Shown here: piece by piece, positions 1 through 64,000 of the stretch
Numbering within the stretch: position 1 is the stretch's first letter
Layout: each line of letters begins with the position of its first letter
Source of the DNA: Clostridiales bacterium
GTDB lineage: Bacteria; Bacillota; Clostridia; Lachnospirales; JAQSXR01
Reading direction: 5' to 3'
Assembly (NCBI GenBank): GCA_029256575.1
Contig: JAQSXR010000003.1
Location: forward strand, 248,001 to 312,000
Length of the DNA: 64,000 nt
Translations under genes and position numbers: made by a program
Notes under the pieces: model-generated
Database searches by the model: none
What the model was told of the DNA's origin: nothing
Seen by the model: only the letters and a program-made list of their open reading frames with translations

Positions 1-48
1 TGCTTTATATGCTACGAGCGCTGCGTTTTTTGTATCAATGTTACTCAT
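1..48 (-). CDS. rsfS: Ribosome silencing factor RsfS, N-terminal fragment
   Basis: Only the first 16 codons are in the window (MSNIDTKNAALVAYKA); the gene runs off the left edge. A GAGG ribosome-binding site lies just upstream of the ATG. The start resembles RsfS/YbeB, which silences 50S subunits by binding L14. In Firmicutes rsfS directly follows yqeK, as here. The call rests mainly on this synteny because so little protein is visible. Confidence 0.6.
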   Translation of the reverse strand, partial: MSNIDTKNAALVAYKA

Positions 49-68
49 TTATTTTTCCTCCATCTAAA

Positions 69-659
69 TTAATTCTCTATTCTATTTATTATATTATAAT
101 AGTAACTATATGTTTCCTTCGATGATTCGTCAATATCAATTTTACATTCTTTTAAATATTCGAGTACTTCTCTCGTACATTTTTCAATTGCTCGATCAAT
201 ATCTACAAAAGCTAATTGCCTTGTTCCGGTAATCTCTTCATGGAATCTTCTCTCTGGCTCGATATAATCTGCTAAATAAATAATTTTTTCTAACATTGTC
301 ATATTAGGTCTACCAGTAGTATGATAACGTATCGCATTTAATACTTCAATATCATTTACACCATACACTTCTTTTGCGAGGTATTCCCCTAATTTAGCAT
401 GTAGTAAGTCTGGTTTTTTGCGTTCAACGGAAGATATTGTGAGTCCAATATTTTCTGCTAATATTAGCTTTTTATCATTGGGCATACATTTTGCACAGTC
501 ATGAAGAATTCCAGCTAATTTTGCTTTTTTCAAATCACAATCGTAACGCATCGCTAGACATTGAGCCGTATAGGCTGTTGAAACTGAATGAATATATCTA
601 ATTTCATCTAGTTCAATAACTAAACGTTTCTTAATATCTGCTGAACACATAGTTTCCAT
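69..659 (-). CDS. yqeK: YqeK-type HD-domain hydrolase (Ap4A/nucleotide hydrolase family)
   Basis: An HD-superfamily metal-dependent phosphohydrolase; YqeK proteins hydrolyse diadenosine tetraphosphate symmetrically. The HD residues are visible in GILHDCAK, preceded by the HSVSTA helix and followed by HAKLGEYLA and YLADYIEPER. The ORF track extends to 734, but the ATG at 659 has a good AAGGAG site 7 bases upstream and gives about 196 residues, the usual length. The longer form would overlap nadD and adds a hydrophobic stretch not expected in the family. It sits 25 bases after nadD and before rsfS, the standard nadD–yqeK–rsfS order. Confidence 0.9.
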   Translation of the reverse strand: METMCSADIKKRLVIELDEIRYIHSVSTAYTAQCLAMRYDCDLKKAKLAGILHDCAKCMPNDKKLILAENIGLTISSVERKKPDLLHAKLGEYLAKEVYGVNDIEVLNAIRYHTTGRPNMTMLEKIIYLADYIEPERRFHEEITGTRQLAFVDIDRAIEKCTREVLEYLKECKIDIDESSKETYSYYYNIINRIEN

Positions 660-684
660 TGAAATACTCCTTACCCATTCTATA

Positions 685-1296
685 TTACGAATCCAAGTAA
701 AGTTTATTATCAGCCATATAACAACATACTTCATCCGGCAAAAGATACTTTACGGATCTACCTTCTCTAATTCTATTTCTAATTATTGTCGAGGATATAT
801 CAATAGTTGGCATATCCAGAATATAAACATTTGCCTCATACTGTAGTTTAAAATAATTTGCTTTCTTTTCTAAATCAGAAATATCACAATCATTTCTTGC
901 AGCCACAATAATATTGGTTAATTTAATTAATTTTTCAAAGCGCTCCCACTTTTCTAATTGGTAAAAAGAATCCGCACCAATTATTAAGTATAGGTCATCA
1001 CCAGGATAAAGTCTTTTTAACTCTTCAAAAGAATCTACAGTATATGATTTCCCTTTTCTATCAATTTCTATCGTTGATAATTCAAAATTAGGATTTGTAT
1101 GAATTGCCATTTTAACCATATTAACTCTATAGTCTTTATCAACTAAATCTGAAGTGTCTTTTAGTGCTGGAATATTTGCCGGCATTATAATGACTTTATC
1201 TAATTCAAACCTATCTCGTGCAAATTCGGCAAGTGTTAAATGCGCATTATGAATCGGATTAAATGTTCCACCAAATACTCCTATTTTAATACCCAT
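685..1296 (-). CDS. nadD: Nicotinate-nucleotide adenylyltransferase
   Basis: Adenylates nicotinate mononucleotide to deamido-NAD in the cytosol, a step in NAD synthesis. The nucleotidyltransferase signature GVFGGTFNPIHNAHL, with its HxxH-type motif, is at residues 6–20, and the second motif ISSTIIRNRIREG is near residue 168. At 203 residues it has normal length. The start ATG follows GGAGGGATT. It is followed by yqeK and rsfS in what looks like one operon. Confidence 0.95.
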   Translation of the reverse strand: MGIKIGVFGGTFNPIHNAHLTLAEFARDRFELDKVIIMPANIPALKDTSDLVDKDYRVNMVKMAIHTNPNFELSTIEIDRKGKSYTVDSFEELKRLYPGDDLYLIIGADSFYQLEKWERFEKLIKLTNIIVAARNDCDISDLEKKANYFKLQYEANVYILDMPTIDISSTIIRNRIREGRSVKYLLPDEVCCYMADNKLYLDS

Positions 1297-1312
1297 AATC
1301 CCTCCATATAAC

Positions 1313-3013
1313 CTATTTATAGCATACGTATCCAGATATCTTTGAAAATATCATAGCACCATTTTTGTACTCACTGAGTGCTTCCAGCAAATCATCATTT
1401 GAAGCAAATTGCTCTTCATTTCTTAGATAAATTATAGTATCAGCCATTTCTGAAGTAATATATTTATTGAGTGTTAAGAGTTCAGCTTTCGTTGCTGTAT
1501 TAATATTTGTGTATAACGATATCTTCGAACTATCGTATTCTTGGATCTTAAAAGGTAATTCAGAAATATTTCTATATATATCCTTATTGTTTAATACACT
1601 AGTCTTAATATAGCTTGTAAGATTAAACATCTTTACAATATCTTCTTTATCCATAGCATTTATATTTATTATATTATTAGTACGTTGCGTAAAGTAAACA
1701 CAATCTTTAAAATAATTTGTAACATCACCAATTGATTTTGTTAAATCAGTAATATTATTAAATGGTCTATTTTTTATTATTTTATCGGCAAATGCTTCTT
1801 TTGCTGCACTCGTATGATTTGTTCTTCCAAATAAAGAAATTAACTCAATTTTATTAGCTGTATTAATATCCGTATAAACACTTGCATTATCTGCAATTCG
1901 TCTTGCATCCATATCCGTTAAATATACTGGAGTGTTTGCTAATTCTTGAAGATTTCTAAACTTATATTTGTAAAAAACACTTGCATCATAAATACTCTTT
2001 GCATAAACTTCATATAAACCTGAATACTTCTTCATTTCTTCCAAAGAAGCAGTATTTATATTAATTTTTGCAATCGATACAGGATTCTCATAATCTGCTA
2101 CATTTTCAAACGTAATAAATTCTTTTGAACGATCTAATATTGTAGTAGTCATTCCATCAATATTTTTCAAAGTATCAAGTGTTGATATTTCATTAAATAT
2201 TCTATAATTCAAAATATTTTGTACTACTATATCATTATTGGTATAGCTATAATTGATAAGAGAAAGTAACTCTGACTCTTCCGCTAAAGTTATATTGGTA
2301 ACTACCGTTAGATACTTTTTATTCTTTGCATACCACTTAGAATTAAAGCTTTCATCTACATTCTTTATCTCTTCTATTGTATTAAAAGGATTTCCTGTTC
2401 GATATTCTAAGATTCTACTAGCCATCACATAAGTTGTATCCTCAAGAATCCCAATTAAATTATTAATAGAGGATGTATTTAGATTAACTTTTGGACCTTT
2501 TTCAAAATAATTACTTTCATACGAACCATTCCATATACCTTGTGCGGTTACAATCGCTGATTTCTCAGCTGCAAGCAAGGTTTCATAGCTATCGCTTAAA
2601 TAGTAACCTTTATCAACTTTTGCTAAACCATTTTTCAACAAAATTTCATTTAAAGTCTGTGCTGCATCCTTTAAGATATATACGTTTCTCCAACCATTTG
2701 TCTTTGGTAGATTTGTATTGTTTCTTTCAGGCATAACATAAACTGTCTTACCTAAATAGTAGTTTGAAATATATTCAAATGCATCCCGATTTCCTTCTGT
2801 GTTAACACCTATCAGCTTAACTATTTCCATATTACTCTGAGAATAGGTATCTCCATATAAAACCTTTAAAACCTCACCATCAATAACCTCAATTACTCTG
2901 GCAACTTTTAAATTGTTAAAATCCGGATAAAATTTTGTTGCAGCTGATCCTTTTATATTGCATGTAGTTAACAATATAACAGACACTAAAATTAAAGAAA
3001 TATATTTCTTCAA
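1313..3013 (-). CDS. Secreted SNase-like protein with multiple helix-hairpin-helix repeats
   Basis: 566 residues starting at a TTG preceded by GGGAGGGATAGAT. Residues 1–25 form a Sec signal peptide ending near GSA-A. Residues about 35–170 resemble a staphylococcal-nuclease fold (ARVIEVIDGEVLKV, VKLIGVNTEG, TLNEILLKNGLAKV, QGIWNG), but the catalytic Arg of the RLLLVDTPE block is Lys here and the Glu is not obvious, so activity is doubtful. The rest holds about six ComEA-like HhH units of the type ININTASLEEMKKYSGL, each about 60–65 residues. HhH units usually bind DNA backbone, so an extracellular DNA-binding or uptake role is inferred. It lies between yhbY and nadD. Confidence 0.75.
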   Translation of the reverse strand: MKKYISLILVSVILLTTCNIKGSAATKFYPDFNNLKVARVIEVIDGEVLKVLYGDTYSQSNMEIVKLIGVNTEGNRDAFEYISNYYLGKTVYVMPERNNTNLPKTNGWRNVYILKDAAQTLNEILLKNGLAKVDKGYYLSDSYETLLAAEKSAIVTAQGIWNGSYESNYFEKGPKVNLNTSSINNLIGILEDTTYVMASRILEYRTGNPFNTIEEIKNVDESFNSKWYAKNKKYLTVVTNITLAEESELLSLINYSYTNNDIVVQNILNYRIFNEISTLDTLKNIDGMTTTILDRSKEFITFENVADYENPVSIAKININTASLEEMKKYSGLYEVYAKSIYDASVFYKYKFRNLQELANTPVYLTDMDARRIADNASVYTDINTANKIELISLFGRTNHTSAAKEAFADKIIKNRPFNNITDLTKSIGDVTNYFKDCVYFTQRTNNIININAMDKEDIVKMFNLTSYIKTSVLNNKDIYRNISELPFKIQEYDSSKISLYTNINTATKAELLTLNKYITSEMADTIIYLRNEEQFASNDDLLEALSEYKNGAMIFSKISGYVCYK

Positions 3014-3056
3014 ATCTATCCCTCCCTACCCAGTGAAAATGTGCATGCTCTTTAAC

Positions 3057-3359
3057 CTACTTTGGTAATTCAATCTTTCTTTTTTGTGGATCTTTTGCTT
3101 GTTTATATAGTACAATCTTTCTTCCCATAACATGTACAATTTCTGAACGTGTTCTTTGTGCGATTGTTTCTGCTATGGTTGCTGGATCTTCCATACAATT
3201 GCTTAATACACTTAGTTTTACTATTTCTCTCGCATTAATTGCATCCGTAACTGCTGTAACTAGTTCTGGAGTAACTGCTGATTTTCCAATTTGGAAAATA
3301 GGCTCTAGTGTATTCGCAATCGCACGCAAGTGCGCTCTTTGTTTACTATTTTCTATCAT
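3057..3359 (-). CDS. yhbY: YhbY/CRS1-type RNA-binding protein
   Basis: A small (100 aa) KH-like CRM-domain protein associated with pre-50S ribosome maturation. The family pattern is clear: QRAHLRAIANTLEPIFQIGKSAVTPELV at the start and IVHVMGRKIVLYK near the end, where the GxK/R loop sits. A ribosome-binding site AGGAG precedes the ATG. It lies 13 bases after obgE, which is its common partner in Firmicutes, and probably shares the rplU transcript. Confidence 0.9.
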   Translation of the reverse strand: MIENSKQRAHLRAIANTLEPIFQIGKSAVTPELVTAVTDAINAREIVKLSVLSNCMEDPATIAETIAQRTRSEIVHVMGRKIVLYKQAKDPQKRKIELPK

Positions 3360-3372
3360 ATTTCAATTTCTC

Positions 3373-4653
3373 CTATTCAAAATACTCGAATTCTAGATAA
3401 TACATGCGGACAATGTCACCCTCTTGTATTCCTAATTCTTTTAGTTCGTCAATGATATTATTTTCTCTCAAGAATTTTTGGAAGAAATCAAAACCTTTTT
3501 CAGATTCAAGATTTGTGTAACCAAGCATTCTTTGTATTCTAGGTCCTTCAACAGCATAAACATTGTCTTCAACTTTTTCTACTGTATAAGGTTCGTTAGA
3601 CACAACAGATTTCTCGTCTTCAAAATATTCTCTTTCAAATATTATCGGTTCAATGTTAAGACTTTTTAATAGATCTTTTACATGAAATAATAATTCTCTT
3701 ACACCTTTGCCAGTTACAGCAGAAATAGGGTATACTTTGATACCTTTTGGTTCAAATTCATCCCTTAAAGCTTGGATATTATCACTGTAATCACCTAAGT
3801 CAATCTTATTCGCTGCTATTACTTGTGGTCTTGATGAAAGTTCGTTATTATAGACTTTTAATTCATTATTAATTATATTAATATCCTCAACTGGATCTCT
3901 ACCTTCTACTCCAGCCACATCTACGATGTGAATATTAACTCTTGTTCTTTCAATATGTCTTAGGAATTCATGTCCTAATCCAATACCTTCTGAAGCTCCT
4001 TCAATTAGTCCAGGAATATCAGCAATTACGAAGCCTTGTCCATCTTCCAAGTCAACTACACCAAGATTCGGATTTAACGTTGTAAAGTGATAATTCGCAA
4101 CTTTAGGTCTAGCATTAGTTACACTTGCTAAGAAAGTTGATTTACCAACATTAGGGAAACCAATTAGTCCTACATCGGCAATTGTCTTTAGTTCAAGTAA
4201 TAAATGAAAATCTCTTGAGTCTTGCCCTGGTTGAGCAAATTTTGGTATTTGCATAGTAGGGGTAGCGTAATGTTGATTTCCTTTTCCGCCTTTTCCACCT
4301 TTAACGATAACAAATCTCATATCAGGATCTGCCATATCAACTATAACTTTTCCAGTCGTTTCTTCTCTAATAACAGTACCTTGTGGTACTTCAATAATAA
4401 CATTTTCACCATCTGCTCCATGTTGACGTCTTCTACCGCCTACGCCACCATCTTCTGCAATGAATTTTCTATGATGTCTAAATTCGGATAAGGTATTCAA
4501 ACCTTTTGCTACAACGAAAACTACGTCGCCACCTTTACCGCCGTCGCCACCATCTGGTCCACCGTTTGCTACATACATTTCTCTTCGAAAACTTACATGT
4601 CCGTCTCCACCTTTACCTGAGCGAACATAAATCTTAGCTCTATCTGTAAACAT
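3373..4653 (-). CDS. obgE: GTPase Obg
   Basis: An essential 50S-associated GTPase. The glycine-rich Obg fold covers residues 1–158 (GGKGGDVVFVV, GGKGGKGNQHYATPT). The G domain has the P-loop GFPNVGKST, DIPGLIEGASEGIGLG as G3, NKID as G4 and SAVTGKG as G5. A C-terminal OCT domain (about 350–426) ends in GDIVRMYYLEFEY. At 426 residues it has the length of Clostridia Obg. It lies downstream of rpmA, past a hairpin terminator, so it may have partial readthrough or its own promoter in the 190-base gap. Confidence 0.97.
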   Translation of the reverse strand: MFTDRAKIYVRSGKGGDGHVSFRREMYVANGGPDGGDGGKGGDVVFVVAKGLNTLSEFRHHRKFIAEDGGVGGRRRQHGADGENVIIEVPQGTVIREETTGKVIVDMADPDMRFVIVKGGKGGKGNQHYATPTMQIPKFAQPGQDSRDFHLLLELKTIADVGLIGFPNVGKSTFLASVTNARPKVANYHFTTLNPNLGVVDLEDGQGFVIADIPGLIEGASEGIGLGHEFLRHIERTRVNIHIVDVAGVEGRDPVEDINIINNELKVYNNELSSRPQVIAANKIDLGDYSDNIQALRDEFEPKGIKVYPISAVTGKGVRELLFHVKDLLKSLNIEPIIFEREYFEDEKSVVSNEPYTVEKVEDNVYAVEGPRIQRMLGYTNLESEKGFDFFQKFLRENNIIDELKELGIQEGDIVRMYYLEFEYFE

Positions 4654-4800
4654 TTTTACACCTACTTTACTGTAATTTGCATTTTACAATCAAAAATTAA
4701 TGACATCATAACCACAGATTGTATTCTACTATTATATTAACCATTTTTCATATTATAATATATCAAATATTAATTTAATATAGTATGTACTTATTTTGTC

Positions 4801-4838
4801 TAAAAAAAAAGTTTCAAATCACAAGACTTGAAACTTTT
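4801..4838 (-). terminator. Intrinsic terminator after rpmA
   Basis: The arms AAAAGTTTCAA and TTGAAACTTTT flank a 10-base loop, followed on the minus strand by a run of T. It lies directly after the rpmA stop codon, separating the ribosomal-protein unit from obgE. Confidence 0.85.
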
Positions 4839-4843
4839 CGTTA

Positions 4844-5134
4844 TTATTCGTTAACTACTATTGGATGTACAGAAGCTTGCTTTTTGTCTCTGCCTTTTCT
4901 TTCAAATCTAAGAACTCCATCAACCAATGCGAATAATGTATCGTCTCCACCACGGCCTACATTAATACCTGGATGAATCTTTGTTCCACGTTGTCTAAAA
5001 AGAATATTTCCAGCTTTTACAAATTGTCCGTCTGCTCTCTTCGCACCTAAGCGCTTAGATTGAGAATCTCTACCATTTTTAGTAGAACCAACGCCCTTTT
5101 TATGAGCGAATAACTGAAGGTTCATCTTTAACAT
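4844..5134 (-). CDS. rpmA: 50S ribosomal protein L27 with Prp-cleaved N-terminal extension
   Basis: Ribosomal protein L27, whose N-terminus reaches the peptidyl-transferase centre. The sequence begins MLKMNLQLF then [15 protein letters not shown]. The [10 protein letters not shown] junction is the site cut by the cysteine protease Prp in Firmicutes, established for Staphylococcus aureus. The prp gene is immediately upstream, 4 bases away. Start ATG follows a strong GAGGAGGTG. 96 residues, a normal length. Confidence 0.97.
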
Positions 5135-5137
5135 AAT

Positions 5138-5458
5138 TTACACCTCCTCAAATTTAAGGTTTATATATTTTTTTCCGTAAGTTTCTAAAATCCCTGTAAG
5201 CCCAATTAACATCGATTCCAATAATAATTGGGTCGCGCTATTTGGTTCATCTATAAGCTTACATTTCGCATATCCTTCATCAACTCTATACTCTATCTTA
5301 ACCTCTGTTAAATTCTCAAGAGAATTAATAGTTGTAATAAAAAGTACCGTTGTTGCTGAACATATAATATCTTTTCCGTTTTTTGCGTATCCGGCATGAC
5401 CGTTAGCTTCAAAACCGATTACCAAATCATTATGTTTAAAAATACTAATATTAATCAT
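5138..5458 (-). CDS. prp: Ribosomal-processing cysteine protease Prp
   Basis: Removes the N-terminal extension of L27 before ribosome assembly. The catalytic His and Cys are visible in ANGHAGYAKNGKDIICSATT (His about 22, Cys about 34). 106 residues, typical of YsxB/Prp. It lies between rplU and rpmA, the conserved order. No clear Shine-Dalgarno precedes the ATG, and the rplU stop is 5 bases upstream, so translation is probably coupled to rplU. Confidence 0.93.
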   Translation of the reverse strand: MINISIFKHNDLVIGFEANGHAGYAKNGKDIICSATTVLFITTINSLENLTEVKIEYRVDEGYAKCKLIDEPNSATQLLLESMLIGLTGILETYGKKYINLKFEEV

Positions 5459-5463
5459 AATAA

Positions 5464-5778
5464 TTAAGCGTTAATCTTTTCAATCTTAACTCTTGTAAAT
5501 GATTGTCTATGACCTTGCTTTTTGTGATATCCTGATTTTCTCTTGTATTTGTAAACGATAATCTTCTTAGATCTGCCTTCTTCTAAAACCGTTGCTGTAA
5601 CTGTTGCATTGCTAACGATTGGATTTCCAACTACTAAAGATCCATCTTCTTTACTTACAAGTAAAATTTGATCAAAATTCACTGTGTCACCTGCTTCAAC
5701 TCCAAGTTTTTCAACTTTTACGAAATCGCCTTCAGTAACTTTGTATTGCTTGCCACCTGTTGCTATAACTGCGTACAT
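5464..5778 (-). CDS. rplU: 50S ribosomal protein L21
   Basis: Ribosomal protein L21, 104 residues, beginning [14 protein letters not shown] and carrying the signature [21 protein letters not shown] near the C-terminus. First gene of the rplU–prp–rpmA unit, with a consensus promoter and a leader of about 80 bases upstream. The start has a GGAGG site 7 bases away. Confidence 0.97.
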
Positions 5779-5857
5779 TCTAGTACCTCCTTAATCATAA
5801 ACTCGCCAATTTTGGTGGTAGTAAACTACTCTTTTAGACCTAATTGTGCGGCACACT
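5779..5857 (-). promoter_or_regulatory. 5' leader of rplU, possible L21 autoregulatory leader
   Basis: About 80 untranslated bases lie between the predicted start of transcription and rplU. They contain pairing segments (ACCACCAAAATTGGCG region; TAGTTTACTA). Many Firmicutes carry an L21 leader RNA in this position. I assign it by position and hairpin content, not by matching a covariance model. Confidence 0.4.
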
Positions 5858-5862
5858 CATGA

Positions 5863-5891
5863 ATACTATCATACAAGCCAATTGCTGTCAA
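5863..5891 (-). promoter_or_regulatory. SigA-type promoter of rplU–prp–rpmA
   Basis: On the minus strand TTGACA (5891–5886) is followed by exactly 17 bases and TAGTAT (5868–5863). The -35 is perfect and the spacing optimal. It drives the ribosomal-protein unit. Confidence 0.8.
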
Positions 5892-5983
5892 GTAAATTCC
5901 CCAAAATTTGCAATAAAATGATTTGTTTGTCATATATATAAGCTTATGTCTATATGATATTATTTCTTATCAAATGTCATTAT

Positions 5984-7162
5984 TTATCTTACACTTTTAC
6001 CTAAATACTCCGCGATTGCTTCTACATCCTTATCTCCACGTCCAGATACAGTTACAATTATGATATCCTCTTTATCAAATTCTTTCGCACATTTAATTGC
6101 ATAAGCGAGTGCATGCGAACTTTCTATAGCAGGAATAATACCTTCCGTCTTAGATAAGGTTAATAGTGCATTAACAGCTTCATCATCTGTAATAGCTACA
6201 TATTCTGCTCTTCCTATTTCATTTAAATGTGCATGTTCTGGTCAAACACCTGGATAATCAAGTCCTGGTGAGATTGAATAAACCGGTGCAACCTCTTTGT
6301 TCTCATCCAATACACAAAGTGTTTTCATACCATGTATTACAGTTGTTTCACCAAGGGTTATAGTAGCTGCATGCATTTTGGTATCAAGTCCTTTTCCAGC
6401 TGCTTCTGCTCCGATTAATCGAACATCTTTATCATCTATATATTCTGCAAAAGAACCAATTGCATTACTTCCACCACCAACACAAGCTATTATTGCATTT
6501 GGAAGACGACCTTCTTTTTTCAGAATCTGTGCTTTTGATTCTTGACTAATAATTCTTTGGAACTCTTTTACGATCGTAGGGTATGGATGAGGGCCAACAG
6601 CAGAACCTAATACATAGAAAGTATCTTCTGCATGTTCAATCCAATAAACCAATGCCTCATCAACTGCTTCCTTAAGCGTTTGTGTTCCTGATAAAGCAGC
6701 CACTACCTTTGATCCTAGCATTTCCATTCGAAACACATTTAATGCTTGTCGATGCATATCTTCTTTTCCCATAAAAACAATGCATTCCATATTCAGAAGC
6801 GCTGCGATAGTAGCGGTTGCAACTCCGTGTTGGCCGGCTCCTGTTTCTGCTACTACTTTTTTCTTACCCATTCTCTTTGCTAAAAGCATTTGACCTAATA
6901 CGTTATTAAGCTTATGGGCACCTGTATGATTTAAATCTTCTCTTTTTAGATAAATCTTTGCTCCACCACAATATTCGGTAAAACGTTCAGCCAGATACAA
7001 CGGTGTTTCTCTTCCTGCATATTCCGTTAAATAATACATATACTCTTTTCTAAAATCTTCATCATCTTTGTACGTTACAAACGCATCTTCCAATTCCTTT
7101 AATACCAACGCCAAATTCTCTGGAACATAAGCTCCACCAAAACTACCAAATGTTTGTTTCAT
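5984..7162 (-). pseudogene. trpB: Tryptophan synthase beta chain, interrupted by an in-frame TGA
   Basis: TrpB condenses indole with serine using pyridoxal phosphate. Start [15 protein letters not shown]; the PLP lysine is in GAHKLNN and the phosphate loop in VGGGSNAIG. The ORF track ends at 6242 after GLDYPGV, where the family has GLDYPGVGPEH. Here the Gly codon GGA reads TGA, and the same frame continues as [15 protein letters not shown] to [20 protein letters not shown] and a TAA at 5984, giving 392 codons, the usual size. The first 306 residues lack the C-terminal part that contacts the cofactor, so the product is probably inactive. A Trp T-box precedes it and no trpA follows, so it is a stand-alone, tRNA-Trp-regulated copy. 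A sequencing error is possible. Confidence 0.85.
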
Positions 7163-7225
7163 GTTTCATTCCTCCTGATATTATTGTTTATATTCTGGCA
7201 TAAATGTGTTTGTAAGTATTAAGAC

Positions 7226-7492
7226 AACAAAAAACGCCCATCCTTAGATATAATCTAAGGACAGGCGTATTATATACCTGCGGTACCACCTTAATTGTCG
7301 TAATGACCTCTCTCACAGAATGCCTACACATTCCTGCTCTATAACGTGAGCGTACGTTGCTAAATACTTGGGTTTCCCTGTTCATCAGCACCCTCAAAGG
7401 TCCATTTGTCCATTTCGTTTACTATTAGGTTCCCAGCAGCCCTAACTCTCTGTAAGTTCGTGAATGGTTTTATTTCCTTATCAATGGTTTAC
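7226..7492 (-). promoter_or_regulatory. T-box leader (Trp specifier) upstream of trpB
   Basis: On the minus strand this leader has the AGAGAG stem I signature, a GAAATGGAC segment supplying a UGG (Trp) specifier, the T-box proper AATTAAGGTGGTACCGCAGG (about 7276–7299) and a terminator hairpin (CGCC…TCCTTAGAT…ATCTAAGGA…GGCG then TTTTTT, 7226–7268). Uncharged tRNA-Trp would stabilise the antiterminator and allow trpB transcription. The 69-residue ORF on this strand (7188–7397) is a shadow of the RNA. Confidence 0.9.
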
Positions 7493-7498
7493 TTCTAT

Positions 7499-7528
7499 AT
7501 CTTATTACGAATGGTTTGTATTTGTCAA
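7499..7528 (-). promoter_or_regulatory. SigA-type promoter of the trpB T-box transcript
   Basis: TGTTGACA (perfect -35, 7528–7523) is followed after 18 bases by TAAGAT (7504–7499) on the minus strand, just upstream of the T-box leader. Confidence 0.7.
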
Positions 7529-7590
7529 CACTTTTTATTCTTTTTACTCAAAAAAATATTACATCTCTTTTTATATTTAATATGACATGG

Positions 7591-7635
7591 TATACTAATC
7601 TCAAATATTGATTATTTACCTATGTAAATAATCAA
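7591..7635 (+). promoter_or_regulatory. Extended -10 promoter with palindromic operator for the nitroreductase
   Basis: TGGTATACT (extended -10 with TATACT at 7591) lacks a good -35. Just downstream, 7608–7635 is a perfect inverted repeat: TTGATTATTTAC, four central bases CTAT, then GTAAATAATCAA. It overlaps the predicted start of transcription and ends 8 bases before the GGAGG site, a position expected for a repressor operator. Confidence 0.65.
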
Positions 7636-7656
7636 ATCAAAATGGAGGATTATAGA

Positions 7657-8187
7657 ATGGATTTCTTAGATTTAGCAAAGAAAAGATTTTCGGTCAGAAA
7701 GTTTATTGACAAACCCATTGAAGAGGATAAAATTCTTAAAATATTGGAAGCCGGAAGAATTGCTCCCACTGCTGTTAATTATCAACCACAACGGATTCTA
7801 GTAGTAAAGGATCCTAGAAATCTTGCAAAATTAGAAGAGGCAAGAAGAATATTTGGTGCAACTCTAGCTCTTGTTGTATGTGCAAATCACGATGAAAGTT
7901 GGAAACGTTCTTTTGACAATAAAGATTTTGCAGATGTAGATGCTTCAATCATTACCGATCATATGATGCTTCAAGCAACGGAACTTGGTTTAGGAAGTGT
8001 TTGGATTAGTTCTTTTGATCCAGCCTTATTAATTGATCTATTTAATATTCCAAATAATTTTGAAGCTATAAATATTCTTGCTATTGGGTATCCTGTAGAA
8101 AGCATACCACTTGCAGCTTCTTCACCAGATAGACATAACGTAGCAAGAAAACCATTATCCGAAACAGTATTTTATGAAACATTTTAA
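7657..8187 (+). CDS. Nitroreductase family FMN oxidoreductase
   Basis: An FMN-dependent NAD(P)H oxidoreductase. Family features: FLDLAKKRFSVRKF at the N-terminus, AGRIAPTAVNYQPQRILVV (flavin contact), DASIITDHMMLQATELGLGSVWISSF and AIGYPVE near the C-terminus. The track starts at 7642, but that ATG lies in the GGAGG site; the ATG at 7657 is correctly spaced and gives 176 residues. Single gene with its own promoter, a palindromic operator and a terminator. Substrate unknown; the operator suggests induction by a small molecule. Confidence 0.88.
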   Translation: MDFLDLAKKRFSVRKFIDKPIEEDKILKILEAGRIAPTAVNYQPQRILVVKDPRNLAKLEEARRIFGATLALVVCANHDESWKRSFDNKDFADVDASIITDHMMLQATELGLGSVWISSFDPALLIDLFNIPNNFEAINILAIGYPVESIPLAASSPDRHNVARKPLSETVFYETF

Positions 8188-8239
8188 ACGATGATCATGC
8201 ATTGATAGATTGTTAAATATCTAATATCCACTTTCACAA

Positions 8240-8287
8240 AGAGATTAATTAGTTAATTATTTCCTAATTAATCTCTATTATTTTTAT
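8240..8287 (+). terminator. Intrinsic terminator after the nitroreductase gene
   Basis: The arms AGAGATTAATTAG (8240–8252) and CTAATTAATCTCT (8264–8276) pair perfectly and are followed by ATTATTTTTATTTT. Confidence 0.8.
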
Positions 8288-8410
8288 TTTCTTATATATT
8301 TATTAATTTTATATTGATATTTTCTTTGTACACATTTACAATATATAACTAAGAGAATAAAAAGATTCTATTAACTAAGACTTATTACATAAAACACTTA
8401 GGAGGCCACA

Positions 8411-9022
8411 ATGCAAGATGTTATAATAATTGGTGTTGCTGGAGGTTCTGCATCAGGTAAAACCACAGTTGCAAATAGATTAAAGGATGAATTTAAGGAA
8501 AGTGTTGAGTTAATGTGCCACGATTATTACTATCGTGCACACTATGATTTACCATTTGAGGAAAGGTCACAGTTAAATTACGACCACCCTTATGCGTTTG
8601 ATACGGACTTATTAATTAGTGATATTAAGAAGCTAAAACAGTGTATTCCGATTGACCGACCTGTTTACTCTTATACGGATCACAATAGGACCAATGAAAC
8701 GGTAAGAGTAAATCCTGCCAAAGTAATTATCATTGAAGGTTTTATGATTTTTGAAAACAAAGAATTACTTGACCTAATGGATATTAAGATCTATGTCGAT
8801 ACCGATGCAGATGTTCGATTAATTAGACGTATATTAAGAGATGTAAAAGAACGTGGAAGAAGCCTTGACTCCGTTATCACTCAATATTCCACTACTGTTA
8901 AACCAATGCATGAACAGTTCGTTGAACCTTCTAAAAAGCATGCAGACATCATTATTCCAAATGGTGGTCTAAATGAAGTTGCAATTTCGATGCTTATTAA
9001 CAAAATCAAATCAATTGTATAA
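8411..9022 (+). CDS. udk: Uridine kinase
   Basis: Phosphorylates uridine/cytidine in pyrimidine salvage. The P-loop GGSASGKTT is at residues 11–19. The conserved MCHDYYYR, NYDHPYAFD, IIIEGFMIFEN and YVDTDADVRLIRRILRDVKERGR blocks are all present. 203 residues, the normal length. The ATG follows AGGAGG. Single gene with a terminator behind it. Confidence 0.93.
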   Translation: MQDVIIIGVAGGSASGKTTVANRLKDEFKESVELMCHDYYYRAHYDLPFEERSQLNYDHPYAFDTDLLISDIKKLKQCIPIDRPVYSYTDHNRTNETVRVNPAKVIIIEGFMIFENKELLDLMDIKIYVDTDADVRLIRRILRDVKERGRSLDSVITQYSTTVKPMHEQFVEPSKKHADIIIPNGGLNEVAISMLINKIKSIV

Positions 9023-9040
9023 ACTATTTTAATTAATCTT

Positions 9041-9085
9041 AAGGGGATAGCTCAATGTTTATCGAGCCATCCCCTATTATTATTT
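9041..9085 (+). terminator. Terminator between udk and the DUF3810 gene, possibly bidirectional
   Basis: AAGGGGATAGCTC and GAGCCATCCCCT form a stem followed by ATTATTATTTCTTTTT on the plus strand. The same hairpin could also act on the converging minus-strand DUF3810 gene. Confidence 0.7.
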
Positions 9086-9757
9086 CTTTTTGCTTTGATA
9101 TTCTGCTAATAATAAATCTACCACTCGACCATAACTTCTGGTCCCATCTGTTTGTGCATTTGCTTTTAAATATGTATTATTTATAACTTCTGTCGCATCT
9201 GCCACTGGTCCTCGAAATTGTTTCCAGTATGTTATACTACTCGTCCAATCTCGAATAATTTGCTCCGGCAATGTATCATATAAAGCCCAATATTCTTCTT
9301 TTCCACCCGCATCGTACAACGCATTCATGCTATAAGTAATGGCAGATACGATTCCACTATATTGAAAAGCTGGACTATCTGATGCCATACAAGCAAGATA
9401 TGCTATAAAATTTGCTTCATCTTCTCTCATAAAACCTTTTAGATGAGATAATTCATGACAAACAGTTGATGGAATATCATAAGCTGGGACATCATTATCA
9501 TAGTTTGCCTCAACGGTAAACGGTGAATAAACACCAACTATTTGAGTATATGACATAAGCCTTGATGCAATAATTGGCTTAACATTTGGATAGTAGCCAG
9601 ATAGATCATTATATTCGGTGCCAATGTTTTTCATTGCTTTTCTTGCAGTACTAGAAATATCTACATCAATAACAGTTAATCCATTTTTATCTACTTTTAC
9701 TTCTTCACTAATTGAAGTTGCGCGTCTAATTAAGTCTTCACATAGCTCATACAGCAA
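9080..9757 (-). pseudogene. DUF3810 membrane metalloprotease-like protein, C-terminal half (frameshifted)
   Basis: 225 residues holding the catalytic-looking region of DUF3810: STVCHELSHLKGFMREDEANFIAYL (HExxH plus downstream Glu). The N-terminal membrane half is a separate ORF (9747–10154) in another frame, overlapping by 11 bases. The split falls after GINYHRYTFA, and the next readable words are LYELCEDLIRRA, so a frameshift with a short deletion of the linker seems likely. Together the halves give about 360 residues, the usual DUF3810 size. The upstream ATG-like start has no ribosome-binding site. Function of the family is unknown. Confidence 0.7.
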
Positions 9758-10154
9758 ATGTATAGCGGTGATAATTTATGCCTGTTGTAAGGGTAAATGT
9801 TAAAGCAATCGAGCAAATGATACATATTACTTTTAGAATTCTTTTCTTGATATTTTTTGTATCTTTATGCCTCTTAGTAAATAAGTTCTTAATAAAAATA
9901 ATAATCTTATAAATAACACCAATTATTATCAAATATATTAATATCTCAACAACAGAGAACGGAAATATTGATGTAATCCTGCTCATAATATTAACTATAA
10001 TTGGATAAATGGTAGTTGCATACCACTCAGCAAACGGAGAATATAAGCGCGCAGTGACATTAAGAACTACTAATAATAAAAAGCTAACTGCAATAAAAAC
10101 AATATATTTTTTATAACTTTCCTTCGTATGTAAATATCCAAGTCTACTGTTCAT
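9747..10154 (-). pseudogene. DUF3810 protein, N-terminal membrane half (frameshifted)
   Basis: 135 residues with three hydrophobic segments (about 19–38, 65–88 and 108–125), corresponding to the membrane part of DUF3810 proteins. It ends at TGA after GINYHRYTFAV, exactly where the HExxH half begins in another frame. If it is not a sequencing artefact, the protein is broken. A weak Shine-Dalgarno AGGG precedes the ATG. Confidence 0.65.
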
Positions 10155-10226
10155 ATGCCCTCCCTTAATTAAGCAAAAAATAATAAAGTCTCATAAAATT
10201 CTTACTCTTATATAAAAATGACAAAA

Positions 10227-11144
10227 TTATAGCTCACTACTTTTTTGGTACCAACTAGGTATATATGTATTGAAATCATCATACATCTCGAGAAATATAT
10301 TATGATTTCTTATCATTGTATTTACTTCTTTCTCACCAAAGGGGATTGCCCAAGGAATTGAACATAAATCGTTTGAGGCCATATATAGAACAAGTAATTT
10401 GAAAAAATCATCAGGTACATTATTACCAAAATAACCGTGTAGTTGTCCACTTGCGAATAATGGGCTAACTTGAGCTGACCATATTATCCGATTAAATTCT
10501 TCATATGGATCACCGTAATCAAACCGATTAAAATCTATTATGCCTATATTAGCGTATTCATCCACCACCATGTTGCCGATGTGATAATCACCATGTTGTA
10601 GGCATTGTGGTCTATTATTTAATAAATATCTGTTATTATTTATATATTCTATTACTTTATCATAAGATTTAACTGTGATCCCACAGTTAAGATACAACTT
10701 AATATTACGATCAATCTTAGCATTAAATCTTTCGTCCCATGGCTGTTGATTGATTGGGGCTGGTATGGAATGTATTTGCTTTAGATATTTTCCTGTTGTT
10801 ACTCCTAATTTATATTGCGTTTCAGTATCTAATTTTCCTATTTCTTGCTCGGCATCAAAACCCTCAACCCAAGTGAATATCGTATATACAAGTTCATTAT
10901 TTGAACACATTCCAAAATCTAAAGGTACTGATATAATAATATCAAGATTCGATACTATATTCAATAGTTCAAATTCTTCCTTTTTCCTATTGTATTGAGA
11001 TATATCACTTGTTCTTAGTAGAATTTTTTGATTATGCGTGGTTTCAATATAGTATTTCTTATCACTTGACCAACCCTTATTAATTTCTTCTATTAATTGC
11101 CACTCGTTGTATTTAGGAATCTCACTAAATATAGTAGTATCCAT
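10227..11144 (-). CDS. APH-family phosphotransferase
   Basis: 305 residues with the aminoglycoside-phosphotransferase/choline-kinase fold. The catalytic loop CLQHGDYHIGNMVV (Brenner-type HGDxHxxN) and the metal-binding IIDFNRFDYGDPYEEF are both intact. The N-lobe has LIEEINKGWSSDKKYYIET and KILLRTSD with the ATP lysine. The substrate cannot be told; many chromosomal members phosphorylate small metabolites rather than drugs. The ATG follows AGGGGAGGGTAC. It sits 17 bases after rng, so it may be its operon partner. Confidence 0.8.
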   Translation of the reverse strand: MDTTIFSEIPKYNEWQLIEEINKGWSSDKKYYIETTHNQKILLRTSDISQYNRKKEEFELLNIVSNLDIIISVPLDFGMCSNNELVYTIFTWVEGFDAEQEIGKLDTETQYKLGVTTGKYLKQIHSIPAPINQQPWDERFNAKIDRNIKLYLNCGITVKSYDKVIEYINNNRYLLNNRPQCLQHGDYHIGNMVVDEYANIGIIDFNRFDYGDPYEEFNRIIWSAQVSPLFASGQLHGYFGNNVPDDFFKLLVLYMASNDLCSIPWAIPFGEKEVNTMIRNHNIFLEMYDDFNTYIPSWYQKSSEL

Positions 11145-11161
11145 AAGTACCCTCCCCTTTA

Positions 11162-12373
11162 TTACTTCATATCTTGTCCGCAGTATGGGCAGATAGCTCC
11201 AAGCTGTTCGTAGATCGGCGGTCTCATTTTCTTTCTTGTAATTTCTACAATATTAAGTCGACTCATACCAATAACAGAGGTTTTTAAAGGATCCTTAGAA
11301 ACTTCTTTTTGCAATACTTTTAGTAAATATTCTTTATTTTCTTCTGATTCCATATCGATAAAATCAACTAAAATTATACCTGATAAATTTCTTAGTCTAA
11401 TTTGTTTTGCAATTTCAATAGCCGCTTCTACATTTATCTTTAAGAATGTATCTTCGATTGATTTCTTGCCTGTGAACTTACCTGTATTTACGTCAATTAC
11501 ATGAAATGCTTCTGTTGGTTGAATCACCAAATAAGCTCCTGAGTTTAACCAAACTTTGGGTTTTAGTGCTTTTTCTAATTTTGCTTCCACACTAAACTTT
11601 TTGTCTAGTGGTAATAGCTTATCAGTATAAAGTTTTAACTTTTCAATATCTTCTTTTTGATTTTGAGAGATAAAGTTATGAATATCATCATATAGGCCCT
11701 TGTCGTCTACCAGTATCTCATCTAACTTCGTCAAATTACAATTTCTAATATTCATTAAGAAATTATTAGGTGCTTTTTCAACTATCTGATAGCAATTCCT
11801 ATATTGACTCGTTTCTTTTATCACTTTGAATCGGTTTACTAATTGATTAATTTCTTCTCTTATAATATATTCATCCGCATATTGTGCATTTGTTCTTATA
11901 ATAAATCCATATTCATGTGTTATATACTCCATCGCAATATCCCTGTATTTTGCTCTTAGCATATCATTTTGGATTTTACTAGAAACACCAATAAATGCTT
12001 TACCATAGGTTAAGACACAGTATTTTCCTTGAATATTAATATTGGATGATAGCGCTGGCCCTTTTGTTTTCGTAGCTTCTTTTGTTACTTGAACTACTAT
12101 TTCATCACCTATACATAATTTATTACCATTCTTAGATGTGGCATAGATAGGATTTTTATTATCTTTCAAAGAATAATAGCACATTACATCAATTCCAATA
12201 TCTATAAAAGCAGAAGCTATATTATCTAGAATATTCTGGACTTTTCCAATATAAATATTAGATATAATAGATTCTTCCTGTTCTTCACAGCTCACTTCTA
12301 TCAGTTCACTATCTTCAAATAATGCAGTGACTATTTTTTCTTTTTCTTTCGTTATTACTAATTTTCCTGTCAT
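11162..12373 (-). CDS. rng: Ribonuclease G/E family endoribonuclease
   Basis: A single-strand-specific endoribonuclease for RNA turnover and rRNA processing. The N-terminal S1 domain is at about 30–110 (NIYIGKVQNILDNIASAFIDIG). The catalytic Asp pair is in HVIDVNTGKFTGKKS and GIILVDFIDME, and the zinc-link CPYC is near the end. At 403 residues it is shorter than E. coli RNase G, as is common in Clostridia. It follows the radical SAM and DUF2344 genes, its usual neighbours, but rplU, normally next, is 5.4 kb away. Confidence 0.92.
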   Translation of the reverse strand: MTGKLVITKEKEKIVTALFEDSELIEVSCEEQEESIISNIYIGKVQNILDNIASAFIDIGIDVMCYYSLKDNKNPIYATSKNGNKLCIGDEIVVQVTKEATKTKGPALSSNINIQGKYCVLTYGKAFIGVSSKIQNDMLRAKYRDIAMEYITHEYGFIIRTNAQYADEYIIREEINQLVNRFKVIKETSQYRNCYQIVEKAPNNFLMNIRNCNLTKLDEILVDDKGLYDDIHNFISQNQKEDIEKLKLYTDKLLPLDKKFSVEAKLEKALKPKVWLNSGAYLVIQPTEAFHVIDVNTGKFTGKKSIEDTFLKINVEAAIEIAKQIRLRNLSGIILVDFIDMESEENKEYLLKVLQKEVSKDPLKTSVIGMSRLNIVEITRKKMRPPIYEQLGAICPYCGQDMK

Positions 12374-12445
12374 CCGAAATCCTCATTTCTAAACGTTATC
12401 ATAAAATTTCGAAACACAGATTTATAACTTGATGTACATCTCTTG

Positions 12446-13132
12446 TTATAAATTAGTGTCGTATAAAGATACTAATTTGTCATTATCATTTACATAAATA
12501 TCGATTCTATGAATTGCATAGGTATTTTCTTTGTATTCAATGTCTAAATACTTACTGATTGCTTCCATAACAAGTTCTGGTTTAAGGTTTAAAACACTTC
12601 CAGTCGCAAGCACAAGTTCTAGTGAATTTTCTGATAAAACTTTTATTTCAAAAATACTAGATTTAATATCCGTTACTTTTTCACTACTTTTTGTTTTTTT
12701 CATTATTAGTATTTCATCTTGACTAATAAAATTATGAACTGTTTCAAACAAATCTTTGTTGAGACCAAAACTTTCTCTTAAAGTAACTACATATCTAGCT
12801 GCATGAACGATAGACATTGCATTTTTGCTATTATCCTCTAATGTTTTCCAACCTGTTATTTGAATACCATCCGCCATGTTTGCATTTAAGCGAGCGATAC
12901 CTTCTTCTTCACTTAGTTCGTCTTCAAGACCAATGTCTACATATTCTGCTTCACTCGTATACCCAATTGCCAAAGGAGCTGCAAAAGACATCGCTTGATG
13001 TGGATTAAATCCTTTTGAATATAGCATTTGAAATCCTGATCTACGAAACGCTTTTTGGAAATATCTTAACAAATCTAAATGACCTACAAACTTCATTGCT
13101 CCAGTCTTATTAAATCTAATTCTTATCTTCAT
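12446..13132 (-). CDS. DUF2344 / TIGR03936 family protein
   Basis: 228 residues; KIRIRFNKTGAMKFVGHLDLLRYFQKAFRRSGF and YSKGFNPHQAMSFAAPLAIGYTSEAEYVD are the family hallmarks. The track start at 13144 is a GTG inside the ribosome-binding site. The ATG at 13132 follows TAGGAGGTGG at proper spacing. It overlaps the upstream radical SAM gene by 17 bases, so the two are translationally coupled. In some bacteria the two are fused, which implies a joint but unknown function linked to RNase G and the ribosomal operon. Confidence 0.88.
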   Translation of the reverse strand: MKIRIRFNKTGAMKFVGHLDLLRYFQKAFRRSGFQMLYSKGFNPHQAMSFAAPLAIGYTSEAEYVDIGLEDELSEEEGIARLNANMADGIQITGWKTLEDNSKNAMSIVHAARYVVTLRESFGLNKDLFETVHNFISQDEILIMKKTKSSEKVTDIKSSIFEIKVLSENSLELVLATGSVLNLKPELVMEAISKYLDIEYKENTYAIHRIDIYVNDNDKLVSLYDTNL

Positions 13133-14969
13133 AACAAACGCCACCTCCTAAGCCAATTAATCCGCATGCAGAGCAAGCCTGTCTACAATTTGGTGTAACA
13201 GTACCTTCTATTGCTCTGTTATATTCACGAATGAGGAATTCTTTTGTAACACCTGCATCAATAAAATCCCAAGGGAATAATTCATCTAAATCTCTATCAC
13301 GGTTATTATAGAAAGCAGGATCAATTCCACATTTTTTAAATGCATCAATCCAAACATCATATTTTAACTGTTCTGTCCAAGAGTCAAATAAACATCCATT
13401 TTTATATGCCTCTAAAATAGCAGCACCAACTCTTCTATCTCCCCTAGCCATAACGCCTTCTAGTAAAGTAGTCTCAACATCGTGCCAACTATATTTAATT
13501 GCTCTTTTGTTCATTTTATTATTTACAACTCTTTGTTTATCTAAGAATTCTTCACTCGTACATTGTTTAAACCATTGGAATGGTGTAAATGGTTTTGGAA
13601 TAAAGAATGATGTACTCGTAACTACATCTAATCTTCCATGTCTGTCTTGTTTTGGAAGATTGTAGTACTCATTTACAATTTCTTGCGAAAGGGTCGCAAT
13701 ACCTTCATTATCTTCAACTGTTTCAGTTGGAAGTCCTAGCATGAAATAAAGTTTTACTCTACTCCAACCAGATTTAAATGCCAAATTAGCACCATTTATG
13801 ATATCTTCTTTTGAAAGACCTTTATTTATAACATCTCTCATTCTTTGTGAACCAGCTTCTGGTGCAAATGTTATACTACTTTTTCTAACATCTTGTACTT
13901 TCTGCATAACATCTATTGCAAATGCGTCTATTCTAAGGGATGGCAAAGAAATATTAACATCTTTATCCCCTAACTCATCGATTAGATAATAGGTTAGTTC
14001 TCTCAGTGTTGTATAATCACTTGAGCTTAGAGAAATCAAAGAAATCTCCTCATGTCCAGTGTTTTTAAGTAGCGTCTTCGCTTGCTCTTTTAGGGTTTCA
14101 ACATCTTTTTCTCTAACTGGTCTATAAATCATACCTGCTTGGCAGAAACGACATCCTCGAATACAACCTCGAAATAACTCTAATACAACTCTATCGTGTA
14201 CCGTTTGCAAAAAAGGAACAATTGGTTTATCTGGGTAAATTGCACTCGTAAAATCCATAATTACTTGCTTCTTAATACTTGGCTTCGCACATGGTTTGTT
14301 TGGTGTAAAGCTCTTAAGTGTTCCATCTTCCTTATATTCTACATCATAAAATTGTGGAATATATACGCCTTCGATCTCGGCCATTATCTCTAAGAATGCT
14401 CGTCTAGACTTACCTTGTCTTTTATGTTCTTTATATGCATCTATAATTGCATCCAGGTTTGTTTCCGCTTCTCCTATATAGAAAGCGTCAATAAAGTCTG
14501 CTATTGGTTCTGTATTATAGACACAAGGTCCTCCACCCATAACGATTGGGTCGTCATCTGTTCTATCTTTTGATAGAAGTGGAATACCACTCAAATCAAG
14601 TATGTCTAAAATATTTGTGTAGCACATTTCATATTGTATGGTAAAGCCTAAGAAATCAAAGTTCTTAATTGGTTCTTGTGATTCAAGAGCAAATAAAGGT
14701 ATCTTCTTTTCTCGCATGATTTTTGACATATCAATCCATGGTGAATAAACTCTTTCAGCCCATGTATCTTCTCGCAAATTCAGCAAATTATATAGAATTG
14801 GTAAACCAACATGTGACATTCCAATTTCATATATATCTGGGAAACATAAAGCGTATCGAACCTCTACACTATCTTTATCCTTCATAATACTATTAATTTC
14901 ATTTCCTATATATCTTGATGGTTTTTCTACATTTAGTAGAATCTCATCTGATAAACATAATTTACTCAT
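13116..14969 (-). CDS. B12-binding-type radical SAM protein (TIGR03960)
   Basis: About 617 residues. The 4Fe-4S radical SAM motif is visible as ELFRGCIRGCRFCQAG (CxxxCxxC), followed by the SLSSSDY and APEAGSQRMRDVINKG blocks. The C-terminal cysteines CRQACSACG and CGLIGLGGGVCYED are typical of TIGR03960. The family start MSKLCLSDEILLNVEKPSRYIGNE is at ATG 14969. The longer ORF start at 15017 adds residues absent from the family. No Shine-Dalgarno sits directly before 14969; a strong AAGGAG lies about 37 bases upstream, before a tiny out-of-frame reading frame that ends at this ATG. Precise reaction unknown. Confidence 0.88.
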   Translation of the reverse strand: MSKLCLSDEILLNVEKPSRYIGNEINSIMKDKDSVEVRYALCFPDIYEIGMSHVGLPILYNLLNLREDTWAERVYSPWIDMSKIMREKKIPLFALESQEPIKNFDFLGFTIQYEMCYTNILDILDLSGIPLLSKDRTDDDPIVMGGGPCVYNTEPIADFIDAFYIGEAETNLDAIIDAYKEHKRQGKSRRAFLEIMAEIEGVYIPQFYDVEYKEDGTLKSFTPNKPCAKPSIKKQVIMDFTSAIYPDKPIVPFLQTVHDRVVLELFRGCIRGCRFCQAGMIYRPVREKDVETLKEQAKTLLKNTGHEEISLISLSSSDYTTLRELTYYLIDELGDKDVNISLPSLRIDAFAIDVMQKVQDVRKSSITFAPEAGSQRMRDVINKGLSKEDIINGANLAFKSGWSRVKLYFMLGLPTETVEDNEGIATLSQEIVNEYYNLPKQDRHGRLDVVTSTSFFIPKPFTPFQWFKQCTSEEFLDKQRVVNNKMNKRAIKYSWHDVETTLLEGVMARGDRRVGAAILEAYKNGCLFDSWTEQLKYDVWIDAFKKCGIDPAFYNNRDRDLDELFPWDFIDAGVTKEFLIREYNRAIEGTVTPNCRQACSACGLIGLGGGVCYEDKN

Positions 14970-15035
14970 TATGACATTTGTTGCTATAACGTAACATAGC
15001 AACGCTCCTTCCTGCATATCTTATCCCATTATACA

Positions 15036-15075
15036 CAAAAAAAACGAATAATAAAAGGTCTTTTTTATTATTCGC
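15036..15075 (-). terminator. Intrinsic terminator after the 121-residue membrane protein gene
   Basis: GCGAATAATAAAA and TTTTATTATTCG pair around a 6-base loop and are followed on the minus strand by eight T. The hairpin overlaps the stop codon of the 15068 gene and lies just upstream of the radical SAM gene. Confidence 0.85.
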
Positions 15076-15433
15076 CTTGTTCGTTCCACACTTCAATGAT
15101 CTTATCGTAATTAATTTGTTCAAAGGTTTCCTTAAGTGTATCCCAAGTGTAATTGTAATGGATTACTTCTCTTACCTTTTCTACATCCGTTTTTGCTATC
15201 TTTACTTTAGACATATCCCATACTTGAACACACAGTAAGATGGCTACCGCTATTAATGTCCTTCTTAGTATGCTCTTTAGATACCTATCTAAAAACTCTT
15301 TTGTAAATAGTTTACCATTTAAGATATTATGTATACTAATTTTTGTTGCATTGCTACTTTGGTTCTCTATTCTTCTCGAAATTCCTCTTCGGTTTCTGCT
15401 CTTTACAAATTGATTTCTATCTAACTTATCCAT
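15068..15433 (-). CDS. Hypothetical single-pass membrane protein
   Basis: 121 residues, not recognised. A basic N-terminal half (KSRNRRGISRRIENQ) precedes one membrane segment at about residues 60–75 (TLIAVAILLCVQVW), then an outer C-terminal part with DVEKVREVIHYNYTWDTLKE. The general pattern resembles the short cell-wall/sporulation membrane proteins found near M23 peptidases, but that is only an impression. It stands alone between the tyrS leader and the radical SAM operon, with its own terminator. Confidence 0.6.
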   Translation of the reverse strand: MDKLDRNQFVKSRNRRGISRRIENQSSNATKISIHNILNGKLFTKEFLDRYLKSILRRTLIAVAILLCVQVWDMSKVKIAKTDVEKVREVIHYNYTWDTLKETFEQINYDKIIEVWNEQGE

Positions 15434-15500
15434 TTAAATCACCCAATACATTATATTATGGTTTGGAATAATTTATGTAAAGATTAACGATATATTTTGG

Positions 15501-15529
15501 TTTACAAACATTCCCTATTATGTTATTAT
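15501..15529 (+). promoter_or_regulatory. SigA-type promoter of tyrS
   Basis: TTTACA (15501–15506), 17 bases, then TATTAT (15524–15529); an overlapping TATAAT is 3 bases further on. It lies about 15 bases before the T-box leader. Confidence 0.65.
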
Positions 15530-15539
15530 AATTCTAATT

Positions 15540-15768
15540 AAATTCAGTTGTAATGATTAAGTCTAGTAGTGATATGTAGTTCTTACAGAGAAGGGTTGGT
15601 TGGTGAAAAACCTCAAGTTATGCATAAAGCGAATTACACCTTATGAACAATTGACGTGTTGTTTACGAATCGACTATAAGAGGCTGATGACTAATTAATA
15701 TCAGCGAATTAAGGTGGTACCACGAAGCTTTCGTCCTTATTATGGATGTAGGGCTTTTTTTATTTTCA
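15540..15768 (+). promoter_or_regulatory. T-box leader (Tyr specifier) of tyrS
   Basis: Contains an ACAGAGAAGGG stem I element, the specifier segment GCGAATTACACC giving UAC (Tyr), the T-box AATTAAGGTGGTACCACG, and a terminator ending GGGCTTTTTTT. Uncharged tRNA-Tyr would permit readthrough into tyrS, 38 bases further on. Confidence 0.92.
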
Positions 15769-15805
15769 CAATTTATTATATTACACATTCAAGGAGGAAT
15801 TAAAT

Positions 15806-17035
15806 ATGTCAAATATATATGACATTTTAGCTGAAAGAGGTTTTATCGAACAAACGACACATGAACAAGAAATAAAAGATCTTCTAGCAAAAGAAAAAGT
15901 AACCTTCTATATTGGTTTCGATGCTACTGCAGATAGCTTAACAGCTGGACACTTCTTAACCGTTATGGCTATGACACATATGCAACGCGCTGGTCACAAA
16001 CCAATCGTTCTAATTGGTGGTGGAACTACTATGATTGGTGACCCAACTGGTAAATCTGATATGCGTAAAATGATGACTATCGAAACGATTGAATATAATG
16101 CTCAATGTTTCAAGAATCAATTATCTAAATTCATTGACTTTGAAGATGGCAAAGCCATTATGGCGAATAACGCGGACTGGCTACTTGATCTTAACTATGT
16201 TGAATTTATCAGAGATATTGGTGTTCACTTCTCAGTAAACAAAATGCTTACAGCTGATTGCTATAAATCACGTATGGAAAAAGGTCTTACTTTCTTAGAA
16301 TTCAACTATATGTTAATGCAATCCTACGACTTCTTAAAATTAAACAAAGATTATGGTTGCGTTCTACAGATGGGCGGAAATGATCAATGGTCTAATATAT
16401 TAGGTGGGGTTGATTTAATTAGAAGAAAAGAACAAAAACCTGCATACGGATTAACTTTCACACTTTTAACTACAAGTGAAGGAAAGAAAATGGGTAAAAC
16501 GGAAAAAGGAGCTGTTTGGCTAGATCCTGCAAAGACATCTCCATATGAATTCTTCCAGTACTGGAGAAACGTTGAGGACTCAAAAGTTGGTGAATGTCTT
16601 GGTCTACTAACATTCTTGCCTATGGATGAAGTAAATCGTCTTAGAGCTTTGGAAGGTGCAGACATTAATAAAGCAAAAGAAGTTCTTGCTTTCGAAATCA
16701 CGAAGATAGTTCACGGTGAAGATGAAGCCAACAAAGCTATGGAAGCAGCTCGTGCATTATTTGCTGGTGCTGGAATGGGTGGTTCAATTCCAACTTCTGA
16801 ATTCGAAAAATCTAGATTAGACGAAGGTATTGATATCGTAACATTAATGGTTGAGACAAAACTTGCTCCTACTCGTTCAGAGGGAAGACGTTTGGTACAA
16901 CAAGGTGGGGTTACTGTAAATGATGTAAAAGTTGAATCGCCAGATCAAAAATATACAACTTCTGATTTAAACGATGAAGGCGCATTAATGATTAAAAAAG
17001 GCAAAAAAGGCTTCCATCAAATAAAAGCTATATAA
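15806..17035 (+). CDS. tyrS: Tyrosyl-tRNA synthetase
   Basis: Class I synthetase, 409 residues. The HIGH-type motif is in [11 protein letters not shown], followed by [14 protein letters not shown]. Tyr binding residues lie in [11 protein letters not shown] and the KMSKS equivalent is [13 protein letters not shown]-terminal S4 domain (about 345–405) ends with [19 protein letters not shown]. The ATG follows AAGGAGG. It is controlled by the upstream Tyr T-box and followed by a terminator, so it is a one-gene unit. Confidence 0.97.
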
Positions 17036-17085
17036 ATACAATATAATTACAAATAATAAGATAACAAAGAATAAATTTAACAAAC

Positions 17086-17130
17086 AAAAAAAGTCAAAGT
17101 AGCTTAGATATTATCTACTTTGACTTTTTA
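17086..17130 (+). terminator. Bidirectional terminator between tyrS and a small ORF
   Basis: AAAAAGTCAAAGTAG and CTACTTTGACTTTTT form a 15-bp stem with A and T runs on both sides, so it can end transcripts of tyrS (plus) and of the 33-residue ORF (minus). Confidence 0.85.
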
Positions 17131-17143
17131 TTTGTAACATCTT

Positions 17144-17245
17144 CTAGAGATACGCTTCCTCATCATTCGAAATCTTACTAACTATTGACCGTCCAATTAT
17201 TATTAATGCCACTAATATTATTACCCCGATTATAATTTTTTTCAT
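17144..17245 (-). CDS. Small membrane protein, 33 residues
   Basis: Too short for the ORF track. The ATG at 17245 follows AAGGAGATGCTAAT, a strong ribosome-binding site. The product starts MKKIIIGVIILVALIIIG, one membrane helix, followed by RSIVSKISNDEEAYL. The bidirectional terminator lies 14 bases after the stop. A good ribosome-binding site, a membrane helix with flanking charges, and a terminator support a real gene. Function unknown; a toxin-like or regulatory peptide is possible. Confidence 0.6.
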   Translation of the reverse strand: MKKIIIGVIILVALIIIGRSIVSKISNDEEAYL

Positions 17246-17505
17246 ATTAGCATCTCCTTAATTTTTATTAGACATATTATACCATTAAATTACATCTTAT
17301 GCCATATTTCTATATTACATCTATATTACAATTGTTATAGATTAATCACCCAAAACCAGTGACCCTTCACACATATTTGAATCATATACTATGTAATTAT
17401 TTGGGTAGCCCAAAGCGGTTATCCGTTTTTCTTGTCGTGATTAAAACATAACACAGATAATCTACTTTGGATTTTTTATTTCGTTCAATTTCATTTTACA
17501 CCAGG
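17246..17505. other. Noncoding stretch, nothing recognised
   Basis: About 260 bases before the T-rich repeats show no ORF with a plausible ribosome-binding site. A short inverted segment (TTTGGGTAGCCCAAA, about 17400) is the only structure noticed. No known riboswitch class was recognised on either strand. Confidence 0.5.
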
Positions 17506-17640
17506 TAATCTTTTTATTTTTAATCTTTTAATTTTTAATCTTTTAATTTTTAATCTTTTGTCTTTTTCTATAATTTTCTTTTTTAATCTTTTTGTTAATA
17601 TATCTTTTTATTAATCTTTTAATAATCTTTTTAATCCGCT
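17506..17640. repeat. T-rich tandem repeat, about 15-base unit
   Basis: AATCTTTTAATTTTT recurs about three times in perfect or near-perfect tandem, then degenerates into further TTAATCTTTTT units up to about 17635. No coding content. Confidence 0.75.
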
Positions 17641-17673
17641 TTAAGATGAAAATCCCTCTCAATACCCTTCGAT

Positions 17674-17851
17674 AAAATACGAGTGTATAAATATAAAATT
17701 TTGCGTGACCGTCTGAAAGCAGTGTTTATGTTACGTTAAGACACAGTGAAAAATCGAACAAAGTGAGATCTTTTCATAATCTTGTGGCTTATAAGTAACA
17801 TACTGCTTGAAGGTAAGGCAGCAAAATTTAATATTTATACACTCGTATTTT
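17674..17851. repeat. 178-base element bounded by 31-base inverted repeats
   Basis: The left arm (17674–17704, starting AAAATACGAGTGTATAA) and the right arm (17821–17851) are reverse complements with one mismatch in 31. Inside, GCAGTGTTTATGTTAC and GTAACATACTGC extend the pairing. It could fold into one long hairpin as RNA or be a miniature inverted-repeat element without transposase. No clear target-site duplication was seen. Confidence 0.75.
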
Positions 17852-17879
17852 CATAACCCTATTATTAAATCTTTAAGGA

Positions 17880-17930
17880 CCGTCCCCATTGTATCAAAGT
17901 GATACAAAAAGAACCGTCCCCATTGTATCA
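17880..17930. repeat. Paired CCGTCCCCATTGTATCA repeats
   Basis: CCGTCCCCATTGTATCA occurs at 17880–17896 and 17914–17930, separated by AAGTGATACAAAAAGAA, which together with the first copy forms the palindrome TTGTATCA-AAG-TGATACAA. Motifs of this kind are dispersed in Clostridia genomes, often near IS200-type or REP-associated transposases. None is present here. The second copy ends 2 bases before the pepD stop. Confidence 0.65.
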
Positions 17931-17932
17931 TT

Positions 17933-19375
17933 TTATAAAGTTGCTAGTATTGCAACTATAAGTTTATAGGTTCTTTCGGTTGAAGATATCGATAAGTGTT
18001 CTTTTGGTGTGTGTACATCGAATATGTTTGGTCCAAATGATATAATATCTAGACCTTCCATTTTCTCAGCAAATACACCAGATTCAAGCCCACAATGAAG
18101 TGCTTTTACAATTGCTTCTTGACCAAATAATTTATTATATTCATCCACACAAATATCTCTTAACTTGGAGTCTGGTTTGTACTCCCATTCTGGATATTCT
18201 CCCACGAATGAAGTTGTAGCACCTATTATGTTAGCAATAACTTCAAGTTTTTCATGCATAAGGTTTTTTAATGATTTAACACTACTTCTCAATGCGAAAA
18301 CAAATTCAACAGAATTTTCATGGTTGATTAATACTCCAAAATTTAATGAACTCTCAGGAAGATCTTTAATATCAGCACTCATTGTTTGTATTCCATTTGG
18401 GAATAACATAAATGAGTCTAAAATCTTTTTCATTGTTTCATCATCAAATGCATCTTCCGTAACTGTACCAAGTGATTTGATTTCTATTGTAATTCCTTTG
18501 TCAGATGTTTTATACTCATTTTTTATTATTTCTTCATACTTAGTTAATCCATCTTTAATCGCTTGACTATCATTTGTTATTAATTCAACTACAGATTCCC
18601 TTGGAATCGCATTATCTTTTAATCCACCAAATATTTTAGTGATTGAATAATCTGCTGATTTCTTTAGATCATTCGTTAATCTACCCATTAATACATTGGC
18701 ATTTGCACGACATTTGTCAATTTCCATTCCAGAGTGACCACCTAATAAGCCTTTTATTATTATCTGGAATTTTTCTCCTGTCTTACTAACCTTTGTAATT
18801 GGAAGTACAATATGAGTCTTTTTACCACCTGCACAGCTGACTACAAATTCACCCTCTTCTTCTGAATCAAGGTTAATCATGTACTTACCATTTAGGTCCG
18901 AAGTATCTAAAGCAATCGCACCTTCAAGGCCGATTTCTTCACCTGTGGTAAAGATTGCTTCTATCTCTGGATGTGTTAGTGAATCATCAGCAAGAATTGC
19001 AAGTGAAATCGCTACTGCAATACCGTTATCACCACCTAATGTAGTACCTTTTGCATATATATAGTCGCCATCGATATATAGCTTTAATGGCTCAGTTGTA
19101 AAGTCATGTTCAACATCAAGATTTTTCTCACATACCATATCTAAATGTCCCTGTAAGATAACTGGTGTATGGTCTTCTTTACCTGGTGTTGCTGGTTTTT
19201 TAATTATTACATTAAATTTTTCGTCCATTGTACACCATAAACCATGCTTATGAGCAAAATCCATACAATACTCAGCAACTGCTTTTTCATCGAATGAAGC
19301 ACGTGGGATATTGGATATATCTTCAAAATACATAAAAACATCTTCTGGTTGTAAATTTCCTAATACCTTTTCCAT
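17933..19375 (-). CDS. pepD: Aminoacyl-histidine (Xaa-His) dipeptidase, M20 family
   Basis: 480 residues; hydrolyses dipeptides, classically beta-Ala-His, in the cytosol with two metal ions. Visible metal-site blocks: LQGHLDMVCEK (His and Asp), GGDNGIAVA (bridging Asp), TTGEEIGLEGA (general base Glu-Glu), and a late His in FDVHTPKEHLS. The dimerisation domain GGHSGMEIDKCRANAN is in the middle. The track start at 19399 is 8 codons too early; the ATG at 19375 follows GAGGAGGATTATT and gives the family start MEKVLGNLQPEDVF. Confidence 0.92.
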   Translation of the reverse strand: MEKVLGNLQPEDVFMYFEDISNIPRASFDEKAVAEYCMDFAHKHGLWCTMDEKFNVIIKKPATPGKEDHTPVILQGHLDMVCEKNLDVEHDFTTEPLKLYIDGDYIYAKGTTLGGDNGIAVAISLAILADDSLTHPEIEAIFTTGEEIGLEGAIALDTSDLNGKYMINLDSEEEGEFVVSCAGGKKTHIVLPITKVSKTGEKFQIIIKGLLGGHSGMEIDKCRANANVLMGRLTNDLKKSADYSITKIFGGLKDNAIPRESVVELITNDSQAIKDGLTKYEEIIKNEYKTSDKGITIEIKSLGTVTEDAFDDETMKKILDSFMLFPNGIQTMSADIKDLPESSLNFGVLINHENSVEFVFALRSSVKSLKNLMHEKLEVIANIIGATTSFVGEYPEWEYKPDSKLRDICVDEYNKLFGQEAIVKALHCGLESGVFAEKMEGLDIISFGPNIFDVHTPKEHLSISSTERTYKLIVAILATL

Positions 19376-19461
19376 AATAATCCTCCTCTTATTAACCACT
19401 TTATAATATTCACTATTTTATTAAATGTGTAATAAACTAAGTATGCACATTTGTTTACTTT

Positions 19462-20826
19462 TTAGTTTTTGAAGCTATGAATCGGAGCTGGTATTCTTCC
19501 ACCACGATTTATAAAATCATCACAAGAAAATTCATTTACTTTCATAAGAGGAGCATATCCAAGTAAACCACCAAATTGTGCTACATCTCCTACCGTTTTA
19601 CCTACTACTGGAATAAGTCTTACTGCCGTTGTTTTTTGGTTTATCATACCAATTGCCATTTCGTCAGCGATGATTCCTGATATCGTAGTTGCTTTAGTAT
19701 CTCCAGGAATTGCAATCATATCAAGACCAACAGAGCATACACAAGTCATCGCTTCTAATTTTTCTAGTGTTAAAGCTCCTGCTATAACAGCATCAATCAT
19801 ACCTTGGTCTTCACTAACTGGTATAAAGGCACCACTTAATCCACCAACATAAGAGGAAGCCATTACTCCACCTTTCTTTACTTGGTCATTTAATAAAGCT
19901 AATGCAGCAGTTGTTCCTGGTGCTCCAACTCTTTCAAGTCCCATTTCTTCAAGAATCTCAGCTATACTATCACCAATTGCTGGTGTAGGTGCTAATGATA
20001 AATCAATTATACCAAATGGAATATTTAATGCTTTTGAAGCTTCTTGCGCTACTAATTGACCAACTCTCGTTATCTTAAATGCAGTCTTCTTAATTATTTC
20101 GCAAAGTTCTCCAAAGTCTTTTCCTCTTGCAGTTTCAATCGCTTTTTTAACAACTCCAGGTCCACTTACACCAACATTTATAATTGCATCCGCTTCTGTT
20201 ACACCATGGAAAGCTCCTGCCATAAAAGGATTATCATCTGGTGCATTACAGAATATTACTAGCTTTGCACATCCAAGAGAATCAATCTCTTTAGTTTTTT
20301 CTGCTGTTTCTTTTACGATTTCGCCCATTAACTTAACAGCATCCATGTTAATTCCTGTTTTAGTAGATCCTAAGTTTACGGAACTACATACTCGATCTGT
20401 TATTGATAGTGCTTCCGGAATTGATAATATTAAATTTTTATCGCCTACTGTCATTCCTTTACTTACAAGTGCTGAATAACCACCAATAAAATTAACGCCG
20501 ACTTCTTTCGCTGCGGCATCAAGTGTCTTAGCAATCGTTACATAGTCCTCCGGACTTTTACAAGCGGATTCACCAATTATTGCGATTGGTGTTATTGATA
20601 TTCGTTTATTTACAATTGGAATACCATATTGTTTTTCAATATCCATACCTGTTTTTACTAGGTCTTTTGCTACTCTCGTAATCTTATCAAATATATTCTT
20701 ATTTAAATTATCAAGATTTGCATCACAGCAATCTAACAAGCTTATACCTAATGTTATAGTTCTTACGTCAAGATTTTCTTGCTCAATCATCTTATTCGTT
20801 TCTACAACTTCCATTATATTAATCAT
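19462..20826 (-). CDS. UPF0210 / PFL-family protein (DUF711)
   Basis: 454 residues, the family's standard length, beginning [33 protein letters not shown]. Highly conserved glycine-rich blocks: [30 protein letters not shown] and [21 protein letters not shown]. The enzyme activity is not established; some structures resemble glycyl-radical enzymes without the radical site. The start at 20826 follows GAAAGGAC; the longer ORF start overlaps the ACT gene. It follows the ACT-domain gene, its conserved partner. Confidence 0.9.
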
Positions 20827-20848
20827 ATTTTTAGTCCTTTCAGGTATG

Positions 20849-21121
20849 TTAGATTCTATGCATTTTGTTAAAAATATCTTCATGCTGCATCTTAATATTT
20901 ACGCCAATCTCTTTACCAATTTGTTGTAATTCATCCGAAAGTGTATCAAATGGTTTTGAAGATCCATTAATATCAGCTATCATCATCATATTAAAAAATT
21001 CTTGAACAATAGTTTGTGAAATATCGAGAATATTTATGTGATTATTTGATAAATACGTACACACCTTTGCTATAATACCTACGCTATCTTTCCCTACAAC
21101 TGTGATAATTGTTCTTTGCAT
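20849..21121 (-). CDS. ACT-domain protein (UPF0237)
   Basis: 90 residues forming one ACT domain ([36 protein letters not shown]). ACT domains bind amino acids or other small ligands. It is almost always next to the UPF0210 gene, here 22 bases upstream, so the two probably work together. The ATG follows AGGAGGAG. Confidence 0.9.
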
Positions 21122-21185
21122 AAAAAACTCCTCCTAATGTTGTTTTCTTCTATTTTATATTAATGACTCATAGCTAATAATAAAA

Positions 21186-21980
21186 TTAAATTGCAATAAA
21201 CTGTGAGTTTTGATCTCTGTTTGCAACAAATATATTAAAATCTTTTGCTTCGTAATTCGTTTTGCTATTTATTTCGTATTGAATCGCTTCAAACGCCAAA
21301 CTCTCATAATTATTCTCTTTACTAAGATGTCCCAAAACAATATGCTTTAAACTATCATGAATTATTTCGCAGAGCAATTGTCCCGATCGTTCATTTGATA
21401 AATGCCCATGATCACTTAAAATTCTTTGTTTCAAAAAATAAGGATAAGGCCCTACTTGAAGCATTCTTATATCATGATTTGCTTCCAAAAAAATAATATT
21501 AGAGTCTCTTAAATTATTTACTATATATTCATTATAATTACCCAAGTCTGTTGCAAAGCCTATTTTCTTATTATCACTCTTAAATGTATAGCCTACCGGT
21601 TCAACAGAATCATGTAGGGAATTAAAAGCTCTAATTGTAATATCGTTAATATTAAAGTCAGTATCCGCTGTTACTGTCTTAAATAAACTTCTGGATACTT
21701 TATCTTCTCCAATTATTTTAATCATTTCATTTTTAGTTTTTTCAGTTGCAAATATAGGAATTTCATATTTCTTACATAGTACAGCTATACCCTTTATATG
21801 GTCAGAATGTTCATGTGTAATTAATATTCCATCTAATTCCCCAGGTTTAATGCCTATATCTGTTAAACCTAGCACAATTCTTTTACAAGTTATGCCTGCA
21901 TCTAATAATAAATGTGTGTTTTCTGTTCCAATATATGTACAGTTTCCTGAACTGCCACTCGCAATACTACATAAATTCAT
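21186..21980 (-). CDS. MBL-fold metallo-hydrolase, YycJ/WalJ-like
   Basis: 264 residues starting MNLCSIASGSSGNCTYIG, typical of the YycJ/WalJ group, whose members are linked to coordination of cell division with replication. The metal site is ITHEHSDHIKG (HxHxDH), with further ligands in GFATDLGNY and VLGHLSKENN. The ATG at 21980 sits 8 bases after AAAGGA; the track start at 22040 includes non-family residues. Monocistronic, with a hairpin on the far side. Confidence 0.85.
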   Translation of the reverse strand: MNLCSIASGSSGNCTYIGTENTHLLLDAGITCKRIVLGLTDIGIKPGELDGILITHEHSDHIKGIAVLCKKYEIPIFATEKTKNEMIKIIGEDKVSRSLFKTVTADTDFNINDITIRAFNSLHDSVEPVGYTFKSDNKKIGFATDLGNYNEYIVNNLRDSNIIFLEANHDIRMLQVGPYPYFLKQRILSDHGHLSNERSGQLLCEIIHDSLKHIVLGHLSKENNYESLAFEAIQYEINSKTNYEAKDFNIFVANRDQNSQFIAI

Positions 21981-22070
21981 TTTCATCATCCTTTGCCTTT
22001 TGCAAACCACATTATAGCACAATATCAAGATTCGTTCCATACTTTTAATAAAATTACAAATTATATTTAT

Positions 22071-22116
22071 AGCCCTTACAAAGAATATTGAGTAATCATA
22101 TTCTTTGCAAGGGCTA
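22071..22116 (-). terminator. Intrinsic hairpin after the diguanylate cyclase gene
   Basis: TAGCCCTTGCAAAGAATATGA and ATATTCTTTGTAAGGGCTA pair over about 18 bp around a short loop; AT-rich bases follow, with no strong T run. Confidence 0.6.
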
Positions 22117-22169
22117 ATATCTTATATTGAAACTATGTTTCTAATAGTTATTCGCTAACCTACTCATCT

Positions 22170-23861
22170 TTACATGTTTATTTCTTTTCGAATTGAATCA
22201 TTATCAATCGTTATTTTACCCCTACCATTTTGTTTGGAGTAATAGCAAGACCAGTCAGCCCTATTTAATAAATCACTAGGGTTTTTGCATGTATCTGGAT
22301 AGCAAGTTAATCCAATACTTACGTTTATATGAACTTCTTCTTCGCCAAAATACAACGCCTTTTTCTTAATACCTTCATGCATTTCTTGCACAATTTCATA
22401 AGCTTTTTGAACACCAGTACCTGGAAGGATAACTACAAATTCTTCTCCACCAAATCGCCCAACCATTCCATTATTATGTTCCGCAAATTCTTCCGCAATA
22501 TGAGCAACTACCTTAATCGCCTCATCACCAAACATGTGTCCATACGTATCATTTACCTTCTTAAATTTGTCGATATCAAATAAAGCTAAAGATATCGGTA
22601 CATTTGACTGCACTGCATTCGATACTAACTCGTTAAATTTCTTAGTTAAGTAAGCACGGTTATATACTTGAGTAAGCCCATCTCTACTTGCCATATTCTC
22701 CATTTTTGAATATAAATTAGCATTTGATACTGCAATGTTTATTTGATTTGCAATACTATTAAAGAACGAAACATTATCCGTAAACATATCCTTTTGTTTT
22801 TGTCCAGCAATCAAAATTCCATAACCTATATTGTTTTTCATTAAAGGCATAAGAAGTAAAGAACCTATTTGCTGCGTCATAAACGGATATTTATTAGAAT
22901 CAACATTGTTATCAACTAAAACCTGTCCTTTTTCATAATACTCCGTTAATTTACCCTCTAAAGCATAGTTTTTTAATGCTTGTTCCACCACTTTTCCTGA
23001 AGTTGATTTAATATTCGTTAATGTTTTACCTGTTACTGGATCTGTAATAATAAGTGCACATGTATCAACACCTATCGCTCCTATAATTGAATCTGTAACA
23101 ACTTCCATCAACTCATATATTTCTAGTGCTGAACTAATGTAACTTAGTAGTTCATTTTGAATATAGATTTCTGAATTCGCTCGATTAATCTTTGCATATG
23201 CTTGTTCTAAATCTAATTTTTGACGTCCTAATAATTCATTTGCTTGCTTAAATTTTTGTTGTGTTACTAATAATGTTTCATTAGCTTGTTTTGCATCATT
23301 ATATAACTTTGACTGAACCAATATCTTATCTTCAAGATCTACCACATGAGTGGAAACTACGTGAATAATAAAATAAAACATGCACACTACAAATGCAAAA
23401 AATATCATTACATCTATGTTGAATTTTTCTAAAGTGTCCGTAAAAAGAAGAACAAATATATTTGCAACTAGTATTGGCAATGTAGCTGTTACTGTATTAA
23501 TTACCTGTGAACCCATTGAGTTTTGTTTTGATGTAATTTGCATTTCAAGAATAATGAAAAAATAACAAGAAATAGCAATCATACATTTAAATGGATTCGC
23601 AATATTTAAAAGTGTAATAAACGCGATAATTACCAAATAAATAGATCTTGATACATAGAACAAAAAAATACTATTTGAATACTTAATCGCATTCAATAAA
23701 AGATTAATGATGTAAGCAATTGCGATTGGTATTATTGTTTCTAATTTTACTTCTTGTGGTCGACCACCAAAAAATAATGCCATGTAGTAAATAAGCAATA
23801 TTAATATTATGTTCGTATGTACTACAGTAAAAATCTTATCATACTTTAATATTTTATCCAT
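22170..23861 (-). CDS. Membrane diguanylate cyclase (GAF–GGDEF)
   Basis: 563 residues. About six membrane helices occupy 1–175, followed by a coiled coil (about 175–240), a GAF-like domain (about 245–380, FNSIANQINIAVSNANLY at its end) and a GGDEF domain with the active motif GRFGGEEF at 471–475 and FDIDKFKKVNDTYGH upstream. It should make cyclic di-GMP. The RxxD inhibitory site expected just before GGEEF is absent (sequence HNNGMVG), so product inhibition by that route is unlikely. Its start overlaps the end of the FtsA-like gene by 8 bases, implying coupled translation. Confidence 0.9.
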   Translation of the reverse strand: MDKILKYDKIFTVVHTNIILILLIYYMALFFGGRPQEVKLETIIPIAIAYIINLLLNAIKYSNSIFLFYVSRSIYLVIIAFITLLNIANPFKCMIAISCYFFIILEMQITSKQNSMGSQVINTVTATLPILVANIFVLLFTDTLEKFNIDVMIFFAFVVCMFYFIIHVVSTHVVDLEDKILVQSKLYNDAKQANETLLVTQQKFKQANELLGRQKLDLEQAYAKINRANSEIYIQNELLSYISSALEIYELMEVVTDSIIGAIGVDTCALIITDPVTGKTLTNIKSTSGKVVEQALKNYALEGKLTEYYEKGQVLVDNNVDSNKYPFMTQQIGSLLLMPLMKNNIGYGILIAGQKQKDMFTDNVSFFNSIANQINIAVSNANLYSKMENMASRDGLTQVYNRAYLTKKFNELVSNAVQSNVPISLALFDIDKFKKVNDTYGHMFGDEAIKVVAHIAEEFAEHNNGMVGRFGGEEFVVILPGTGVQKAYEIVQEMHEGIKKKALYFGEEEVHINVSIGLTCYPDTCKNPSDLLNRADWSCYYSKQNGRGKITIDNDSIRKEINM

Positions 23862-26052
23862 TGATATTATTATCCTCCCAATATACTTCTATATTATCAC
23901 CAAACTTTAACACGTCCGTATAATTAGCCTTGTTAGAATTAATTTTACATATTAAATTCCCTCTTACCCTAGTTCTGTCAAATTCAATATAATCAAAAAT
24001 ATCCACAAAAATATATTCTCTTTTTTCAGACATAGTGATAACTTGTCCATTAACCGTGACCATAAAATTAAAAGTTACGTTTACGTCTTTCGTAAAATCA
24101 CTTTTCGCCAAATTATTTTCCTTAGCAGCCTCTTTAAGAGATTCTGTAGTAGACACTATTGCCGTTTCTGGTACCGTTTTTATATTAGTGACTATTGCAG
24201 GCTCTCTATCCGGCACTATAGTAGTGTCACTATCCGTTTTCGTTGCAGGCTCACCATCAGTCTCTTTATAACTTTCTTGAATAATTTGAGTGAGATTGAC
24301 GTTTACATTTAACGTCTCCACCTCCCAGTGAATTCTATCTCCGGATGATATTACTGTATCCATCAATAGTTCATTATTATTTACAAAGGCTCTTGATTTT
24401 GTTGGTATTTCGAGCATGTCCATAATCTCTTTATATGTATATGTTTCTAAAATTTGAATTATGTCATTTTCACTAATGCGATAGGAATCCAATTCAAGTT
24501 TACCATTTACCACAATAATCTGGGGTAAATTAATTTTGTTACCATTTACATCTATCTCAATATTCCCTTTATAATGTCTCGTATCTTTTATCATTAATTC
24601 AACTTGTTCACCAATAGTGGATTCAATCAGTGTTATTTTATCTTTATTCTTAACAGGCGAATTTATGCTTGCTGGTTCACCATTTATCATTATCTTCGCA
24701 GGTTCCCCTAATTTGCCTCTAACCGTTATTAATTCACCATTTAATGTGTAATTTAGGTCAGGGCCTCTTTTAGCAAAAAGGCTGTTATTCGTAAAGTTAA
24801 TAATAGCGGCAACATCAATTACAGTTAAATTACCATTATCATATAGTTTTACGTCATCACCATTAAGTGTAACATATATAAAGTTAGCATTTTTATTATA
24901 ATAACTTAAACAAATCCCAATCGGAGTTACAAGCATTGGATCTTTCTTTAATGTTTTAGGTCCATTAACAAATTTCAAGACCTCTTGCCCTCTTAATGCA
25001 ACACGATCTTCTGGTAGCCCTAACTTTGTTGCTAATATATTAGTGAAAAACGGAATTTGCCCGCCGCCTCCTACTATAAATACAGCATTGGGTGCTTTTC
25101 CACCATTTAACTCTATGATTTTATCTGAAATATTATTTGCAAGCATTTCAATTGTTGGCTTTATATTCTCTAATATTTCAGCTCCTGTTATTTTGTAGGA
25201 AGTTCCCATTATGTCTTTAAAGCTTATTATTTTATCCCTATATTTATCTATCTTAAGTTTTATTTGTTCAGCAGTCTTAAATTCTAATAAATATTTGTCC
25301 ATTATACTTTCCGTAATTTCATCTCCAGCAATTGGTAACATACCATAAGCTACTACACTTCCAGCTTTAGTTAACGAAATATCAGAAGTTCCTGCACCAA
25401 TATCCACTAAACCAATATTCAACAATCTATATTGTTCCGGTATTGCTACATTAATTGCTGCAATCGGTTCTAAAGTTAATCCAGCCAACTGTAAGTTCGC
25501 TTTCTCTACAACAGAACACAAACTATCAACTACCTCTTGTGGTAAGAAAGTTGCTAATACATTCGCTGATATTTTATGTGCTTTTTGTCCTACTAAATTA
25601 GAGATTTCATAATCATTCAAATAATATTTAACAACCGAATAGCCAACACAGTGTAATTTTATATCTTTATATGCTTCATCTATAATTTCGTTATGCGCTT
25701 TCTCAACACCAAGTATCTCTAAAGATGACACATGGTCTGGTGAAATTTCCACATTCGAAGAAAAGCTATGTTCCACTATTACACTAGTTGTCACTAATAC
25801 TCTACCAGCCGCAGCGATACATACCTCTTTTAATTGTTTTCCTATAATTTTTTCAAGATTTTCTTTTACTTTAATTGTTACTTCTGCAACCTTTTCAATG
25901 TCATGTATTTGCCCATCAATCATTGCTCTCGTATCATGCAATACAAAATCATGAGCTACAACATTAAAAGAATTACCTTCTTTGTATCCAACTATTCCCG
26001 TAACACTTCTTGTGCCGATGTCAAGACCAAATATTAACTGTTTTTCACTCAT
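23854..26052 (-). CDS. FtsA-like actin-fold ATPase with long C-terminal extension
   Basis: 732 residues. The N-terminal ~390 residues match the FtsA/PilM actin fold: FGLDIGTRSVTGIVG (phosphate 1), LVDIGAGTSDISL (phosphate 2) and IVGGGGQIPFF (adenosine). The remaining ~340 residues are beta-rich (repeated NGELITVRGKLGEPAKIMINGE-type units), then a Thr/Asp-rich linker and a final small domain. The C-terminal amphipathic helix of true FtsA is not evident, so it is probably a specialised paralogue rather than the division FtsA. Overlaps the diguanylate cyclase gene; the two likely form a pair. Confidence 0.8.
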   Translation of the reverse strand: MSEKQLIFGLDIGTRSVTGIVGYKEGNSFNVVAHDFVLHDTRAMIDGQIHDIEKVAEVTIKVKENLEKIIGKQLKEVCIAAAGRVLVTTSVIVEHSFSSNVEISPDHVSSLEILGVEKAHNEIIDEAYKDIKLHCVGYSVVKYYLNDYEISNLVGQKAHKISANVLATFLPQEVVDSLCSVVEKANLQLAGLTLEPIAAINVAIPEQYRLLNIGLVDIGAGTSDISLTKAGSVVAYGMLPIAGDEITESIMDKYLLEFKTAEQIKLKIDKYRDKIISFKDIMGTSYKITGAEILENIKPTIEMLANNISDKIIELNGGKAPNAVFIVGGGGQIPFFTNILATKLGLPEDRVALRGQEVLKFVNGPKTLKKDPMLVTPIGICLSYYNKNANFIYVTLNGDDVKLYDNGNLTVIDVAAIINFTNNSLFAKRGPDLNYTLNGELITVRGKLGEPAKIMINGEPASINSPVKNKDKITLIESTIGEQVELMIKDTRHYKGNIEIDVNGNKINLPQIIVVNGKLELDSYRISENDIIQILETYTYKEIMDMLEIPTKSRAFVNNNELLMDTVISSGDRIHWEVETLNVNVNLTQIIQESYKETDGEPATKTDSDTTIVPDREPAIVTNIKTVPETAIVSTTESLKEAAKENNLAKSDFTKDVNVTFNFMVTVNGQVITMSEKREYIFVDIFDYIEFDRTRVRGNLICKINSNKANYTDVLKFGDNIEVYWEDNNING

Positions 26053-26124
26053 AGTGTATCCCCCAAAAAGTGTCCCAGAATTAATAAACTAAATTTAACT
26101 ATTACTTTATCCTACCATAAATCT

Positions 26125-26163
26125 ACAAAAACCACAAGCCCTAGACATTAATGTACAGGGCTT
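26125..26163 (-). terminator. Intrinsic terminator after the peptide-binding lipoprotein gene
   Basis: AAGCCCTGTACAT and ATGTCTAGGGCTT form a stem, then GTGGTTTTTG on the minus strand. It directly follows the stop codon at 26169. Confidence 0.8.
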
Positions 26164-26168
26164 ATTCT

Positions 26169-27779
26169 TTATTTAACTATTTGTTCGAAACCATTATATA
26201 AATTATAAGTTGATGGAAACATATCTCCAGATACATTCTTTCCAAGGACAACAGCTGAATTTCTAAAATACAAACTAAAATATGGAACTTCTTCTTGAAT
26301 ATATTCATGTAAATTTGTGTAGTTTTTTAGTACTTCATCATCTTTTACGGATTGATATGCTGCTAATAAAAGCGAATCCATTTTCGGATCATTGTAGGAT
26401 AAATAATTTGTTGTAACTATATTCTGTGAATGAAACATAAATCCAAAATCAGGTGTTGGTACAAGTAACCATCCCCCTAAGAATATATCAAATTCCTTTG
26501 CTTCTAGTTTAGTCTTATAGGTCGCATAGTCCACACTATTAACAGTTATCTCAATTCCAGCTTCTTTTAGCTGTAATTTAATAAGTTCAGCCGCTTGCAC
26601 TCTAGTAGTATCATTACTATTTACTAATAGTTCAAATTTAAGTGCTACTCCATCTTTTTCAAGTATTTTATCATCATTTGTATCCGTTAAGGCTGCTTGT
26701 GTCTTGAATTTATCAACTAAAGCTTTATCTTGCTTATATATTACATTAAAGTTCTTTGAAAACCAAGCATCTGGATGAAATGGTGAATCAACTACTGTGT
26801 TATGTTCAATATATATGTCTTTATTGATTTGTTCACGATTTATAGTATTGGCAATTGCTTTTCTAATATCTTTATTTGCTAATAAAACATTATTGAAGTT
26901 GAATCCGATAAAATCATAGTAGTTAGAAGTGTATTCGATTGGTTTTATAGTATCAACCGATGAAAAATCACTCCAATTAAATACTGCAGGGTTCGAAATA
27001 TCAATTACACCTGCATGAAATGAGTTGATATCTGTTTCATCATTTTTTGTGATAAGACATTTAACTTTTTCAATTTTTGCTGGTGTCTTAAACCATTCAT
27101 CATTTCGGATCAAATTTACTTGTTTCATATTTGAATAATCAACAAATTGAAATCTACCTGAACCCATAGGCTTCAAACTAGTTTCACTCGTAATTTCCAT
27201 ATTATTTGAGTAATATGCTCTTGGAATGATAGGAAATGTAAGAGTGTATAAGTTTGTGTTCGATGGTTGATTAAAGTAAATAGTAAAATTCTGATTATCA
27301 ATCTTTGATGTTCTCAAAATATTTGCTACATAATTTTTGTATAATACATCTGCAGGTGCACTCTTTAATTGTTCAATTGTAAATATTACGTCATCTGCGG
27401 TAACTTGAGTACCATCATGCCAAGTTGCATCACCACTTAATGTTACAGTTATGAAACTTCCAGAAGGATCTAACGTATAGCTTTCAGCAAGATTTCCAAC
27501 TGGTCTTTGTTCTGCATCTAAAGTAAACAAAGTATCGAATACTAATAAAAGCATATTATTTACTGATTTATCTTTTACTAAAATAGGATTAAGGGTTTCA
27601 GGATTTCGAATACCAATTGTAATTTCGCCAGTTGGAACATATGGGCTTTCTTCTGTAGTTGCTGTTACAGTTTGAGTTTCTGTTTTCTTACTTGGATCTT
27701 CATCAAGGTTTTTCACCCCACACGCCGTAAATGTTGTTGCTGTAACTATTATCATAATTAAACTTATTAATTTCTTCAT
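26169..27779 (-). CDS. Peptide/nickel ABC transporter substrate-binding lipoprotein
   Basis: 536 residues. Signal peptide MKKLISLIMIIVTATTFTAC with a lipobox ending at Cys 20; the mature part belongs to SBP family 5 (LLLVFDTLFTLDAEQRPVGNLAESY, GDATWHDGTQVTADDVIFT, KEFDIFLGGW). It should bind oligopeptides or a similar ligand at the outer membrane face. No permease or ATPase genes adjoin it. The ATG at 27779 follows TTGGAGGG and overlaps the coaE stop (ATGA), so translation is coupled to coaE. Confidence 0.9.
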   Translation of the reverse strand: MKKLISLIMIIVTATTFTACGVKNLDEDPSKKTETQTVTATTEESPYVPTGEITIGIRNPETLNPILVKDKSVNNMLLLVFDTLFTLDAEQRPVGNLAESYTLDPSGSFITVTLSGDATWHDGTQVTADDVIFTIEQLKSAPADVLYKNYVANILRTSKIDNQNFTIYFNQPSNTNLYTLTFPIIPRAYYSNNMEITSETSLKPMGSGRFQFVDYSNMKQVNLIRNDEWFKTPAKIEKVKCLITKNDETDINSFHAGVIDISNPAVFNWSDFSSVDTIKPIEYTSNYYDFIGFNFNNVLLANKDIRKAIANTINREQINKDIYIEHNTVVDSPFHPDAWFSKNFNVIYKQDKALVDKFKTQAALTDTNDDKILEKDGVALKFELLVNSNDTTRVQAAELIKLQLKEAGIEITVNSVDYATYKTKLEAKEFDIFLGGWLLVPTPDFGFMFHSQNIVTTNYLSYNDPKMDSLLLAAYQSVKDDEVLKNYTNLHEYIQEEVPYFSLYFRNSAVVLGKNVSGDMFPSTYNLYNGFEQIVK

Positions 27780-28375
27780 TGTTTCCCTCCAAAACTCCAC
27801 CTATTATTTATTTGCTTTTTTATATTATCTACTGTACTATCATTAACGATTTGAAAACAAGAATTCATTTTGTAATATTCTTCATTACTCTGATTATTGA
27901 TTATAGAATCTATTTTTTCTACTGTAAAGCCCCTATTTTCAATCAGTCTTCTTTTTCTAATCTCGATTGGAGCATACACTGACCAAACTTCATCTAAAAA
28001 ATATGTCATGTTCGCTTCAACCAAGCCCTCTGCATCTACCACTATGACTTTATTCTCATCCATTTCTTTTTGTTCACGGATTATACGGAGTATTTCTTCA
28101 CCAATGTATGGTCTTGTCATTGTGTTAAGTGCAGCTCTATTACTTTCACTGCTAAACGCTTTTTTCCCAAGAATGGTCCTATCTATCTCCCTATCATAAC
28201 CAATGATATCATCTCCAAAAAACTCAACTAATCTTTCATAGCTCTTAGTACCCCTTTTGATTACATCATGTCCTATTTTATCAGCTGTAATTATATAGGC
28301 TCCAAAGTCTTCTTTCAAAACATTAGCTACTTCTGATTTACCTGATCCACTTCCACCAATAAGCCCAATTACCAC
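27776..28375 (-). CDS. coaE: Dephospho-CoA kinase
   Basis: Last step of coenzyme A synthesis. P-loop GLIGGSGSGKSEVA at residues 4–17, ADKIGHDV and VVDAEGLVEANM are the conserved CoA-site blocks; RKRRLIENRGF is the lid. 199 residues, normal. It follows polA by 12 bases and overlaps the lipoprotein gene by 4. polA–coaE is a conserved Firmicutes pair. Confidence 0.94.
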   Translation of the reverse strand: MVIGLIGGSGSGKSEVANVLKEDFGAYIITADKIGHDVIKRGTKSYERLVEFFGDDIIGYDREIDRTILGKKAFSSESNRAALNTMTRPYIGEEILRIIREQKEMDENKVIVVDAEGLVEANMTYFLDEVWSVYAPIEIRKRRLIENRGFTVEKIDSIINNQSNEEYYKMNSCFQIVNDSTVDNIKKQINNRWSFGGKQ

Positions 28376-28387
28376 ATTGTCACCCCA

Positions 28388-31024
28388 CTATTTTGTTTCG
28401 TACCAAGTATTCCCGACACTAATATCAATATCTAAAGGCACTTTTAATTGCACTGCATTTTTCATTTCTTCTTCTAAAATTGTTTTAATAATTTCAATTT
28501 CATCCTTATGTGTTTCAATTAGTAGTTCGTCATGAACTTGAAGTATTAATTTTGATTTAAGATTTTCTTTTTCGATTCTTTTTTTGACCTTAATCATAGC
28601 AATCTTCATAATATCAGCAGCTGCTCCTTGTATTGGTGAGTTCATAGCTATTCGTTCACCAAATGAACGTTGCATAAAATTACTAGACTTGAGTTCATTT
28701 ATTGGTCTTCTTCTTCCAAAAAGGGTGATTGAATATCCTGTTTCCTTTGCTAATTCAACCGCTTCATCTAAGAATGCTTTGATCATAGGATAGGTCTTAA
28801 AATATTGATTAATATATTTTTCAGCTTCTTTTCTAGTAATGCTTAGATCTTGGCTTAATGAGAATGCTCCAATTCCATATACAATTCCAAAGTTAACAGC
28901 TTTCGCATCTCTTCTTTGTTGAGAGGTTACCTCTTCAAGTGGAGTATTAAATACTTGAGAAGCAGTAAGTCTATGAATATCATCTTCATGTCTATAAGCT
29001 TCAATTAAGGTTTCATCACTAGAAATATGTGCCAACACTCTCAATTCAATTTGTGAATAATCAGCATCTACGAAAATATAATCATTTTCCGGAACAAATA
29101 CCTTACGAATCAAACGTCCCAGTTCTAATCGTATCGGAATATTTTGCAAATTAGGCTCTGTACTACTAATTCTACCCGTCGCTGCTATCGTTTGATTAAA
29201 AGTTCCGTGAATTCTACTGTCTTCAGGATTAATATAATTTGCAAGTCCATCTGCATAAGTAGATTTGAGTTTTGTAAGTTGTCTATATTCCATAATATTA
29301 GGGATTATTATATGTTTATCAAATAGTTTCTCTAATACTTCTTGGTTAGTTGAGAATCCAGTTTTCGTTTTCTTACCTGATTGTAATTGAAGTTTTTCGA
29401 ATAAAATATCCCCTAGTTGTTTTGGAGAGTTAATATTAAACTTCTCTCCGGCTAGTTCATAGATAATCTTTTCTAATTCAAGAATTCTTTCATTCAAACT
29501 ATTCGAGTACTCTTTGAGTGCTCCTGCATCTACCTTTATTCCTTGTTTCTCCATATAGTCCAATACAAATACTAATGGCATTTCAATATCCTGAAAGAGA
29601 TCAAGCATTTTTGATTCTTCAAGTCTATTATGAAGTACAAAATATGTTTTATAGATTACATCAATCACATTTGCATAGTAGTCTTCACTAACACTAATAT
29701 CCATCAATGATTCAAGTGGAGTTTTGCCTAATAACTCCTCTTTTGATTGAATGATTAAGTCTAAATAATCTCTGGCTAATTCATCATATTTATAAGCATC
29801 CTTATTTGGATTAATTAAATATGCAGCAATATTCGAGTCAAATATACTATCTCTATCTTTTACATCAACAAATTTCATTTGATTCTTAAGCTCAAGAGTA
29901 ACTATATTCTTCGCCAAATTATAAATTTCTTCACTCGCAGTTTTGATATTATTTTTAGATATAACATCATTTTTAATCACTACATAAGCTTCATTCTCTT
30001 TTATGCAAACTGCTACCGCATCTATTTCATAATTTGTAAATACTTTGATTGCAACAACTGGTGCTAATTTAGCTTTCGTTATCATAAGATCTAAATCCTG
30101 TAAATTAGTAATAGATATAACCTTAAATGATACTTCTTCTTTCGGTTTAGCAACTGCTACATTAACTCTTTTTAATAAATTCTTTAATTCTAATCGCTTA
30201 AATATATCATATACATTCTCATCAAATTCGTCCGAATAACTTGTCTCAGATAAAGTTCCTGGTATTTCACAATCCAATTTAATCGTGGCTAATTCTTTAC
30301 TAAGAAGTGCTATATCATACTCTGCTTTAAGTTTTTCAGCAGCTTTTTTTGGCATTAATTCTTCAATATTTTTATATGCATTTTCAATTGATTCATATTG
30401 GCTAATAATCTTAGCTGCTGTTTTCTCTCCAATACCCGATACCCCTGGAATATTGTCTGAAGGATCACCCATTAAACCTTTTAAGTCTATAAACTGTATT
30501 GGAGTTACTCCATATTTATCGAATACATCTTTTGCATAATAATCTTCTACCTCAGTACCTGTACTTTTCGTTTTTGGAATTCTAATCTTTATAATATCGG
30601 TAGCAAGTTGTAATAAGTCTTTATCTCCTGATATTACTGATACATCGAAACCTTCCTTCTCAGCTTGCTTTGCTAGAGTTCCTAAAATATCATCAGCTTC
30701 ATACCCTTCAATTCCATACATCTTAATCTTCATAGCTTGTAATACTTCTTTGATTATTGGAACCTGTTCTCTAAGTTCGTCAGGCATTGATTTACGAGTA
30801 CCTTTGTATTCTTTGAACTTAAGATGTCTAAAAGTTGGTGCCTTTAAATCAAATGCTATTGCTAGATTTGTAGGTTTTTCTTCATCTAATATCTTAAATA
30901 GTATATTTAAAAAGCCATATACAGCATTTGTATGAAGTCCTTCTGAATTTGACAATAAAGGAAGTCCATAAAAAGCTCTGTTTAATATGCTATTTCCATC
31001 TACTAAAACGATTTTATTTTTCAT
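28388..31024 (-). CDS. polA: DNA polymerase I
   Basis: 878 residues. The 5'-nuclease covers 1–290 (LVDGNSILNRAFYG, YEADDILGTLA, GDKDLLQL, GVSGIGEKTA). A 3'-5' exonuclease-like domain (about 300–470) lacks the DEDD metal residues, as in Bacillus. The polymerase has motif A DYSQIELRVLAH, motif B RRDAKAVNFGIVYG and motif C LQVHDEL. The ATG at 31024 follows AAGGGGC; the track start is 19 codons upstream. No proofreading is expected. Confidence 0.96.
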   Translation of the reverse strand: MKNKIVLVDGNSILNRAFYGLPLLSNSEGLHTNAVYGFLNILFKILDEEKPTNLAIAFDLKAPTFRHLKFKEYKGTRKSMPDELREQVPIIKEVLQAMKIKMYGIEGYEADDILGTLAKQAEKEGFDVSVISGDKDLLQLATDIIKIRIPKTKSTGTEVEDYYAKDVFDKYGVTPIQFIDLKGLMGDPSDNIPGVSGIGEKTAAKIISQYESIENAYKNIEELMPKKAAEKLKAEYDIALLSKELATIKLDCEIPGTLSETSYSDEFDENVYDIFKRLELKNLLKRVNVAVAKPKEEVSFKVISITNLQDLDLMITKAKLAPVVAIKVFTNYEIDAVAVCIKENEAYVVIKNDVISKNNIKTASEEIYNLAKNIVTLELKNQMKFVDVKDRDSIFDSNIAAYLINPNKDAYKYDELARDYLDLIIQSKEELLGKTPLESLMDISVSEDYYANVIDVIYKTYFVLHNRLEESKMLDLFQDIEMPLVFVLDYMEKQGIKVDAGALKEYSNSLNERILELEKIIYELAGEKFNINSPKQLGDILFEKLQLQSGKKTKTGFSTNQEVLEKLFDKHIIIPNIMEYRQLTKLKSTYADGLANYINPEDSRIHGTFNQTIAATGRISSTEPNLQNIPIRLELGRLIRKVFVPENDYIFVDADYSQIELRVLAHISSDETLIEAYRHEDDIHRLTASQVFNTPLEEVTSQQRRDAKAVNFGIVYGIGAFSLSQDLSITRKEAEKYINQYFKTYPMIKAFLDEAVELAKETGYSITLFGRRRPINELKSSNFMQRSFGERIAMNSPIQGAAADIMKIAMIKVKKRIEKENLKSKLILQVHDELLIETHKDEIEIIKTILEEEMKNAVQLKVPLDIDISVGNTWYETK

Positions 31025-31057
31025 TTGGTTGCCCCTTGTATCCTTATTTTGACAATA

Positions 31058-31092
31058 AAATAGGAATTGATATGAAATCAACTCCTATTTAA
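31058..31092 (-). terminator. Hairpin between the anti-sigma gene and polA
   Basis: AAATAGGAGTTGATTT and ATATCAATTCCTATTTT pair and end in TTTTATTG on the minus strand. It lies about 30 bases after the anti-sigma stop codon. Confidence 0.65.
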
Positions 31093-31122
31093 TATATCAT
31101 ATTATAGAAATATTATCAATTT

Positions 31123-31938
31123 TTAATGTCTAATCCTGTTAAAGAAAACCGCTGCTAAAATACAAGACAGTAAAATCATAGATACTCCAACAAATACTCC
31201 ATAAGAGTTCTTAGAATTATTATCCTTATCTGTACTTTCTAATAATATTTCGGCTTTTTCATCAGAATCATTTATTTCATTCTGCTCTATTTCACTTCCC
31301 TCTTTTGATTCAGTGGTAGTTCTCGTATCTGCAGTATTAGTACCATCTTCTGAATCTGTATTTTCTGCAGTAGCATCAATTCCTTCCACAGTTTCCTCTG
31401 AGGTAAATTCCACGATTGGAGATGCAGCTATCCCATCTGATTTCGTGTCGGTATTATCCATGTCTTTACTAGCTAAACTCATTTCGGGTGCAGTTTCCTT
31501 CTGAGTATCTAAAGTTGTATCTTCACTCTGAACTTCGTCCGTCGCAACTCCAGAAATACTTTTCTGGAAATCTGATTTTGTGTCAGGATCACTATTTCCA
31601 AAATTCGTATATACTTCTAATGCTATAAAGCACATTAGTATTGCAACCGCAGCTGATAAATATCTCTTTATTACTACTATTTTATTGTGCTTATTTATAG
31701 ATTTTTCGCTTGTTCGAATTTTCTCCATTAATGTTTGATGAAAATTTTCTGGTACATCTAAGTTTGATTCTAATTGCTTACATCCATTAAGTAGAGAATA
31801 ATATATTTCTAATTCTTCTTTACATTGCTGACATTCGTTTATGTGCTTTAAGAAGTCTTCTAATTCTTTATCTTTTAAATCGTTATCAATAAATTGAAGA
31901 ATCTTATCTTGTTTATCTTGTATTTCTTTGCAAGACAT
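31123..31938 (-). CDS. Zinc-finger anti-sigma factor, membrane-anchored
   Basis: 271 residues. The N-terminal zf-HC2 motif HINECQQC (about 32–39) is the ZAS domain that binds the sigma factor. A membrane helix follows at about 85–105 (YLSAAVAILMCFIALEVY). Then comes an acidic Ser/Thr-rich outer region (about 110–235) and a second hydrophobic segment near the C-terminus (VFVGVSMILLSCILAAVFF). It lies downstream of the ECF sigma gene and should sequester it until a cell-envelope signal releases it. Confidence 0.87.
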   Translation of the reverse strand: MSCKEIQDKQDKILQFIDNDLKDKELEDFLKHINECQQCKEELEIYYSLLNGCKQLESNLDVPENFHQTLMEKIRTSEKSINKHNKIVVIKRYLSAAVAILMCFIALEVYTNFGNSDPDTKSDFQKSISGVATDEVQSEDTTLDTQKETAPEMSLASKDMDNTDTKSDGIAASPIVEFTSEETVEGIDATAENTDSEDGTNTADTRTTTESKEGSEIEQNEINDSDEKAEILLESTDKDNNSKNSYGVFVGVSMILLSCILAAVFFNRIRH

Positions 31939-32020
31939 AATGTTTGCCTCCTTCTATATAAATACAAAATAAATACGATACTTATTTGTATTCATAACCT
32001 TTATCACTTCATTAGACGGT

Positions 32021-32605
32021 TTATGTTTTATTTTGTTCCACTTTTTCTAAATATATTTCTTTTAAATTCGACCTTGCTCTTGAAATCCTTGATTTAACTG
32101 TTCCTAGTGAACAATCCAATATATCTGCGATTTCATCATAAGAGTAACCCTTAATATCCCGCAAAGTTAATACAATCCGATGTTCTTCCTTTAATTTCTT
32201 AATCGAATCGATTAAATCTTGATTTCGCTCTTTTATTAATACTTGATCCTCTGGTGTCGGTGAAGTATCTTCAAATTGCTTCTGAACTTCTCCATCTCCA
32301 ACACTTACCATTTGATCAATATATTCAGTTTCTTTATTTTTTCGTTTTCTAATTTCGTCAATTGTTGTATTTACCGTAATTCTATGTATCCAAGTCGAAA
32401 ATTTAGCAGTGAAATTAAAAGTTGAAATTGATTGATATACTTTAATGAATACCTCTTGTGCAATATCATAGGCATCCTGTTCATTTCTTAGCATAGAAAA
32501 CGCGAGGTTAAAAACTAATTTTTCGTATTTGTATACTAATTTTTCAAAGGCATCCACATTTCCCTTTTGTGCTTTCTTAATTAAGTTATCTTCCAAATCT
32601 ATCAC
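32021..32605 (-). CDS. ECF-type RNA polymerase sigma factor
   Basis: Sigma-70 region 2 (AFEKLVYKYEKLVFNLAFSMLRNEQDAYDIAQEVFIKVY) and region 4 (LRDIKGYSYDEIADILDCSLGTVKSRISRARSNLKE) are intact with an extended linker (60 residues) between. The track start at 32623 is a GTG within AAAGGAG; the GTG at 32605, spaced 8 bases after AAAGGAG, gives the family start and about 194 residues. Pairs with the downstream anti-sigma gene. Confidence 0.9.
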   Translation of the reverse strand: MIDLEDNLIKKAQKGNVDAFEKLVYKYEKLVFNLAFSMLRNEQDAYDIAQEVFIKVYQSISTFNFTAKFSTWIHRITVNTTIDEIRKRKNKETEYIDQMVSVGDGEVQKQFEDTSPTPEDQVLIKERNQDLIDSIKKLKEEHRIVLTLRDIKGYSYDEIADILDCSLGTVKSRISRARSNLKEIYLEKVEQNKT

Positions 32606-32695
32606 ACCGTCAACTCCTTTCACAGCATTTCCACTGTATTATATCAGTATAAGTACACTTTATCAAGCATTAATAAAATGGTGGAAAATTAGCTA

Positions 32696-32725
32696 TTGAC
32701 AAATCTAGCTACCATATTATATAAT
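32696..32725 (+). promoter_or_regulatory. SigA-type promoter of tRNA-Leu
   Basis: TTGACA (32696–32701), 18 bases, TATAAT (32720–32725): both hexamers perfect, ending 10 bases before the tRNA. Confidence 0.9.
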
Positions 32726-32734
32726 CATTCTTGC

Positions 32735-32817
32735 GCAGGTGTGGCGGAATGGCAGACGCATCAGACTCAAAATCTGACGAGTTCACGCTCGTGTGGGTTC
32801 GAGTCCCACCACCTGCA
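32735..32817 (+). tRNA. tRNA-Leu (CAA anticodon)
   Basis: 83 bases. Acceptor arms GCAGGTG / CACCTGC pair 7 of 7 with discriminator A. The anticodon loop CTCAAAA between TCAGA and TCTGA gives CAA, reading UUG. A long variable arm CGAGTTCACGCTCG marks class II tRNA, and the T arm GTGGGTTCGAGTCCCAC is canonical. The 3' CCA is not encoded. The prophage integrase gene lies just past its 3' end, so this gene is the likely attB. Confidence 0.95.
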
Positions 32818-32901
32818 TTAGTGTTTACAAGGGTTTCAGAATTTGTCGAGGATTCTGGGATTCTTATTTTTTTGTCATCTAAAAAATATCTAAAAAATGA
32901 A

Positions 32902-34044
32902 TTAATTCGCATTAACCTCTAATACACCTCCCATTCTATCAGCCATATTAACTTTTGCTTCATATTGCAAATGTGAATATATATTTGAAGTTGTACTAAT
33001 ATCGGAATGGCCAAGCCATTCTTGAATCTCTTTAAGTGAAAATCCTAGGTTGAGCAATATACTTGCTGATGAATGACGCAAATCATGAAATCGTATATGT
33101 GGCATATTATTAGCTTCTAGTATCGTCTTAAATGAATGAGATATATAATCAGGCTTGAAAGGTTTTCCATTCTCCCATTTACATACATAATCATTATCGA
33201 TATAGCTATTTCCATAGAATAACTTATTTTCACATTGTTCTTTTTTTAGTTTTTTTAGATAAATTTTCATTGAATTATCTAGCGGTAATGTTCTATAACT
33301 AGAACTTGTTTTAGTAGTCTCGTCCTCAAAACTTTTACCACCTACAGAAACAACTGTATTATTAATAACAATTTTATTTTCTTTAAAACAAATAGCACTC
33401 CATTTTAGTCCTAAAACCTCTGATCTCCTTAATCCATAATAACCTGATAATCTAATCACAGCTTTAATCGGATGTCCCTTTGATATATCAAACAGTTTAT
33501 TTAGTTGGCTCATATCAAAGTATTTAGCAATATACTTTTGCTTTTTAGGTAGAATGACATAATCAGACGGATTTTTATTAATTAACCCGCACATTACAGC
33601 GTAATCTAAAGCTTTGTGTATATTTGCATGTCGTTTAGATATTGTGTTGCCAGACATACCTTTTTCATTAAATAAGTGATTATAATATTCTTGTATTTGC
33701 ATATTATTAAGATCAAACAGTTTAATCCTTTTAGCCTTAAAATAAGGTACAATATCTCTCTCTATTACAACTGCATATGAATTATAAGTATTTTCTTTTA
33801 CAGATGGCTTCATAGATTTTAACCACGATATTATGAATTCTGAAAACAACATATCGTTTGTACCTAGCATATCTTTATCATCATACTTCTGCAAATATTC
33901 CTTTAATACCTCTGAAGCTTTCTTCTTGTTTCCCTTAACTTCAAGCCCAGTTGAAATCCACTTTGTTTTCCATTTACCATTTTCATCTTTAAAACTTAAA
34001 ACAATTGAATACTTCCCATTCTTTTCATGTAGACTTCCTGTCAT
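32902..34044 (-). CDS. int: Phage tyrosine integrase
   Basis: 380 residues. N-terminal arm-binding part (1–60), SAM-like core-binding domain (65–160), then the catalytic domain with the first Arg in GLRRSEVLGLKW, HDLRH (HxxR) near residue 321, and Tyr 356 in IYSHLQ with LGHSDISTT before it. All catalytic residues are present. It adjoins the tRNA-Leu 3' end and probably integrates there. It is transcribed toward the tRNA. Confidence 0.95.
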   Translation of the reverse strand: MTGSLHEKNGKYSIVLSFKDENGKWKTKWISTGLEVKGNKKKASEVLKEYLQKYDDKDMLGTNDMLFSEFIISWLKSMKPSVKENTYNSYAVVIERDIVPYFKAKRIKLFDLNNMQIQEYYNHLFNEKGMSGNTISKRHANIHKALDYAVMCGLINKNPSDYVILPKKQKYIAKYFDMSQLNKLFDISKGHPIKAVIRLSGYYGLRRSEVLGLKWSAICFKENKIVINNTVVSVGGKSFEDETTKTSSSYRTLPLDNSMKIYLKKLKKEQCENKLFYGNSYIDNDYVCKWENGKPFKPDYISHSFKTILEANNMPHIRFHDLRHSSASILLNLGFSLKEIQEWLGHSDISTTSNIYSHLQYEAKVNMADRMGGVLEVNAN

Positions 34045-34103
34045 ATTTACTCCCTTCTTGAGTCTACCGTCAAAATCTTACACCAATTATATCATAGGTA
34101 TAA

Positions 34104-34292
34104 CTATTCTGACAGGTACTCGATAACATATTTCTTCGGAATTCTATATTCTCTTCCTACCTTTATATTTTTAATATCTTGGTTTTTAAGTAATCTATAA
34201 ATCAATTTTATACTAACCCCTAACATCTTATGTAATTGATTAACATCTACTACATCTGGATATTCATTAAACATCTTTTCTATAACTCTCAC
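34104..34292 (-). CDS. Excisionase-like helix-turn-helix protein
   Basis: 62 residues of the HTH_17 / MerR-like type: VDVNQLHKMLGVSIKLIYRLLKNQDIKNIKVGREYRIPKKYVIEYL. Such small proteins next to int act as recombination directionality factors. The track start is a GTG at 34292 with AGAAGGG nearby; the ATG six codons in is an alternative. Confidence 0.75.
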   Translation of the reverse strand: MRVIEKMFNEYPDVVDVNQLHKMLGVSIKLIYRLLKNQDIKNIKVGREYRIPKKYVIEYLSE

Positions 34293-34346
34293 CCTTGCCC
34301 TTCTATAATTAATAGTTTATAGTTCCCCTTGCAATCTTTATTGCAA

Positions 34347-34380
34347 TAAAAAAAGTAGAGCAACTTATCACCCTACTTTT
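34347..34380 (-). terminator. Intrinsic terminator between lysis genes and xis/int
   Basis: AAAGTAG and CTACTTT arms on the minus strand, followed by TTTTTTATTGC. It ends late transcription before the integration module. Confidence 0.7.
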
Positions 34381-34497
34381 CGCAACTTTGTATTAATGTA
34401 ATTCCTTTGTGTATCAGTTTCTTCTATATAATAGTACCAATTTCCCATTTATCTTTTTTACAGTTTAATATATTATGATTAAATCGGAGGTGATCTT

Positions 34498-34662
34498 ATC
34501 AGACTCAAACTAATCAAATACGTTTGTAAATATAAACAGTTTTACATTGGTCAAGATGAACGACTGAAAAATGTAACTTATCGTGATATTTTTCGACTCA
34601 GAAAATATGAATTAAAAGAAGTAATCCATGAAATTATGATTCATAATAATTACCCTAATTAA
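34498..34662 (+). CDS. Putative 54-residue protein with ATC start
   Basis: A reading frame of 54 codons too short for the track, on the opposite strand to its neighbours. A near-perfect Shine-Dalgarno GGAGGTGATC lies at ideal distance from an ATC codon (7 bases after GGAGG); there is no ATG, GTG or TTG in that position. The product reads IRLKLIKYVCKYKQFYIGQ and continues basic and amphipathic (RDIFRLRKYELKEVI). ATC is a very rare start, or the ATG has mutated. Function unknown; its place in the int region suggests a phage regulatory protein. Confidence 0.45.
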   Translation: MRLKLIKYVCKYKQFYIGQDERLKNVTYRDIFRLRKYELKEVIHEIMIHNNYPN

Positions 34663-34713
34663 TTTAATACGTTTCAATATTTTTATGTAGTTCTTTAATC
34701 TGTTACTTAGGTT

Positions 34714-35121
34714 TTATTCACCATTATCATCATTATTAATTTGAATTAGAATATCTCTTAGTTTTTTAGGAACTTTGAGACCTAGATTTATAGCATTTTC
34801 TAGTATACTTATACCTTCATTTGAACAATAAAATAATATAGTTGCTGTTCTTACTGCACTACCAGTACCTAAAATATTTACATCAATTATATTCGCTATT
34901 GCAACTAAGATAAATATGAATACTTTTTTGCTAATTCCAATGAATCCTATTTCGCTCGATAATTCTTTACGAGCTATTGCAACTAAAACACCTGTAACAT
35001 AATCTAAAATTACAAATGCTAGTAATGCCCACAATAATCCATCAAAACCACCTAAAATATATCCTAACGCTCCACCTATTGCTACTGCTCCACCTTGTAG
35101 TAGCTTAATTATTTTATCCAT
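34714..35121 (-). CDS. Phage holin (Cp-1 / toxin-secretion family)
   Basis: 135 residues with three or four hydrophobic segments: AVAIGGALGYILGGFDGLLWALLAFVILDYVTG, then KKVFIFILVAIANIIDVNIL and a third containing ATILFYCSNEG. The pattern DYVTGVLVA…SSEIGFIGISKK is characteristic of the phage_holin_4 group. It forms membrane holes for release of lysin. Last gene of the late region, with a terminator upstream and another downstream. Confidence 0.92.
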   Translation of the reverse strand: MDKIIKLLQGGAVAIGGALGYILGGFDGLLWALLAFVILDYVTGVLVAIARKELSSEIGFIGISKKVFIFILVAIANIIDVNILGTGSAVRTATILFYCSNEGISILENAINLGLKVPKKLRDILIQINNDDNGE

Positions 35122-35145
35122 TTTTACCCTTCTTTCTTAATCAAA

Positions 35146-35171
35146 AAAGGACACCATTTAGATGTCCTTGA
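35146..35171 (-). terminator. Intrinsic terminator upstream of the holin
   Basis: GGACATCTAAATGGTGTCC hairpin followed by TTTTTTG on the minus strand. It would end most transcripts from the tail module before the holin. Confidence 0.8.
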
Positions 35172-35203
35172 TTTTATTTACTCCATTATTAAATTTTTCT
35201 TTA

Positions 35204-35314
35204 TTATACAGCCTTATATAAGCCATTAATATTTTTTACCCTACACATAATACCTAAAGCACATAAAAACACCTCTGACGGTTTGCTACAAGGCGTATAA
35301 ACTGCGTTAATCAC
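35204..35314 (-). CDS. Doubtful 36-residue ORF before the holin
   Basis: A GTG-initiated frame of 36 codons with a weak GTGGA upstream reading INAVYTPCSKPSEVFLCALG. It fills the gap between the CD1375-like gene and the terminator. Not recognised; it may be noise. Confidence 0.2.
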   Translation of the reverse strand: MINAVYTPCSKPSEVFLCALGIMCRVKNINGLYKAV

Positions 35315-35350
35315 TCAAAATTCCACTTCACATGAAACACAGATTTGATG

Positions 35351-35488
35351 TTATAATATAGCTTCTTCTTGTGATGCTAGATATTCTGCAACAGGAATAA
35401 TATATTGTTCAGGTAGGCTTTCTAGTGTTCTTTTTTCATTCTTAACTAATACTGCATATACTTTAATCATATAAGCTTTAACTTCCAT
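35351..35488 (-). CDS. CD1375-like / XkdX-like small phage protein, 45 residues
   Basis: Too short for the track. The ATG at 35488 follows GGAGGTGTATAGAAT, which overlaps the stop of the preceding gene. The product MEVKAYMIKVYAVLVKNEKR continues to ASQEEAIL and resembles the short conserved proteins encoded at the end of Clostridia phage tail operons (MIKVYAxLV pattern). Role unknown, perhaps baseplate associated. Confidence 0.7.
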   Translation of the reverse strand: MEVKAYMIKVYAVLVKNEKRTLESLPEQYIIPVAEYLASQEEAIL

Positions 35489-35491
35489 ATT

Positions 35492-35758
35492 CTATACACC
35501 TCCCTCTGATATACTTGCAATAGCTTCTAATGCCACAGTTACCATTTCTTCATTCGCTATCATTTGCTCTCTTAATATTTCAATCTCAGTTTTTGGGATT
35601 GGTGCAAAGAGAGGAGTGTTTGATGTTAAGTCAACTCCATTAAATTGTTGTCCTATTGGTATTTCAAACTCGATTGTTTTTAACTCACCAACTGGAACTT
35701 GTACATCTCCAGTAGCTTGAAAAAATATCTTTCCTTCTGAATCGTAAATCACTATCAT
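35492..35758 (-). CDS. Small phage tail-end protein, 88 residues
   Basis: Starts MIVIYDSEGKIFFQATGDVQVPVG, a beta-rich fold, and ends in a helix (ILREQMIANEEMVTVALEAI). Similar proteins sit between fibre and CD1375-like genes in Clostridia siphophages. Function unknown. Preceded by GGAGGAG. Confidence 0.65.
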   Translation of the reverse strand: MIVIYDSEGKIFFQATGDVQVPVGELKTIEFEIPIGQQFNGVDLTSNTPLFAPIPKTEIEILREQMIANEEMVTVALEAIASISEGGV

Positions 35759-35793
35759 AATTTATCTCCTCCTAATATATTTTTATGGTGGTA

Positions 35794-38700
35794 TTACTCA
35801 AATGCAGTCCAAGTATATTGTATAAAGTCTGTGTTTACAGGAATTATAAACGAATTATTAAACATACCTATTATACCTTGATTTTGATTATATTCAATCT
35901 TAATTGGACGGTTTACACCAGTGTTATCATTAAATGCAAAAGATACATAAGTACTATATGTGTCTGCTACACAAAAGTTGTAATCTGTACCACCTGCAAC
36001 GTATACGTGTACTGCACTTGGAGTAAAGCTTAGTCCAGTTACGGTTAATATCCCAACTTCATAGAGATCTGTCGAATCTGCAACACTAAGATAGGTTAAG
36101 CCTCCTGACGTAGTTGTACCACTTGCTGACATTTTTCCCGTTATAGGGATTTCTCCTATCTTTGTTGCTAACGTTGCAAACGTATCGGAACTTGATGCTG
36201 TTACTCCCTTGGCAGTAATGGCATTTGCAACATTCGTTTTTCCATTACTGGCATATTGAAAAGTTTCGGTAAGGGCTGATACTAAATCTGTTTTATTTGT
36301 TGTAGGCAACAATGTGAGTGAACCAATTGAAGCACCAATTTCAACTAAATTATCCGTTGTAAACTCATTTAGCCTATTTACTTCATCATCTAAAACATTG
36401 ATTGCTTTTGTGTTTCCATTTACTACTGCACGTAAATTTTGAGGATAACTTATATTTGTTACTGGTGTTAAATCTGTTGATTCAACTATGATAGTTCCAT
36501 TTGGCTCTGATACTAGGTTATAACCATTGTGTTGTGTGATTATTGGATTTGCTAGTTGATACCATATTTTAGTACCTGTTAGAGCAGTTTGAGCAGCTGC
36601 TAAAGTTGCGTAAGTTCCTTTAGCGAATATTAAATACAGTACACTACTACTTGTTGACCAAGTACCAATTCTTGAACTAACATCACCGGTATCTCCGGAT
36701 TGAGATGGAAATTTAGGTATATAAAGTGTACCAAGAGTTGTATACCCCCAAGGACTAGCATCGGCAAATTTGTTAATTGTTACATAGTCGAAATTAGCAA
36801 GTGCCGAATTTAATGATACTATTTCACTTGCTTGCAATGCGTACTCTTTAATATTTTGTGTTTTAATACCACTCGAATTATCAAATGTATCTTTTATTCC
36901 ATTAGGTAGGCTGTTTCCAATTGGTGGGGTAGTGGCTACTGTTTCTGTGTAAGGTTCATAGACTGTTGCTACTGTTCCAAGTTCAAACTGTGTAGTGGCT
37001 AATGTAGCACCAATTGTTTTATGAACATTTAATCTAATATATTTACAGTTATTTGGGGTATTTAGTTGGTATACACCATTTGTTGATACAGATATACAGT
37101 TTTTATTTTTATCATAAAAGCACACATAATGATAATTATTTTTATAATAATTAGTGTTTGGTTTTACCTCTATAAATTGGCTAACATCAAAAGAATTATC
37201 TGTACTAACTAATTCTTCTCCAATTGACGATACATAATATCCTAGTTTTGCTGTATTTCTATCAAACAAGTTCTTCCCTATACTCTTTACCGTAGTTGCT
37301 CCTACTGATTTAGTACCATCAAACCAATTCTCATATATTTTATCGCATTGTTCAAGGGTAGGTTCTTTTCCTGCTCCATAGGTTGCTGTGAGGTCTATAA
37401 CGCTTACATAATCTAAATAAAACTTAGTCCATGCAGAACTACGATTATCTTGTACTTTTATCAATAGATTTGTAGCATTTACATCTATTGTCCTAATTGC
37501 ACTCAATCTTTCAAAATTACTTGAACCAGAATGTGGTGCAACGGTTTGGTTAATACCATCATTTAGATATATGGCTACATATGGACTATCAGCTTTAAGT
37601 AAACCACAAAAGTATAACTTATGAGTCTTATAGTTTGAATAATTAGGGATGTTTTTTCCAATTGTCCCATATTGCACAGTTGAAGTTTTTTCAGCTATAC
37701 CATTGACTATAGCATTAACACCATCCCATCCAGTAGTACCATTAGCAAAGTTACCATTCGTCACAAGGTTATTATCTGTTCTTCCCTTTAGTAATACCTC
37801 CATATTACCCTCATTAGCTGTATTAGGTAGTGAAATCACACTGCCTTGATAATCGGTAGGGATTGACATATTTTCAACATCAATACGATTACTAATTGCA
37901 TCCGCATAAGCGAATACATCTTGTGCTTTGTTCTGTGGATCGTAGACATTTTTAAACATATCTCCACCAGCACCGTCTGAACCCTTTAAAGCAATTAAAG
38001 CCCAGAAAGAACTATTAGTAGGCAAATTCCCTGTGCTATTAACTGCACATTGATATGTACTTCCCAAATAAGAAACTTTATTTCCTGCTACATATGCTTT
38101 AGTATTGTTATATGCCTCCATTACTTTATAAGCATTATAATAATTCTGTCGAGTTGTTTCTTGGCTAGTTCTAGTATTTTCCTGTGTGTTTCTTGTGCCT
38201 TCGTTTGTAGCTCTAGCCTGTTCTGCGGTTATACGATTAGTCTCGGCGGTACCACGATTGGTTTCATTTGTATTACGAGTATTTTCATTTGTATTTCTTG
38301 TATTTTCGGCAGTAACTCTTGCCGTTTCAGCATTTACTCGCCCTGTTTCGTTAGTTTTTCGAGTGTTTTCTTGTGTATTTCTCGTATTTTCGGCAGTAAC
38401 TCTTAGTGCTTCGGCATTATTTGAAGCTGTGGTTGCCGTATTTGCATTATTTGCAGCAATATTCGCACTATTAGTTGCATCATTTGCATCGGCAATAGCA
38501 TCACCAGCACTAGCAATTAAACTTGTCAATATATTAACTTCATCTGTACTCATAATTGTTTCATCAAGTAAAGCTGATTTATCAATTTGCATCCTAAATT
38601 TAGGGGAAGAAATCGCTTTTGTTTCAGTAGCAGACTTTGCTAATCTAAATTCTGCATCAAAATTACCTGCGACAATAGTAGTTTGTAATGTGATTTTATA

Positions 38701-38961
38701 AACTATTTTATTATCAATAATTTGACAAGCGTTATCTATACCTCTTCCGTCAGGTTTTGTACAGGCAAAAGTTGCAACATATCCCTCAGGTATAATAAAT
38801 TCTTGACCGTCTTTAAAAACCGTTCCCACAATCCAACGAACATTTTCGTCATATTGCTTAGAATAGACTGTGGAAAATTGTTTCAGACCATGAAAGTCTA
38901 TATCTATGTAGTGAGGATCATCTTCTAAATCCCAAACTATTTTATTATTAACTATTTGCAT
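35794..38961 (-). CDS. Large phage fibre / baseplate receptor-binding protein
   Basis: 1055 residues. Residues 1–140 resemble the BppU N-terminal baseplate domain (WDLEDDPHYIDIDF, EGYVATFACTKPDGRG). About 165–285 is a coiled coil built from imperfect 7-residue units of the kind TRNTNEN/TAENTR. Then comes a short carbohydrate-binding module (YVAGNKVSYLGSTYQC…SSFWALIALKGSDGAGG), two beta-sandwich regions with the CBM-like GATTVKSIGKNLFDRNT, and a C-terminal tail-fibre domain. It probably recognises the host surface. The start follows AAGGAAGTGAC. Followed by the 88-residue gene. Confidence 0.8.
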   Translation of the reverse strand: MQIVNNKIVWDLEDDPHYIDIDFHGLKQFSTVYSKQYDENVRWIVGTVFKDGQEFIIPEGYVATFACTKPDGRGIDNACQIIDNKIVYKITLQTTIVAGNFDAEFRLAKSATETKAISSPKFRMQIDKSALLDETIMSTDEVNILTSLIASAGDAIADANDATNSANIAANNANTATTASNNAEALRVTAENTRNTQENTRKTNETGRVNAETARVTAENTRNTNENTRNTNETNRGTAETNRITAEQARATNEGTRNTQENTRTSQETTRQNYYNAYKVMEAYNNTKAYVAGNKVSYLGSTYQCAVNSTGNLPTNSSFWALIALKGSDGAGGDMFKNVYDPQNKAQDVFAYADAISNRIDVENMSIPTDYQGSVISLPNTANEGNMEVLLKGRTDNNLVTNGNFANGTTGWDGVNAIVNGIAEKTSTVQYGTIGKNIPNYSNYKTHKLYFCGLLKADSPYVAIYLNDGINQTVAPHSGSSNFERLSAIRTIDVNATNLLIKVQDNRSSAWTKFYLDYVSVIDLTATYGAGKEPTLEQCDKIYENWFDGTKSVGATTVKSIGKNLFDRNTAKLGYYVSSIGEELVSTDNSFDVSQFIEVKPNTNYYKNNYHYVCFYDKNKNCISVSTNGVYQLNTPNNCKYIRLNVHKTIGATLATTQFELGTVATVYEPYTETVATTPPIGNSLPNGIKDTFDNSSGIKTQNIKEYALQASEIVSLNSALANFDYVTINKFADASPWGYTTLGTLYIPKFPSQSGDTGDVSSRIGTWSTSSSVLYLIFAKGTYATLAAAQTALTGTKIWYQLANPIITQHNGYNLVSEPNGTIIVESTDLTPVTNISYPQNLRAVVNGNTKAINVLDDEVNRLNEFTTDNLVEIGASIGSLTLLPTTNKTDLVSALTETFQYASNGKTNVANAITAKGVTASSSDTFATLATKIGEIPITGKMSASGTTTSGGLTYLSVADSTDLYEVGILTVTGLSFTPSAVHVYVAGGTDYNFCVADTYSTYVSFAFNDNTGVNRPIKIEYNQNQGIIGMFNNSFIIPVNTDFIQYTWTAFE

Positions 38962-39033
38962 ATTTTGTCACTTCCTTTCTTAAAATATCAAAAAAGCACC
39001 CAATTATTTCCAATTTAGGCACTTCGCATCAAA

Positions 39034-39279
39034 TTACTCTTTTATGTTATTTTTAGGCTCTTTAGAGGTTGATTTATCAACGTTTGCAGCCACTAATTTT
39101 TCAAATTCTTGATTTTCTTGCTGCAATACTTGTAATTTAAGATTATTGGCTTGCATTGTCAATTCTTGCAATATAAATGCGATTGTAGTAGCTGGAAGTT
39201 TTGCCTCATTAATTAGTGTCGCTAATTTTATCTTTAATTCCTCAACTTGAGTATTAAATCCTTTTTGTATTTCTGCCAT
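39034..39279 (-). CDS. Hypothetical helical phage protein
   Basis: 81 residues, predicted mostly helical (EELKIKLATLINEAKLPATTIAFILQELTMQANNL), resembling the short helical proteins between lysin and fibre genes in other Firmicutes phages. No domain recognised. The ATG follows AAGGAGAG. Confidence 0.6.
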   Translation of the reverse strand: MAEIQKGFNTQVEELKIKLATLINEAKLPATTIAFILQELTMQANNLKLQVLQQENQEFEKLVAANVDKSTSKEPKNNIKE

Positions 39280-39302
39280 ATGTAATATCTCTCCTTGTAT
39301 TC

Positions 39303-40619
39303 TTATTTTATGAATTGGATTATGTTTGATTGTTTTGTGTATATGTTTTTCTTAAACTTCTCAGTATTTATTGAACCAATTGAGCCACCGTCCATCATAA
39401 CAGCATTAACTAAACCTAATGATTTACATAGTTTATTTACTTCTGAAGCAGATTTATTATCAACATAGATTCCATGCACTAATCCATCTTTATCAACTCC
39501 AATTACAGCGTGAGATGTTTTTCTCAATACATCTGAAAAATCATATGGCTTGCCTTGAAACACGATGCCACTCTTAAATCCTTCAGCACTTGGATTGTAT
39601 TTATCAAGCAAGCTTACTCCACCAATTGCAAATATGTAAGGTTTTTTAATCTCATTTAAACCTTTAATTCTAAGAGTATCAAAAGTTCCATCTTTGTAAG
39701 CAACTAATACACCCTCTGGAAAACCGCACCATTGATGGCAAGCCCATTCATTTATCTTTCTTAACTTACCATAACTCTCAATTGCCATTATACTTGCAAC
39801 TTTACCTGTAGCACGATTAAAAAATGTACCATTGAGACAATTAATAAACCATCCTGTAGATTTTTCACATTTCAAATCAGCCATAACTATATGCTCACTA
39901 ATCATTACACAATCACCATTGCCTAACTCTTTTATGATTGGATATTCAACTACCGTTTCAACAGGCTTAACAGGTTTAGGATTTGGAACAGTAGGAGCAA
40001 TAGCAGAAGCAATATTAGGTATCTTTATTTTCTGTCCTACGCTAATTGAGGAAGGTGATTTGATATTATTATATTGTGCTAATTTTATGTATGTAGTTTT
40101 ATATTTTGCAGCTATTTTAGAAAGTGTATCACCTCTAACAACTGTATAAGTTATTTCTGCCATATTTGTTTCCTCCGATTTTTCTTCGCTTATTACATAA
40201 TCATATATTCCACGTAAATTTGGGATTTGTTTTAAAATATTAGTAGGATCTAAACTTGTACCTTTTGTGTTACGAATTTCAAAATGAGTATGTTTTCCTG
40301 TGCTTAATCCAGTTGAGCCAGAAATTCCGAGTATATCACCAGTTTTTATTTTTTGTCCTACTTGTACTTTTCTGCTTGCCATGTGACAATAGTAATATTT
40401 CAATCCATCAGAACCGTCGACTCTAACATAATTTCCCCATTGCCAAGTGTTATTCCCTGAAGATTTTGGAATGATAGTAGAAACACCAACCGTTCCATCC
40501 GTAAAACTAATTACATTGTCATTATCTTGATAGACTATATCTATTCCTTTATGAAATTGATTTTCTCCAAAGATAAATCTATTCCCATATGGAGAAGATA
40601 TTTTATATTTAAAAGTCAT
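39303..40619 (-). CDS. Phage lysin: M23 peptidase – LysM – phosphodiester glycosidase-like
   Basis: 438 residues in three parts. Residues 1–130 are an M23 endopeptidase with both zinc motifs (H23xxxD27 in FHKGIDIV and H110-T-H112 in GKHTHFEIR). Residues 157–201 are a LysM peptidoglycan-binding domain (YTVVRGDTLSKIAAKYKTTY). Residues 228–438 resemble the NAGPA / phosphodiester glycosidase fold (TSHAVIGVDKDGLVHGIYVDN and NAVMMDGGSIGS). The first domain would cut peptide cross-links. The last might act on phosphodiester-linked glycans such as teichoic acids, which is inference. No signal peptide, so release needs the holin. Confidence 0.85.
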   Translation of the reverse strand: MTFKYKISSPYGNRFIFGENQFHKGIDIVYQDNDNVISFTDGTVGVSTIIPKSSGNNTWQWGNYVRVDGSDGLKYYYCHMASRKVQVGQKIKTGDILGISGSTGLSTGKHTHFEIRNTKGTSLDPTNILKQIPNLRGIYDYVISEEKSEETNMAEITYTVVRGDTLSKIAAKYKTTYIKLAQYNNIKSPSSISVGQKIKIPNIASAIAPTVPNPKPVKPVETVVEYPIIKELGNGDCVMISEHIVMADLKCEKSTGWFINCLNGTFFNRATGKVASIMAIESYGKLRKINEWACHQWCGFPEGVLVAYKDGTFDTLRIKGLNEIKKPYIFAIGGVSLLDKYNPSAEGFKSGIVFQGKPYDFSDVLRKTSHAVIGVDKDGLVHGIYVDNKSASEVNKLCKSLGLVNAVMMDGGSIGSINTEKFKKNIYTKQSNIIQFIK

Positions 40620-40644
40620 ATGTAACCGTCCTTTCTATGTAATA

Positions 40645-41277
40645 TTATGTTACATTATTTAATGCTGTTGCTAGGTTGGTAAAATACCAAGCCTTAATAT
40701 CATCATCTGTTTGAACATTTCTACAGTCACTCGATACACCTAATGTGCTTGATATTTCATATATTGCGTTAGCACATTGGCGAAATATGAAAGCATAAAA
40801 ATCCATACCAGTATAAACAGATGTAAAACCATAAGCTGCTAAACCTTTGTATATCCTAAATTCATTTATTTTATCTTGAAAATAAGTCCACTCAATAGCA
40901 GACACATTAAAATCTTCACCACTAACCTTTGCAAAATACCAGTTAAAACTAGATGGTCTTTGAGTAGGATCAACGTGAGTTATCGTGTAACTGCCTGCTG
41001 TATAGTAATAGTAGTTGGTTGCTCTTGTAAAACCATAAAACGTATATGTACCATTTGCGGTTATAGTAAAAGTTCCACTTACAGATGTTGATGTGCCTGT
41101 GGAAGTAGCAGAAGTTGAGCTTGTTTTTGAACCTGTTAAATTAGCAGTATTGTTAGAGAATGACGCATCTGTTATACCTGCTTCTAAATAGTTGGTTGTT
41201 TTAAATGGCAAACTTAATCCTGATATTGTCCATTGATATGTATTGCCACTTATTAAACTAATTGATAAACTTGCCAT
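40645..41277 (-). CDS. Phage hypothetical structural protein
   Basis: 210 residues. The N-terminal half is a Ser/Thr-rich beta domain with an Ig-like ending (GTFTITANGTYTFYGFTRATNYYYYTAGSYTIT); the C-terminal half has FNWYFAKVSGEDFNVSAIEWTYFQDKINEFR, which recurs in Firmicutes phage wall-associated proteins. Exact role unknown, possibly host-surface adhesion. The ATG at 41277 follows GGTAGGTG; the track start 3 codons earlier has none. Confidence 0.6.
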   Translation of the reverse strand: MASLSISLISGNTYQWTISGLSLPFKTTNYLEAGITDASFSNNTANLTGSKTSSTSATSTGTSTSVSGTFTITANGTYTFYGFTRATNYYYYTAGSYTITHVDPTQRPSSFNWYFAKVSGEDFNVSAIEWTYFQDKINEFRIYKGLAAYGFTSVYTGMDFYAFIFRQCANAIYEISSTLGVSSDCRNVQTDDDIKAWYFTNLATALNNVT

Positions 41278-41305
41278 GTTAATCACCTACCTTTATTTTT
41301 GGGCA

Positions 41306-41333
41306 TTAAAAAAGCACCCTTGAATAGAAGAGT
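41306..41333 (-). terminator. Intrinsic terminator at the end of the noncoding region
   Basis: GCACTCTTCTATTCAAGGGTGC hairpin followed by TTTTTTAATGC on the minus strand, 30 bases before the next gene. Confidence 0.85.
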
Positions 41334-41582
41334 GCTTGGTTGTTGTTTTATATTGAGTTGTTAGTATTAAAAAAGTATTTGAATATAGAACAATAGCACC
41401 CCCTATTACTAGGAATGCTACGTTCTCCGTATGGCACAACACAAACCTTAACGTGCTAGTTTGTGAGACCAAGATAAATATAATGAGTCTTTTTTTGAAA
41501 CATATTGTTTCGTTAGATACACTATATCATAATGAGGGGTTATTATAGTAAGTGCTATAAAGATATGTATATTTACATAACA
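41334..41582 (-). other. Hairpin-rich noncoding stretch, possible part of a large structured RNA
   Basis: No ORF. On the minus strand it holds the stem CACAAAC…GTTTGTG (41440–41465), a TACG-GAGAA-CGTA hairpin, the CCTA…TAGG pair around 41400 and a CACT…AGTG stem with ATAAT…ATTAT inside (about 41520–41555). GC is locally higher than in the flanks, which is common for structured RNA in AT-rich genomes. Confidence 0.45.
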
Positions 41583-41722
41583 AAAGCCCACATATTAAGT
41601 GAGCTAATTTTTGTATAGTTTTAATATAATTCAAAAATTAATATAATTAATTGCCCAAGCACGATGACAATACATGTCACTTACCTAGATAATGGCGTGT
41701 AATCAGGACTTACTGTTAACTT
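41583..41722 (-). ncRNA. Candidate small RNA with own promoter and terminator
   Basis: About 140 bases from a predicted start at 41722 to the hairpin AGCTCAC…GTGGGCT then TTTTGTT (41583–41608). It contains the TGACA…TGTCA hairpin. Its 5' part is a diverged copy of the segment at 41790–41871. No coding frame with a ribosome-binding site. Confidence 0.5.
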
Positions 41723-41728
41723 AAATTA

Positions 41729-41757
41729 AGTATACAACTGTTTTGTAGCATTGTCAA
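41729..41757 (-). promoter_or_regulatory. Consensus SigA promoter inside the noncoding region
   Basis: TTGACA (41757–41752), exactly 17 bases, TATACT (41734–41729) on the minus strand. It is one of the best promoters in the window and has no gene directly after it. Confidence 0.8.
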
Positions 41758-41789
41758 CTTTTTTATTTGTAAAAATTATATTTATATAA

Positions 41790-41871
41790 CACCGATTACC
41801 TTAACTATGACACTAACACATAGTGCTTACCAAGACAATAGCATACATAAGGATTTATTGTCGGTGCTATA
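41790..41871 (-). repeat. Diverged second copy of the small-RNA 5' segment
   Basis: On the minus strand ACAATAAATCCTTATG…TTGGTAAG parallels ACAGTAAGTCCTGATT…TAGGTAAG in 41655–41718, about 130 bases apart. This copy can fold into a three-way junction: closing stem CACCGA/TCGGTG, with ACTATG/CATAGT and GACAATA/TATTGTC arms. Confidence 0.5.
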
Positions 41872-41897
41872 ATATAATATACGAAATTATAAATATT

Positions 41898-42590
41898 CTA
41901 TGCATATATTGGAGGATATTTAAACACCTTTATTAAATATCCATTATCTATCATATACTGAATTTCAGATTCATATACCCCATCTGTCATAATATTAGAA
42001 TAAAATAGATTTGAAAATACATCGGATAACTGAATAATTTTATTATTACTCGAATCAAAATATTGTATTTGGATATTATCTGCAATATTTCTCCCTGTAA
42101 TAAATTCAGTCATAAAAAGTTCCTCAAGGTTATATCTTGCATCTGTTTTAACATTTCGTTCATCGACTTGAATATACCATACTCTATCGGTTAATACAGA
42201 AATATTATTTAAATGTTCAAAAGCTAATTTTAAAACATAATTAAATGCCCTTGCTTTATTTTTATAAAAATTATTTTCTGCTTTTTCATTATCAATATTT
42301 ATATAAAGTAACTTAAACCAATCATTTTTGCAAAAATAATCAACAAATTTACGTTTCATTTCTGATGTAAAACAACATCCCTTTAATTCTACGAAATCAT
42401 TATCTTTAAACATTTTAGAATCTATATCAATAGATTTTAATTCGATTAAATATTTAGCAACAAACCTCTTATAAATCTTTTTTAATTTATCAGGATTATC
42501 TGTTAGCAATAAGCAAATAATGAATGACTTATTTCTTTTTAATGTTGTCTCATGTGTCATACTCCCTGATTCATCTATATAAATATACAT
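41898..42590 (-). CDS. DUF3800 domain protein (RNase H-like fold), accessory gene
   Basis: 230 residues with the DUF3800 signature: MYIYIDESGSMT at the start (catalytic-type Asp-Glu), VDERNVKTDARYNLEE in the middle and IIQLSDVFSNLFY near the end. These proteins have an RNase H-like fold and are frequent in mobile elements; their biochemical role is not settled. The ATG at 42590 follows GGGAGGGATAGC. It has its own extended -10 promoter, sits inside the tail module, and is followed by a long noncoding region, features of a phage accessory (moron) gene. Confidence 0.8.
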   Translation of the reverse strand: MYIYIDESGSMTHETTLKRNKSFIICLLLTDNPDKLKKIYKRFVAKYLIELKSIDIDSKMFKDNDFVELKGCCFTSEMKRKFVDYFCKNDWFKLLYINIDNEKAENNFYKNKARAFNYVLKLAFEHLNNISVLTDRVWYIQVDERNVKTDARYNLEELFMTEFITGRNIADNIQIQYFDSSNNKIIQLSDVFSNLFYSNIMTDGVYESEIQYMIDNGYLIKVFKYPPIYA

Positions 42591-42623
42591 GCTATCCCTC
42601 CCCATTATTAATACTCTTGTAGT

Positions 42624-42633
42624 ATTATACCAT
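42624..42633 (-). promoter_or_regulatory. Extended -10 promoter of the DUF3800 gene
   Basis: TGGTATAAT on the minus strand, 34 bases before the start codon, without a clear -35. The palindrome ATTATA-CCA-TATAAT spans it. Confidence 0.5.
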
Positions 42634-42716
42634 ATAATGGAATATTAGGAAGAAATAAATCATATAAAGTTTAAGGCAAAGTACAACATTAAACAAGAGG
42701 AGAGGATTATGTTATG

Positions 42717-42950
42717 TTAATAATAAATCTGTATGTAACCATCGTTGAAACTTATTGTTATTAGATCTTCACTATCTTGAAATCCTACATATATTACACT
42801 ATCTACAAGGAAAGCATTGAGGACTAGGCTAGTATCTTCTAATAATTCTTCTTCTGGTAATTCATCGTCTGAATGGTAGCTAGAGAAAACCATTCCATCT
42901 TCACATTCCATTGTTAGGTTGGTAAGCTTGTATTTATCCAAATACTGCAA
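42717..42950 (-). CDS. Small acidic protein at the end of the tail module
   Basis: 77 residues from a TTG, or 64 from the ATG at MECEDGMVF. It overlaps the end of the Tal gene by 17 bases if the longer start is used. Strongly acidic (SDDELPEEELLEDT) with a beta-rich second half (VDSVIYVGFQDSEDLITISFNDGYI). Neither start has a clear ribosome-binding site. Not recognised. Confidence 0.4.
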   Translation of the reverse strand: MQYLDKYKLTNLTMECEDGMVFSSYHSDDELPEEELLEDTSLVLNAFLVDSVIYVGFQDSEDLITISFNDGYIQIYY

Positions 42951-44637
42951 CCGGTTTATTGTTACCCCATTCTATATTCTGTGCATCCGATAAATCAACA
43001 TAACCATAAAGAGACGTGGTACCATTTGTTATCCCTAAATTAACGTGGTTGCAATTTAGATCAGCCCTAAGTGCTGACATATAAATCGAATCGTATATAC
43101 TATATATGCTCGCTGTATCTGAAAAGGATATCACTTTTCTATCTGTGTCATTTAAAGCTCCTAATCTTAACTCTTTTGCAACTTGCGCTATATTTGTACT
43201 AATACGTTCAGCATCTATCGTCCCAGTTTTGATGCAATCACCATTAATAAGAGTCGTCCCCCCTGATAGACCAACTAGTGTCACAAGTCCATCTAATACT
43301 AACCTACTAGCAGCTATTCTTATTTCTTCTGCTGATTGATTTATACTTGAAATTACTCCATCTTTGGAAACTTTCAAAGCAATCTCTTCTGCTGTTTGTG
43401 TTATACTTGAACTTAATTGATTTTCTTTTGCTGTTGCTCTTGAAACTTCAGTTAATATTTGTTCAGCTGTTTGCGTTATATTGGACTTATTAGTTTGAAT
43501 TAACTCATTCAGACCACCATTACCATCTATACCGTATAAATCCTTTGTAAACGTACTTCTTAATTCTAATAAATCTTGAGTAAATTCCGATGTGTATAAA
43601 GCAATCGTGTTTAGGGTTTCTTGCGCAGTTCCTTGTAAGTCATTTATTTGTTTCGTAAAATTTTGAACCAACTTTTTAAGTGTCTTTCTAAAATTTCCAA
43701 ATTGAATAAATCCAAACTTTTTGGCTAGGCAATCATATTTTACTGAAATGACTTCTGTATATAGGTCTATTCCCATTTGCGGATAATTAACTTTTATCGT
43801 ATCACCAATATCAACTATGCCATTGAGATGTGCTTTTAACTCATAGTTTACTCTTGGATATTTATTAACTTCTAGGTATTCTTGTGCTTGAACTCGCAAA
43901 TCATAAAGAACCTCATTAGTATCTTCTATATCTATATTTTCGCTAGGATTGAATTGAATTGATTTCACATATGGGATGTTATATTGAACATCTGATATTA
44001 AAAATTGTTCAGGTAATGTTACTCCGTTATAACCAACTGGTAAAATTTTAGTAACAACATCATCCCAGTTCTCAAACGCCTTTAATCCTTCAATATTTTT
44101 TCCATACATTAAAGTAACTCCTCTATCAACTCCTATTTGATTATTTATTCCAAATTCAAAGTTATTTCGATATAAATGTCCACCATATAAATTCAAATGG
44201 CTTAAAATTGTTTCTAAGAGTGACTTCCTAATATACCTTGAAGATTTTTGTTCAATAATATCTGAAGTGGTTGTAAAATTATTCCCTGGTACTGTTCTTT
44301 GTAATATCCAGTTTAGACTGTCATTGCAATTTAAATCTTGTGGATAAACATCTATAAGAAGATAACGTTCGCTATCATAGAACAAATGTTTTGCTTTAAA
44401 GGTTAGTAAATCTCTAGTAATTTCAGGATTATTAAGTCTAAAACCTTGTTCGCCCCATGGCGTATTTACTCTCACTATATTGTTTTGTTGTAGCCATTCG
44501 ATATATTTTGTACTAGCTTCCAATTCTAAATAATATTCACCATTATCTTCCTTGAAAACTTGTGCTCGTTCTGGTTTAATTATCTTAATTCCATTGTTTA
44601 AAAATTGTGTTTCCGTAGCTTCATATACTTTTATCAT
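42934..44637 (-). CDS. Phage tail-associated protein (Tal / prophage endopeptidase tail family)
   Basis: 567 residues. The N-terminal ~370 residues have the tail-protein fold common to Tal and gp37-like proteins (ERAQVFKEDNGEYYLELEA, TPWGEQGFRLNNPEITRDLLTFKAKHLFYD). The remainder is a long coiled coil with repeated TAEEIALKVSKD/SAEEIRIAASR units, then a small C-terminal head. It forms the tail tip. The ATG at 44637, after GTAGGTGG, overlaps the Dit stop codon; the track start is 3 codons earlier. Confidence 0.88.
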   Translation of the reverse strand: MIKVYEATETQFLNNGIKIIKPERAQVFKEDNGEYYLELEASTKYIEWLQQNNIVRVNTPWGEQGFRLNNPEITRDLLTFKAKHLFYDSERYLLIDVYPQDLNCNDSLNWILQRTVPGNNFTTTSDIIEQKSSRYIRKSLLETILSHLNLYGGHLYRNNFEFGINNQIGVDRGVTLMYGKNIEGLKAFENWDDVVTKILPVGYNGVTLPEQFLISDVQYNIPYVKSIQFNPSENIDIEDTNEVLYDLRVQAQEYLEVNKYPRVNYELKAHLNGIVDIGDTIKVNYPQMGIDLYTEVISVKYDCLAKKFGFIQFGNFRKTLKKLVQNFTKQINDLQGTAQETLNTIALYTSEFTQDLLELRSTFTKDLYGIDGNGGLNELIQTNKSNITQTAEQILTEVSRATAKENQLSSSITQTAEEIALKVSKDGVISSINQSAEEIRIAASRLVLDGLVTLVGLSGGTTLINGDCIKTGTIDAERISTNIAQVAKELRLGALNDTDRKVISFSDTASIYSIYDSIYMSALRADLNCNHVNLGITNGTTSLYGYVDLSDAQNIEWGNNKPVAVFG

Positions 44638-45314
44638 TATATCCACCTACTTCTTACTAAAGTTTCTACCTTGGTTACATTCCCCGTAAATGATATTGTG
44701 TTAACATTTGGTTTAAAAACAGGAAACTCCCCTGTCATATTTCTATTAACAAGTTCATTTCCTCTAGTTGCTTCTAATTCTTCGGAATCTAGTGTTATGT
44801 AATCCGTTATGTTTAATGTACATACTGATAATCCATTAATATATAATGTAACTAATCCGTTACCGTATATAGTCATTTTAGGCTTACAATCAATATAACC
44901 TTGATTTAACACGGTAAGTCCATTTGTTATTTTTTCACTAGCTAAATATTTGAACGGTTGCACTAAAAAATGTATATCTGCTTTTCTAAACCTTAAAGCT
45001 TTTTCAAAATCTAATTGATCTAAGATTTCTGCATTATAAAATTTATTAGGCTCATTACTCATTATCAGCTTTCCTTTGCCATCTAACCAATTTGCTAACT
45101 CATCTAAATAGAAGTTGTTACTCTCGGTCAATCCTATTTTAATAACTTTTTCATACGATCCATAGCCTAAAATATCAGTTATTGTACCATCTTTACCGTC
45201 AATATTTGTCGTATTATACCTTTTGGGTGCACGAGTAATACTCGGAAGTGATTCAACTATGACATCCTTGTACATACTATTTATTGATTTAAACTCAAAC
45301 CATTCCTTTTCCAT
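44637..45314 (-). CDS. Distal tail protein (Dit)
   Basis: 225 residues of the phage tail-component family: WFEFKSINSMYKDVIVESLPSITRAPKRYNTTNIDGKDGTITDILGY and YEKVIKIGLTE at the N-terminus, FEKALRFRKADIHFLVQPFKYLA in the middle. It forms the baseplate hub between tail tube and Tal. It starts at the base after the tape-measure stop and overlaps Tal at its end. Confidence 0.88.
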   Translation of the reverse strand: MEKEWFEFKSINSMYKDVIVESLPSITRAPKRYNTTNIDGKDGTITDILGYGSYEKVIKIGLTESNNFYLDELANWLDGKGKLIMSNEPNKFYNAEILDQLDFEKALRFRKADIHFLVQPFKYLASEKITNGLTVLNQGYIDCKPKMTIYGNGLVTLYINGLSVCTLNITDYITLDSEELEATRGNELVNRNMTGEFPVFKPNVNTISFTGNVTKVETLVRSRWI

Positions 45315-48311
45315 TTATGAATACACTTCCTTCCTTATAGTATCGCTTATAACTTCCCCCATTATTTCTCTGTTCATTTCAACTTTTAGTCCTGCTCTTG
45401 CTATTCCATTAACAACCGCATTTGCAAGTAGAGCATAATCAATAGTAGGTGATGTAATATTATTACTTTTGCTTGTATTTAAACTATAGTTACCACTCAT
45501 TTCAAGATTTCTTGGTATACTTTTGTTTATTTCTTGTGTAACTGCCTTCATTTCGTCCGTAAAACCGATTCCAAAACCCTCTGCGGTATATGAGCCAATT
45601 TCTGCAAATACTCTCGATGGAGATTTTATTTGTAGCACATTTTCTGTCATAGATTTTAAACCGCCAATACTATCACCAACCCTTGACCTTACTTTAGCAA
45701 ATTCATCTTGAAACCCAGTTCCAAAACCTTTAGCTAAGTTAGCTCCTATTGCCTGCCACTCACCTATTATTCTATCACCGCCAGTTTGCATCTTTCGTAA
45801 CTCACGTTGATATCCTGTTCCTGCTTCGGCTACTTCTTTTGACACTATATCGGCTACGACAAACTTTTCTGTCCATAAACTATTTAATTCTTGAACTTGT
45901 GTATCCGTCATTGTTACGAGAGCAGATACATATTGAGCCGATTCAGGCCCCATATCTCGTAATTCTTTTAGTAACCCCTCGTCAATACCTTTTTTAGCTA
46001 ATTCAGCAAGATTACTAGACCAATTTTGAACACCAGTAATTTGACTTTCTAAATTCGCAAGTATTTCATCATTAGAATATTTTACTTCATCATTGAATTT
46101 ATCAAATAATTTAATCTGACTTTCAATGCTTTCTTTTGCTGTTTTAGCTTGATCTTCGAATGATTTTTTAAGTGTATCAAGTGCTTTTATAGCCTCGTCA
46201 CTTGCTTTTGTTGTCGCTTCACCAAATCCTTTTACGTTGTTTCCAGATTCATTGGTGCTTTCCTCTATGATTGTTTTTGCGAACAGAACTTCTTCATCTA
46301 GTAGTCCAATTGATTTATTAACAGTATTTATTTGTTTGTCAACCTCATCTATTTTATCTAAATATTTATTCATATCATCAAGATTTATATTTTCATCCCA
46401 TTGATCTTCTGGTTTTCTATTTTCAACTTCTTCTAGTTTGACCATTAAATCCATTCTTGCTTGGGTTAATTCTGCAAGTGTTTTCTCTGATTCATACTTT
46501 TCTTTGTATATCTTTGTCATATCTTCTTGTGCAGCAACAACTTTATAATATTCTTCTTGTGCGCTTATTAAGCTATGAATTTCGTCTGCTTGTAAATTAA
46601 GATAACCCGTTCCTTCATCAATACTTAAATTCATTTCAGGTATAGATTTATTTAATTCATCAATAAGAGACTTCATTATTGCTTTTTGACCATTTGTTTT
46701 TTCTTCAACTTCATTTAATGCTAACAATTCGTCTGCCAAATTTTTATATGCACCAAACTCATTCTCTATATCTTCTTTGTTTTCTTTTCTATTGTCTATA
46801 CCGTCTTTAATCGTGGTATTTAGTTCCTGTGATTTTACTATCATTGCATCAACTTTTTCTAAGTATAAATCAGTTTCGCTTTTCGTTTCTTCAGTCGCAT
46901 TCTTGATTAGTAAAATAGCTGCTGTTATTGTTCCTACAGCGATTGCTGCCATTGCAACTGGATTTCCTGTTAAGGCGGTTGTTAAACCACCAAATAAACT
47001 TTTTGAGCCGTCTGACTCGGTACCAATTGACTTTATTGAATCAACAACACCTTTTATACCAGTCCCAACTTTTAAAGTTGCTACACCTGCGCCAATACCT
47101 CCAACAACTGTTGCAATAGTATCACCGTTATCCATTATCCAGTCTAATCCATCAACTAAAATTGGTAATGCATTTTTAGCTAGATCACCTACTCCAGTCG
47201 CAAGTGCACCCATTGCCCTATTCATTAGTGGAGCGGTCGTTCTTGCGATATCTGACATCTTTTCTCTTAATTCAAATTGTGCATCCGAATTTTTTATTAG
47301 TTCTTCATTATTTTTACGATAACCATCATTAACTTTAGATAATCCTGTTTTTGCTAATACATCAAGAGCATATTTTTGACGGTCTGCTTCAGTGGTACAG
47401 TTTGCCAACCCCTTGTTAAAGTCATCTAAGTTGTACCCTAGTCGTTCTAATAATTCTGAAAATGGGCCAATTGCCTTTCCTGTTGCGAGTGTTTCTTGTA
47501 AACCATCTGACAATCCTTCTATTTTCATAGTATCAGGGAATTGAATAACCGCACCACTTAGGTTCTCAACTGCTGTTTGCAAATTTGATCCAGTAAAACC
47601 TGCCTTCATTAAATTTGATAAAGCCTCGATATTTGAATCAGTCTCACCTGTAATTGCATCAAGATTTTTTAATTCACCACTTACATCATTGATGTTCGCT
47701 CCTGCTGTTTTTGCATTTTGTTCTAATTTAGCGAAGTCATTACGATATTCTTTTGTTTTTTCAGATACTGCTACAATTCCGCTTATTACTCCAACAAAAG
47801 CTCCACCTACTATTTTAGCAAAGTCTTTTGTACCCTCTTTTACTTTTGCTATTTCTTCATTAAACCCCTCGACTTTACCTTTACTTGTTTTAGCTTCTTT
47901 GCCAAATTCATCAATAGATTTTGCCATTCCGTCAGTGGATTTTACTGCTTCATTAAGGTACTTCGAGTTATTTCTTAACTCTTTTTCCATCTTATTCAAT
48001 TCGGCAGATGCATTGTTTACAGACTGTTGCCATGATTGAGTTACCTTGTCATTTTCACCATACTTTTTAGTAGACTCTTCAAGTCCTTTTGTTAATTCAG
48101 TTAATTTCTTTTTTTGCTCATCTGTCTGTTTATTTAGAACATCATTTTTTCTTTTTAGTGCTTCTACTGAATTTGCTTGTCCATCGAATTCACTTGTGAC
48201 TAACTTCATTTCAGAGCCAAGTGTTTTCATTGTAGAATTTATATTTCTTATACTCTGCCTATATTCTGCTTCGCCCTCAATCCCAATCTTTGCCCCTATA
48301 TCATATGCCAT
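45315..48311 (-). CDS. Tail tape measure protein
   Basis: 998 residues. The N-terminus MAYDIGAKIGIEGEAEYRQSIRNINSTMKTLGSEMK is typical. Long coiled coils follow (about 40–140 and 480–720). Hydrophobic segments lie at about 165–185 and 370–460 (LPILVDGLDWIMDNGDTIATVVGGIGAGVATL, VAMAAIAVGTITAAILLI). The C-terminal RVGDSIGGLKSMTENVLQIKSPSRVFAEIGSYTAEGFGIGF is the usual ending. Sets tail length and is ejected with DNA. The predicted tail would be about 150 nm at 1.5 Å per residue. Confidence 0.93.
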   Translation of the reverse strand: MAYDIGAKIGIEGEAEYRQSIRNINSTMKTLGSEMKLVTSEFDGQANSVEALKRKNDVLNKQTDEQKKKLTELTKGLEESTKKYGENDKVTQSWQQSVNNASAELNKMEKELRNNSKYLNEAVKSTDGMAKSIDEFGKEAKTSKGKVEGFNEEIAKVKEGTKDFAKIVGGAFVGVISGIVAVSEKTKEYRNDFAKLEQNAKTAGANINDVSGELKNLDAITGETDSNIEALSNLMKAGFTGSNLQTAVENLSGAVIQFPDTMKIEGLSDGLQETLATGKAIGPFSELLERLGYNLDDFNKGLANCTTEADRQKYALDVLAKTGLSKVNDGYRKNNEELIKNSDAQFELREKMSDIARTTAPLMNRAMGALATGVGDLAKNALPILVDGLDWIMDNGDTIATVVGGIGAGVATLKVGTGIKGVVDSIKSIGTESDGSKSLFGGLTTALTGNPVAMAAIAVGTITAAILLIKNATEETKSETDLYLEKVDAMIVKSQELNTTIKDGIDNRKENKEDIENEFGAYKNLADELLALNEVEEKTNGQKAIMKSLIDELNKSIPEMNLSIDEGTGYLNLQADEIHSLISAQEEYYKVVAAQEDMTKIYKEKYESEKTLAELTQARMDLMVKLEEVENRKPEDQWDENINLDDMNKYLDKIDEVDKQINTVNKSIGLLDEEVLFAKTIIEESTNESGNNVKGFGEATTKASDEAIKALDTLKKSFEDQAKTAKESIESQIKLFDKFNDEVKYSNDEILANLESQITGVQNWSSNLAELAKKGIDEGLLKELRDMGPESAQYVSALVTMTDTQVQELNSLWTEKFVVADIVSKEVAEAGTGYQRELRKMQTGGDRIIGEWQAIGANLAKGFGTGFQDEFAKVRSRVGDSIGGLKSMTENVLQIKSPSRVFAEIGSYTAEGFGIGFTDEMKAVTQEINKSIPRNLEMSGNYSLNTSKSNNITSPTIDYALLANAVVNGIARAGLKVEMNREIMGEVISDTIRKEVYS

Positions 48312-48331
48312 TATCTCACCAGCTTTCTAAT

Positions 48332-48894
48332 TTAAAATGGTATTACATCATCTATTGTCGTTTCTTTATTTTCAATTCCTTTATATTTACGGTGTTCTCT
48401 AATCAATAAAAGAATCTTCTTTATTGTCATTCTCCACACTTCTTTTTCGTTATAACCTAACACAACTTTTCCTAAATAAAGCAAGCAAGTAATTTCGATC
48501 TTTACTGCTTGCTGTTCTCGTTTGGGAACTCTTCTTCCTCTGTTTCCATCAATGAACTTGAAAAAGCTTCTAATACCATTGTTACTACAAAGCCTGTATT
48601 ACACTTAGCCAAAATTCTTCCAACATATCTTTCAGATACCTTTTCCCATTTGTCACTATTTTCATCATTATGTATATCAACATCTTCATTAATTAAAACC
48701 ATCATAATATATTTAAGTATGTTATAAGATTTCTTTTTTTCTTCTTCTGTTTCTCCAAACATCTTCATTAAAACTTCATTTATTGCTAAGTTGTAATGTT
48801 CCTGTAAATCGTCTATGACGTTAAGTGTAAACAATAATTTTCTTGGTTTATTATCAAGATTTATTTCAATTCCTTTTGGTTTTAAACTTCTCAT
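48332..48894 (-). CDS. Tail assembly chaperone, -1 frameshift fusion product
   Basis: Read through a -1 shift at CCCAAAC (48520–48526), the 130-residue chaperone is extended in the next frame by about 62 residues (REQQAVKIEITCLLYLGKVV…ETTIDDVIPF) to a stop at 48332, making about 187 residues. The extension is open, encoded just before the tape measure, and has no start of its own. This is the G/GT arrangement known from lambda and many siphophages. The coding frames and the heptamer phase agree exactly with a -1 shift. Confidence 0.75.
48502..48894 (-). CDS. Tail assembly chaperone (gpG-like)
   Basis: 130 residues: MRSLKPKGIEINLDNKPRKLLFTLNVIDDLQEHYNL then a helical part and an acidic end (ETEEEEFPNENSKQ). 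Coats the tape measure protein during tail assembly. Short proteins of this type between tail tube and tape measure nearly always have a frameshifted longer form, and one is visible here. Preceded by GGAGGG. Confidence 0.82.
   Translation of the reverse strand: MRSLKPKGIEINLDNKPRKLLFTLNVIDDLQEHYNLAINEVLMKMFGETEEEKKKSYNILKYIMMVLINEDVDIHNDENSDKWEKVSERYVGRILAKCNTGFVVTMVLEAFSSSLMETEEEEFPNENSKQ
48520..48526 (-). promoter_or_regulatory. -1 ribosomal frameshift slippery heptamer CCCAAAC
   Basis: In the zero frame the codons read TTC CCA AAC, so C-CCA-AAC fits X-XXY-YYZ exactly. It lies five codons before the zero-frame stop, and the -1 frame stays open for 62 codons. No strong downstream stem was identified by eye. 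Confidence 0.75.
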
Positions 48895-48948
48895 TTTATC
48901 CCTCCATTTTTATAAAAAAGAGGATGGAATTATCCACCCTCGGTCATT

Positions 48949-49485
48949 TTATACTTCAGGTGTAATACCTGCCTTAGTATTTAAGTATGTAATTGCTTCA
49001 GCTTCCGTTGCAAATGTTTGTTCTGATTTCCAATTCCCGTTATCTAAAGTCATTATTGTACCTTCAAGCGTTGGTGTATTAAACGTTACATTTTCACCTC
49101 TTGTTGTATTTGTATCATTTGGTTCTGCAAACTGTACCTTATTTAAAAATATAGCACGAAACTTTTTAACATTATTAACTAGTTTAGTTGCATAAAAACC
49201 GATACCAACGTATGGAGCAATATCTGCACGGTTTGCTACTATTTCACCTGTTACAGCGTCTACTGTATGTCCCAACATATCAGCTTGTATAACGTCTGAA
49301 AGATCATCAATCCCTATTGTAATACTACCACTTTGAAACGATTTATCAGATTCAGCTATTGCATCCTCAGCGAATAACGTAACGTTATTTGATGTAATTG
49401 AAATATCTGCTTGTATAGCTTTACCAATTATTCCTTGTGTAGTTTTCCCACGGTAACACATCATCTTTAATCCTATTTTAGCCAT
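48949..49485 (-). CDS. Major tail protein
   Basis: 178 residues of the siphovirus tail-tube type (IGLKMMCYRGK, ISITSNNVTLFAEDAIAESDKSFQSGSITIGIDDL, DIAPYVGIGFYATKLVNNVKKFRAIFLNKVQF, GENVTFNTPTLEGTIM). Polymerises into the tail tube. Its C-terminus has a short TEAEAITYLNTKAGI extension. Lies between connector genes and the chaperone. Confidence 0.9.
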   Translation of the reverse strand: MAKIGLKMMCYRGKTTQGIIGKAIQADISITSNNVTLFAEDAIAESDKSFQSGSITIGIDDLSDVIQADMLGHTVDAVTGEIVANRADIAPYVGIGFYATKLVNNVKKFRAIFLNKVQFAEPNDTNTTRGENVTFNTPTLEGTIMTLDNGNWKSEQTFATEAEAITYLNTKAGITPEV

Positions 49486-49496
49486 TATTTAAATCC

Positions 49497-49922
49497 TCAC
49501 TTTCTATTCATAATTTTACTTATTTTTTCATCAAGTTTATCTTCCATCGCCTTTATTGCTATTTTTTTTGTAGCATTCACAGCAGGTCGAATAAACGGTT
49601 TCTTTTTATGTGTAATACTTCCACTTTCCATAACTCTTGCTTTTAATTGGTTAGGTGTTCCTTTTTCGTCATATCCATCAAAACCAACTTTTGTATTAAC
49701 ATTGCCTTGCATATCAACATCAGGTGGAGCAATTCCAAGTGAATCCAATAAATCACCAGTTGATTCTTCTGAGTCTTCTAAATTAGCTTTTAGCCTTTTT
49801 CGAATTTCGTTAGCTACTGGTTGTGCTCCTGCATATACAACATCCTTAGTTATTTCTAAATCTGCAAGCTTTGATAATTTCAATTCAAATTCAGAAGTAC
49901 CTCTTATTGTCATTTTAGCCAT
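49497..49922 (-). CDS. HK97 gp10-family tail/connector protein
   Basis: 141 residues, pattern FELKLSKLADLEITKDVVYAGAQPVANEIRKRLKANL…GSITHKKKPFIRPAVNATKKIAIKAMEDKLDEKI. A neck/tail-completion protein. Overlaps the next upstream gene by one base (ATGA type). Confidence 0.88.
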   Translation of the reverse strand: MAKMTIRGTSEFELKLSKLADLEITKDVVYAGAQPVANEIRKRLKANLEDSEESTGDLLDSLGIAPPDVDMQGNVNTKVGFDGYDEKGTPNQLKARVMESGSITHKKKPFIRPAVNATKKIAIKAMEDKLDEKISKIMNRK

Positions 49923-50248
49923 TAGTTGCCTCCATCAACTTCAAATACCCATTCATAGTGTATATATCCTGTTTCTTCCTCATGCTGTATAGAGTTGAGA
50001 GAATAAGCTACTTGAGCATTGTTTAGTGTTTCTTGTATTACATCAAAGGTAGGGTCAAACTCTATTGTGGTAAAATAATCAATGGTACCTTGAATAACTT
50101 GCATTTGCATTTTATTTTCTGAATAAAGCGTGTCGCCTTGCCCGTCCTCTGCCCATACAATGTAATTACCTGTTTGCTTAGAAGCTTTAAAATGGTGAAC
50201 ATTAGGCGTCACAGTCAACAATATATCTCTTATATCACTCAATTTCAT
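49922..50248 (-). CDS. Phage tail completion / neck protein
   Basis: 108 residues; MKLSDIRDILLTVTPNVHHFKASKQTGNYIVWAEDGQGDTLYSENKM with IDYFTTIEFDPTFDVIQETL is characteristic of the short tail-terminator-like proteins located between the head-closure and gp10 genes. Joined to its neighbours by overlaps of 14 and 1 bases. Confidence 0.75.
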   Translation of the reverse strand: MKLSDIRDILLTVTPNVHHFKASKQTGNYIVWAEDGQGDTLYSENKMQMQVIQGTIDYFTTIEFDPTFDVIQETLNNAQVAYSLNSIQHEEETGYIHYEWVFEVDGGN

Positions 50249-50588
50249 ATATAGTCTCCAACCTTTCTAAAGATAAATCCATACATTCAGGTTTAACATT
50301 TGGTGGGTATTGGACTTGTTTTATTTCATACTGTGTTCCATCGTGTAATATAGCAACATCTTGTGTTGATACTTTATTAATTCTTGGCACTCTAATAAGT
50401 TGACTAATTTTAATTTTTTCTTGTAGTGCACTATAAAATCTGCTCATTCCAACTGTTCTTTCTTCATAACGTAAAGAACCCTCTTTTAAAGCAAGTCCCA
50501 CTTTGGGCATTTCACCCTTATTCGCTATGTTTTCAGCTTCATAAATATTAACTATTCCATCATTAAATTGTTGAGTTTGTTGCTGCAT
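50235..50588 (-). CDS. Phage head closure protein
   Basis: 117 residues, SPP1 gp16 / HK97 gp7-like: GLALKEGSLRYEERTVGMSRFYSALQEKIKISQLIRVPRINKVSTQDVAILHDGTQYEIKQVQY. Closes the head after packaging. Overlaps both neighbours. Confidence 0.82.
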   Translation of the reverse strand: MQQQTQQFNDGIVNIYEAENIANKGEMPKVGLALKEGSLRYEERTVGMSRFYSALQEKIKISQLIRVPRINKVSTQDVAILHDGTQYEIKQVQYPPNVKPECMDLSLERLETIYEIE

Positions 50589-50862
50589 AAATAGCCACCT
50601 CCTGTTTCATTTGGAGAGTTAGTAATTCATGCAAGTAGTTTTTTTGAAACTCATTTAAAGCATTAGAACGTGCATATCGACAATAATCAAATAATAATTC
50701 TCTAGGCTTGTCTTCAATTGAGTAGTCAGCTTCAATGCCAATAATTCCATCTAAATATTTGATTCCTCGCTCAATAATACCTGTTAGTTTTGTATCTGTT
50801 GACTCATCTATCCAAGTAATATCAAGATAATTTTTAACTGCATTTAATAACTCTATTGACAT
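50563..50862 (-). CDS. Head–tail connector protein (gp6/gp15-like)
   Basis: 99 residues, helical, of the DNA-packaging adaptor family: LLNAVKNYLDITWIDESTDTKLTGIIERGIKYLDGIIG and RELLFDYCRYARSNALNEFQKNYLHELLTLQ. Forms a ring below the portal. Overlaps the head-closure gene by 26 bases. Confidence 0.85.
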   Translation of the reverse strand: MSIELLNAVKNYLDITWIDESTDTKLTGIIERGIKYLDGIIGIEADYSIEDKPRELLFDYCRYARSNALNEFQKNYLHELLTLQMKQEVAIYAATNSTI

Positions 50863-50870
50863 TTAATCAC

Positions 50871-51065
50871 CTACTTTTTAGTTGCTTTTTTACTTGCTAC
50901 TTTTTTAACTATTGGTTTCTCGTCTTTTATTTCCTCCACAAAAACACCAAAAGAGGTTGAGTTAATTTCCTCAAACCTCTTATCAGTGATTGTTAATATT
51001 TCATTAATTTTGTGAAGGTCATTTGTATGCTTATCTTTATAAGTCTTAATTACTTTAACCTTCAT
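50871..51065 (-). CDS. Small phage protein downstream of the capsid gene
   Basis: 64 residues, KVKVIKTYKDKHTNDLHKINEILTITDKRFEEI and a basic tail (KKVASKKATKK). A short protein in this place is common in HK97-like Clostridia phages; function unknown. Spaced 10 bases from the capsid gene. Confidence 0.7.
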   Translation of the reverse strand: MKVKVIKTYKDKHTNDLHKINEILTITDKRFEEINSTSFGVFVEEIKDEKPIVKKVASKKATKK

Positions 51066-51075
51066 AGTTTACCCC

Positions 51076-52275
51076 CTATACAGAAGCGACTGGAAAATCA
51101 GCTGCATTTGATACGAATACTTCTTGAATAGTTGGAACTAATCCTGAAATATCGACATATGTAAATGAGTTGTTATCCTTTGCTTCTCCGTGACCATATA
51201 ATTTAACTAAATATGTTCTTTCATCTTCTAAAAATTTGTAGCTATCGTCATATTCAATTTTTCCAGATTTAGCTGTACCAATGCCCATAAAGTATTTTTT
51301 AGCGATTCCAAATATTGCTTTTCCAACTGGTAATTGTACTGATTGAATAACTTTTGTTGGAAATGGGAATACATTGTTTACATATGTACCGTTAGCATTT
51401 CTAACTGTTGTTGCAGGCATAATCTTAGTAAGATAATCAGTTGGATTAACTAACATAATAACTTCATCAATTACTCTTGCGTTTCCATTAGGATCAACTG
51501 CCATTCCACCGATTAGCGCACCATATGTAATTGGATCAAGTTTTGTTACTGGAACTGTTGTTTTTAATGGATAAACACCATCGGTAACAACTACTCCTGT
51601 ACCAACTTGTCTATTCATACCAATTGGCATATCTTTACCTGTACCATTTACAATTGCTTCTTCCAAACCAAATGCTAATGCTTCTGCTAAGATTGTTCTA
51701 ACATATCTATCTAACCAAACTGCGCCAAGATCCAACATTGACTTTGCTACTGGTAAAAATGCTGATAATTTATTTAATCCCATGTTGATCTTCTTAAATC
51801 CACTAGTTAATTCTTTCACGATTGTATCAGTTAATTTACCCCATGACGCAAGTTGTTTACCATTTGTATTTACTACAAATTCAATCAAGCCACTTGTGTT
51901 TTGAAAATCAATTACTTCAAGTAATGGATGTGAAGTAGTTAAATCTTCAAATACTGAATCAATAGTTGTAATTGGCATAACTACATCCAATTCTGTAAGA
52001 CTTTGTTTTGGATTAGATGATCTCATTGCTTCAATAACTTTTTGATAGTAGTTGTTTTCTTCAGAAGTTAATTGTCTAACCCCTCTACCAACTAGAACGT
52101 TTGAATCGGATGATTGTATTAATCCTTTTGCTTCACTCATTACTGCCTCTTGGATATTTTCAGTAAACTCTGTAAAAGCTTGTGCAAATTGTTCTTCGTT
52201 ACCTTCTTTGATTGCCACATTGATTTTCGCTAATATTTCTGATTTCTTTTGGTTTAAAGCGTCTAAATTTTTCAT
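51076..52275 (-). CDS. Major capsid protein (HK97 fold)
   Basis: 399 residues. A helical N-terminal delta domain (1–110, LNQKKSEILAKINVAIKEGNEEQFAQAF) is removed on maturation. The HK97 core follows (LDVVMPITTIDSVFEDLTTSHPLLEVI; LAEALAFGLEEAIVNGTGKDMPIGM; YGALIGGMAVDPNG). Its gene starts at the last base of the ClpP-type protease gene, the standard order. Confidence 0.93.
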   Translation of the reverse strand: MKNLDALNQKKSEILAKINVAIKEGNEEQFAQAFTEFTENIQEAVMSEAKGLIQSSDSNVLVGRGVRQLTSEENNYYQKVIEAMRSSNPKQSLTELDVVMPITTIDSVFEDLTTSHPLLEVIDFQNTSGLIEFVVNTNGKQLASWGKLTDTIVKELTSGFKKINMGLNKLSAFLPVAKSMLDLGAVWLDRYVRTILAEALAFGLEEAIVNGTGKDMPIGMNRQVGTGVVVTDGVYPLKTTVPVTKLDPITYGALIGGMAVDPNGNARVIDEVIMLVNPTDYLTKIMPATTVRNANGTYVNNVFPFPTKVIQSVQLPVGKAIFGIAKKYFMGIGTAKSGKIEYDDSYKFLEDERTYLVKLYGHGEAKDNNSFTYVDISGLVPTIQEVFVSNAADFPVASV

Positions 52276-53114
52276 TAATTATTTCCTCTTTCTTTCTCTC
52301 GGAACAATGCCGATAATAGTTGTTTTGGTTTATTTTCCTTATTTTGAACAATAGGTTCCTCATCTTTTATTGATTCTTCTACTGGTGATACTTCTAAAGG
52401 TATTTCCTTTATTTGAGTTGGTTCAATTATTTCAACCAATTCCTTAAGTTGTGCTGTTATCGCTTTGTTATAATTCAAATGTTGCTCAAGTGTTTTATTC
52501 ATCTTTTGTAACATTTGTTGAGCTTCAGTAAGGTCTTTGTCTTGTCCTAATATTTCATCACAAAAGCCATAATCAAGACATTGTTGAGCAGTTAACCACG
52601 TTTCATTTTCTAACAATTCAATCAGTTTTTCCTCGCTAATTTTACCGTTTGATTTTTGCAAATAAGCTTGTCTGTTTCCATCCATAATAGTATCTAAATC
52701 ATCTGCCGCTTTTCTTAACTCTTTAGAGTTTCCACATACACAATTCAATGCATTATGAATCATCATCATCGTATTTCTTGGCATAATAATTTTGTCTCCT
52801 GCCATTGCAATAACGGAAGCTACACTACAAGCAAAGCCATCAACATAAACTGTCTTTTGAGCTGTATGTCGTTTTAATTGGGAATAAATAGCTGTTCCTT
52901 CAAATACGCTACCCCCATACGAATTAATGTAAACATTAATTTGCATTACGTTTGGATATTTTGCTAACTCTTCTCTAAAATGACTTGCCGATGTTTCACT
53001 TGTGATTTTTTCATCTGTCCACCAATCATATCCGTCACCTTTTACATCACCATAAATATACATATCAAGTACATTAGGTTCTGCTGCTTGTTTCAATTCC
53101 CATATTTTTTTCAA
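52275..53114 (-). CDS. Phage ClpP-like head maturation protease
   Basis: About 279 residues. The Ser nucleophile is in GFACSVASVIAMAG, His in MMMIHNALN, and Asp probably in WLTAQQCLDYGFCDE. The oxyanion loop INSYGGSVFEGTAIY precedes them. The C-terminal part (about 185–275) is a coiled, acidic scaffold-like segment. The track starts at a GTG at 53123; a TTG at 53114, 8 bases after GAGGGG, is a likelier start. Either overlaps the portal gene by 40–50 bases. Confidence 0.88.
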   Translation of the reverse strand: MKKIWELKQAAEPNVLDMYIYGDVKGDGYDWWTDEKITSETSASHFREELAKYPNVMQINVYINSYGGSVFEGTAIYSQLKRHTAQKTVYVDGFACSVASVIAMAGDKIIMPRNTMMMIHNALNCVCGNSKELRKAADDLDTIMDGNRQAYLQKSNGKISEEKLIELLENETWLTAQQCLDYGFCDEILGQDKDLTEAQQMLQKMNKTLEQHLNYNKAITAQLKELVEIIEPTQIKEIPLEVSPVEESIKDEEPIVQNKENKPKQLLSALFREKERGNN

Positions 53115-54270
53115 CTGTATCACCCCTCTCTACTTCATTTAATAACTCTTCTACCGTTGCATAATTCTTTGTCATAAAGTTTTGGTTTGCCCAAGGTTCG
53201 TTTATTGGTTCTTCGCCCACCGTTTTTCTTATGTCATTTATAGTAAAACATCCACTTGATATTAATTTATCTACAGATGTTGCAACGCCTAATAAATCAA
53301 TATGTTTAATAGTTTTTGTATCGATTTTGACCATTGTTCCTTGTACAAAATCCGCATACCCACATCTTTTACGAATAATCTCTTCTTGCAACATGTCGCA
53401 TAAAGGATCAACGCAAAACGTTAGCATATTGTCAACCGCATCTTTATTACTTGCAATATCACCCCTTAATAAAACAGGCGGAATATTTAACGCTCTTCCT
53501 GTAAGGTCATACACATCATCAATTAATGCTTTTATATCTCGACTACCCTCGTTTGAATATGTTTTAGCATCACTCTTCGTGTATGCATATCCTTCAAACA
53601 AAGGTAGTACTGCATTTTCTGCTAGAAAATAATTTTTAAATCTTTCATTCATTAACTTTTCAAATGTAGTGAGGAAATCAGGTTTACCTTGTGCCATTGA
53701 ACTTATATTTAAAATACCCTTTTCGCCTCGTGATTTGTTATAAGATGATTGTGCATAAGCAATTAATTTTCCATAACTTTCATACATACCATTTATTAAA
53801 GTTCTTATATCCCTGTTGTTTAGTTGAAAATACATAACTTCTGACATTGTAAAGCTTTTATTAAATTCAAACTTATCTACTGTTACGCCTGTGAATTGGT
53901 AATCAAAAAGCGCATACTCTTTTTTATAAAAAGTATCCGCCACCAGTAGTTGACCATTTGATTCAATTATGAGACATTCATTATTTTCATACAGCTTACT
54001 TATCCATTTATGAATAAAAGCACTTGAGTTTTGATTTTTATTCGGTTCAATATTGAACAGATAATATTCTCGCTCTTTGACTTCTTTTCCCTTAAAATAT
54101 GTTTTAAATTCGCATTTACTAACTGAATTAGCAATCAAGTTTATTGCCGATTGGAAAGCTAAATTTCTTACATAATATTCTGCTGCTAATCCAAAAAATT
54201 CTGTTGAATCAATCTCGACTTCTTGCGTACTACCACCAAGTCTATCTATTAACCATGTTCTTATACTCAA
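53074..54270 (-). CDS. Phage portal protein
   Basis: 398 residues of the HK97 portal family: EYYVRNLAFQSAINLIANSVSKCEFKTYFKGKEVKEREYYLFNIEPNKNQNSSAFIHKWISKL, MYFQLNNRDIRTL and GILNISSMAQGKPDF; the C-terminal GRALNIPPVLLRGDIASNKDAVDNML is characteristic. The dodecameric ring through which DNA enters. Overlaps the protease gene. Confidence 0.92.
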   Translation of the reverse strand: MSIRTWLIDRLGGSTQEVEIDSTEFFGLAAEYYVRNLAFQSAINLIANSVSKCEFKTYFKGKEVKEREYYLFNIEPNKNQNSSAFIHKWISKLYENNECLIIESNGQLLVADTFYKKEYALFDYQFTGVTVDKFEFNKSFTMSEVMYFQLNNRDIRTLINGMYESYGKLIAYAQSSYNKSRGEKGILNISSMAQGKPDFLTTFEKLMNERFKNYFLAENAVLPLFEGYAYTKSDAKTYSNEGSRDIKALIDDVYDLTGRALNIPPVLLRGDIASNKDAVDNMLTFCVDPLCDMLQEEIIRKRCGYADFVQGTMVKIDTKTIKHIDLLGVATSVDKLISSGCFTINDIRKTVGEEPINEPWANQNFMTKNYATVEELLNEVERGDTVEKNMGIETSSRT

Positions 54271-54287
54271 TTCTTTTCACCCCCTCT

Positions 54288-55973
54288 CTAATAGGTATAT
54301 ACTCCGACATCAGGAGTTGTTAAAGCACTCCCGTCACCAAGTTCACTTTCAATGACCATACATGCTACAAGTGCCATAAACGGATCTGTTTTTCGGCTCT
54401 TACCCTCAATTTTTGCATAGTAATAATTTCCTGTATCAGTCCCTTGTTTCTTACCAGATGCAACTAGTTTTGTATTATATGTTGCCCACCATAACGGTGG
54501 GTTATATCCCCAAGTAAAATAGTTGTTTACGAAACAACTTTCAATAAGAGGTACTACTTGCATTATGTCAGATGGTCTAATTAACTTTACATTTTTATAT
54601 TCAGTCGCATCAAATCCAACTTTTCTTAAAGAGTTTGCCATCAAAGCATATCTATAATTGTCTAGAGATAATTTTAGTAGGTTATATTTTTGTGCTTGTT
54701 CTGCAATATATTCAGCTAGTAAGTCCGGATTAATTTCAACATCATCTACAAGCGTCAAATACCCTTCGTCTGACCATTCTTGCCATGGTATGTTTAGTCT
54801 ACTTATATCGGCTGATTTCAAACACAACCAAGAGTGAGATATATCGTATCTAGTATTACCTTCTCTAAAATGAATACAGACACTAGCGAAATCTGTTACC
54901 TTTGCATAGTCAATCCCTACTATTGCATTTCTACCTTGTAAGTCTGGTAATGCTTTATTTGATGCAATAATATTTTCCCACTCTGCAACTTGTAAGTCTT
55001 TATTACCTTTGGGGATATTCAACCTTTTAGTGAAAAATTCTTGTTCTAAACTTGGCTGATATTTCATCTGAATAAATTCTTTTTCCATCTCAATTCTGAG
55101 TTCATTAAAAAATCTCAATGAAGGATTAGCTTTGTGCCACATTTCAGGATCAGTAGCCTCTTCATCTGAATCTAATTTATAAATTAAAGGTAACATCCCT
55201 AAATCTTTGATAATTCTATTTAATACATCACTAGCAATAGCAAGTTTATCATCTAGTACGCCACCTCTTATATTTCCATTTGTGGTAATATAAAAAGCTC
55301 TGGAAAATTTCTTTTTTCCAAAGCCTGAGGTGAATACTTTTATATTGTCGTATGTTTCATAAGAATGACACTCATCAAAAATTAATGCTGCTGATCGTTT
55401 ACCATCTTTAGTCTTAGCATTACTTGTATTATATTTAATATACGAATTCGTTTTAAGATTAGTAATAACTTCTTTAGTTTTATAGAAAAACTTTTTAAGT
55501 ATACTCCATTTTTTTTCTAGAACTTGATATATATCTTCAAAAGATGTTTTAGCTTGATCCTCAGAGTTAGCTATAATATCAACATTATAACTTTTAACAC
55601 CATGATAATGTGTAGTTAAATACCATGCAATAGGGGAGATAAATCCGTTTTTACCGTTTCCTCTTCCCATCATTATAAATATTTCATCAAATACAACCGT
55701 ATCACTTGATTTATAAAAGCAATGAATACATGCAGTAACTAATAATTCCCAATCGAGTAACTTAATTTCAAAGTATTTTTCCATCAATTCGACTGCTTTA
55801 TTAATCTTTTCTGTATCAATAAAAACGTCAGGATTACTTAGTTTTTCTTCTATTAAATCCATAGCTAGCTTGATTTCTTTACTTGTAGGAAATACTTCAT
55901 TTCTAACATCATCTATATAATTATCTATATAAGGATGATAATCTTTTAATCTACATTTCTTCATCATCATCAT
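54288..55973 (-). CDS. terL: Terminase large subunit
   Basis: 561 residues. ATPase domain with the Walker A-like MMGRGNGKNGF and Walker B LIFDECHSY; RNase H-like nuclease with IVGIDYAKVTDFASV, LTLVDDVEI and a late Asp in GKSRKTDPFMALVA. The motor and nuclease for DNA packaging. The ATG (MMMMKK) follows GGTGGTGAG inside the end of terS, so the two are coupled. Confidence 0.95.
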   Translation of the reverse strand: MMMMKKCRLKDYHPYIDNYIDDVRNEVFPTSKEIKLAMDLIEEKLSNPDVFIDTEKINKAVELMEKYFEIKLLDWELLVTACIHCFYKSSDTVVFDEIFIMMGRGNGKNGFISPIAWYLTTHYHGVKSYNVDIIANSEDQAKTSFEDIYQVLEKKWSILKKFFYKTKEVITNLKTNSYIKYNTSNAKTKDGKRSAALIFDECHSYETYDNIKVFTSGFGKKKFSRAFYITTNGNIRGGVLDDKLAIASDVLNRIIKDLGMLPLIYKLDSDEEATDPEMWHKANPSLRFFNELRIEMEKEFIQMKYQPSLEQEFFTKRLNIPKGNKDLQVAEWENIIASNKALPDLQGRNAIVGIDYAKVTDFASVCIHFREGNTRYDISHSWLCLKSADISRLNIPWQEWSDEGYLTLVDDVEINPDLLAEYIAEQAQKYNLLKLSLDNYRYALMANSLRKVGFDATEYKNVKLIRPSDIMQVVPLIESCFVNNYFTWGYNPPLWWATYNTKLVASGKKQGTDTGNYYYAKIEGKSRKTDPFMALVACMVIESELGDGSALTTPDVGVYTY

Positions 55974-56280
55974 TCAACTCACCACCTTGGGATGGTTTTA
56001 TTCCTAGTGCACTTAACAACTTTATCATTTGTTGATTAACCTTTAGCAACTGATCTACGCTATCATTCTTTTTATAACCCCATTGTGTTTCACTATTTTG
56101 ATATTTACATGTTACACCACGCTCATTAATGTCATTAATGAGTAGATTTTTCGTTGTCCAGAAATCCATATAATCATTTATTAGATCTATGTAATACTTA
56201 CCCATTGTGCTATTTCTTTCAATTTGTTCTAATAAATCTTTTTTAATTTCTATTTGTTCTTTATTTTTTTCTTTTGCCAT
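55951..56280 (-). CDS. terS: Terminase small subunit (P27 family)
   Basis: 109 residues, helical, with IEIKKDLLEQIERNSTMGKYYIDLINDYMDFWTTKNLLINDINERGVTCKYQNSETQWGYKKNDSVDQLLKVNQQMIKLLSALGIKPS, the P27 pattern. Recognises the packaging site. The ATG at 56280 follows GGTGGTG; the track start lies 6 codons upstream. Overlaps terL by 23 bases. Confidence 0.88.
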   Translation of the reverse strand: MAKEKNKEQIEIKKDLLEQIERNSTMGKYYIDLINDYMDFWTTKNLLINDINERGVTCKYQNSETQWGYKKNDSVDQLLKVNQQMIKLLSALGIKPSQGGELNDDDEEM

Positions 56281-56384
56281 TTCACCACCACCTATCATGT
56301 GAGATTTTTAAAATATTTCTACTGTCTAGACCCCTACGAGTAACACCCATAATTCTTAATATGCGTTTGTTTTTGATGGGGGTA

Positions 56385-56738
56385 TCATTCCCATCTTTCT
56401 TCCGTTATAGGTTCTACTACTTTATGTTTTAATCGTTCTGGATGACATACATTTTCATGACAATCCTTACATACTGCTATAAGATTGACATACTCTTTAC
56501 CCTGAAATATATATGTCTTGCTTAATGCTAATCTTGGATGCTTACGAACATACTGTATATGATGCACGTGATTAGCTTTAGTATAAAATCCTTTTGCCTT
56601 GCAAACTTGACACTCATCCTTGCAATCTGACAAAACTGCTTTGCGTAAATGCCTCCACTCTTTTGATACATAAAACTCATGTAACTTATCTATTGCTATT
56701 AATTCATTTATCCATTTAGCAACTTGTTCTTCATTCAT
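56385..56738 (-). CDS. Phage HNH endonuclease
   Basis: 117 residues with zinc cysteines CQVCKAKG and CKDCHENVCH around an HNH core ANHVHHIQYVRKHPRLALS. Upstream of terS in HK97-like phages such proteins assist TerL in cutting DNA at the packaging site. Its ATG overlaps the stop of the small membrane gene (ATGA). The 86-base gap to terS (56299–56384) may hold the packaging site. Confidence 0.9.
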   Translation of the reverse strand: MNEEQVAKWINELIAIDKLHEFYVSKEWRHLRKAVLSDCKDECQVCKAKGFYTKANHVHHIQYVRKHPRLALSKTYIFQGKEYVNLIAVCKDCHENVCHPERLKHKVVEPITEERWE

Positions 56739-56845
56739 TGTTTCAATCTATTCTTTTTTATTAATTTATCTATTAACTCATCCTTAACATACATAATCAA
56801 TACTTGAACTATAAATATATAAAACAAACCTTCTAGTAATCCCAT
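56735..56845 (-). CDS. Small phage membrane protein, 36 residues
   Basis: The track ORF (56735–57007) begins before the terminator hairpin, so its first half is not real. The ATG at 56845, after AAAGGATGG at about 12 bases, gives MGLLEGLFYIFIVQVLIMYV and a basic tail, one membrane helix. Overlaps the HNH start. Function unknown. Confidence 0.5.
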   Translation of the reverse strand: MGLLEGLFYIFIVQVLIMYVKDELIDKLIKKNRLKQ

Positions 56846-56915
56846 ATGTATAACCATCCTTTCATAACTTTCTATTATTCTACACAACAAATTCAAACTA
56901 TTCCCTTTTTCTGCA

Positions 56916-56943
56916 TTAAAAATGCACCTCCAAAGAGATGCAT
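56916..56943 (-). terminator. Intrinsic terminator after the HExxH gene
   Basis: ATGCATCTCTTTGGAGGTGCAT hairpin followed by TTTTTAATG on the minus strand, 30 bases after the stop codon. Confidence 0.8.
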
Positions 56944-56972
56944 TATCTGTTAGAATAAAAATTAAATTTCGT

Positions 56973-57851
56973 TTATAACTCCATAATTTTATAATAAACA
57001 CGCACAAATTCTTTTATATTCTCACGTTTTGCAATATATGGATACAACAAATTTAGGAATATTATTACATTTTCCATTTCATGCAGACACTCGATATAAA
57101 TACAAATTTTTTCATCATTCTTATACTCATCATAAAAAGGAACTTTTATCTTTTTTACATGATAATATGCTATGTATTGAACAAAAAAGTAAATAATTCG
57201 TCTTACTTTGGTGTATTTATCAATCTTATACTCATTAGTAATATAATCTATTAAATTCTCTTTAGTACTTTCTATTCTATTGACATCAGCAATTGTTAAT
57301 ATTTTATCATAGGCGCATTTTTCCGCAAAATATTCACCAAATAATGATTGCCCTATTTCAGAAATAGCATCAAAATCATTTGTTGGAATATTTCTTCTTT
57401 CTGCCCTGCATACTCTCTGCTGACCATCAATTGCATGACCAAATTCATGTAAAAAAATAATAGCATTTGAATTAATTTTTTTCAATATATCATTATCGAA
57501 ATTATATCCATGACATTTATGTAAAATGAAGTATAAAAATCCCCTTAAAATACATTCTTTAATAATTATTGCTTGTTGTAAAATACCTATTTCACTTAAA
57601 CCAGTAATGCACTTTCCAACTACTTCAATATTTTTATCTTTAATATCCAATTTTTCTTCATTAAGCATTTCACAATACTCATTAACTGTATTGATGAATT
57701 TTAATGTATCATCAATGGTTATTACTAAATATAATATTGGTTCTAATTTATATCCAAATAAATTATTTAGAATTGACTTAAATTCATCCAATCCCAAAGT
57801 GCTTTCAATTTCATTTTTTATCCTACAATCTTGTTCAAATATAAGTCTCAT
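56973..57851 (-). CDS. Phage accessory protein with HExxH zincin-like motif
   Basis: 292 residues, not recognised as a whole. AIIFLHEFGHAIDGQQR at 131–146 gives HExxH (135–139), with a downstream acidic helix FGEYFAEKCAYD (171–182) that could supply the third zinc ligand, as in ImmA/IrrE-type and other zincins. The rest is helical without a membrane segment. It has its own promoter-like TATAAT region and a terminator, so it is an independent accessory gene between the packaging module and other accessory genes. Confidence 0.6.
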   Translation of the reverse strand: MRLIFEQDCRIKNEIESTLGLDEFKSILNNLFGYKLEPILYLVITIDDTLKFINTVNEYCEMLNEEKLDIKDKNIEVVGKCITGLSEIGILQQAIIIKECILRGFLYFILHKCHGYNFDNDILKKINSNAIIFLHEFGHAIDGQQRVCRAERRNIPTNDFDAISEIGQSLFGEYFAEKCAYDKILTIADVNRIESTKENLIDYITNEYKIDKYTKVRRIIYFFVQYIAYYHVKKIKVPFYDEYKNDEKICIYIECLHEMENVIIFLNLLYPYIAKRENIKEFVRVYYKIMEL

Positions 57852-57933
57852 GTTTTCCCCCTCATTCGTACATAATTAATATTATATACCAAAAAATTAC
57901 AAAAGGAAATACTCGTTCTGCATTGTAAAGAGA

Positions 57934-57958
57934 AGAGCATCAATCAATTTGATACTCT
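57934..57958 (-). terminator. Hairpin after the 305-residue accessory gene
   Basis: AGAGTATCAA and TTGATGCTCT pair around five bases (one G·T), then TCTCTTTAC. The T run is weak. Confidence 0.5.
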
Positions 57959-58018
57959 CCGTCAATGTTTATGTATTAATCAATTTTAGAACTCCATTTA
58001 TACCCATTAATATTTAAA

Positions 58019-58936
58019 TCATTCCTTATTATTTTGTAAAAGCTTAGTTTCTTCTACAGATATTTTTTGTACTTCATTCTGTGTAATGAATAAATCTTTA
58101 ACTTCAACTGTTTCTATAGCCGAATGAATCTCTAATCCCTTTTCAAATAACCACGCTAACTTTTCTAAACTCTTTTCGGCTCTACCTCTTTCATCACCAT
58201 CTTTTAAAGGATGTATGCTTTGTTCTAATTCTAGTACACAGTTATCAATATAACTCTTGTTCGCTTTCTTGTAGCCTTCTATAACAGTTTCTATAACATC
58301 GTTTTTTAACTTCATAGCTCTTAATTGCTCTTCTTGTTGCTCTACATTGGTTATATGAGATTTAATTTTAATTGTATAATCTATTATTTTAGCTAAATTT
58401 GACAGTATTACTGTTGTTCCTACTGCAGCGATCATAAAACTAATCCATGTGGAACCAACATCTATACAATTCAATTTTATTTCTTCATCTTTATTTTTTA
58501 AAAATGGACATTGATTAATGACAAAATTTATTTCTTTAATATATGTAGCAAACTCATCTAATGTTTTAAATGATGGTAATTTTACATCAAAACCACTACC
58601 CTTATTATCATTACCTAACAATTCATACAAATCAATTATTGTATTCACTTTATCTTCTAAAGACTTTATTTTTTTCAGTAATATTGCATGGATTTGCACA
58701 GAAATATCTAATTTAGACTTATTTTTTGAAAATGTAGGAATACAATCATACAAATCACTAACTGCTTCTAATAAACAAGGAACTTGGCTTAGTACCTCTA
58801 ATGTCTTAACAAAGTCATTCCAATTTTTAATTAAATAATACTGATTACTTCCACCTTGGTTTTCTACAGTAATTTCCAGCTTTTTTATATCACCTATTTT
58901 ATTTTTACAAATATAATACATATTATATAACCTCAT
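58019..58936 (-). CDS. Phage accessory membrane protein with coiled coil
   Basis: 305 residues, not recognised. An N-terminal alpha/beta part (1–160) precedes one membrane segment at about 170–187 (WISFMIAAVGTTVILSNLA) and a coiled-coil cytoplasmic-type tail (about 195–300, EQQEEQLRAMKLKNDVIETVIEGYKKANKSY). The start follows GGGAGGTAAAG. It has a good promoter of its own and a 20-base palindrome upstream. Membrane plus coiled-coil phage accessory proteins often act in superinfection exclusion or anti-phage defence, but here this is conjecture. Confidence 0.55.
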   Translation of the reverse strand: MRLYNMYYICKNKIGDIKKLEITVENQGGSNQYYLIKNWNDFVKTLEVLSQVPCLLEAVSDLYDCIPTFSKNKSKLDISVQIHAILLKKIKSLEDKVNTIIDLYELLGNDNKGSGFDVKLPSFKTLDEFATYIKEINFVINQCPFLKNKDEEIKLNCIDVGSTWISFMIAAVGTTVILSNLAKIIDYTIKIKSHITNVEQQEEQLRAMKLKNDVIETVIEGYKKANKSYIDNCVLELEQSIHPLKDGDERGRAEKSLEKLAWLFEKGLEIHSAIETVEVKDLFITQNEVQKISVEETKLLQNNKE

Positions 58937-58965
58937 CTTTACCTCCCATATATGTTTATGGGAAT

Positions 58966-58993
58966 ATTATACTACATATTATTTATATTTCAA
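58966..58993 (-). promoter_or_regulatory. Promoter of the membrane coiled-coil accessory gene
   Basis: TTGAAA (58993–58988), 16 bases, TATAAT (58971–58966) on the minus strand, 30 bases before the start codon. Confidence 0.65.
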
Positions 58994-59017
58994 ACATAAA
59001 ACACTATTTTCTTACAT

Positions 59018-59037
59018 AATAAACTATATAGTTTATT
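59018..59037. promoter_or_regulatory. 20-base perfect palindrome AATAAACTATATAGTTTATT
   Basis: Lies about 25 bases upstream of the -35 element of the 58966–58993 promoter. Likely an operator; the regulator is not known. Confidence 0.5.
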
Positions 59038-59074
59038 TCCACTATAAAGCCACTCTATAACAAAGTGGTGCAAA

Positions 59075-59716
59075 TTAAGCACCCTTATACCAATCAGGTT
59101 TTATACTTTCTAAATGACACCATTTAAAAACCCCAAGTTGGCTTATGTACCCCGTATTAACATCAATATCTTGTTGCAATAACAACTCTATAATTTGTTT
59201 AGGTTTTAATCCTTGTTCCTTTAAATATAATATATTTGCAATTATTGTTTCATCGTATTTTACGTTAGGATTTAATGAACCTAAATTGATATCATGCCTT
59301 AACGAAGAAGTTGTATCGTCTTTTTTATTTGAACTATGCTTACTTACCTTAAAATGTGAATTACAAACCGTAAGTCGATTAAGATTAATATTTACTTCCT
59401 CGATTAATGATAGTGCAATCTGCAATGATTCTTTCTCTTCAGTTGTCATATCTTTGACATCATTAGTTGAGGCTGATACAAAAATCACTCGCATGCAAAG
59501 GTCATCTCTGTCCCAAGCTTCTTGGATAGGTCTCTTGTTATTTTCCATATAAAGACCTCTTCTTAGGTTATATAAATGACGTGATAGACAAGAATTTCCT
59601 ATGTCTATTGCCGAACCTACATATAAAACTTTACCTTCAAGTTTTGTCTCGAATTGGTAAACTCCTGCATTATAAATACTGTTTTCTCCTACGATTTCCA
59701 TGTACTTTTTTTTCAT
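59075..59716 (-). CDS. GIY-YIG-like nuclease domain protein
   Basis: 213 residues. Residues 15–75 fit a GIY-YIG fold: AGVYQF (GIY), VLYVGSAIDIGNS (YIG) and the SRHLYNLRRGLYMENNKRPIQEAW helix with Arg and Glu. The C-terminal part (about 150–205) contains a helix-turn-helix-like LKEQGLKPKQIIELLLQQDIDVNTGYISQLG, perhaps a DNA-binding module. It could be a homing or anti-invader nuclease; single-domain phage GIY-YIG proteins are common. The ATG follows AAAGGAAAT. An inverted repeat lies 24 bases upstream. Confidence 0.65.
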   Translation of the reverse strand: MKKKYMEIVGENSIYNAGVYQFETKLEGKVLYVGSAIDIGNSCLSRHLYNLRRGLYMENNKRPIQEAWDRDDLCMRVIFVSASTNDVKDMTTEEKESLQIALSLIEEVNINLNRLTVCNSHFKVSKHSSNKKDDTTSSLRHDINLGSLNPNVKYDETIIANILYLKEQGLKPKQIIELLLQQDIDVNTGYISQLGVFKWCHLESIKPDWYKGA

Positions 59717-59739
59717 AATATGTATTTCCTTTCTAATGG

Positions 59740-59762
59740 GCTAGTTTATATCGTTTACTAGC
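59740..59762. promoter_or_regulatory. Inverted repeat GCTAGT-N11-ACTAGC upstream of the GIY-YIG gene
   Basis: Six-base arms around TTATATCGTTT. Position just before the ribosome-binding site suggests an operator or attenuator. Confidence 0.4.
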
Positions 59763-59935
59763 AACTTTTTAAAATAATGGTTGACGGGTACCTTCAAACA
59801 TGGTAAACTTTAATTACGCCATATTTGGTTTTATTTTTGTATAAATATATATGTTTAAAAAAATATATTAACAGACCAACCTATCACCAAGGAGGTAGCG
59901 ACAAGTCAGTCTGTAAATAACTAATATAAATATAA

Positions 59936-59962
59936 CAAAAAGCACCTAACTCAATAGATGCC
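59936..59962 (-). terminator. Intrinsic terminator after the small HTH gene
   Basis: GCATCTA and TAGGTGC arms with one G·U pair, followed by TTTTTG on the minus strand. Confidence 0.55.
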
Positions 59963-59977
59963 TTCCACTATAAATTT

Positions 59978-60172
59978 TTACGCGTTGTGTTGTGTTAAAT
60001 ATTCGGAGATAAGCATTAAGTGGTTATCCCATAAATCACGAGATCCAGTCTTCCATCTTGATAATACATCAAGTGGAATTTTTTCTTCTAATCTGCTTGC
60101 AATAAACTTTTGTGACGTACCTGTTGATTCTAAATAGTTAACAAATCGTGTTCTTACTTCTTCTTGTAACAT
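59978..60172 (-). CDS. Small helix-turn-helix protein
   Basis: 64 residues, pattern RTRFVNYLESTGTSQKFIASRLEEKIPLDVLSRWKTGSRDLWDNHLMLISEYL, close to a lambda-repressor-like (Cro/XRE) fold with the turn at about QKFIASRL. It may regulate the promoter with paired operator half-sites in the 60.2–60.3 kb gap. It is the only repressor-like gene in the visible prophage part. Confidence 0.65.
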   Translation of the reverse strand: MLQEEVRTRFVNYLESTGTSQKFIASRLEEKIPLDVLSRWKTGSRDLWDNHLMLISEYLTQHNA

Positions 60173-60246
60173 AATAATTTTTAATCTTTCCTTTCTTTTT
60201 TATCAATAATTAATGCAGTATTTATATTTTATTTTTCAGTTTTCTA

Positions 60247-60275
60247 TTTACATTTTAAATAGAGTATGATAAAAT
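60247..60275 (+). promoter_or_regulatory. Promoter flanked by 9-base operator half-sites
   Basis: TTTACA (60247–60252), 17 bases, TAAAAT (60270–60275) on the plus strand. ATAGAGTAT at 60259–60267 and its reverse complement ATACTCTAT at 60301–60309 bracket the start of transcription, as for a dimeric repressor. Confidence 0.6.
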
Positions 60276-60281
60276 TCATCT

Positions 60282-60376
60282 AGGACGATATTAATATTTA
60301 ATACTCTATCCATATAACACCACAAATACAAATGACTGTAATCCATATATATCAAAGGATACAGTCATTTTTTTAT
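60282..60376 (+). ncRNA. Candidate small RNA, about 95 bases
   Basis: Runs from the predicted start to the hairpin AATGACTGTA…TACAGTCATT followed by TTTTTTTATT (60329–60374). No ORF. It converges on the RNA polymerase-like gene, whose 3' end is 17 bases away. Confidence 0.45.
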
Positions 60377-60392
60377 TATACAAGCGTGCAAC

Positions 60393-63300
60393 TTATGCTC
60401 CTATTGTTAAAGCGTTCCACTCGACATCAATTGCATTCATTTCAACTATATTGCTATTATCATAAACCTTTCTTCTTATCTTAATATATTTTTTTCCAAG
60501 AATTTCTATAATATTATTAGCATCATCTCCAACCTCATATTCTTTTAAGGTTTCTATAGTTCCATCCCCTGTACTGACAAAACATTCTAATGTTAATTCA
60601 CTATAGGCAGTATATAACAAGTCCATCATTACGTTTCTCATACTATAAAAATCTTCATCAAAAATTTTATTATTTTCTATATCATCTTTATCAGTAAAGC
60701 ATTTGGCTATAATAAATTGTAATGTTAAAATTTTAGGTCTCTTAATTGTGCTTTTTAGTGTGGTAGCAAAATGATTCATGATTTCATCCCTAGTCATCGA
60801 AGTAGTCTTTTCTTCTTTTGATAGAAACTTTAATGATTTGATTCTGGCATTACATTCAGCTCCAAAAGACTTTATTTTTTGTATATGTTTTCTATCAGCA
60901 GATTCCCAAACTTCATCCTTAACATTAAGAATTTCAGCCACTGAAGTATAATTTTTCCCTCTAGGATAAGTGCCAAATTCTTCATCTAAAATTGTTTCCA
61001 AAAAATCCATTGAACATTTCATAGAGGTGTAGTTGTAATTTTCAGATTTTTGAGTTGTATATTTAAAAAATGACGGTCTACTAATTGCATCAATTGTTTG
61101 TGATACAATTTCATAAATTTCAGTATTTAATTTATCAATGTCTTTTTGTTTTGTTGCTTTCTCTAATTTAAGTTGTAATGATGTTAATTGGTCATATTTT
61201 TTTGTATTAAAAGACTTTTTAAGTACATTCTTTTTATTTCGTTCAATATACGCTTTCTTTAAAATCTTCATTAATTCATTTGCACTATCTACGCTTAATT
61301 CTTTCTTGGCTTTATCAATCTCTACATTAGACATATTATTACAAGCAGCAATATCTAACATGATTTCTTCAAGTTGTTGCTTTTTCAAATCATAAACTTC
61401 TCTAAACTGTGAATACTTTCTCTTCCTTAATTTTATATTTTCTATATTTTTTATTTTACCAAATATACCTCTACATTTTTCTAAAGAATAATAGGTATCC
61501 TGCCAAATTGAATTTAAAATCTGACTGCAATTTATTACTTGTCCAATATAGTTTTCACTAATCTTTGTATCAACATCCGATATATCATCCAAAGTATAAA
61601 ATTGCTTCTTTTTCTTATCTTCATCAGTTTGAGTAATCATATTGCATGGAATTAAAAAATTTTCATGACAAAATTTTGCTTGTTGGACTAATACGTCATG
61701 ACCACTAATAAGAATGCTATCGCTGTCCATGTCCAAACCTGAGTTCTTTGTATAAAAATTGTTTTTTACACCTGTGATTATTGCAATATTATTGGTCAGA
61801 TTGAACCACTTGTATTCATCATAATATTTATTTTTTACATATCCAATGTTACCACTACATACAACTGGATTTCTAGTCTCAAAAAGCATTTGCTCATTGT
61901 CAAATCTATTACAATATATTTCATATCCACTAGATACAAATAAATCCTGATTAATTGCTTTATATAACATTGTTACAGGATCCGAAACAACAATTGCATA
62001 ATCAGTATCTTTTACAAGTATTTTACCCTTTCTCATTTTTTCTCTGTAATAGCTTAAAGAATCATTTTTCTTATCCCTATAAATTGGAGTATTATTAGCT
62101 ACATCACATACTGCACAAAGATTATCAATCATTTCATTGCTAGATTTATATTGCAAATCTTTTTTGAAATAATTAAACACTACATTATCTGTTCTGATTG
62201 CCTTATAAAATTCAAAATGTTCTTTTACAACTTCTCGAAGCTGCTTTACACTTAACACTAAAGCTTGAATTATTTGATAACTAACTTGATTAAATTTTCC
62301 AAACGGACTTGATTGCTCTGTTTTACAAACACCAAATTTATTTTTAGTTTCATTTAAATCTTTTAACCAAGTACTATAAACTTCTAATTTCTGCTCTTTT
62401 TCTGTATTACCCTTAAATTTTTTATAAAACTTAAAGAATTTAAAAGATGAAGGTGACACTATCCAACGAATATCTGATACTTTTATATCTCTATTAAGCA
62501 AATCTTTTGTATAGACAGTTTGATAATCATCCCCATATTTTTCTTTCAAAAAATCAATAATTCTAGTATTAAATGCACAAGATTTCACAAGCTTTTGACG
62601 CAGTAATACGCATCCAAAATCTCCGTATTCATTTTCTTGAAAAATACTCTCATCCAGTAAACTTTGTCCATCTGTTATTTGTACATTTTCTTTTATCTTT
62701 TCTTTTTTTGTTACTAATTCATTTCCCACTAATCTACTTACAAGCATTTCATTAGATGGCGCCATTACATTAATATCATCAATTAATAAAATTTGGTTTG
62801 GTTTAATATATATATTATTAGGTAAATTATGAGATAAATCCAGAGATTCATAAGCAAGTATCCCAGCTAAAGCAATTTTATTATCAATTTCTTCTCCTGC
62901 TTCAAATTTAATTCCTAATCTACTCCAACACTCAAATAATTCCTTGCACTCTTTTTTAATATAAAGGACAGAACCACAACGAGACTTTGATCCAGATCGT
63001 TTGTAATAAACATATTCACACCCATTTAAGATAAATCCATTATTAGTAATGAACTTTCTCAATTTTTTCTTTGACATAACGGTTTTTTGCTTATCAACTG
63101 TAGTATTAAATACGTTACCTTTACTGTCTTTTTTATAATTAACTTTTGTTATTACTTCATTATTCTTATTAATGCTTAGTTCCTTATATGGCTCTTTGCA
63201 AGTTACATTCACAATAATATCTGTGTATTGATGTCCAAATGAATCTACTGCAAATTCATTAGGATATTTTTCATATATGTAATCTAAGCAAAGCGAATAA

Positions 63301-63596
63301 GGTATTTTACAACTAAACTTTTTATCCAATAAATATCGTGCTTTACTTACTTTTAATATTGGTGCTTTCTCATATCTTTTCTTTTCTTTCTGTTCCTGTT
63401 TAATTACATGAGTCCTTTTATATCCTTTGTAATCATTAAAATTATATCCTGAATATCCCCATCTATATATATATTCCATATCTAATGACGCTACACTTAC
63501 ATCCTTATAAATATCAAATTCACTCTTTATAGTTGTTTCATTTGCCTTAATATGATCAATTTTTATACTTCTTGCGTTAACATTATTTTCTTTCAT
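60393..63596 (-). CDS. Single-chain double-psi beta-barrel RNA polymerase-like protein (YonO/RdRP superfamily)
   Basis: 1067 residues. The first barrel region carries FILNGCEYVYYKRSGSKSRCGS (RSGSKSR at 200–206), LIDDI (271–275) and ITDGQSLLDES…VLLRQKLVKSCAF (307–342), in the place of the DGxG and the catalytic lysines. The second barrel has RNPVVCSGNIGYV (575–587), the counterpart of the beta'-subunit RQPTLH and RdRP KNPCLHPGD, then SGLDMDSDSILI (619–630) as DxDGD with Gly replaced by Ser, followed by VLVQQAKFCHENFLIPCN like the beta' helix after the active site. Asp 622, 624 and 626 would hold the catalytic magnesium. The C-terminal ~400 residues are mostly helical. It starts at ATG after AAGGGGG and lies upstream of the late genes. 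Confidence 0.8.
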   Translation of the reverse strand: MKENNVNARSIKIDHIKANETTIKSEFDIYKDVSVASLDMEYIYRWGYSGYNFNDYKGYKRTHVIKQEQKEKKRYEKAPILKVSKARYLLDKKFSCKIPYSLCLDYIYEKYPNEFAVDSFGHQYTDIIVNVTCKEPYKELSINKNNEVITKVNYKKDSKGNVFNTTVDKQKTVMSKKKLRKFITNNGFILNGCEYVYYKRSGSKSRCGSVLYIKKECKELFECWSRLGIKFEAGEEIDNKIALAGILAYESLDLSHNLPNNIYIKPNQILLIDDINVMAPSNEMLVSRLVGNELVTKKEKIKENVQITDGQSLLDESIFQENEYGDFGCVLLRQKLVKSCAFNTRIIDFLKEKYGDDYQTVYTKDLLNRDIKVSDIRWIVSPSSFKFFKFYKKFKGNTEKEQKLEVYSTWLKDLNETKNKFGVCKTEQSSPFGKFNQVSYQIIQALVLSVKQLREVVKEHFEFYKAIRTDNVVFNYFKKDLQYKSSNEMIDNLCAVCDVANNTPIYRDKKNDSLSYYREKMRKGKILVKDTDYAIVVSDPVTMLYKAINQDLFVSSGYEIYCNRFDNEQMLFETRNPVVCSGNIGYVKNKYYDEYKWFNLTNNIAIITGVKNNFYTKNSGLDMDSDSILISGHDVLVQQAKFCHENFLIPCNMITQTDEDKKKKQFYTLDDISDVDTKISENYIGQVINCSQILNSIWQDTYYSLEKCRGIFGKIKNIENIKLRKRKYSQFREVYDLKKQQLEEIMLDIAACNNMSNVEIDKAKKELSVDSANELMKILKKAYIERNKKNVLKKSFNTKKYDQLTSLQLKLEKATKQKDIDKLNTEIYEIVSQTIDAISRPSFFKYTTQKSENYNYTSMKCSMDFLETILDEEFGTYPRGKNYTSVAEILNVKDEVWESADRKHIQKIKSFGAECNARIKSLKFLSKEEKTTSMTRDEIMNHFATTLKSTIKRPKILTLQFIIAKCFTDKDDIENNKIFDEDFYSMRNVMMDLLYTAYSELTLECFVSTGDGTIETLKEYEVGDDANNIIEILGKKYIKIRRKVYDNSNIVEMNAIDVEWNALTIGA

Positions 63597-63638
63597 ATGT
63601 GTCCCCCTTTTTGGATATTACATAGTTAATAGTTAAAA

Positions 63639-64000
63639 TTATGAGATCAATCTATCAAATTCATCTTCGTCTTGTTTAGTAATCCTTACAACCTTATATT
63701 TATCAAACACCGTCAAATCTAAACACTCTTTATAAGTAAATCCATTTTCTTTATCCTCAATAGGTTTATACTCAAGAGATTTATTATACTTAATGCAATC
63801 ATCATATAACTCATTAATCAATTGTTGATTATCCTTATATTTTTTACCACCACCAACAAAAGCATTAAATCTAAGTCTTATAGATCTCCTATCTAATTTT
63901 GATGTGATATCTTCGCACTCAACACCTTCAATATAAATATTAGCTGCAATTATTACTTTATCTTTATCTTTAAATCGACCATATGAATTAATAATATTGT
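63639..64000 (-). CDS. Unidentified phage protein, C-terminal part (partial)
   Basis: The track shows only 60 codons from a TTG, but the same frame stays open to the window edge (about 120 residues): YGRFKDKDKVIIAANIYIEG, RSIRLRFNAFVGGGKKY and ITKQDEDEFDRLIS at the end. It lies 42 bases upstream of the polymerase-like gene and should be co-transcribed with it. No family recognised. Confidence 0.6.
   Translation of the reverse strand, partial: NIINSYGRFKDKDKVIIAANIYIEGVECEDITSKLDRRSIRLRFNAFVGGGKKYKDNQQLINELYDDCIKYNKSLEYKPIEDKENGFTYKECLDLTVFDKYKVVRITKQDEDEFDRLIS

Follow-up and report, generated by a model that had tools for sequence, protein, structure and literature searches.

The window, i.e., the whole stretch of 64,000 nucleotides analyzed here, includes a Firmicutes prophage, in the late region of which a DUF3800 gene is followed by an intergenic stretch (41287-41897) that extends from its stop (41898) to the next, structural gene (41286-40645). 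With the genes running along the minus strand, this places the stretch on the 3' side of DUF3800. What does it encode: one large phage RNA, or smaller elements belonging to the gene that precedes it? A preliminary description had opted for the former, i.e., a hairpin-rich, noncoding unit of about 575 nt with a perfect promoter and two terminators, likened in its size and setting to the ornate phage RNAs GOLLD and ROOL.

The stretch downstream of DUF3800

The noncoding and structured character of the stretch is borne out. Its sole open reading frame of at least 50 codons is an unconvincing, TTG-initiated one of 59 aa (41472-41293, minus strand), and both strands fold better than shuffled versions (20 shuffles each): -134.4 versus -109.9 kcal/mol for the minus strand (z -3.75), with z -5.5 for the plus strand. 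Terminator-like sites are likewise in excess (three against 0.3 expected). Sigma-70-like sites in general are about as numerous as this AT-rich DNA would produce by chance (15 versus 13.7 expected); one of them is nevertheless credible, as a promoter is conserved at the same position in relatives of the RNA that it precedes.

However, the stretch is not a single ornate RNA of 575 nt: its DUF3800-proximal half consists of two copies of one RNA of approximately 80 nt, with a terminator. Copy A (41788..41868, minus strand; 77.7 bits and E 1.1e-16 over 190 kb with R1, the covariance model described below) directly follows the DUF3800 stop, its closing helix P1 pairing 41868-41861 with 41795-41788; our scan recovered neither a promoter nor a terminator of its own. 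Copy B (41643..41723, minus strand; 91.8 bits, E 2.2e-20), whose fold is backed by covariation in 57 relatives, comprises P1 (41723-41716 with 41650-41643), P2 (around 41709-41696 with 41663-41653), P4 (41695-41694 with 41685-41684) and P3 (41680-41675 with 41669-41664), all on the minus strand. With nhmmer, the extents of the two copies are 41872-41788 (42 bits) and 41729-41644 (67 bits), respectively. Copy B is headed by a promoter (41729..41757, minus strand; TTGACA-17-TATACT), which is that of the preliminary description, though at 11 of 12 consensus positions it is near-consensus rather than perfect, and is followed by an intrinsic terminator (41585..41605, minus strand; AGCTCACTTAATATGTGGGCT then TTTGTT), the first of the two terminators noted earlier. 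The conserved unit, present twice, thus measures about 80 nt, or about 140 nt with its terminator, and a search of the whole host genome with R1 returned the two window copies only.

The remainder (41341..41580, minus strand) is also rich in hairpins and holds a weak promoter-like site (41571-41542, minus strand) and a terminator-like hairpin (41421-41393, minus strand); beyond it, a strong intrinsic terminator found by the terminator scan (41312..41337, minus strand) precedes the next structural gene. While the predicted fold of 41341-41560 on the minus strand is somewhat more stable than those of shuffled versions (z -2.9), searches for relatives of 41287-41580 gave only chance or terminator matches of 20-50 nt, and blastn against phage DNA gave weak matches only (best E 0.03), e.g., to a terminator-like patch in the C. 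difficile phage AR1074-1. A third RNA copy, suspected by eye at 41480-41393, was matched neither by nhmmer nor by R1.

These observations bear on the resemblance to GOLLD and ROOL. Like the window RNA, those are structured RNAs proposed for phage regions, and the size, setting and folding energy of the stretch would suit such an RNA; however, they extend over hundreds of nucleotides in one fold, whereas here the conserved unit is short and repeated, a promoter and a terminator lie inside the stretch, and its outer half is without relatives. Further, an Rfam scan of the stretch matched neither, whether the gathering score or a limit of E 5 was applied. Hence, we regard a single large RNA of this kind as very improbable. 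No Rfam family was matched at its cut-off, and matches at E up to 5, such as Phe_leader, Trp_leader and U6atac (E 2-4), were dismissed as chance.

Regarding the wider setting, the prophage adjoins a tRNA-Leu gene (32735-32817, plus strand), beside which lies an integrase gene (32902-34044, minus strand); this site (window 32735-34044) is likely the prophage attachment site. Viral scans for a cassette-free relative of the prophage, with an empty site, returned none. Outside the prophage, the window also carries a T-box leader (7254-7493, minus strand; RF00230, 102.8 bits).

Linkage between the RNA and DUF3800 genes

Relatives of the DUF3800 protein were gathered with a small protein alignment, yielding 80 loci from GTDB genomes as well as 33 on viral contigs; the RNA was located by an iterated nhmmer profile and by the covariance model R1. 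The iterated profile placed the RNA beside DUF3800 in 76 of the 80 genome loci, every time on the coding strand: as one copy downstream (56), two copies downstream (15), one upstream (4) or one on either side (1). Among the four exceptions, one contig ends 3 nt past the gene, one reading frame is truncated, and two loci (L066 and L110) have intact-looking genes with no detectable RNA. The reverse searches agree: R1 matched four of 398 genomes of the phylum, with all eight matches adjoining DUF3800; it gave 37 matches, one or two each, in 32 carrier genomes; and an RNA-side search of viral contigs found DUF3800 alongside in 12 of 13, one being the window's own phage. An RNA search in the family of G279 gave no match and is uninformative.

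The other neighbors of the pair vary widely, from phage terminase and portal or tail genes to uvrC, FTHFS and a response regulator, and the pair itself is patchily distributed, occurring on many chromosomes of Firmicutes as well as in prophages and satellite phages. The preliminary description was right in that the late module of this Firmicutes prophage does hold a structured RNA. The comparison with GOLLD and ROOL, however, is not supported: what the RNA goes with is DUF3800, not the late module, and the pair is also found between chromosomal housekeeping genes.

The signals around the RNA depend on its position. Of 77 copies that are single or second in a pair, 73 have a promoter of the form TTGAC-N16-18-TANNNT just upstream (0.3 expected) and 63 are followed by a terminator (1.5 expected), whereas neither is seen at any of the 15 first copies of tandem pairs. 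From this division, copy A is most likely part of the DUF3800 message and copy B a separate gene.

This arrangement prompts us to weigh whether the RNA acts chiefly in cis, with the DUF3800 protein regulating itself by way of a site for binding or processing in its own message. The same-strand downstream copy in 72 of 76 loci is compatible with such a role, as is the bare state of the tandem first copies; indeed, tight linkage by itself would also be expected from an RNA that solely regulates its own message. However, the near-consensus promoters and terminators of the single and second copies, together with four loci where the RNA lies solely upstream of the gene, speak against it, and we consider a mainly cis-acting role improbable. 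The recurrence of the pair in so many chromosomes, prophages and satellite phages makes it very probable that gene and RNA work together.

Fold of the RNA and its described relatives

The preliminary description had named covariation among homologues as a check on its proposed RNA, and the 80-nt unit passes it strongly. In an alignment of 57 dereplicated sequences, RNAalifold, supplied with no structure, predicted 25 pairs, and compensatory changes occur in 22 of these; a hand-drawn structure of 26 pairs, nearly identical to the former, has such changes in 23. In the latter structure paired cells make up 93.9%, compared with 72.9% in shuffles, with 378 double changes versus 124 and a covariation score of 0.654 versus 0.250, and sliding the partners by 1-3 columns lowers pairing to 25-41%. 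Frequent G-U pairs (42 of 57 sequences at columns 76-94) identify the minus strand as the RNA. The fold begins with the closing helix P1, followed by an internal loop in which a near-invariant ACAGUAAGUC faces GCAAU; further inward, a two-part helix P2 encloses the two-pair P4, a UAA linker and the P3 hairpin with its UGUGU loop, and in some members P4 holds a variable extra hairpin. Most genome loci show the motif CCAACAGTAAGTCCT...GTGCCGTTATCTAGGTAAGCGTCATGTGTTGGCGTCACT...AGGCAATTGGT beside DUF3800. Taken together, comparative sequence evidence shows that the fold is conserved and that the RNA is tied to DUF3800.

RNA motifs associated with DUF3800 (DUF3800-I, DUF3800-II and later ones) were reportedly described by Weinberg et al. 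in 2017 (doi 10.1093/nar/gkx699). DUF3800-I (RF02969) is the sole plausible relative among the Rfam families. Like the window RNA, it adjoins a DUF3800 gene and displays a two-part helix, a small P4 hairpin, a UAAG linker and a P3 hairpin with a UGU loop, followed by a terminator; unlike it, DUF3800-I lacks a closing P1 with the ACAGUAAGUC/GCAAU loop. The two have a core fold in common, but the scores fall far below the family cut-off of 44.2 bits (19.4 at L078 and 18.4 at L091, with nothing reported for the window). At these two loci, cmscan at E up to 10 gave no DUF3800 family other than DUF3800-I, and tblastn with proteins of the window's DUF3800 group did not detect the two DUF3800-I proteins encountered, the neighbor proteins of that family having been named from the family name and their DESG/DDSG start. 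With the RNA beside DUF3800 in 76 of 80 loci and 23 of 26 pairs covarying, we classify the window RNA as a variant of the DUF3800-associated RNAs on the basis of comparison with DUF3800-I alone of the published motifs. It defines a well-delimited subfamily marked by near one-to-one nuclease-RNA pairing, a covariation-backed fold, a separate promoter and the occurrence of tandem pairs, of which one copy most likely belongs to the message.

The carriers of the pair also include Listeria phages (PSA and LM 4-11-1) and Streptococcus satellite phages (Javan304 and Javan555), in which a divergent DUF3800, about 23-31% identical, is followed by a divergent RNA. The latter has the common layout, with the GUAAG linker and P3 hairpin, but GUAAUUC where the window group has GUAAGUC. 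P2, P4 and P3 are recovered when this set is folded alone, and 10 of its 15 pairs show compensation; the RNA of LM 4-11-1 scores 39.5 bits with R1, which misses most members. In LM 4-11-1 (L006), two near-identical tRNA genes (4856-4929 and 6867-6940) flank DUF3800, the RNA and a cold-shock gene (about 6248), much as if they bounded a small integrated element; the tRNA at 4856-4929 overlaps the upstream edge of DUF3800.

Candidate functions of the nuclease-RNA pair

The DUF3800 gene of the window (41898..42605, minus strand) belongs to PF12686 (E 9.4e-10; 39.8 bits against a gathering score of 21 bits), and translation probably begins at the ATG at 42590: GGGGAGGG lies shortly before this codon, and the resulting N-terminus agrees with the start MxIYIDESG of its relatives. 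An AlphaFold model (pLDDT 91.7), made from an alignment of window proteins and proteins from related loci only, is closest in fold to RNase H2/HII (Z 11.6 for 8yjz and 11.5 for 1eke; rmsd 2.8-3.1 over 161-165 residues), with Argonaute/Piwi proteins below these (Z at most 8.4). The N-terminal Asp-Glu (D11-E12), Asp148 and Asp195 are invariant. Hence, an RNase HII-like fold and a nuclease role are predicted for DUF3800, in agreement with a published comment that assigns DUF3800 an RNase H fold and a link to putative ncRNAs (PMC10910872) and with the occurrence of DUF3800 in some CRISPR loci (PMC12669027). A sequence profile against the PDB gave chance DnaJ matches only, and the window protein was not matched by PADLOC. 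The presence of RNAs near DUF3800 genes has reportedly been on record since 2017; in the literature we found no paper that gives them a function.

Briefly, we advance the following mechanism. The locus would be a self-contained, two-part prophage cassette comprising an RNase HII-like nuclease and a dedicated small RNA, supplied twice: the 3' end of the DUF3800 message would carry copy A and then copy B, while the promoter of the latter would also yield a separate transcript of it, about 140 nt long. The protein may bind the RNA via its invariant unpaired parts, i.e., ACAGUAAGUC, UCUAGGUAAG and the UGUGU loop; that the RNA is a dedicated binding partner of DUF3800 is a reading to which we give somewhat better than even credence. 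Most likely, steady production of the RNA would keep the nuclease bound and silent, as a type III antitoxin RNA does, until an invading phage upsets the balance and the nuclease acts, whereas the RNA copy in the message might allow the protein to limit its own expression.

An antitoxin-like inhibitor is our first choice for the function of the RNA, tentatively held by analogy and at a little under even chances. As in type III toxin-antitoxin systems (ToxIN; PMC5772629, PMC8860590), a nuclease gene is joined to a small structured RNA on mobile elements; however, the nuclease is of a different fold. In known type III systems the antitoxin RNA precedes the toxin gene and is built of pseudoknot repeats in tandem. 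The RNA described here instead forms one fold, occurs in one or two copies that lie mostly downstream, and has its own promoter at the second copy, differences that count against the analogy, just as L066 and L110, with intact-looking genes and no detectable RNA, count against a strict antitoxin model.

The same strict pairing and invariant fold would also befit a cofactor that activates or steers the nuclease as an RNA-dependent effector, the more so as some nucleases of the RNase H superfamily are RNA-dependent and DUF3800 figures in some CRISPR loci (PMC10910872; PMC12669027). However, the RNA offers no free, variable, guide-like segment, its variable parts being helices or a short insert and its ends being closed by P1; a guide-RNA reading was rejected for that absence, and we find a cofactor role in general unlikely, if well short of negligible. 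As the protein has only about 230 residues and the RNA 80 nt, the choice between inhibitor, cofactor and regulator is directly testable.

The strict pairing, unrelated neighbors, patchy distribution and excess of broken genes fit a mobile nuclease-RNA module: a broken DUF3800 with an intact RNA (about five loci, some of which may be assembly errors) is commoner than an intact gene without RNA (two). One might further conjecture, as a bold and rather doubtful extension, an unrecognized class of mobile nuclease-plus-RNA immunity or toxin-antitoxin systems, in which a dedicated RNA of about 80 nt controls an RNase HII-like protein. Such systems would occur on Firmicutes chromosomes as well as in prophages and satellite phages, and some phages would counter them with a decoy consisting of the RNA alone.

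A candidate for such a decoy is found on the viral contig IMGVR_UViG_3300024486_000654 (L150, 2-94, minus strand), where an RNA core without P1 or promoter directly follows a tail-tube gene; no DUF3800 precedes it, and relatives of this phage, which seemingly reads TGA as Trp, have no such RNA there. It could be a decoy or, since the contig ends at the RNA, a contig-end effect with a DUF3800 gene following. Among the loci with intact RNA, DUF3800 is broken by a stop, frameshift or truncation in L082 (4001-4687), L115, L117, L118 and L120, the stop in L082 lying inside the DESG motif. Finally, the gap between terminase and portal genes is a frequent settling place of selfish genes, and in L078, L142, L146 and L151 the DUF3800-RNA pair sits between these two phage genes, on the opposite strand.
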